Shown here one piece after another: positions 1 to 26,907 of a stretch of 26,907 bases of DNA. Made by a program: the position numbers and the translations under genes. Origin of the DNA: Candidatus Flexifilum affinis (GTDB taxonomy: Bacteria; Chloroflexota; Anaerolineae; Aggregatilineales; Phototrophicaceae); the NCBI GenBank assembly GCA_016713325.1, contig JADJPJ010000005.1, forward strand, positions 1 to 26,907, given 5' to 3'. Position 1 is the stretch's first letter; each line of letters opens with the position of its first letter. Under the pieces are notes generated by a model. The model ran no database searches, had not been told where the DNA came from, and saw only the letters and a program-made list of their open reading frames with translations.

Positions 1-1223
1 ACAACCCGGATGACGTCATCTGGGGGCCGATGCACTGGGGACATGCCGTCTCGACCGATTTGGTCCACTGGGAGACGCTGCCGATCTGCGCTCTACCCGG
101 ACGACCTGGGCACTATCTTCTCCGGATCCATTGTCATCGATACTCGACAACACCGCGGGTTTTGGCGAAAATGCCATGGTCGCCGTCCATTCATACCATA
201 CACAGACGCAGGACTGGCCTACAGCCTGGATCGTGGCCGCACCGGACCAAGTATGACGGCAATCCGATTATCGATGCGCTGTACCAGGACTTTCGCGATC
301 CCAAGGTTTTCTGGCACGAGCCAACCGGCCGCTGGGTGATGATTATCTCCGCCGGACGTAGGCTCAGATCTTCACCTCGCCCAACCTGATCGACTGGACG
401 TTTGCCAGCCGGTTTTGCCGCGGGGCATGTCGTGGCGACCTGGGAGGTGCCAGACCTCTTCCGCTGGAAATCGATGGCGTCACCCGATGGGTGATGCTGG
501 TCAGGTCGGCGGGCATGCGATGGCCGGGGGCAGCGGCAGTATTTCATCGGCGACTTGACGGCCAAACCTTCACCAACGCGAGAACCCGACCGGCACGACC
601 CTCTGGGTTCGGACTACGGACCGGATAACTATGCCGGGACCACCTGGTTCAACGCGCCGGAGGAAGAAGCTCTACATCGGCTGGCCTCAACAACTGGGTC
701 TATGCCAATTCGATCCCGACCTCGACCTGGCGCGGGGCGACCACGCTGCCGCGCGAACTGCGACTGGTGGAAACACCGGAAGGGACGCGGTTGGCGCAGT
801 CACCGATCCCGGCGCTGGAAACCCTGCGCACGCCGCTGGGCGTCTGGGAAGACCTCACCGTCTCGGGTGAGATGACTCTGGAGGGCGTGCATGGTCGTAC
901 TCTGAGATCATCGTCGACCTCGAACCGATCGACTCCGATCGCTCCGAATCAGTGCACCGTGAGCGAATCCAGCGGGACGCGCATCACCGAGGCAACATGG
1001 ATTCCCCGCGCCCGCGCCGCTGGAGGAAAACCGGTTGCGTCTCCACATTTTCGTGGATGAATCGTCTGTCGAGGTCTTCGGGCAGGACGGCCAGGTCGCC
1101 ATGACGGCCCTGACCTTCGTCGATCCGCAGGCCGATGGCATCGCCATCTACGCCGATCACGGCAGCATGAAGATCCACCGCCTGGAAATTTACGCGCTTT
1201 CCAGCATCTGGCCCCAGTCGTAA
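1..1223 (+). pseudogene. GH32 beta-fructosidase (levanase/inulinase-like), 5' truncated and multiply frameshifted
   Basis: This is a glycoside hydrolase family 32 enzyme, which hydrolyses beta-fructosides such as sucrose, levan or inulin. The N-terminal WMNDPNG nucleophile block lies upstream of the window. Visible in changing frames are WGHAVSTDLVHWE near 33-75, IFSGSIVID near 115-140, the RDP motif in DFRDPKVFW near 288-315, and the acid/base region WEVPDLF at 441-461. Further on come DYGPDNYAGTTWF near 610-650, a segment reading NNWVYANSIPTSTWRGA and LPREL near 685-760, and the C-terminal beta-sandwich (VDESSVEVFGQDG) ending at the TAA at 1221-1223. The LPREL and WRG features favour exo-levanase/fructosidase members. 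The reading frame changes many times in about 1.2 kb, yet conserved motifs survive in order. Either this is a recent pseudogene or, more likely, sequence error near a contig end. The usual Cys of the WECPD motif reads as Val. Sure of the family; unsure whether the gene is intact in the organism. Confidence 0.85.
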
Positions 1224-1275
1224 ACAGCGTGGGGCGGCACATTTGGCGCCGGCCCGCCGATTTGACCCCATCCCC

Positions 1276-1292
1276 GACGGCGGTATGCCGTC
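1276..1292 (-). terminator. Short hairpin at the end of the REC-kinase gene
   Basis: GACGGC-GGTAT-GCCGTC forms a perfect 6-bp stem with a 5-base loop. It starts at the last base of the kinase stop codon and lies between two convergent genes. There is no clear T-tract on either strand, so an intrinsic terminator is only a suggestion based on position. Confidence 0.3.
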
Positions 1293-2449
1293 TAGTTCGC
1301 TATGACGCGCGGCAGGTAGACACGGAAGACGCTGCCCGCACCGGGCCGGCTCTCGACTTCGATGCGCCCTTCGTGCAGCGCCACCAACTGCTTGGCGATA
1401 GCCAGTCCCAGGCCGCTGCTGCCGGTGGTCATGGTGCGCGCCGCGTTCACCCGGTAGAACCGCTCGAAAATATACGGCAGATCGGTCTCCGCGATGCCGA
1501 CCCCCGTATCGGCGACGGACAGCACCGCTTCCGTCCCCGCGCAGGCTGCCGTCACGGTGATGTCGCCGCGGGGCGGCGTGTATTCGATGGCGTTTCGCAG
1601 CAGTTTGCGTATGACCGAGGCCAGTTCAAGCGGCGCGGCGGCGATGGTCAACGCATGGTCATCTGGCACGAACCTGAGTATCTGGTCTTTGCCGCGGGCG
1701 TGCTCCTCCATCGACTGGACGACCTGGGTCAGCAGTCGGTTGACGTCGACGGCCTCCATCTCCACAGCTTCCAGCGAATCGACTTTCACCATCTCCAGCA
1801 GATCCATAATGATCTGCTCCAACTGCTCGCGCTGCTCGGAGATCACATTGCACCGCTGCGCGATGATGGTGGCGTGTTTCTCCAGGGTGCTGCGGTCGGT
1901 CTCGGGCATCTGGGTCAGCGACACCTGACGCTCCGCATAGCGGCCAAGCAGGTGCAGTGAGGTGCCCAGCGTGGTCAGCGGGGTGATCAGATCGTGCGAC
2001 GCGGTTCGAATGAAGTCTTGCAGCGTCTTGCGGCGGATTCGCTCATGCATCAGTTCGGCCGCCTCTTTGTCGGTCTGGCGGCGCTTCACCGCATTCTCCA
2101 CCACGATCGGCAGCAGAGACAGATAGTTGCGCGACATGTCTTTCGTGAGGTAGTCGGCCGCGCCGGCCTTGATCGCCTCCACGGCGAGCCGTTCGTCGCC
2201 GGTGCCCGTCACGAAGATCAGCGGCATGTCGCCGCGCAGCGGCAGCAGGTCGAAGCCGGTGCCGTCGCTCAGATTGTAATCGGCGATGATCACGTCGAAG
2301 TGCTGGCTTTCCAGGACGGCCCGTGCTTCGCCAATCGAACTGGCGATTGTGTAGTCGTAGTGCAGACGCTCCTGCTCGATCAGACGTTGAAACGCAATCT
2401 GATCGATGCGATCGTCTTCGACCATTAAGACCGTCAAGGCGTCGTTCAT
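1292..2449 (-). CDS. Hybrid sensor kinase: receiver domain followed by HisKA and HATPase_c
   Basis: The 385-residue soluble protein is intact. Residues 5-120 are a receiver domain with acidic pocket EDD at 11-13, phosphoacceptor Asp57 in IIADYNLSDG, the switch Thr in FVTGTGDE, and Lys103 in YLTKD. A linker leads to HisKA with His152 in TASHDLITPL. The HATPase_c domain has the N box LLRNAIEYTPP, the G1 box DTGVGIAETDLPYIF, and the G2 box SSGLGLAIAKQL. With no membrane segment or sensor domain, it probably takes its input by phosphorylation of the N-terminal receiver, a relay arrangement. It lies 32 bp downstream of the 7TM-PAS kinase on the same strand and is probably co-transcribed, so that kinase is the natural partner. 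No DNA-binding output regulator is encoded next to it. Confidence 0.92.
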   Translation of the reverse strand: MNDALTVLMVEDDRIDQIAFQRLIEQERLHYDYTIASSIGEARAVLESQHFDVIIADYNLSDGTGFDLLPLRGDMPLIFVTGTGDERLAVEAIKAGAADYLTKDMSRNYLSLLPIVVENAVKRRQTDKEAAELMHERIRRKTLQDFIRTASHDLITPLTTLGTSLHLLGRYAERQVSLTQMPETDRSTLEKHATIIAQRCNVISEQREQLEQIIMDLLEMVKVDSLEAVEMEAVDVNRLLTQVVQSMEEHARGKDQILRFVPDDHALTIAAAPLELASVIRKLLRNAIEYTPPRGDITVTAACAGTEAVLSVADTGVGIAETDLPYIFERFYRVNAARTMTTGSSGLGLAIAKQLVALHEGRIEVESRPGAGSVFRVYLPRVIAN

Positions 2450-2481
2450 GAGTTGTCAGCCGTTTCCGTCTTGTCCAGCGC

Positions 2482-5008
2482 TCAGTGTGGTCCCAGTGTC
2501 GCGGTTAAGAAGACGGGCAGGGTGAAGAAGAAGGTGGTTCCCTGTCCTGCCGTCGATTCGATCCAGATCCTGCCATTGTAGAACTCGACGATACGCTTGA
2601 CGATGGTCAGACCAACGCCGGTGCTGCCCAACGGGTCCTGCGGCGCCAGCGTGTGGAAGAGCTGGAATATGCGCTCGAAATGGTGCGGCGCGATGCCTGG
2701 GCCGTTGTCCTGGACCGCGAACCGCCACAGTTCTCCGTCGTTGGTGCAGCCGATGTGGATTTCGCCATCAGGCTTGTCCATGAATTTGATCGCATTGTCG
2801 ATCAGGTTCTGGAAGATCTGGCGGATGCGGGTGGGCTCGATCAGCAGTGTCGGCAGGCCGTCCTCGATGGTGACACGGATGCGTTCTGCGGGCACGATGT
2901 CCTGCACGATCTGCCGCACCAGAACCCCCACATTGATGGGAATGCTGGTTTCCAGTTCCCGGCCGATGCGCGAGTACTCCAGCACTCCGTTGATCATATC
3001 CTGCATCCGCCGCACGCGCCCGCGCAGAAGCTGGATGAGCTCTCTGCCCTCGGCATCGAACTGGTCCTCGTAGCCCGATCCCAGCCATTCGGCCACCGAA
3101 CTCACACCGCGCAGCGGCGCTTTCAGGTCGTGCGAGATGACGTAGGCAAAATCGCTCAGCTGCTGGTTGGCCTGTTGGAGCTGGGCCAGTAGTCTCTGGC
3201 GCTCTTCTTCCGCTTCCTTGCGCGCAGTGACATCCCGAATGACGCTCAGGATCTGTGTGATCTGTCCGTCTGTCCCTCGCTCATAGACCATCTTGCGCGT
3301 GTTTAGCCACACATAGCCGCCCGCTCTATGCTTCCAGCGGTATTCTGACTCGACGATGGCATCATCACTCAGGCGCGCATACTTGGTGCGCAGCAGTCGC
3401 TCCCGCGCGTAGTCTTCGGGGTGAATCAGAACCTCGGCAAAGTTCGGCTTCATCACCCGCAGTTCATCGCCGGTATAGCCGATGAGATGGTCGACATCGC
3501 GGTTTGAATAGGTGAGCTCTTTCTCGGACAGATCGTGAATCTGAAGGACATCCGGGGAGCAGTTGAGCGATCCGCTCGACCAGTTTCTGGCTGCGTTCCA
3601 GCGCAAGTTCGGCCTCTTTGCGGGCCGTGATGTCGTTGGCGATGCCGTTCCAGATCGTTGTGCCATCGCTCAGGCGCTTGGGCGTGGATTCCGCGCGTGC
3701 CCACCGCATTTCGCCCTGAACAGAGAGCCGTCCTTCCCAGTTCAGGGGGGTCAGATCGCGAGCGGAGTCGAGCTGCTCCGCCATCATGGTGATCGCGTCA
3801 TCGGGTTCGAGAAAGCTGAAGATAATGGCCGGATCGGACGTAATCACTTCTGGCTCTAGCTGAAGATAGGCGCAGATCCTTGGGCTGACATAATCGAGCC
3901 GGAACTGTCCGTCAGTGGTCTGGCGGAGCTGATAGAGGTAGGCAGGGATGTTCTCGACCAGCGTATCGTAACGCTGGTTGCTTTCGATCAGCGCGGCCTG
4001 GTTTGCTTTGTCGGCCGTGATGTCGCGCAGCACCAGGACGCGGCCGGTGGCATAGCCGTTCTCCGTGCGCAGCGGCGAGAATCGTGCGTCGAAGACGCGA
4101 GTCGCCAGCGCCAGCTCAAATCGCGAGTCCGTTCCCTGGGGCAGTTCGCCGGCATACCCCCCATGTGCCAGAAAGTCTGCCAGCCGTTTGTACAGGAGCG
4201 CCGATGTCGGGACTCCGAGCAGACTCCGTCCCGCCTCGTTCCACTGGATCAGTTTGTCGCTGTCGTCGAGCACAAATACCGCATCCTGCAGGCTGGTGAA
4301 CACCGTATGGTGCGCGGCGGTCAGCACGTTGAACAGACTGCTGCGCTGCATGCCCCAGGCATATAGCACCAGACTGAGCGTGATCCCGATGGAGGTGACG
4401 TTCAGCGGCAAGGAGTCGCCCAGAAGCACCGAGACGGTTGTAAAGAGTGCGCCGATGACGTTGCCGCCCAGGATCCAGAACAGCGGACTGCGCTTCGTCG
4501 TCAGACTTGCGGCCAGGAAATAGTACGTCACGCAGAGGACAACGTATGAGAGCGAGCCGGTCGCATAGAACCAGGGACCGTAATGCATGTGGGGAACGGT
4601 GAGAAAGCCCTTCTTCGCCATGGACCACTCGGTCCAGTGCATCGGAATGACCTGTTCGCCCCACAGGACGATCAGGGTTGCCAGGGGCAGAATCAGCACA
4701 ATGGACGCGAGACGCGGGTCGCGGGAACGATAGGCCCGCTGATACTGGAGGGCGAACAAGAGCAGCAGGGGCACCGCGAAAGCCAGTGCGGACTGGCGGA
4801 GGCGTTCCCAGAAAAATGCCTCGTCAGGGGAGGAACTGAGCGTGAGCTGAAAGTCCGCGATGACCGCCAGCGTGAGGACCGCGATGTGCAGAAAGAAGAC
4901 TCGTCCGCCGGGAGATCTGAAGAACCGCAGTGTGTACACCGCCAGCATCGACCCGAAGGTCATGCCCAGGATAAGAAATACGAGATAACCAAGTGCCAGT
5001 GTCCCCAT
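2482..5008 (-). CDS. 7TM-sensor histidine kinase with three PAS domains (one frameshift)
   Basis: This is a membrane sensor kinase of about 841 residues after correction. Residues 1-225 hold about seven hydrophobic helices, matching the HisKA_7TM N-terminal sensor. Three PAS domains follow at about 228-335, 345-465 and 480-600; PAS2 and PAS3 end in PAC-type sequences (IANDITARKEAE, IRDVTARKEAE). HisKA has His626 in YVISHDLKAPL. HATPase_c has LIDNAIKF, DNGPGIAPHHFERIF and GSTGVGLTIVKRI. The frame changes at the G run at 3554-3557: removing one base joins AQLLP to DVLQIHDL. The total length of 2527 nt is 842 codons plus one base, so one extra base explains the break. The start at 5008 has an AAGG Shine-Dalgarno 6 nt upstream. 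The REC-HisKA gene follows 32 bp later. The signal sensed cannot be told from sequence. Confidence 0.9.
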
Positions 5009-5150
5009 GGATAGCCTTCAGTGTTCTGTCACCTGTCGCTCTTCACAATTATAAATGACCGCCAGTTTGCGGCCACCCTGCGAGAGTCTACACGTAAAAA
5101 TCCTCCAGCGTCGTCGTGACTTCGGAGTGCTTGCAAGGGACGCTTGCACG

Positions 5151-5228
5151 CTCCCCTCCTTTGCGCCAGCGGGCGTGCGAGCTAGCTCGTCGGGGCCAGG
5201 GGTGGCGTGTAGAACTGCGGACAAGCCT
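5151..5228. repeat. Partial copy of the MITE-like family also seen at 16823-17033
   Basis: The stretch starting CTCCCCTCCTTTGCGCCAGC and ending AACTGCGGACAAGCCT parallels the right half of the element at 16823-17033, which ends AACTACGGAAAAGCCT. The end sequence is the reverse complement of that element's left terminus (AGGCTTGTCCGTAGTT) with one difference. No matching left end is visible upstream, so this copy is truncated or rearranged. Confidence 0.6.
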
Positions 5229-5292
5229 GGACGCGCGTCCGGCGTTGATTCGTTTCGAGAACCTGCTCCAGCACCTCATCACAGCAATATCT

Positions 5293-5445
5293 CAGTGAAT
5301 CACGAAAGTTCACCTTGGCCATCAATAGCTGCGTTTTTGAGCCAACCTCACCCCAAAAATCTAGCGACTTTTGCCCCTCTCCGCACGGAGAGGGGCGGTT
5401 GAGCGCAGCGAAACGGGGTGAGGTTAAGCAATCCGTGATTCACTG
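5293..5445 (+). mobile_element. MITE-like element, copy 1 (153 bp), with 6-bp target duplication
   Basis: The element begins CAGTGAATCACG and ends CGTGATTCACTG, a perfect 12-bp terminal inverted repeat. It is flanked by the direct repeat ATATCT at 5287-5292 and 5446-5451. The interior holds a perfect GC-rich palindrome (GCCCCTCTCCG facing CGGAGAGGGGC, near 5372-5396). A second copy in the opposite orientation lies at 21194-21348. It has no coding capacity, so it would need a transposase encoded elsewhere. I do not recognise a named family. Confidence 0.8.
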
Positions 5446-5458
5446 ATATCTGGCTTTT

Positions 5459-5503
5459 CTCCCCTCGCCCCGCTTGCGTGGGAGAGGGGTTGGGGGTGAC
5501 GGG
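5459..5503. repeat. GC-rich intergenic hairpin repeat
   Basis: CTCCCCTCGCCCCGCTTGCG followed by TGGGAGAGGGGTTGGGGGTG can fold into a stem. It resembles the pyrimidine/purine arms inside both MITE-like families here but lacks their terminal repeats. Confidence 0.45.
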
Positions 5504-5518
5504 TAGCTTGGTCGGGAA

Positions 5519-6290
5519 TTAGAACAGCCGCGCCAGCATGCCGCCGTCGGCCACGATCTCCGCACCGTGGATGAAGGCGGCGCGGTCCGTGCACAGGAAG
5601 AGGACCACCTCCGCGATGTCCTTCGGCGTACCGAAACGCCCCAGCGGGTGCCAGCTCATCAGTTCGGCGTGAGCGGCCGCCCGCTCGGCATCGGGCAGGG
5701 AGTCGAAGTAGACCTTCAGGCCCTCTGTCTCGATCGCGCCGGGCGACACGGCATTCACCCGGATCTTCTTGCTCCCGACTTCCAGCGCCAGGGTGCGCGT
5801 CATGCTGACCACGCCGGCCTTCGTCGCGGCATAGGCCAGGTGCCGGGCAGCGTCGAGCGGGAGTGCACCGACGCGATGTTGACGATAAACCCGCCGCCGC
5901 GCTCCACCATGTGAGTCAGGGCTGCCTGCGTACAGTTGAAGACGCCGGTCAGATTGGTGGCAATCGTCCGATCCCACACGTCGGGCGGGTAGCCGATGGC
6001 CGGCTCGTAGGGGACATAGCCGGCGTTATTGACCAGCGTCGTGACCGGGCCAAAAGCCGCTCGCGCCGCTTCAAACAGGGCGGCCACCTGGGCGCGGTCG
6101 CCCACGTCAGCCTGCACGCCGATCGCCCGGCCGCCACTCTGGCGAATGCTCGCAGCCGTTGCCTCGGCGGTTTCCTGGCGCAGGTCGTTGACGATGACCG
6201 CGCTGCCCTCCGCCCCAAACGCCTGCGCGATCCCTGGCCGATGCCCTGTCCCGCACCGGTGACGACTACAATTTGATCGTGGAGTTCCAT
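5519..6290 (-). CDS. Short-chain dehydrogenase/reductase (two frameshifts)
   Basis: This classical SDR of about 257 residues is an NAD(P)-dependent oxidoreductase of hydroxyl/keto substrates. The start at 6290 gives MELHDQIVVVTGAGQGIGQG, with the TGxxxGIG cofactor motif. The reading then shifts at the short C run near 6232 into IAQAFGAEGSAVIVNDL, continues through VNNAGYVPYEP and NIASVHS, and shifts again near 5860-5880. The third segment has the catalytic Tyr-Lys in AYAATKAGVV, the NAVSPGAIET motif and a C-terminal ADGGMLARLF. It is the last gene of the catabolic locus, separated from the other SDR by 378 bp of repeat-containing sequence. It may therefore have its own promoter. The substrate is unknown; a sugar or sugar-acid dehydrogenase role is inferred from context. 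Confidence 0.88.
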
Positions 6291-6668
6291 GATTCGCTGC
6301 CCCTGGTTCGAAGCCATTCCAAGCTACCACATGGGCATCGATCATCGCGCGGCGGCGCAAAGTCCGCAACTGCGAACGACGTGGTAAGTAGGGATGACGC
6401 ATACCTCGTACGCTGGAACTCTGTCTTTATGACCTCATGATTGGATCGAATGTGGTTGCCCTGAAGTGGCAGGTCACGTAAGATGAGAAAAGGTCGTAGC
6501 CCTTCCTCATCTCTCTGAGCGTGTCAGGAAAGCCGAGATTTGGATTTTCGGGCGCACACATTGGTGCGCCCCTACAAATACCTAGGTGTTATAGGGGCGG
6601 ACCAGCGTGTCCGCCCAAGGTAAATTTCTTGACAAACACCCTCTCATCGTTCGTATCTTCTGACTCAC
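6291..6668. other. Intergenic region with paired hairpin repeat
   Basis: No gene is supported here. It separates the two SDR genes, both on the minus strand, and contains the paired hairpin at 6550-6616. Promoter elements for the downstream SDR could lie here but none is convincing. Confidence 0.6.
6550..6616. repeat. Double-hairpin intergenic repeat (BIME-like), copy 1
   Basis: Two hairpins face each other: GGGCGCAC...GTGCGCCCCTAC, then TAGGGGCGGACC...GTCCGCCC. The CTAC/TAGG tags lie on the inner side. The same architecture recurs at 22374-22439, and with the tags outside at 10182-10236. Confidence 0.7.
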
Positions 6669-7430
6669 TCACGTGCGCAGATACGAGGCCCCGTTGACGT
6701 CGATAATCCCGCCGATCAGCATCTCCGTCCCCTCGCCGGCTAGAAAGGCCACAGTATGGGCGACATCTTCCGGCGTGGCCACGCGTCGCAGCGGACTCTG
6801 ATCGAGGATCGACTGCCAGTTGGTCAGGGATTGGTCGGCGGAGGCCATGTCCGTTTCAACCACGCCGGGGGCGACGATGTAGACGTAGATCTTGTGCGGG
6901 GCCAGCGCCAGCGCCAGATTCTGCCCCAGAGCATTCATACCTGCTTTGCTGGCGGCGTAAGCCGGCGCTTCCGGCTTGCCGCGAAAGGCGCTGCGCGAAG
7001 ACATCATGATGATCTTGCCCCCGCCGGCGGCGATCATGTGCTGGGCGGCACAGTAGGAGACGTTGGCCGCGCCGATCAGGTTGGTGCTCACCACGCGCGC
7101 CCACCCGTCGCGCCACCGCGCGTAATCGACTGTTGCCGGGGGATGCTCGTCGAAGATGCCGGCATTGTTGACCAGCACGTCAATTCGGCCATAGGCGGCG
7201 ATCACCTGCTCGACCATGCCCTCCACCGCGTCGCCGTCGGCGATGTCGGCGGCGACGGCGATGTGCCCCTGGCCGTCGAGTTTGGCCAGCGTCGCCTCGG
7301 CGGCGGCCTGGTTGGTATGGTAATGCACTGCCACCTGCCCGCCGCGCCGGGCGAACTCGATAGCGCAGGCTCGGCCAATGCCGCGTGACGCCCCCGTGAT
7401 CAGAATCGTCTTGCCCTGGAGATCGCTCAT
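6669..7430 (-). CDS. SDR-family oxidoreductase (FabG-like)
   Basis: The 253-residue classical SDR is intact. TGASRGIG (12-19) binds the cofactor, NNAG is at 88-91, the catalytic Ser is in MMSSRSAF (144-145), and Tyr158 and Lys162 are in AYAASKAG. VAPGVVETDM and the C-terminal GGIIDVNGASY are typical of 3-oxoacyl-ACP-reductase-like SDRs that also serve as sugar dehydrogenases. The start at 7430 is chosen because its ATG overlaps the TGA of the upstream DHDPS-family gene (ATGA, 4 bp), implying translational coupling. An open frame continues 174 codons further upstream but is only the shadow of that gene. The context (transporter, aldolases) suggests oxidation or reduction of a sugar-derived intermediate rather than fatty-acid synthesis. 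Confidence 0.92.
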   Translation of the reverse strand: MSDLQGKTILITGASRGIGRACAIEFARRGGQVAVHYHTNQAAAEATLAKLDGQGHIAVAADIADGDAVEGMVEQVIAAYGRIDVLVNNAGIFDEHPPATVDYARWRDGWARVVSTNLIGAANVSYCAAQHMIAAGGGKIIMMSSRSAFRGKPEAPAYAASKAGMNALGQNLALALAPHKIYVYIVAPGVVETDMASADQSLTNWQSILDQSPLRRVATPEDVAHTVAFLAGEGTEMLIGGIIDVNGASYLRT

Positions 7431-8334
7431 AGCCGTTCCGTTTCGTGCATCAGGTCGAGCGCCAGATCGATAGCCTCGTCGATGCTGCGCGCCTGGTAAG
7501 AGTCGATAGGCTGGATCGGCTGGCGGACGTTCGGCGTGGCATACAGCCCCTGCCGGTAGACCAGACGCTTGAAGCAGTGGATCGACAGGTCGAGATGCTG
7601 GTTGGAGACGGCCAGCACCGGCAGGAGACGGCGGAACATCGTCGTCGCACCGGCCCGGTCGCCCGCGTCGTACAGCCGGAGGATCTGCCGGTAGACGGGA
7701 TGCAGCGAGGTCGGCATGAGTGCATGCACGCCCCGGTCGAGCGCTTCGATCATCTGCATGATCGCCCAACCGCCGGCGACGTGCAGCTTTCCGCCGGTCG
7801 CCTCCAGCACCTGGGTGTATTTGACTCCGGCCGGCGCCACCTCGATCTTGATCGAGCGGAAGGCCTCGAAACGCTCGAACAGGTCGAGGATCAGCGGCAG
7901 GGGCAGCCCATAGCCCGACGCATCCCAGTCCTGGAGCATGAGCAGGTCGGGCCAAGCGCGGCCAGCGCCTCGACCTGACGGCTATAGTCGGCGTCGTCCA
8001 CGTAGGGGATCGAGGCCAGCACCGCTTCGCAGCCGAGTTCGAGCAGAACGCGGGCGGCAGCGAGCCGGTCTTCCGGGGTGTTGGCCGTCGCCCCGCCGAT
8101 GATCGGGATGCGCCCGCGCGTCACGTCCAGCACCGTCCGCACGATCAGCCGGCGCTCGTCCTGCGTCAGCTTGTAGACCTCGGCGGCCAGCGCCGGGACC
8201 AGGAAGCCGGCCGCGCCCCACTGGATGGCATACTCGACGTGCGCCGCCAAACCATCGACGTCGATGCGGTCGTCGGCGGTGAACGGCGTGTTGAGGACGG
8301 TGATGATGCCGCGGAGGGTTTGTGTCGGGTCCAA
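7427..8334 (-). CDS. Divergent DHDPS/NAL-family protein (one frameshift)
   Basis: This is a class I aldolase-family (dihydrodipicolinate synthase/N-acetylneuraminate lyase superfamily) TIM barrel of about 302 residues. The N-terminal half (LRGIITVLNTPF, GAAGFLVPALAAEVYKL, GGATANTPEDRL) is read in one frame and the C-terminal half (LMLQDWDASGYG, SIKIEVAPAG, HVAGGWA) in another. One base missing near 7949-7952 (GGCCCGACC) joins them as LGPDLLMLQDWD. The Schiff-base Lys is kept (SIKIE), but the usual catalytic Tyr of the LYNVP motif is Gln (LQDWD), so this is not a standard DapA. The start is taken as TTG at 8334, 6 nt after AAAAGG; the upstream permease stops at 8346. It overlaps the next gene by 4 bp. 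The substrate is unknown. Confidence 0.85.
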
Positions 8335-8345
8335 GGTCAGCCTTT

Positions 8346-9185
8346 TCAGCCCTTCAGGCCGGTGCGCGAAATGCCTTCGATGAAGTATCGCTGCAAAACG
8401 ACGAAGAAGACAATCGGTGGTAGGGCGGCGAAGACCGCGCCGGCCATCGACTGTCCGATCGACTGCTGCCCCTGAACCATCCCGGCGCGCAGGCTGAGAA
8501 ACTGTGCGATGCCGACGGGCAGGGTCCGCACGTCGTCGCTGCGTGTGACGATCAGCGGCCAGAAGAAGCTGTTCCATGTCGAGAGGAAGGTGAGGATAGC
8601 CACCGCGGTCAGCGCCGGGCGCGCCAGCGGCAGCACCACCGACCACCAGATGCGCAGCGCGCTCGCGCCGTCCACACGCGCCGCGTCCTCCAGTTCCGAA
8701 GGGATGCTGAGGAAGAACTGGCGCATCAGGAAGACGCCCGTGACGTTGGCCCCAACCGGAATGATCAGCGCCCAGTAGGTGTCGGTCAGGCCCATCCGCG
8801 CCAGCAGGATGAACAGCGGCACGACCGTCACTTGAATCGGCACGAACAGCATCGACAGGATGATCATGAACAGGACGTTCCGCCCGCGGAATTCCATGCG
8901 TGCGAAGGCGTAGCCCGCCAGCGAGTCCAGCAGCAGCACCAGCGCTGTCGCCGTCGTCGAGACGAACAGACTGTTGAACAGCCAGCGCAGCATGGGCCGC
9001 TCGGCCAGGATGGCGGTGAAATGCTCGAAGGTGAACTGGCGTGGAATCCAGTGGATGTCGGTGGTGACAATTTCCGTCTCAGGGCGCAGCGAGGTGGTGA
9101 GCATCCAGGCGAGCGGCGCCACGGCCAGGATGACGATGACGACCAGAAAGGCGTACCAGATCAGGCGTGAGATCGGTCGTGACAT
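8346..9185 (-). CDS. Carbohydrate ABC transporter permease, MalG/UgpE-like (CUT1)
   Basis: The 279-residue inner-membrane permease is intact. It has about six transmembrane helices, the first at residues 8-30. The EAA loop ([21 protein letters not shown], about 190-210) contacts the transporter ATPase. The short N-terminus, FTLEHF-like sequence after helix 1 and C-terminal [13 protein letters not shown] are characteristic of MalG-type subunits. It starts 2 nt after the MalF-type gene stops, so the two are translated together. It would form the membrane channel with that partner and receive sugar from the binding protein at 10291-11581. No ATPase gene is present; CUT1 systems often use a shared MsmX/UgpC-type ATPase encoded elsewhere. 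The sugar cannot be named. Confidence 0.93.
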
Positions 9186-9187
9186 GG

Positions 9188-10111
9188 CTATTCCACTCCC
9201 TGCAAGCCGCGTCTGTAGGCGCGAATCTGGAAGAAGGCGATGAACACCAGCATGATGAATAGGATCACCGTCACCGCCGAGCCATAGCCGAAACGCTGGA
9301 ACTGGAACGAGGTGGTGTAGATGTACTGCACCAGCGTCAGCGTGGCCGTGCCCGGCCCGCCGCTTGTCATCACGTAGACCTGATCGAACACCTGGAACGA
9401 ATTGATCAGGGTGAGCATCAGCACCAGGAAGGTGGTCGGGGCCAGCAGCGGCAGGGTGACGAAGCGGAAGATGCCAAACGTGTTGGCGCCGTCGATGCGC
9501 GCCGCTTCGTACAATTCACCCGGAATATCCTGCAAGCCGGCCAGGAACAGCACCATGTTGTAGCCGACCGTCCACCAGACCGTCGTCAGGATGATGCCCC
9601 ACATGGCCGTACGTTCGCTGACCAGCCAGGTCGATGGGCTCAGGCCGAACATCTGGAGATAGACGTTCATCAGGCCGAAGTCTTTGTCGAGGATCCACGT
9701 CCAGACCACGCCCACGACCGTGGACATGACGACGTAGGGCATGAAGACCGCTACCCGCCCGAGCGTGCGGCCGCGCATGGGGCGGTTGAGGAACAGCGCC
9801 AGGGCCAGGCTCAGGACGACCAGGACGGGCACCGTCACGGCGGTGAAGCCGATCGTGTTGCGGATGGCTTCGCCCAGCCGGGGTCGCGCGCCATCGCCTG
9901 GAAATTGGCCAGGCCGATCCACTCCGGGCGTCCCGACCGCCTGCCAGTTGGTGAACGCGATGCCGAGACCGGCCAGCGACGGACCCAATCGGAACAGGAT
10001 GAAGAGCACCAGGTAGGGCAGGATGAACAGATACGCCGTCGGAAACGTGCGTCGTCTGTTCGCCTGTGCCAGGTCCCCGGATCGGACTGCGGTTCGAGGC
10101 AGTATGCTCAT
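9188..10111 (-). CDS. Carbohydrate ABC transporter permease, MalF/UgpA-like (CUT1)
   Basis: This is the 307-residue partner permease. An N-terminal basic segment precedes helix 1 ([18 protein letters not shown]), about six helices follow, and the EAA loop [21 protein letters not shown] is near residues 212-233. The short stretch at about 9870-9940 reads [19 protein letters not shown], which does not fit the family. The alternative frame reads [17 protein letters not shown], exactly what UgpA/MalF-type permeases have after the first helix. A one-base insertion (near 9936) and a compensating one-base loss (near 9880) would explain it. It follows the binding-protein gene after a 179-bp gap holding a hairpin repeat and precedes the MalG gene by 2 nt. 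Confidence 0.92.
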
Positions 10112-10181
10112 CGCGAGTTCTCAGTCTCGGCAGGGTGCGGCCGGGCGATCCTGCGTGACGGCTGGACCTTTTGGGCGGACC

Positions 10182-10236
10182 GTAGGGGCGACCCAGCGGG
10201 TCGCCCAGTGTCGGGCGAGGCAGCGCCCCGCCCCTA
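10182..10236. repeat. Double-hairpin intergenic repeat (BIME-like), copy 2, tags outward
   Basis: GTAGGGGCGACCC...GGGTCGCCC is followed by GGGCGAGGC...GCCCCGCCCCTAC. The units match those at 6550 and 22374, but here the GTAGGGG/CCCCTAC tags form the outer ends. It sits between the binding-protein gene and the permease genes and could affect message stability or partial termination. Confidence 0.65.
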
Positions 10237-10290
10237 CGATCGCAGTCCCTAAGGATTAACCATCTCCAGGACCATCCCGGCGCACTGCTT

Positions 10291-11581
10291 CTAGGACGGA
10301 ATCAGAAGGATAGCGCTGATCTCGTTGCAGGCCGTCTCGACCGCCGAGCGCACGTCCGCGTTCTCCAGGATGATGCGCTGCCCCATGACCATCATCGGGG
10401 TCGGCGCGTTGGAGGCGAAGATCGGCGAGAATTGCGGGATGTTCGGCAGCAGGAGCTGATTCGGCAGCATGTCGACGAACGGCTGACGACCCTTCAGCGC
10501 CGCGAAGTCGTCCGAGGCGATGATGTCGTTGCGGATCGGCAGTTGGCCGGACGCCAGCCAGCCGAACGAATTCTGTGCCAGCCACTCGATGAAGGCGATG
10601 GCCTCATCCCGCTTCTCCGGGTCGGCGAAGGTCGGCAGGGTGAAGTTGTGGCCGCTGCCCCAGGTCGCCGGCTGGTCGAAGATCGTCGGGTAGGCAGCCG
10701 TCGACCAGTTGAAACCGCTCTCGGCTTCGGCCGCTTCCATCGCCGGGATCTGCCACGGACCGTCGATCAGCATGGCTGTGCGGCCGGTCAGGAAGTCGCG
10801 GGCATAGTCGGTCTGGCCCTGCGGTGCGGCGTAGTGTACGTAGACCAGGTCTTGCAGCCACTCCCAGGCCTGCGTCGCCTTGTCGATATCCATCACGCAC
10901 TCCATGCCGTCTTCAGAGAGGAGCTGCCCGCCGAGCTGGCCGTACAGCGCGTACCACTGGTAGAAGGCGTGGTGGTTGGTCTGCATGTTGACGGCGTACT
11001 GCACGATGTTGGCCGGGTCGAAATTGGCGTCGCCGGGGTGATTGCCGTTGGCATCCTTGGTCAGCAGACGAGCGGCTTCCAGGAATTCTTCGGCATTGGT
11101 CGGCGGCCCAGAGAGGCCGGCCTCTTCGAACAGATCGACATTGTAGAACAGGCCGTGGACGCCCAGGTCAAACGGGAAGGCGTACATCTGGCCCTGGTAG
11201 AACTGGAGATCCCACGCCTTCTGCACGTAGGCATCCTGCTGGAAGACCTCGGACGCGGCGATGATCTCGTCGATCGGCTCGATCAGCCCCAGGTTGATGA
11301 ACATGGCGGTTTCCTGCGGATGCATCGCCATGATGTCGGGCGATTCGCCGGCGCTGGCGGCAGCAATGAAGGTCGAACAGCGGCGACCACGCCTGAACGG
11401 TCAGGTTGACATTCACATTCGGGTTTTCGGCGCTGTACTGGTCCACCAACTGCTGCATGATGGCGCCATCGGGGCCGGTCCAACCGCCCCAGAACTCCAG
11501 CGTGACTTCGTCCTGGGCCGAAACGCTGCTGAAGGCGGCGGCGACCAGGATCAGAACAAGGAAAAGCGGCAGTTTACGCAT
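10291..11581 (-). CDS. Extracellular sugar-binding protein of the CUT1 ABC transporter (one frameshift)
   Basis: This is a family 1 extracellular solute-binding protein of about 429 residues that captures the sugar outside the membrane and delivers it to the permeases. A basic N-terminus and hydrophobic segment (about residues 4-21) ending SSVSAQDE form a Sec signal peptide; no lipobox Cys is seen. The mature start [14 protein letters not shown] is typical. The frame changes near 11372 (TTCGACCTTC), joining VQAWSPLFD to [20 protein letters not shown]. Later features such as [30 protein letters not shown] and [11 protein letters not shown] are family-typical. The start at 11581 is favoured by GAGGTG 7 nt upstream over the in-frame ATG five codons earlier. 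It heads the transporter gene run, downstream of the aldolase gene with a 108-bp gap. Confidence 0.92.
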
Positions 11582-11689
11582 GGCTAAACACCTCACTTAT
11601 CATTCCCAAAACACTGCAAACGACTGCTCTCATTCCGGAAGCAACGATGATGCCCGTTTCGTCAGAACCTCCTTTACTCATCGATTCGG

Positions 11690-12585
11690 TTATGCCCTAT
11701 CAGGCGCAAAGCCGACGTCGGCCATGGCCTGCCAGCACGCATTGATCCGCTCGGCGCTGGCCCTGGGGAGCGGCGCTCGCACGTCGCCAATCGGGACACC
11801 CCGCCGAGCGCAGATCGCCTTGAACAGCGACAGGTCCGAGCCATCCCCCAGGATGCGCCGCGCCTCGTCGAGTTGGGCTTGAAGCCTGCGCCCGGTCTCC
11901 AGGTCGCCACGCTGGGCCGCCTGGTAAAGACCGACGATCAGCTCTGGCGCGTAGTTGCCGTTGCCGGCGACGCAGGCGTCGATGCCGATCGCCTGGGCGG
12001 CCAGGATCAGGCCGTCCGGCCCGCTCGCGGTGTTGAACGCGCCGCCATGCAGCCCGCGGCTGGCGAACAGCGTCGCCAGCGACCCGCTGCTGTCTTTCAG
12101 ACCGATCACGTTGGCGTGGTCTTCGGCCAGGCGCGCCACCATCTCCGTCGTGAGGATGTTCGGGGTCACGCCGGGGTTGTTGTACAGGTAGATCGGAAAA
12201 TCGGGAACGGCGCGGGCGACTGCGGCGAAGTGGTCCAGCAGCGCTGCGTCCTTCAGTTTGTAGAAATAAGGCGGCACAACGGCCACCGCGTCCGCGCCGA
12301 TGTCGCGCGCATGGCGCGTCAGATCGATCGTCTCGGCGGTGGTGATGGTCCCCGTATGGATGATCACCGGCACGCGCCCGGCGGCGCAGCGCACCACCCA
12401 AGCGGCGATCTGCTTGCGCTCCTCCCCTGTGAACAGCGGCCCTTCGCCGGTGGTGCCCAGCGGGAAAAGTCCGGCGATCCCCGGGCGATGAGAAATTCGG
12501 TCAACCGCTCGACGCCGCCTTCGTCAATCTGGCCGCCGGCATCCAGCGGTGTCAGCATGGGGACAATCACTCCGCGAATTTTCAT
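11690..12585 (-). CDS. DHDPS/N-acetylneuraminate-lyase-family aldolase (one frameshift)
   Basis: This class I lyase of about 298 residues has a fuller active site than the homologue at 7427-8334. [14 protein letters not shown] carries the GTTGE motif, the catalytic Tyr lies in [10 protein letters not shown], and the Schiff-base Lys in VIGLKDSSG. The Arg that DapA uses for aspartate semialdehyde is absent after the YNNP motif. A 2-keto-3-deoxy-sugar-acid or N-acetylneuraminate-type aldolase is therefore more likely than lysine synthesis. The frame breaks at the C run 12479-12482, where one missing base would restore [12 protein letters not shown]. Its ATG (12585) overlaps the TGA of the BNR hydrolase gene by 4 bp (ATGA), tying the two functionally. 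It precedes the sugar-binding protein gene. Confidence 0.88.
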
Positions 12586-13549
12586 GGCTCGATGGCTCCT
12601 TCCAGCAGCCAATCTTCGGTGAACTGGGCGTAATGGATGGTCTCACGGCGGTAGGTGTAGACCAGATGAATACGCCCGTCGCGCGTCTGCGCCAGCGTGG
12701 GGTAGGAGATCTCGGCGAATTCGTCTTCGATGACCCGCCGCCAGCGCCAGGCCTCGTCCGCATCGGCCAGCGCGACGCTCAGCGGCGTGCGGTGCGTCTG
12801 ACTGGGGTTGTAGGCCAGCGCTAGCCGTCCGCTGGCCAGCCGCATCAGGTCCAGGCCGGAGTTCGGGTTGGGCAGATCGGTGGCGGTGAGCGCCGTCCAG
12901 GTCTCGCCGCTATCGTGCGATTCCGAACGCCAGATGACGCCGCCTTTGCCGCCGGTACGAAGATAGGCGATCAGCTCGTCGCTCGAAGCGCCGCCGTCCG
13001 CGCGCACCACCGTCGGGTGAATGTTGCCGCTGGGCGATTCCAGCGGTGCGGTCAGCCGCCAGGTCGCGCCGTCGTCGTCGGAGAGGATCATGCACGATCG
13101 CCAGGTGTTCTCGTCGTAGGCCGGGAGGATCAGCCTGCCGGGCAGGAGACGATCCGGCTGCGCAGCATCAGGCCGGGCCGGTCGAATAACTGGACGGCCT
13201 CGCTCCAGCTTGCGCCGCCGTCTGCCGACTTCTGAAGATACGGGGTGGCGGTCGTCCAGTCGCGCTCGTCGATGACCACGAAGAACAGCCACAGCTCGCC
13301 GTCTGGCCGCGGCAGGAAGACCGGTTGGCCCAGCGAATGGCCGTTCACGGCGGCGATCACCTGCGGTTCCGTCCAGCGATCGGTCCCCGGCAGCAGGCGC
13401 GCCGACAGCAGCGCCACATCCGGCGCCGTCTCATACGACCCGCCCATCCAGGCCGTCATCAGGCCCGCATCGCCCAGGTCGACCAGCGTCGCGCAGTGGG
13501 CGAAGGGCCGGTCCATCAGCCGGTCAAATACCGGCATCTTCATCAGCAT
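12582..13549 (-). CDS. BNR-repeat sialidase-like hydrolase (one frameshift)
   Basis: This is a six-bladed beta-propeller of about 322 residues of the sialidase/BNR_2 type. Three Asp-boxes are visible: [16 protein letters not shown] and SHDSGETW. Other family features are [36 protein letters not shown], and [20 protein letters not shown]. The frame changes near 13140-13148, joining SRIVS to [12 protein letters not shown]. No signal peptide is visible, so it may act in the cytoplasm on imported material, or the propeller may be a lyase or hydrolase other than a true sialidase; many BNR_2 proteins are named sialidase without proof. It starts 4 nt after the IclR gene stops and is coupled to the aldolase gene. 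The pairing with a NAL-type aldolase would suit sialic or other ulosonic acids, but this is inference. Confidence 0.82.
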
Positions 13550-13553
13550 GCAT

Positions 13554-14338
13554 TCAACCTTTCATCCCACGGCGCACCTGCGAAGGACGGGCCGGCACAT
13601 AACCCATGCGCCGCGAGATCTCCCCGGCGACCCTGGTCACCTCGGCGCCTAGTTCGAACATGCGGTTCGCGACAATCTGAGAGTCCCGGCCGGAAATGCT
13701 GCATGCCCCGATGGGCGTGCCATGCTGATCGAAGATCGGCGCGCCGATGCAGTACGTCTCCAGTTCATGCTCCTGCCGGTCGAGGGCGTAGCCGCGCATT
13801 CGCGTGACCTCCAGGTCCTCTTTCAGCATCTTCAGCGTCGTTTGGGTGAACCCTGTATGCGCGTGCAGCGCTCCGTCGGGTACATCCGGTCGATTTCCTC
13901 CGGCGGCAGATAGGCGATGATGGCCTTGCCCACCGACGTGCAGTAGAGCGGGGCGTGATCTCCCACGGCGGTGCGGGCCATCAGCCGCTGCGACGACTCG
14001 ATCGCGTAGATGTACAGCACGGCGTCGCCGTCGCGCACGGTCAGATAGACGGATTCGCGACTGGCGTCGGCCAGCGCCCGCAGCAGGGGCGCCGCGCGGT
14101 CGCGCAGTTCGACGTTGACCTGGACGTTCTGCGTGAGCGCGATGATCTTCTTGCCCAGGGCATAGGAGCCGTCGTCGGTCTGCTCGATGAAGTTCTGCTG
14201 TGCAAGGGTGGCGATGAGGTGGTGAACGGTGCTCTTGGGGATGCCGAGACGCCGGCTGATTTCGGATAGTGGCAGGCGCGGTTCCGCAGTGGTGAACAAC
14301 TGGAGGATGTCGAGCGCCTTCGTCACAGAACTAATCAT
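13554..14338 (-). CDS. IclR-family transcriptional regulator (one frameshift)
   Basis: This regulator of about 261 residues has an N-terminal winged helix ([33 protein letters not shown]) and a C-terminal effector domain. The effector domain includes [37 protein letters not shown] and, in another frame, [20 protein letters not shown]. IclR regulators typically sense small acids in sugar or aromatic breakdown and often repress neighbouring genes. The frame changes near 13858, joining TRIQ to [13 protein letters not shown] choose ATG at 14338 over the in-frame ATG at 14377 because a perfect palindrome resembling an IclR operator occupies 14356-14372, and family members usually begin just before the VxKALxIL helix. 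It is the first gene of the catabolic run and likely controls it. Confidence 0.9.
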
Positions 14339-14355
14339 GCCAAAAACCCGCATTG

Positions 14356-14372
14356 GTTTCATATTATGAAAC
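14356..14372. promoter_or_regulatory. Candidate IclR operator (perfect palindrome)
   Basis: GTTTCATA-T-TATGAAAC is a perfect 8+1+8 palindrome starting 18 bp upstream of the chosen IclR start and just downstream of a promoter-like sequence. Its GTTTC/GAAAC half-sites resemble known IclR-family operators. It probably mediates autoregulation and control of the downstream operon; no second copy is seen before the binding-protein gene. Confidence 0.6.
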
Positions 14373-14391
14373 AGCATTTCGTCTATCTGAA

Positions 14392-14420
14392 AAACTAACG
14401 CGAATTGTGTTTTCTGTCAA
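14392..14420 (-). promoter_or_regulatory. Candidate sigma-70-type promoter of the iclR operon
   Basis: On the minus strand a perfect -35 box TTGACA (14415-14420) is followed after 17 nt by a weak -10 TAGTTT (14392-14397). Transcription would start near 14385, placing the palindrome at 14356-14372 in the early transcribed region. Confidence 0.45.
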
Positions 14421-14466
14421 GTTGTTCAGGTAACCAGCACGACCCATCTCTACTAGTGGGGAGCAG

Positions 14467-15169
14467 TCAATCGTACTGAATCACCTGTGGCAGTTGCATC
14501 GCTTTCGCAATCGTATTGCGGATTTCTGTGGGCAGTGGCGCAATGCCTTCGAAACCGGTGCGTTCCACGAAGGCGACGAGCATGTCGCGCAGAGCGTCCG
14601 GTTCCCAGGCGACGAAGTCTTGAGGGTGTGCGGATACCGGCGTCGTAATACAGTCGCGCCCGAATGCCTTTGATTCCGTCCAGGCGGCTGAGGTCCGACA
14701 GCTTGACGCACTCCAGGATGAAATCGGGAGATAGGCCGGTGGACTGGGCCAGCGCCTGCCGCGCGGCGGGTGTCCTGCCCGCTTCCAGCATGTCATTGAC
14801 CGTTACGATTCCGCAGGCAGTGAGTTGAGCCGTAGCGGTGGAATCGAGACCGCGAAAACCACTCAGCCTAAAGACCTTACGCTCGCGCGCGAGTCCTTCC
14901 TCCCTGAGTTCGCTGGCGAGTCGCGCCAAAGGCGATCGTCCTGCGGCCTCGAAATACAGGGCCAGAGCGCGCATGGGCTCGCGAACGCGTGCCTCATCGA
15001 AACGTGCGGCGTAAGACCGAACGTCTTCCTCGTCGGCTTCGGCGAGCGAACGGTTGGCCTCTCTGAGCAGCTCGACTTCGAACTGCTCGACTTCGGCGAT
15101 TAAGCCCTGAATGACGTGTGCTTTTTTTCCACGACTCTTGAGATACCTGACGTAATCCGAGGTCTCCAT
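14467..15169 (-). CDS. DUF4332-like helix-hairpin-helix protein (one frameshift)
   Basis: This is a soluble protein of about 234 residues. The N-terminal half (residues 1-110) is charged and helical, rich in Glu/Arg with probable coiled coil. The C-terminal half has two tandem repeats resembling DUF4332 helix-hairpin-helix units: FRGLDSTATAQLTACGIVTVNDML and LSRLDGIKGIRARLYYDAGI. The frame changes near 14627, after which it reads QDFVAWEPDALRDMLVAFVERTGFEG and ends MQLPQVIQYD at the TGA 14467-14469. Two starts are possible, 15175 and 15169; AAGGAG lies 9 nt before the second, which I prefer. The function is unknown; HhH domains bind DNA or proteins. It is the first of the three genes before the iclR operon on this strand to reach it, with no obvious functional link. 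Confidence 0.75.
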
Positions 15170-15229
15170 GGTCATGCGCTCCTTCTGGTACCACGCTGGA
15201 TCGCTAAAAGACTGGTTGACAGTCGGCGC

Positions 15230-15526
15230 CTACGTCGGATGAGACGCGAACAGACGCGCGAATCCGTCATAGGGCGCGAGGGGGATGATGTCGAAGTCGA
15301 TCAGCCCGGCCTGCACCAGCGGCAGCGTGTCGAGGACGGCACGGGCGGCCGCGGCGTCCTCGCATTCCAGGATGAGCACCGCGGTGTGCTGGTCGGCGCG
15401 AAAGTAGATTTCGCGCACCACGCCCTGCTGGACCAGGGTCCACACGCGGCCGGCTTCCGCTTTGAGATGGGGCTGGTCGTCGGCTGAGAGGGTCGATAGC
15501 TCACGTTCGAGCGCCAGAAGCTTCAC
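15230..15526 (-). CDS. Small ferredoxin-fold protein (muconolactone-isomerase/YciI-like)
   Basis: The 98-residue soluble protein is intact. It matches the pattern of short alpha/beta proteins with features such as VREIYFRADQHTAVLILECED and GLIDFDIIPLAPYDGFARLF. Such proteins are usually assigned to the muconolactone delta-isomerase or YciI-like dimeric ferredoxin fold and are often misnamed superoxide dismutase. It starts with GTG at 15526, overlapping the TGA of the upstream membrane-protein gene (GTGA, 4 bp), so the two are translationally coupled. No catalytic role can be assigned. Confidence 0.75.
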   Translation of the reverse strand: MKLLALERELSTLSADDQPHLKAEAGRVWTLVQQGVVREIYFRADQHTAVLILECEDAAAARAVLDTLPLVQAGLIDFDIIPLAPYDGFARLFASHPT

Positions 15527-15924
15527 GCCCGATCGGCTTTCCTGTGGTGTGCTCCGTTCACCGACGCACCCTGGCTCTCGCGCTCTGGCAGCGATCCCGC
15601 CTTTGCGGTTGAACGGCCGGTGTGCTGTTCCATTCGCTCGCGCAGATAGGTCAACTCGTCGGCGTCCAGCGCGTCGACCATGCGATCAATCTGTTCATAC
15701 GGATCGAGAGCTTCTTCATCCCGCTTGCGCTTCTCCTGCGCGGCATTGCGCTGACTGTCCTTCACGATGGTGACCAGCAGGAGGACCGTCAGGGTAACAA
15801 TGATGGTGATCGTCGGGATGGCGAGCGCGCCCGTCATGAGTCGAGGCGCCAGAATCGGGATGAGGCCAATGAGGGCGGCATAGACCAGGGTGACGGCCAG
15901 GAGACGGTTGGACATTTTGTTCAT
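15523..15924 (-). CDS. Small two-helix membrane protein
   Basis: The protein is about 133 residues. Two hydrophobic helices (about residues 7-27 and 33-53) are followed by a basic, then acidic cytoplasmic tail with a predicted helix (DPYEQIDRMVDALDADELTYLRERMEQ) and a Ser/Glu-rich end. The DELTYLRERL-like motif occurs in small Chloroflexota membrane proteins of unknown function. I choose the ATG at 15924 because a GGGAG site lies 10 nt upstream; the longer frame to 15975 adds only low-complexity residues. It is coupled to the ferredoxin-fold gene. It faces the reductase gene at 16107 across a divergent promoter region (15925-16106). Confidence 0.7.
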   Translation of the reverse strand: MNKMSNRLLAVTLVYAALIGLIPILAPRLMTGALAIPTITIIVTLTVLLLVTIVKDSQRNAAQEKRKRDEEALDPYEQIDRMVDALDADELTYLRERMEQHTGRSTAKAGSLPERESQGASVNGAHHRKADRA

Positions 15925-16106
15925 GGTGGAAATGCTCCCTTGCGGGGAATGTGACGCGCCGCTTCTTCTACTCATCTATACGCCGAAAACACGCCGAAGT
16001 TGTGAGACATTTCAGGGAGCTGATTGGCGATCAGGCGAAAACACACGCGCCGGATGGTATGTTTGGCACGTGCCCAGGCCAGCGAAATGGCCTAGGCTAA
16101 AGGTAC

Positions 16107-16740
16107 GTGAACCCGCCAGGGTTCACCAGACAGAACCACCACACGTCAAGGATGGCGAAGACCGGGGAGCAAGACGACGATCTGCTACGGACGAGTTTCA
16201 AGACGATCAACAAGCTCATGCTATTCAACTGGCGGCTGGGGATGGGACCCTATCTGAGCATCATGCCCCGCGTGATGGGGCGCTACATGGTGCTTGTCCA
16301 CACCGGGCGCAAGACCGGGCTGAAGCGGCGGACGCCGGTCAACTACGTCCGAACTCGACGACGATCTCTACATCACGGCCGGGTTTGGCAGCGTCTCGCA
16401 CTGGTATCGCAATATCCAGGCGAACCCGCACATCGAGGTATGGCTTCCAGACGGCTGGTGGCAGGCCGAGGCGAAGGACATCACGGCCCAGGAGCAGCAT
16501 ACGGCGATCAGGCGGGAGGTGCTGAAGAACAACGGCTGCGCGGCCTTCGCCGCCGGCATCAATCCCTATACCGTCAGCGACGAGGCGCTGGAGAAGGCGA
16601 CGGCCGATTATCGCCTGCTGCACATCCGTCGCACGGCGCCCTGTGCCGGTCCCGGCGGGCCGGGCGATCTGGTCTGGGTGTGGCCGGTGCTCCTGGTTGT
16701 GGCGCTGTTCGCGCGCTTTCGGTGGGTGGTACGCAAGTAG
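16107..16740 (+). CDS. Deazaflavin (F420)-dependent nitroreductase/quinone reductase-family protein (one frameshift)
   Basis: This split-barrel protein belongs to the DDN-type family whose members use F420H2 to reduce quinones or nitro compounds. It shows MVLVHTGRKTGLKRRTPVNYV, then after a frame change near 16348 ELDDDLYITAGFGSVSHWYRN and NPHIEVWLPDGWW, all hallmarks of the family. The C-terminus adds one hydrophobic helix (DLVWVWPVLLVVALFARFRW), suggesting membrane attachment. Start choice: GTG at 16107 has AAAGG three bases upstream, whereas ATG at 16152 begins closer to the conserved core. I span from the GTG. F420-dependent enzymes are common in Actinobacteria and Chloroflexota. It stands alone on the plus strand. 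Confidence 0.85.
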
Positions 16741-17108
16741 GCCTCTACGGTGATCGTCACGCGTGATCCCCTGCCTGGCTTCAGAGGCTGGCGTCAGAAA
16801 GATTCATAACGGACGTCCCGTTAGGCTTGTCCGTAGTTGAGCGTTTGATACCGCGGGTGGTCCCAATACACCCTATGCGATGTTTCAACCCCCTCCCTTA
16901 GTCCCTCCCCCACTTCGTAGGGGAGGGAAACCACACGGCCCGATCACCAACTCGGGTGACGCAAGCCTGCTCCCCTCCCTTGCGCCAGCGGGGGAGGGGC
17001 CGGGGGTAGGGGTGTAGAACTACGGAAAAGCCTCGTTGGACGTCCCTACACCTGATCCGTCGGTATTGCCTGCCAACGTGCCGCTGCGTCGTCTCTCGCA
17101 GATCCGCC
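16741..17108. other. Intergenic region occupied by a MITE-like element
   Basis: No gene is supported between the convergent reductase and Cache-channel genes. Most of it is the element 16823-17033. TAACGG-ACGTC-CCGTTA at 16807-16823 forms a hairpin just left of the element. Confidence 0.65.
16823..17033. mobile_element. Second MITE-like element (211 bp) with 4-bp flanking repeat
   Basis: The ends AGGCTTGTCCGTAGTT (16823-16838) and AACTACGGAAAAGCCT (17018-17033) are inverted repeats matching at 15 of 16 positions. CGTT flanks both sides (16819-16822 and 17034-17037), as a target duplication would. The interior is made of GC-rich pyrimidine/purine arms with no coding capacity. A related partial copy ends at 5228. 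It is unrelated in its ends to the 153-bp element at 5293. Confidence 0.65.
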
Positions 17109-19217
17109 TCAATACACGAACGTCGCCAGCGTCGAGATCAGCATCACGCCGGCAAACAGCGACCAGTACAGCACCTTCGGGATCAGGTTGTTCTGATAGC
17201 GGACGATGAACCAGTTCGGCCGTCGGGCGACGAGGAAGACGTCGGCGGCGACGGCGATGATCGCCACATAGAGCAGCAGATAGAAATGCTCCATATAGGT
17301 GATGCCGACGGCGGCGATCTGGTCGCGCAGCGCGTTGTGGATGACCGCCACCACGAAGAAGAGGGCGGCGGCATAGCTGAGCGCGGTGGGGATCTCCTCG
17401 CGCTTCCCCGGCTCATGTCCGCTGATCAGGTAGGCGAAGGTCAGCGCCGCCGCCACCAGACCTGGCAGCAGATAGGCGATGAACGACCCGGAGCGTGATG
17501 CGCTGCGCCTGAATGCTGAAGCGCAGTTCCGGCAGGGCGCCGGCGGCCCTCGCGCATGCCGAAGTCGACGCGGCGCGGCGGCTCGGTATAGCTGAAGTGG
17601 CTGTTGAGGAGCGTCCAGTTGTTGATGCCGGCCTGTGAGTCGACGCCGGGCAGGGCGCGCGGGGTGAGGATTTCATAGCCGTCGAGATCGGGTGTGAGCA
17701 GCACCGGCGAGGTCATGTCGGCCGGGGCCATCCGGACGACGATGGTGCGCTGGTCGAACGGGAAGCGGGAAGTATCGTAGGTCTGGCGCAGCGTGACGCC
17801 GATGGCCCAGAGGATCACCTCGGCGTCGTCCACGATCTCGCGGCGCACCTCCTCGATCGTGGCCTCCTCGCCGATGCGCTGGGGCAGCGAGAAGCCGTGC
17901 GTCACGTTGGACTCCAGCGGATAGCGCTGCCATACCAGCCCATTGACCGTGACTGACGTGGGATCGGGGAAGTCCAGCGCCTGAACCAGCAGGCCGGTGG
18001 GGATCTGCACGACCGGCGTGCCAACCGCGCCGCTGGACCCCGCCGGCGGCTCGACGCCCTGGAGGTAGCGGTCGAGCTGGGACTGGCTGGTGATCAGGAC
18101 GCCCTCGTCGTCTTCCAACTGGCCGGTGAGCGCCCAGGCCAGCCCGATCAGAATCACGCACAGGGCGGTGAAGACCAGAGTGACGGCCCAGAAATTGGTG
18201 AAGCGGTAGCGGTCGAGGTGAAAGATGGTGGTGGACACCAGAAAGATGGCGGCCGCCCCGGCCAGCAGGATGTTCATCTGATCGCGGACGGTCTGCGCTT
18301 CGTCCGGCAGGAACTGCGCGATGTTCAGCACGATGCCCACCGCCCAGCCGGTTGAGCCGATCGGTTCGAAGAAGTACCAGGTGGTCTCGCCGGTGATCGG
18401 GTCGCGGGTCTCGACAAAGCGGGCCGGCCCCGTCGAGCGCCTCCTGCGCCGCCGTGTTCAGCGCCTGATCGCCGCCGGTAATGTCGAAGATAGTGCGGTT
18501 GACCACGAATTCGCGCACGGGGTGGGCCAGGAAAGTGCCCTGGCCGGAGATGACGAAGCCGTAGCCGGTCTCGCCGAGTTCCAGCGCGCGGATCAGGTCG
18601 CTGACGTCCTGGAGGGTGTAGTCGATGCTGACGATACCGGCGGGCGGCGCGCCTGGCTCCGCGTTGACGGGTGGGAAGGGGATGCCGTACTCGACCAGGA
18701 TCTTCTGTGCGCCAGTGGCGAAGAACGGCTCATGCCAATGGGCGCCCTGCTTGACGGTATCGACGTACCAGTCGGTGAAGATTCCTGCGGCCGCGTCCGG
18801 CTCCTGCGTGTAGTCATAGGTCGCGCCGACCAGGCTGGCAAAGCTGCCATCCGGCTCCTGGTAGACGTAGGTCTGGAACAGGCGCTCGTCCGGGGCGTAG
18901 GCGTAGGGCTCGAAGGTGATGGCGACTCCGTCCAGGTCTGGACGTTCGCCGACCAGATCGAACATGCGCCGTTCGATGTCGGTGTAGGCGAGGGTTCCGC
19001 CGGCCAGTTCGCCGATCAGCCCCTCGGCAATCGCCATCACGTCGCCGAACGCGCTGCTGATCGACTGGGCGGCGGCCACGGCCTGCGACTGGGCGGCAGC
19101 GAAGGCTTCGTCTTGCAGTCGGGCGCGATGGCTCAGATATTCATAGGCGGCGTAGGCGGTCACCACAATGGCGACCGCGGACAGCACTACCAGCAGCAAT
19201 GCGGATCTGCGAAGCAT
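17109..19217 (-). CDS. dCache sensor fused to a pentameric ligand-gated ion channel (pro-loop receptor), three frameshifts
   Basis: The reconstructed protein has 701 residues. Residues 5-28 are a membrane helix. About 30-305 form an extracytoplasmic dCache_1-type sensor (WYVDTVKQGAHWHEPFF, GIVSIDYTLQDVSDLI, LGETGYGFVISGQGTFLAHP). Two helices follow at 312-331 and 341-364. Residues 366-575 look like a pLGIC ligand-binding beta-sandwich with the pro-loop YDTSRFPFDQRTIVVRM (FPFD at 485-488). Four helices follow at about 577-598 (M1, with conserved LLPG), 606-628 (M2), 639-662 (M3) and 680-700 (M4). LRFSIQAQRITLRSFIAYLLP before M1 parallels the GLIC pre-M1 segment, and Glu607-608 begins M2. Three one-base insertions (near 18424, 17550 and 17489) explain the frame changes; length minus 3 is exactly 702 codons. 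It lies 123 bp downstream of a sensor kinase gene. The channel assignment rests on motif recall, not a search. Confidence 0.8.
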
Positions 19218-19340
19218 CGTTCACCGTCCAGCGTCGGTCCGCCCCGGTGCGGCGTTGTCGGCGCGCGGGCGGAGGAGAGTCCATTCTGTTATAAACAATA
19301 CTCCGCCTGGCCGGAATGGGCGATTCGCGCGAAACCGCCG

Positions 19341-20832
19341 TCAGCGCCGGCGGGAGGCCGCCGCGTCGGCGCGGATGGGAAACTGGATCACGAAGCGACT
19401 CCCGATGCCGGGCGTGCTCTCCACCGAGATGCCGCCGCCCATCGACTCGATCAGGTGGCGCGCGATGGCCAGGCCCAGACCGGCATGGTCGCGGGCGTTG
19501 CGCGACGAGTCGGCGCGGTAGAACTGCTCGAAGATGTGCGGCAGATCGGCGGCCGCGATTCCCTGACCGGTGTCTTCGACGGCGATCAGGTATGCGTTAC
19601 CCATCTGGCGCGTCTGAATGCTCACCCGGCCGCCAGGGTCGGTGTATTCGAGCGCGTTCTCGATGATGGCGGAAAGGGCGCGGTCCAGTTCGAAGCGGTC
19701 GGCCGGCGCATCGACGCCGCGATCTTCCAACTGCACGTCGAGCGCAATGCGCTTCTGGCGAAACCCTTCGGACAGCCGACTCGCCGCCGCCGCGACAACC
19801 TCGCTCAGATTGGTATCCTCCAGCGTCATGGCGGGCGGGTCTTTCAGGCGGGCGACCGTCAGGAGCTTGGTCGCCAGCAGCCGCAGATGGTCGAGCTGCT
19901 GCTGCATGGTGCCCAGATAGCCTCACGGTTTTCGGACGTGCCGTTCTTCTCCATCAGATAGCGCGTGGTGTTGAGGATGGCCAGCGGTGTGCGCAAATCG
20001 TGGGACAGGTTCATCACCATCTCGCGCAGACGCTCGTCCTTTTCCCGCTGCATCTGCAATTCCAGATCGCGCAGGCGCAGATCCTGGACTTCGGTGACGT
20101 TGCGAAAGATGCCGCGCAGGGCAACCGGCCGTGCGTCTTCGAAGCGGCAGTTGATGCTGCCCTCCAGGTGCACCGGCGACCCATCTCTGGCGATGAAGAC
20201 TGTTTCGATGAGCTGGCCGCCGCTGTGCTGGCCTTCGATCATCTCGCGCATCAGTTGCAGGTGCGCCAGGCTGTAATCGGGGTGGATGATCTCTGGCAGA
20301 CGCAGGCTGGCGAGATCGCCGTCCTCGTATTTCAGCGTCTCGCGCCAGGCACGGTTGACGAACAGCAAGCGTCCTTCGAGGTCGATGCTGTGAATCAGGT
20401 CGCTGGCATTGTCCAGAAAGTCCTGGAGCCGTTCCCTGCTCTCGTGGATGGTCTTCATGGCCCGAGTCCGCTCTGCCGAATAGCGAATGCTGCGCTCCAG
20501 CAGCGCAGCGTTGAATTCGCCCTTGGCCAGATAATCCGAGGCGCCTTCTTGGATCGCCTCGACATCCATGCGGCGGTCGCCGCGGCCACTGATAATGATG
20601 GCGATCGCATCCGGATGGAGACGGCGGATAACCCTCAGAAGGCGCAGCCCGTTGTCGTCAGGATGGCCCAGTTGGAGATCGATCAGATAGATATCGTGCG
20701 CCGCCGCCTCGATAACCCGCAGCGCATCTCCATAGGACTGCGCCCACTGATCGCACGCGCTGTCTCGGTGTTTTCCGTCAGCATGCTGCGGATGAGGACG
20801 AAATCCCCCGCCTCATCCTCGATGACCAGCAC
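19341..20832 (-). CDS. Sensor histidine kinase: REC-PAS-HisKA-HATPase (two frameshifts)
   Basis: This soluble kinase has about 496 residues. An N-terminal receiver domain (VLVIEDEAGDF, phosphoacceptor Asp in YLIDLQLG, IIISGRGDRR, conserved Lys in DYLAKGEF) is followed by a PAS domain (FLDNASDLIHSIDLEGRLLFVNRAW, IFRNVTEVQDL). Then come HisKA (MNLSHDLRTPLAIL) and HATPase_c (IIENALEYTDPGG, DTGQGIAAADLPHIFEQFY, HAGLGLAIARHL). Frame changes lie near 20755 in the receiver and near 19922, where one missing C would give EAYLGTMQQQLDHLR. No ATG suits the start; GTG at 20832 begins VLVIEDE and is my best guess, but the frame is open upstream and the start is uncertain. It has the same receiver-first plan as the kinase at 1292-2449. 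The Cache-channel gene follows 123 bp downstream on the same strand. Confidence 0.87.
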
Positions 20833-21398
20833 CCGTTGCGGTGCCTGTCGCTGATCTGGATCCGCTTTCGCGAGCCGCCCCTGCCACGGGGCGCCTGACC
20901 TTCGCCGTGGGCACGTCAGCGGCGCATCTCCCGGAGCGCATTCGCCGGATTCGCCAGGCGTGCATGGGATCGGGCCGAAGGGGACTGCGTGATGAATCCG
21001 CTACGCCAGCCGTGAAGGAATGGTACGCGTTCACAGCCAAGAGTTTGTGTCCTCATCAAAATGCCGCCGATGGGGAGACCGGTACAGTGTGAGAGTGCGG
21101 AGGTTCGCCGGTAAGTGCTGCTGCTGCGAGGGAACGATGTGGTTTCGTAACTCTGATCATACCCGGACTTTGCCCATTTTGGTCATCCAAATTCAGCGAA
21201 TCACGGATTGCTTAACCTCACCCCGTTTCGCTACGCTCAACCGCCCCTCTCCGTGCGGAGAGGGGCAAAAAGCTCATTCGATTCTTGGTGTGAGGATGGC
21301 TCAAAAACGCAGCTATTGATGGTCAAGGTGAGCTTTCGTGATTCACTGAAATTATGAGACGATGCGTGAATGAGCGCGCGGTGGGGTGGGTTTGGGAA
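20833..21398. other. Intergenic region with inverted MITE copy
   Basis: No gene is supported. It holds the upstream region of the REC-PAS kinase (20833-21190) and the second copy of the 153-bp MITE-like element (21194-21348). A 99-codon open frame (21020-21319) runs through the element and is not credible as a gene. Confidence 0.65.
21194..21348 (-). mobile_element. MITE-like element, copy 2 (155 bp, inverted), with 5-bp target duplication
   Basis: This is the reverse complement of the element at 5293-5445 with a few differences, mainly in a short internal stretch. The ends CAGCGAATCACG and CGTGATTCACTG match at 11 of 12 positions. AAATT flanks both sides (21189-21193 and 21349-21353). The GC-rich internal palindrome is conserved. 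Confidence 0.78.
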
Positions 21399-21860
21399 TC
21401 ACGCATCACCGACGGAGATGGCCAGCATGCGAATGTCGGCCTGGGCCAGCACCAGCGAGGCGTCGGGTCTTTCGGCGAAGTGAATCAGGTGGGCGGGGCA
21501 TCCACAGTCCGAGGCGCCGAAGCGCGGCGCGACCACGATGGCCCCTGGCTGCGCCATCAGCGCGACGGCGGCGGCGTGCTCGTAGACAGCATCGCTGGCG
21601 ACGATCCACAGCTCCCGGCAGTGGGCCGCCTGCCGCAGATAGTCGACGTGCCAGTGCGGCTTGCCGACCGGGGTGAGGTGATGCTTCAGCCGACCACGCA
21701 GACCGCCAGGGCCAAAGGCGCTGCCGACGTAGGCGTACCATCCGGCCGGAAAGTCGATGATCCCCAGCCTGCCGACGGTCAGACGCGATGCCGCCGGCAG
21801 TTCAAGGAGCAGGACGTAGGTGCCTCTGACGGCGGGGAGTGTGTTCAGCGAAAGTTCCAT
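21399..21860 (-). CDS. DUF123 family protein (GIY-YIG nuclease-like)
   Basis: The protein of about 153 residues matches DUF123, a family related to GIY-YIG/Uri endonucleases. It has RGTYVLLLELPA (the GTY in place of GIY), IDFPAGWYAYVGSAFGPGGL (a YVGSA in place of YIG), RLKHHL, KPHWHVDYL and a C-terminal DCGCPAHLIHF. The archaeal and bacterial members are often fused to or near endonuclease III, but no such neighbour is present here. I prefer the ATG at 21860. A TTG at 21902 would overlap the cupin stop codon (TTGA) and add 14 residues, so coupling to the cupin gene is possible. Its substrate is unknown. Confidence 0.82.
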   Translation of the reverse strand: MELSLNTLPAVRGTYVLLLELPAASRLTVGRLGIIDFPAGWYAYVGSAFGPGGLRGRLKHHLTPVGKPHWHVDYLRQAAHCRELWIVASDAVYEHAAAVALMAQPGAIVVAPRFGASDCGCPAHLIHFAERPDASLVLAQADIRMLAISVGDA

Positions 21861-21898
21861 GGCCCGGTCCGCTTCTGTTCGTTGGTTGAGCCGAAAAA

Positions 21899-22237
21899 TC
21901 AAGAGCCGAGAAATTCCTGCCGAATGGGGTTGAAGGTGTCGATCACCCGGGCCGACTCGCTGAGGAGCTGGATGCAGTGCGGCACATCGGACGGCACCGC
22001 GATCATGTCGCCGGGGCCGAGTTCGTAAGGCGCATCACCCAGGAAGAAGATCACCCTGCCGCTGACGATGTAGGAGATCTGCTCGTGGACGTGATGGTGT
22101 GGCAGGTCTGGGGCCGCCTGCGGCCCGTTGCTGATGTCGAGCACAACCATCATCAGATGATCGATGTGCGCCAGATAGCGCTCTTTGTTCTCGCCCGCCG
22201 CCTGGCGCGGCGTCTGACTGGCCAATACAGGGTTCAT
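21899..22237 (-). CDS. Cupin-domain protein
   Basis: The 112-residue single-domain cupin is intact. Metal-ligand motif 1 reads PHHHVHEQISYIVSGRVIFFLG and motif 2 PGDMIAVPSDVPHCIQ, the usual G(X)5HXH(X)3-4E and GDXXXXPXXXXH patterns with His and Glu kept. Such small cupins bind a metal and act as isomerases, dioxygenases or sensors of small molecules; the reaction cannot be told. It lies immediately upstream of the DUF123 gene on the same strand. Confidence 0.88.
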   Translation of the reverse strand: MNPVLASQTPRQAAGENKERYLAHIDHLMMVVLDISNGPQAAPDLPHHHVHEQISYIVSGRVIFFLGDAPYELGPGDMIAVPSDVPHCIQLLSESARVIDTFNPIRQEFLGS

Positions 22238-22373
22238 GGACGCAATCCTTTGCTGGTAAAGGCGCTTTTCTCAAGCCATCGTTGTTCAAGAATGCCCAAT
22301 ACTATGCTAACGCGTCTCTCCGACGCCGTCGACCCGGCTGGTTCGCACAGGGTGCATCCGGGATTGGGGCGTC

Positions 22374-22439
22374 GGGCGAACACATGGGTTCGCCCCTACG
22401 AACCGTACAAGATGTAGGGGACGACCAGTGTGTCGTCCC
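22374..22439. repeat. Double-hairpin intergenic repeat (BIME-like), copy 3
   Basis: GGGCGAAC...GTTCGCCCCTAC is followed by GTAGGGGACGAC...GTCGTCCC. As in the copy at 6550, the CCCCTAC/GTAGGGG tags face inward. The stem bases differ between copies but stay paired. Confidence 0.7.
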
Positions 22440-22513
22440 GCATGAATCTAGAGCCTGCCCCCAGATCCGAATACACCCGTTCGCACAATGTCCGCCGATC
22501 GTCCCGGCCAGGT

Positions 22514-22544
22514 CGTGATCATGTTCACTACCTGAGCGTGATCA
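22514..22544. promoter_or_regulatory. Two CGTGATCA boxes upstream of the membrane-protein gene
   Basis: The octamer CGTGATCA occurs at 22514-22521 and 22537-22544, 23 bp apart, about two helical turns. ACCTGA...TCAGGT (22530-22547) makes an inverted repeat around the second. This could be a regulator site; no regulator is identified. Confidence 0.3.
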
Positions 22545-22589
22545 GGTTACTTACACTGAATCCCAGCGAACCATTCTGGAATAACGATC

Positions 22590-23293
22590 ATGGATCAATT
22601 TCTGTACTCCGCTTACACGGTGATTTTGATTGTCCTGACCGCCCTCACGGCGCGGTTCTGGTTACGCACGCGCAGCGTCGGTACGCTGATGATGCTCCTG
22701 GTGAATGCTGCCCTGATCTACGAAAACGGCGTTCTGGCGCTTGGCGTCGTCATCGGACACGGCCCCTGCTGGAGTCACTCTCGTGGCTGCGCTTCATTGG
22801 CTATGCCGCCTTTCCGCCGCTGCTGGTGATCTCCGCGTTGGACATGGCCCGTCGTTCCGGTGTGACCTGGGCGGGTGATCGCCGCGTGCGCATTGGCGCG
22901 TGGGTGGTCGCGGCGGCCCTGATCGTCCTGGGGCTGGCCGTGGAGGTCTTTGGCCGCGCGCTGGAGCCGCGCGTGCTGAACGGCGTGGTGCGCTACATGT
23001 GGATGACGAAGGGCATCCCGCCGATGGCTGTCATTCTGATGACCCTGATGCTGATCGGGATCGGCCTTGCTCTCTGGCGCCAGACGCGTTTCGCCGGCTT
23101 GTTTGTCGGATCGCTGCTGCTTCTGGTGGGCAACGGCCTGGCGGCCGGCAAGTACGTGCTCGGCTCGGGCAACGAGATGGCGTTCATGACGGTGCTGCTG
23201 TACTGCGAGGTGTGGGTACTGCATCATCAGCCGGCCGCGGAGCAGATCCCGCTGGAACAGCGCTTCGCGCAGGGGACGGCCGCTGGCGATTGA
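22590..23293 (+). CDS. Polytopic membrane protein of unknown function (one frameshift)
   Basis: This integral membrane protein of about 234 residues has about seven hydrophobic helices: SAYTVILIVLTALTARFWL, LMMLLVNAALIYENGVLALG, LRFIGYAAFPPLLVISALDM, GAWVVAAALIVLGLAVEVFG, MAVILMTLMLIGIGLALW, FAGLFVGSLLLLVGNGLAAG and FMTVLLYCEVWVLHH. The frame changes at the C run 22763-22766; one missing base would give HGPLLESLSWLRF. I recognise no family. The number and spacing of helices recall small 7TM proteins, but no retinal-binding Lys or other functional residue is evident. It stands alone on the plus strand. Confidence 0.65.
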
Positions 23294-23644
23294 GGCAACG
23301 GGTGCAGAGGCAACGCCTCGCCCGCCTCGATTCAGATGTTCCTCGGGTGACTCCGGTGACTCCACTGGGGCGACGCACGCGATTCTGTTGAAAAAGGTGC
23401 CAACGCCGCTCGAAATCAGGCCGACGACGGCGGCACGCCGCCGGAGAATGGAGTTCTCCGGCTACCCCCAAAAGCACGCGAAACCGACTGAAGTCGGTTC
23501 TGCCGACAGAACATTCGCTACAGCGGTTCGTGGTAGCCCGACGTTGACGCAAAACTGCGCAACACCGGGCGAAAGCAATACGCGCCGCTCCTTCTTCAAC
23601 AGAAGCGCACGCGTCGCCCCAAAACGTTCTTGCGTCGCCAGACG
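23294..23644. other. Convergent intergenic region with hairpin cluster
   Basis: No gene is supported between the convergent membrane-protein and YdeI-like genes. It contains the cluster of adjacent hairpins at 23428-23512, which may serve as a two-way transcription barrier. Confidence 0.6.
23428..23512. repeat. Cluster of adjacent palindromes
   Basis: Four hairpins lie in a row: GGCGG-CACG-CCGCC, CCGGAGAA...TTCTCCGG (23441-23461), AACCGACT-GA-AGTCGGTT (23482-23499) and GTTCTG-CCGA-CAGAAC (23497-23512). The last two overlap and are mutually exclusive. Confidence 0.6.
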
Positions 23645-24099
23645 TTATCGTTCGGCCATCTGCGCGACGATGCTGGCGATGCGGCGTTCGCGGGTGGCCT
23701 GCGCCTTCGCGTCGTTGACCTGTCGCACGAACTCCTTGCGCTTTGAATAGGCCAGCGCCGCGAAGGTCGCTTCCGCACCTGGCTGGGCGGCCAGCGCCGC
23801 CGCCAGATCCGCCGGTACTTCGACCGTGCGCGGCTCCTCATCCAGTTGCAGCGTGACTTCCACCTTCTGGCCGGCGGTTACGCCGGCGGCTGGGCGGGGC
23901 GCCTGGCTCAGGGGCAGCATGAAGACATCGCCGTAGGGCGCGACGGTGGAACAGTAGCTGCAGCCGTTGACGGTGATAATGACCGGCGGACGCTTATGCG
24001 ATCCAGCGCCCTGATCGCTTCCGGCGGTACGGGGATGCCCGTGGCGTTGACGTTCTCGTCCTGCAGAATCGTTGTGAGAAAAGTAACGGTGGCGCTCAA
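23645..24099 (-). CDS. DUF1905/YdeI (OmdA-like) protein (one frameshift)
   Basis: The protein is about 151 residues. The N-terminal DUF1905 beta-barrel (VTFLTTILQDENVNATGIPV, PPEAIRAL, PPVIITVNGCSYCSTVAPYG, DVFMLPLSQ) is followed by a YdeI/OmdA helical tail (AAFAALAYSKRKEFVRQVNDAKAQATRERR-type). This tail is associated with proteins named bacteriocin-protection or OmdA; their biochemical role is unclear. The frame breaks near 24001-24005, where one added base gives ALGSHKRPPVIIT. The start is TTG at 24099 with an ideal AAGGAG 8 nt upstream; the first two bases of that site's TAAGGAG are the end of the DUF2277 stop codon. The two genes are therefore translationally linked. Confidence 0.82.
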
Positions 24100-24111
24100 G
24101 AATGTTTCTCC

Positions 24112-24421
24112 TTAACTGCCCGTCCGCTTTGGCGAGCGTGTGGGATCGGCCGGCGCGCCGAACCGGAGCAGCGACTGGGCGCGGGCGCGTTCTTCGAAAT
24201 CGGCGCGGCTCTTCGGCGGAGCGGTCGTCTCCAGTGCGGTGAGCAGCCGGGCAGACGCTCCGGTAATTTCGTCCACGGCTGCGTTGAAGGCGGCTTCGTT
24301 GGCTTTGGAGGTTTGTTGAAGCCGCTGATCTTGCCGGACGAACTGCAAGGCCGCCGCGCGCAATTTCAGCGTCGCTCACGGGTGGCTCCGAAGTTGTAGA
24401 GGCAGCGATATTTCTGCACAT
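24112..24421 (-). CDS. DUF2277 family protein (several frameshifts)
   Basis: This small soluble protein of about 100 residues belongs to DUF2277, whose members begin MCRNI. After the start, alternative frames supply LYNF, EPPVSDAEI, AAALQFVRQ, ISGFN and SKANEAAFNAAVDEI, all conserved in the family in that order, ending in an Arg/Ala-rich tail. At least four single-base shifts are needed in 310 bp, more than in genes to the left, marking the onset of the error-rich right end. DUF2277 proteins are common in Actinobacteria and Chloroflexota and have no known function. The stop codon TAA merges with the ribosome binding site of the YdeI-like gene. Confidence 0.75.
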
Positions 24422-24471
24422 GGATTGATCCTCCAGAGTCTTGAACTCCTATTGTAATGCAAAAGCGACTC

Positions 24472-24513
24472 GTGATCGAACGACTGTTCAAACGTTCGTA
24501 GCCGTTCGATCAC
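24472..24513. repeat. Perfect 11-bp inverted repeat between divergent genes
   Basis: GTGATCGAACG (24472-24482) and CGTTCGATCAC (24503-24513) are perfect inverted arms separated by 20 bp. They lie between the DUF2277 gene (minus) and the YihY-like gene (plus). This could be a regulator site or a hairpin. A further CCACGCG...CGCGTGG pair follows at 24514-24545. Confidence 0.45.
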
Positions 24514-24642
24514 CCACGCGACCTATCGCGGGTTGGCCCGCGTGGCACTGGCACGGTTGAACTCAGTCAGTACAAGGGGCTACGGCACCCTGGCGGTGCC
24601 AGCGGCGCAGCACTTTACTGGAATGGTTCAAGGAACGGACGG

Positions 24643-25515
24643 ATGGAGTTTCTTCGCAACGCCTTCAGCCTGCTCAGACGGTCCTTCGAAGAAGGTGGGA
24701 TCGGGATCAAGCTCCCGTCTGGCGGCAGCGCTGGCCTACTCGACGCATTGACGTTTTCACTGGCGCCTGCTCTTACTCACCATCGCCCCGGTGGGTTTGT
24801 GCTGAAGGAAGATGTCGTGCGCGATAGGGTTCTGGGTCTGTGGCCGTGCGGTGGGTCCATCGGCGGGAGACTTCGTCAGCGAGGTGATGAGCGCCTCCGG
24901 CAACCGAACGCCAGTTTACATTTCGACCATGCTCAGCATTGTCGCGCTGCTGCTCGGCGCGCTCGCGCGTTTGAACAGCTCAGAACGCGCTCAACACCGT
25001 ATGGGGCGTCCCGCCAGAAAAGCAGAAGCTCAGCGTATAGGGGTTCTTCCTCAACAAACTGCTTTCCTTCGGCATGGTGCACGTCATCGGCTTCCTGCTG
25101 CAAGTCTGCTGATTCTCATTACGGCAATGAAGCGCTTTCGAAGCCTTCCACCCAAGACGCTGGGGGCCGGACGCGGGTTTGGCCTGCGGATTCAGATATC
25201 AGGCTTTCCACGGCATCGTCATTCTTCTGTTTTCCGCGATGTTCCGTTTTTTACCGGACATTCGTTTGACCTGGAATGATGTCACCGTCGGCGGGCGCTG
25301 ACGGCGGTGCTGTTCGCAGTTAGCAGGGTCGCGCTTGGCCCGTACCTGGGGCAGCGGTACGACCAGCGCTTATGGGGCGGCAGGCAGTTTCGTGCACGAT
25401 CCTGTTGTGGATCTACTACTCGGCGCGGATCGTTCTGTTTGGCGCGGAATTCACCCACGTCTACGCGCCGCTTTCCGGTTTCTCTGCGCCAGAAACCAGC
25501 AAATTGACCACGTGA
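24643..25515 (+). pseudogene. YihY/BrkB family membrane protein, multiply frameshifted
   Basis: The fragments, in order across all three frames, spell a YihY/virulence-factor-BrkB-type inner-membrane protein. They are MEFLRNAFSLLRRSFEE at the start, RLAAALAYST then FSLAPAL near 24715-24775, VYISTMLSIVALLLGAL near 24913-24965, FEQLR..LNTVWG near 24970-25010, and GFFLNKLLSFGMVHVIGFLLQ near 25040-25110. These are followed by DVTVGGALTAVLFAVSRVALG near 25278-25340, TSAYGAAGSFV near 25357-25390, and IVLFGAEFTHVYAPLSGF near 25429-25480, ending KLTT before the TGA at 25513-25515. The family has six membrane helices and was once misnamed ribonuclease BN. I count about eight frame changes in under 900 bp. 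As the motifs are well kept, sequence error is more likely than true decay. The stop lies just before a DUF892 gene. Confidence 0.72.
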
Positions 25516-25615
25516 CCCATCTCCAATTACACCATCAGCCACATGGTCGGGGGGTGCATCCTGGACTATCGTCGAGAAGGTGGTGGATGGTATCGCTAGA
25601 CGAAAAGTTCTACTG

Positions 25616-26095
25616 GTGAAGTCGCGAAGATCTCTGATTCACGAACTCAAGGACCTCTACGATGCCGAGCATCAGATTGGGAAGTGCTGCCGAAGATGGG
25701 ATCGGCGCTTCGTCCACAAGCTGCGCGGCGATCACAGTCACCTGGAACAGACCCGCGGCGAATCACGCGGCTGGAAGCCGCCTTCGAGATGGGCAACCCA
25801 GAAGCCCAAGCGGGAAACCTGCCAGGGGATGAAAGGTCAGGTCAAAAAAAGAAGGGCAGATGGCGCTGGACGAGAAATGGACGGCCCAGGTCCACGACGC
25901 CGCGCTGATCTCCGCCATGCAGCGGGTCAGGCACTACGGATGGCCCGGCTATGGGACGGTGCCGGACATATACAGCTCCTGGGCTACGCAGGACGCAACG
26001 CTGCTGATACAGGAGACGCTCGACGAAGAGGACATTGGCCGACAAGCTGCTCTACGCAACTGGCCCATCAGGTCAATGAAGCAGCAAAGCAGTAA
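25616..26095 (+). pseudogene. DUF892 (YciE/YciF) ferritin-like protein, multiply frameshifted
   Basis: The fragments in different frames match the DUF892 ferritin-like helical bundle in order: LIHELKDLYDAEHQI (25637-25680), VLPKMGSA (25683-25706), HLEQTR (near 25739-25757), ITRLEAAFEMG (near 25766-25795), ETCQGMKG (near 25817-25840), DAALISAMQRVRHY (near 25900-25937), GYGTV, ATLLIQETLDEE (near 25997-26032) and LAHQVNEAAKQ, ending at the TAA 26093-26095. These proteins are di-iron four-helix bundles induced by stress in other bacteria; their role is unsettled. The Glu/His ligands in LYDAEHQI and the helix-2 Glu are visible. About six frame changes in 480 bp point to sequence error. The start is uncertain; GTG at 25616 is the nearest plausible codon. 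It follows the YihY-like gene by about 100 bp and may share its operon. Confidence 0.75.
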
Positions 26096-26520
26096 AGAAG
26101 TCATGAAGGATGAGGGATGAGAAATGAGGAGGGAACCTTCCTAGCCTCAGCCTTCATCCCTCGGAAGATGTTATGGCGGCACTTCGCATGATGACAGCAC
26201 CTCAGAGGCGAGGACGAGTTAACAGATCTCTTTTCCTCAAGTAGGTTGCCAAATGCATTCAACGGACGCCCGTTAGGACACCAAACGCAAGTTAGCGGCT
26301 GATCGGCGCCATCTGAATATCGAGTGTCGCGTCGTCCGCCGGGTGTTAAAGCACTGGCTCCGAACAAGGTCCACTAAAGGGACCAGGAACGCGGGCGTTA
26401 GGGAAGCCCCTTCCCGGTGGGCAGTGGAGAAGCATCGACTAGCGGAAGAGGGCGCTTTAGGCCCTCGGCCTGTTAACTTGGTGCACAGGGACGCGCTTCT
26501 GCGCGTCAGCGTGAATTATT
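26096..26520. other. Intergenic region, no gene supported
   Basis: It lies between the convergent DUF892 and response-regulator genes. It contains an imperfect hairpin (26113-26161) and AACGG-ACGC-CCGTT near 26260, similar to the hairpin beside the 16.8-kb element. The open frames are low complexity and match nothing I know. Confidence 0.55.
26113..26161. terminator. Hairpin after the DUF892 gene
   Basis: AGGGATGA and TCATCCCT are perfect outer arms. Inside, TGAGG pairs with CCTCA and AGGAGGG partly with CCTTCCT. It begins 18 bp after the DUF892 stop codon. There is no T-tract, so termination is uncertain. Confidence 0.3.
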
Positions 26521-26907
26521 TTAAAACCGGTTCGCCCTCATCCGTTTGCCATCCACAATTACATGCTCGACGGCCGGGGCCGCGGCCTGCGTGCGGCTGG
26601 TGGTGCCGAGTTTATCCAGCACGCTGCTGACGTGATTTTTGACGGTGGAGCTGCTGATGTGGAGCCCCGCTCGCCGATCTCCCGGTTGTTTCAGCCCCTG
26701 GATCATCAGCGCCAGTACCTCAGCTCGCGCTCGGTCGGATCATGTCCCAGCGCCGGGGGGCGTGTGGTCGCTTTGATCCAGGATCTGCGCGGCCTCGGGC
26801 GCCCGACTGAACTGGCCGGCGTGGGCATTGCCGATTGCCTCGGCAAGGTCGTCGCCGGACGCTCTTCATCAGGTAGCCGTCGCGCCCGCTTTGAGGTCGC
26901 GGACTGC
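26521..26907 (-). pseudogene. LuxR/NarL-family response regulator, 3' part, frameshifted, runs off the window end
   Basis: Read leftwards from the window end, the fragments are AVRDLKAG, DGYLMKS (the end of the receiver domain with its conserved Lys), GNAHAGQFS, EVLALMIQGL, then LHISSSTVKNHVSSVLDKLGTTSRTQAA. The last is the GerE/LuxR helix-turn-helix with the TVKNHVSSVLDKLG recognition helix, and a short tail follows. This is the DNA-binding output half of a NarL-type response regulator; the phosphoacceptor region lies beyond the window. At least four frame changes occur in under 400 bp, like the other genes at this end. It could be a partner of one of the kinases in the window but is not adjacent to them. 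Confidence 0.75.

Follow-up and report, generated by a model that had tools for sequence, protein, structure and literature searches.

How might a bacterium convert an external chemical signal into ion flow within one protein? We know of no established stimulus for most bacterial pentameric ligand-gated ion channels (pLGICs). The window analyzed here, a 26,907-nucleotide stretch of DNA from Candidatus Flexifilum affinis, raises the question directly, as it was originally predicted to encode a Cache-type sensor fused to such a channel in a gene broken by frame errors. Is this one gene, do its two halves belong to the families proposed, and would the one half gate the other?

One gene in three reading frames

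On the minus strand of positions 19217-17109, translation of three frames jointly yields one protein. The first frame spans 19217 to ~18423 (TM1 plus the bulk of the Cache domain), the second ~18418 to 17546 (the Cache end, TM2, TM3, and the beta-sandwich), and a short third frame, 17526-17488, the pre-M1 segment, after which the reading is back in the first frame and encodes M1-M4 (17486-17112). The frame changes seen in the translation, at ~18423/18418, 17546/17526, and 17488/17486, fall where breaks had been predicted (near 18424, 17550, and 17489). The three larger window pieces align to two other loci, L001 and L002, at 56-77% identity, and third codon positions differ most; this excess indicates that the pieces are selected coding sequence. 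Together with relatives of ~700 amino acids (aa) that run without breaks, the best of them 64% identical over 100% of the queried C-terminal part, this divergence argues that the composite reading is not due to chance and that a single protein was correctly predicted.

Is the window copy a dead gene, its three frame breaks genuine? We think this fairly unlikely. Three breaks lie within 2.1 kb, and one other genome (G205) likewise has a copy matched in two frames, as that reading would have it. However, the adjoining kinase gene is also frame-split, as expected of an error-prone assembly, and third codon positions are the most divergent in all three window pieces, so that the death of this copy, if any, would be recent. 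The structure model referred to below was made for an intact relative, P0004, rather than for the window's broken copy.

Table 1. Features of the Cache-pLGIC gene, in window coordinates
Feature	Position	Strand	Basis
TM1, N-terminal membrane helix before Cache	19143..19199	-	Translation; family-average hydropathy peak; hydrophobic in 54/55 members
dCache sensor domain, first-frame part	18423..19112	-	
dCache domain end, second frame	18311..18418	-	Translation; family profile match to 3lib extends through here
TM2, exits Cache	18215..18277	-	Hydropathy and translation; helix 304-332 in P0004 model
TM3, back outside ahead of channel extracellular domain	18128..18193	-	Hydropathy; helix 338-362 in P0004 model
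pLGIC extracellular beta-sandwich	17546..18004	-	IPTG start, conserved Trp, FPFD loop, NNW of beta 9
FPFD loop in beta-sandwich	17753-17764	-	Translation
Pre-M1 strand with conserved Arg, third frame	17488..17526	-	Arg in 55/55 relatives
M1 with LLPG proline	17424..17486	-	Pro in 53/55 relatives
M2, presumed pore-lining helix, acidic at start	17322..17402	-	Acidic in 48/55 at P0004 position 602
M3	17220..17297	-	Hydropathy peak and translation
M4, C-terminus predicted outside cell	17112..17174	-	Hydropathy; SBP_bac_5 after M4 in L016-L018

A dCache sensor and its ligand pocket

The assignment of the N-terminal half to the dCache-type sensors is upheld by Pfam, homologues, profile comparison (3lib), and the predicted structure of P0004. 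A window piece matches dCache_1 at 2.3e-7 (below the family cut-off) and MCP-like_PDC_1 at 9.8e-7 (above its cut-off), and the double PAS-like extracytoplasmic fold flanked by two membrane helices that characterizes dCache_1 is present. Pocket aromatics and Asp198 (P0004 numbering) are kept in 51-54 of 55 relatives. Can a ligand be named? In amino acid sensors of the dCache_1AA type, the motif arginine is R126 in PctA. Its place, two residues ahead of the WY pair, is occupied by Thr in 51 of the 55 relatives, an equivalence read from that position because the PctA alignment begins at the WY pair; with the arginine so replaced, no ligand can be named for the Cache domain. The amine motif dCache_1AM is given for PctD as R103, D133, W155, F188, Y189, M215, S217, and D235; of these residues, the relatives seem to retain no more than the aromatic pair and the last Asp.

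Membrane plan

With the threshold applied, hydropathy averaged over the family peaks seven times, and all seven hydrophobic segments are found in 54 of the 55 members. These peaks agree with the N-terminal helix and the two post-Cache helices of the original prediction, as does the P0004 model for the latter two (Table 1). The predicted order of a subunit is TM1, extracytoplasmic dCache, TM2, TM3, extracytoplasmic beta-sandwich, and M1-M4, with the N terminus inside and the C terminus outside. In stretches predicted to be cytoplasmic, K+R outnumber D+E (on average 3.6 versus 0.8 in the M3-M4 loop). The one exception is the M1-M2 loop, acidic at 1.6 versus 3.5, as in cation channels.

An outside C terminus is further suggested by three loci (L016 7839-12032, L017 7866-11810, and L018 7827-12026) from two Anaerolineales genomes, HSG25 and HSG24. 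There the Cache-pLGIC protein extends past M4 into SBP_bac_5 (E values 4.7e-56 to 6.5e-55), a solute-binding domain that is extracellular in its known members. Immediately upstream at each locus is a gene for a Peripla_BP_4 protein, which in two of the three is fused to SBP_bac_1. Both the tail and the upstream gene fit an outside C terminus and a role in solute sensing. Three sensor types are thereby grouped around one channel.

The channel half and its place among pLGICs

Kinship with the channels was revealed by hhalign and fold comparison, not by Pfam or a plain profile search of the PDB. None of four window pieces scanned matched a channel family in Pfam; no Neur_chan family was found for the 55 relatives among the 25 of 42 matching Pfam families listed; and hmmsearch of the 55-member alignment against the PDB, with E up to 1, returned no pLGIC. 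Across 301 Chloroflexota genomes Neur_chan_LBD gave 0 matches, a count that does not demonstrate absence, as a control likewise matched nowhere. A Pfam search, originally suggested as a check, thus supports the Cache part but fails to reveal the channel part.

Based on homologues, profile-profile comparison, and the predicted structure of P0004, the C-terminal half nevertheless shares sequence descent and a predicted fold with the pLGICs: the beta-sandwich and four-helix channel bundle that define the superfamily, and that had been proposed for the window, are both present in the model, and where the structures match, identity to GLIC is 13-14%. Could this half be an unrelated protein that also joins a beta-sandwich to four helices? 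The plain HMM searches, with no Pfam or PDB sequence match to pLGICs, are what such a protein would give, but fold comparison and profile-profile results contradict the idea, and we regard it as extremely improbable.

The signature residues singled out in the window recur throughout the family. [F/Y]PxD at the beta6-beta7 loop, which marks pLGICs and has an absolutely conserved Pro (Jaiteh 2016, Table 1), reads FPFD in the window and is common to all relatives ([FY] 55/55, P 55/55, D 55/55). The pre-M1 arginine (55/55) aligns with the pre-M1 Arg of GLIC, and a beta-9 Trp of the sandwich core (54/55) aligns with a GLIC Trp. The M1 proline, found in 77% of the superfamily, occurs in 53/55 and is missing from a divergent subgroup, L016 and L017. 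The acidic start of M2 is borne out by E or D at P0004 position 602 in 48/55.

Would such a channel conduct? The M2 register places 9' on Leu613 or Phe614 (P0004), both residues accepted at 9'. Phe614, Phe615, Val616, His621, and Arg625 are each invariant (55/55), and the presence of His621 and Arg625 in outer M2 is unusual and a reason for caution. The M2-M3 loop proline, a common but not defining feature (88% of pLGICs by Jaiteh 2016), occurs in 0/55 relatives, and no basic residue was seen in them at the expected 0' place. These two absences, together with the M1 proline lacking in L016 and L017 and the Pfam and PDB negatives, are the points that, at the level of sequence, count against a Cache-gated channel. 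The two absences and the invariant M2 residues would also suit a pLGIC-derived receptor that does not conduct, its fold kept for ligand sensing and assembly and its Cache signal routed elsewhere. We consider such a receptor unlikely: 48-55 of the 55 relatives retain the gating chain (FPxD loop, pre-M1 Arg, and M1 Pro) and an acidic residue at the start of M2, as would be expected if the channel worked, and the 25 of 42 Pfam families listed for the 55 members include no kinase or chemotaxis output domain fused to the channel.

Relatives and gene neighborhoods

A search with the C-terminal part returned 61 proteins, most of ~670-740 aa and 39-64% identical to the query, bar the last three (30-34%); source names among them are Anaerolineae, Anaerolineaceae, Chloroflexota, and Candidatus Chloroploca. 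A later search added one partial protein named Burkholderiales (P0087). The genome scan gave 20 loci, every one titled as a Chloroflexota group. The family alignment matched 63 of 301 Chloroflexota genomes, most in the Cache domain only, and at least eight (G205, in two frames, among them) over nearly the whole length, a lower bound since scoring stopped at three candidates or fewer for most genomes. Alignment A1, the source of the counts over 55, holds 55 of the 61 proteins (P0003, P0024, P0026, P0036, P0042, and P0061, short or partial, were omitted); A2 holds 20 of 23 matches plus L033, A3 10 loci plus six of the Peripla_BP_6 family described below, and A4 18 loci plus 36 proteins.

Intact homologues with the same domain order, proposed as a check, were found: a Cache domain is also present in 71 of the 80 proteins that match the channel half strongly. 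The nine others are all ≤457 aa, and seven of them lie on contigs of ≤3.3 kb; P0061, with one helix before the sandwich, may be a true Cache-less form. P0059 (933 aa) has ~200 extra N-terminal residues with several membrane helices ahead of Cache-pLGIC, MscS-like by eye and matching no such family in Pfam. P0121 (383 aa, on an 84-kb contig) is pLGIC-like but stands alone; it begins with what resembles a signal peptide and matches Neur_chan_memb weakly (0.0011). In L001, a 701-codon open frame (8013-10118, minus strand) lies antisense to the entire 697-codon gene and is probably a by-product of base composition.

Neighbors vary by locus, with no conserved operon among the one or two genes, not in every case adjacent, scanned at each of L001, L005, L007, L009, L011, L012, and L014-L018; more neighbors were scanned at L001 and L002 than elsewhere. 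The sole neighbor common to the window and L001 among the genes scanned is a DUF123 gene, upstream on the same strand (window 21402-21902, minus, beyond the kinase; L001 ~7480-7917, plus, adjoining the gene). Directly upstream in the window is the frame-split PAS-HisKA-HATPase kinase gene (19341-20569, minus). In L002, two kinase genes lie downstream on the opposite strand, with 32% identity to the window kinase piece over the match, and no kinase adjoins the gene among the L001 neighbors scanned. Periplasmic-binding-protein genes lie directly upstream only in L016-L018 among the scanned loci, and L014 has TRAP transporter genes downstream. Elsewhere in the window are an N-terminal HisKA_7TM region with a PAS domain, probably a sensor kinase (3464-5008, minus), and, downstream of the fusion gene, ABC transporter genes (two permeases and SBP_bac_1) and an IclR regulator (8346-11331 and 13832-14377, both minus).

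A proposed mechanism

In total, these observations are best explained by a Cache-gated pentameric pLGIC, that is, a chemoreceptor with current as its output, and we think this reading probably correct. In this model, five subunits would most likely surround an M2-lined pore, as they do in known pLGICs. A small molecule would bind the Cache domain, and possibly another the beta-sandwich interface; binding would shift the TM2-TM3 hairpin and the sandwich; the FPxD loop with the pre-M1 Arg would relay the change to M1 and M2, the M1 Pro being part of the sandwich-pore coupling; and the pore would open. We infer from the acidic M2 start that it would probably be cation-permeable. How might movement of the Cache domain reach the sandwich? 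TM1 and TM2 would anchor the domain separately, in the manner of sensor kinases, with a third helix returning the chain to the outside, so two routes are conceivable, via TM2-TM3 or via contact outside. dCache domains are usually dimeric, an awkward fit with five-fold symmetry that counts against this model.

Does the Cache domain gate at all? It might anchor or localize the protein while the channel answers its own ligand or pH, as GLIC does. A membrane hairpin does stand between Cache and sandwich, and the nine short strong members have no detectable Cache, as that view would predict; yet 71 of 80 retain the domain, its pocket residues are conserved as described above, and related channels have another binding domain before the sandwich. 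We therefore judge a purely anchoring role quite unlikely.

Relation to known systems

Has this fusion been described? The original prediction left the matter open, and the answer is divided: the general kind has been known since 2004, and the Chloroflexota family appears new. Tasneem et al. 2004 (PMC549065), in the parts consulted here, reported prokaryotic channels fused to MCP-N and Cache in Methanosarcina, Cytophaga, and Microbulbifer, as well as PBP-I fusions in alpha-proteobacteria, and proposed a chemoreceptor role. As in the present family, a single chain there begins with a Cache-type sensor and continues into the extracellular domain and four helices of a pLGIC. In contrast, that text describes the extra domains as following a signal peptide and preceding the ligand-binding domain, with no mention of intervening helices, where the proteins here have the TM2-TM3 hairpin, a comparison made by description only, and Chloroflexota are not among the hosts it names. 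No protein named Methanosarcina, Cytophaga, or Microbulbifer was among the matches of our third protein search. The open-licence literature matches listed include no Cache-pLGIC study after 2004, and the main text of Jaiteh 2016 lacks the words "cache," "periplasmic," and "chloroflex"; given the different wording of Tasneem et al. and the open-licence scope, the literature negative cannot show that the family is unpublished. As far as can be told, what is new is the Chloroflexota family, its hairpin, and the SBP_bac_5 tail.

Other systems share parts of the plan. GLIC and ELIC have in common with the family the C-terminal 300-residue fold, including the FPxD loop, pre-M1 Arg, M1 Pro, and short M3-M4 loop; as had been stated, they have no large sensor, and they have three helices fewer. 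DeCLIC, among the Foldseek matches listed, is likewise a bacterial pLGIC that carries an extra domain outside the cell at its N terminus, but one of another kind, as claimed: two jelly-roll lobes with calcium sites (PMC12664993), not Cache. Solute-binding sensors of the PBP-I type joined to pLGICs occur in Chloroflexota too. L033 (3657-6179), with 23 relatives, fuses Peripla_BP_6 (leucine-binding-protein type) to a pLGIC, its venus-flytrap sensor joined, by eye, without a membrane hairpin; in the joint alignment, channel halves of this kind show 17-21% identity to the first row, and Neur_chan matches in Pfam are weak or absent. With dCache sensor kinases and chemoreceptors (3lib, PctA, TlpQ), in which helices flank the dCache domain, the family shares the TM-dCache-TM unit, and it differs in that their output is an intracellular kinase or chemotaxis domain rather than a channel.

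Could these proteins form an unrecognized, largely Chloroflexota branch of the pLGICs, in which a complete TM-dCache-TM input unit of the sensor-kinase type drives the channel via a hairpin, some lineages carry SBP_bac_5 after M4, and seven-helix subunits bear two to three stacked extracellular ligand-binding modules? We see the case for and against as evenly balanced. The domain order suggests a one-protein device that turns an external chemical signal into ion flow. Deep pLGIC branches can escape Pfam-based surveys, and a sensor from a well-studied class of small-molecule receptors offers a handle on pLGIC ligands, as the Cache domain could be screened by itself. Such a device would show how a usually dimeric sensor unit is wired to a five-fold channel and would widen the known inputs to a superfamily that includes the nicotinic and GABA receptors.
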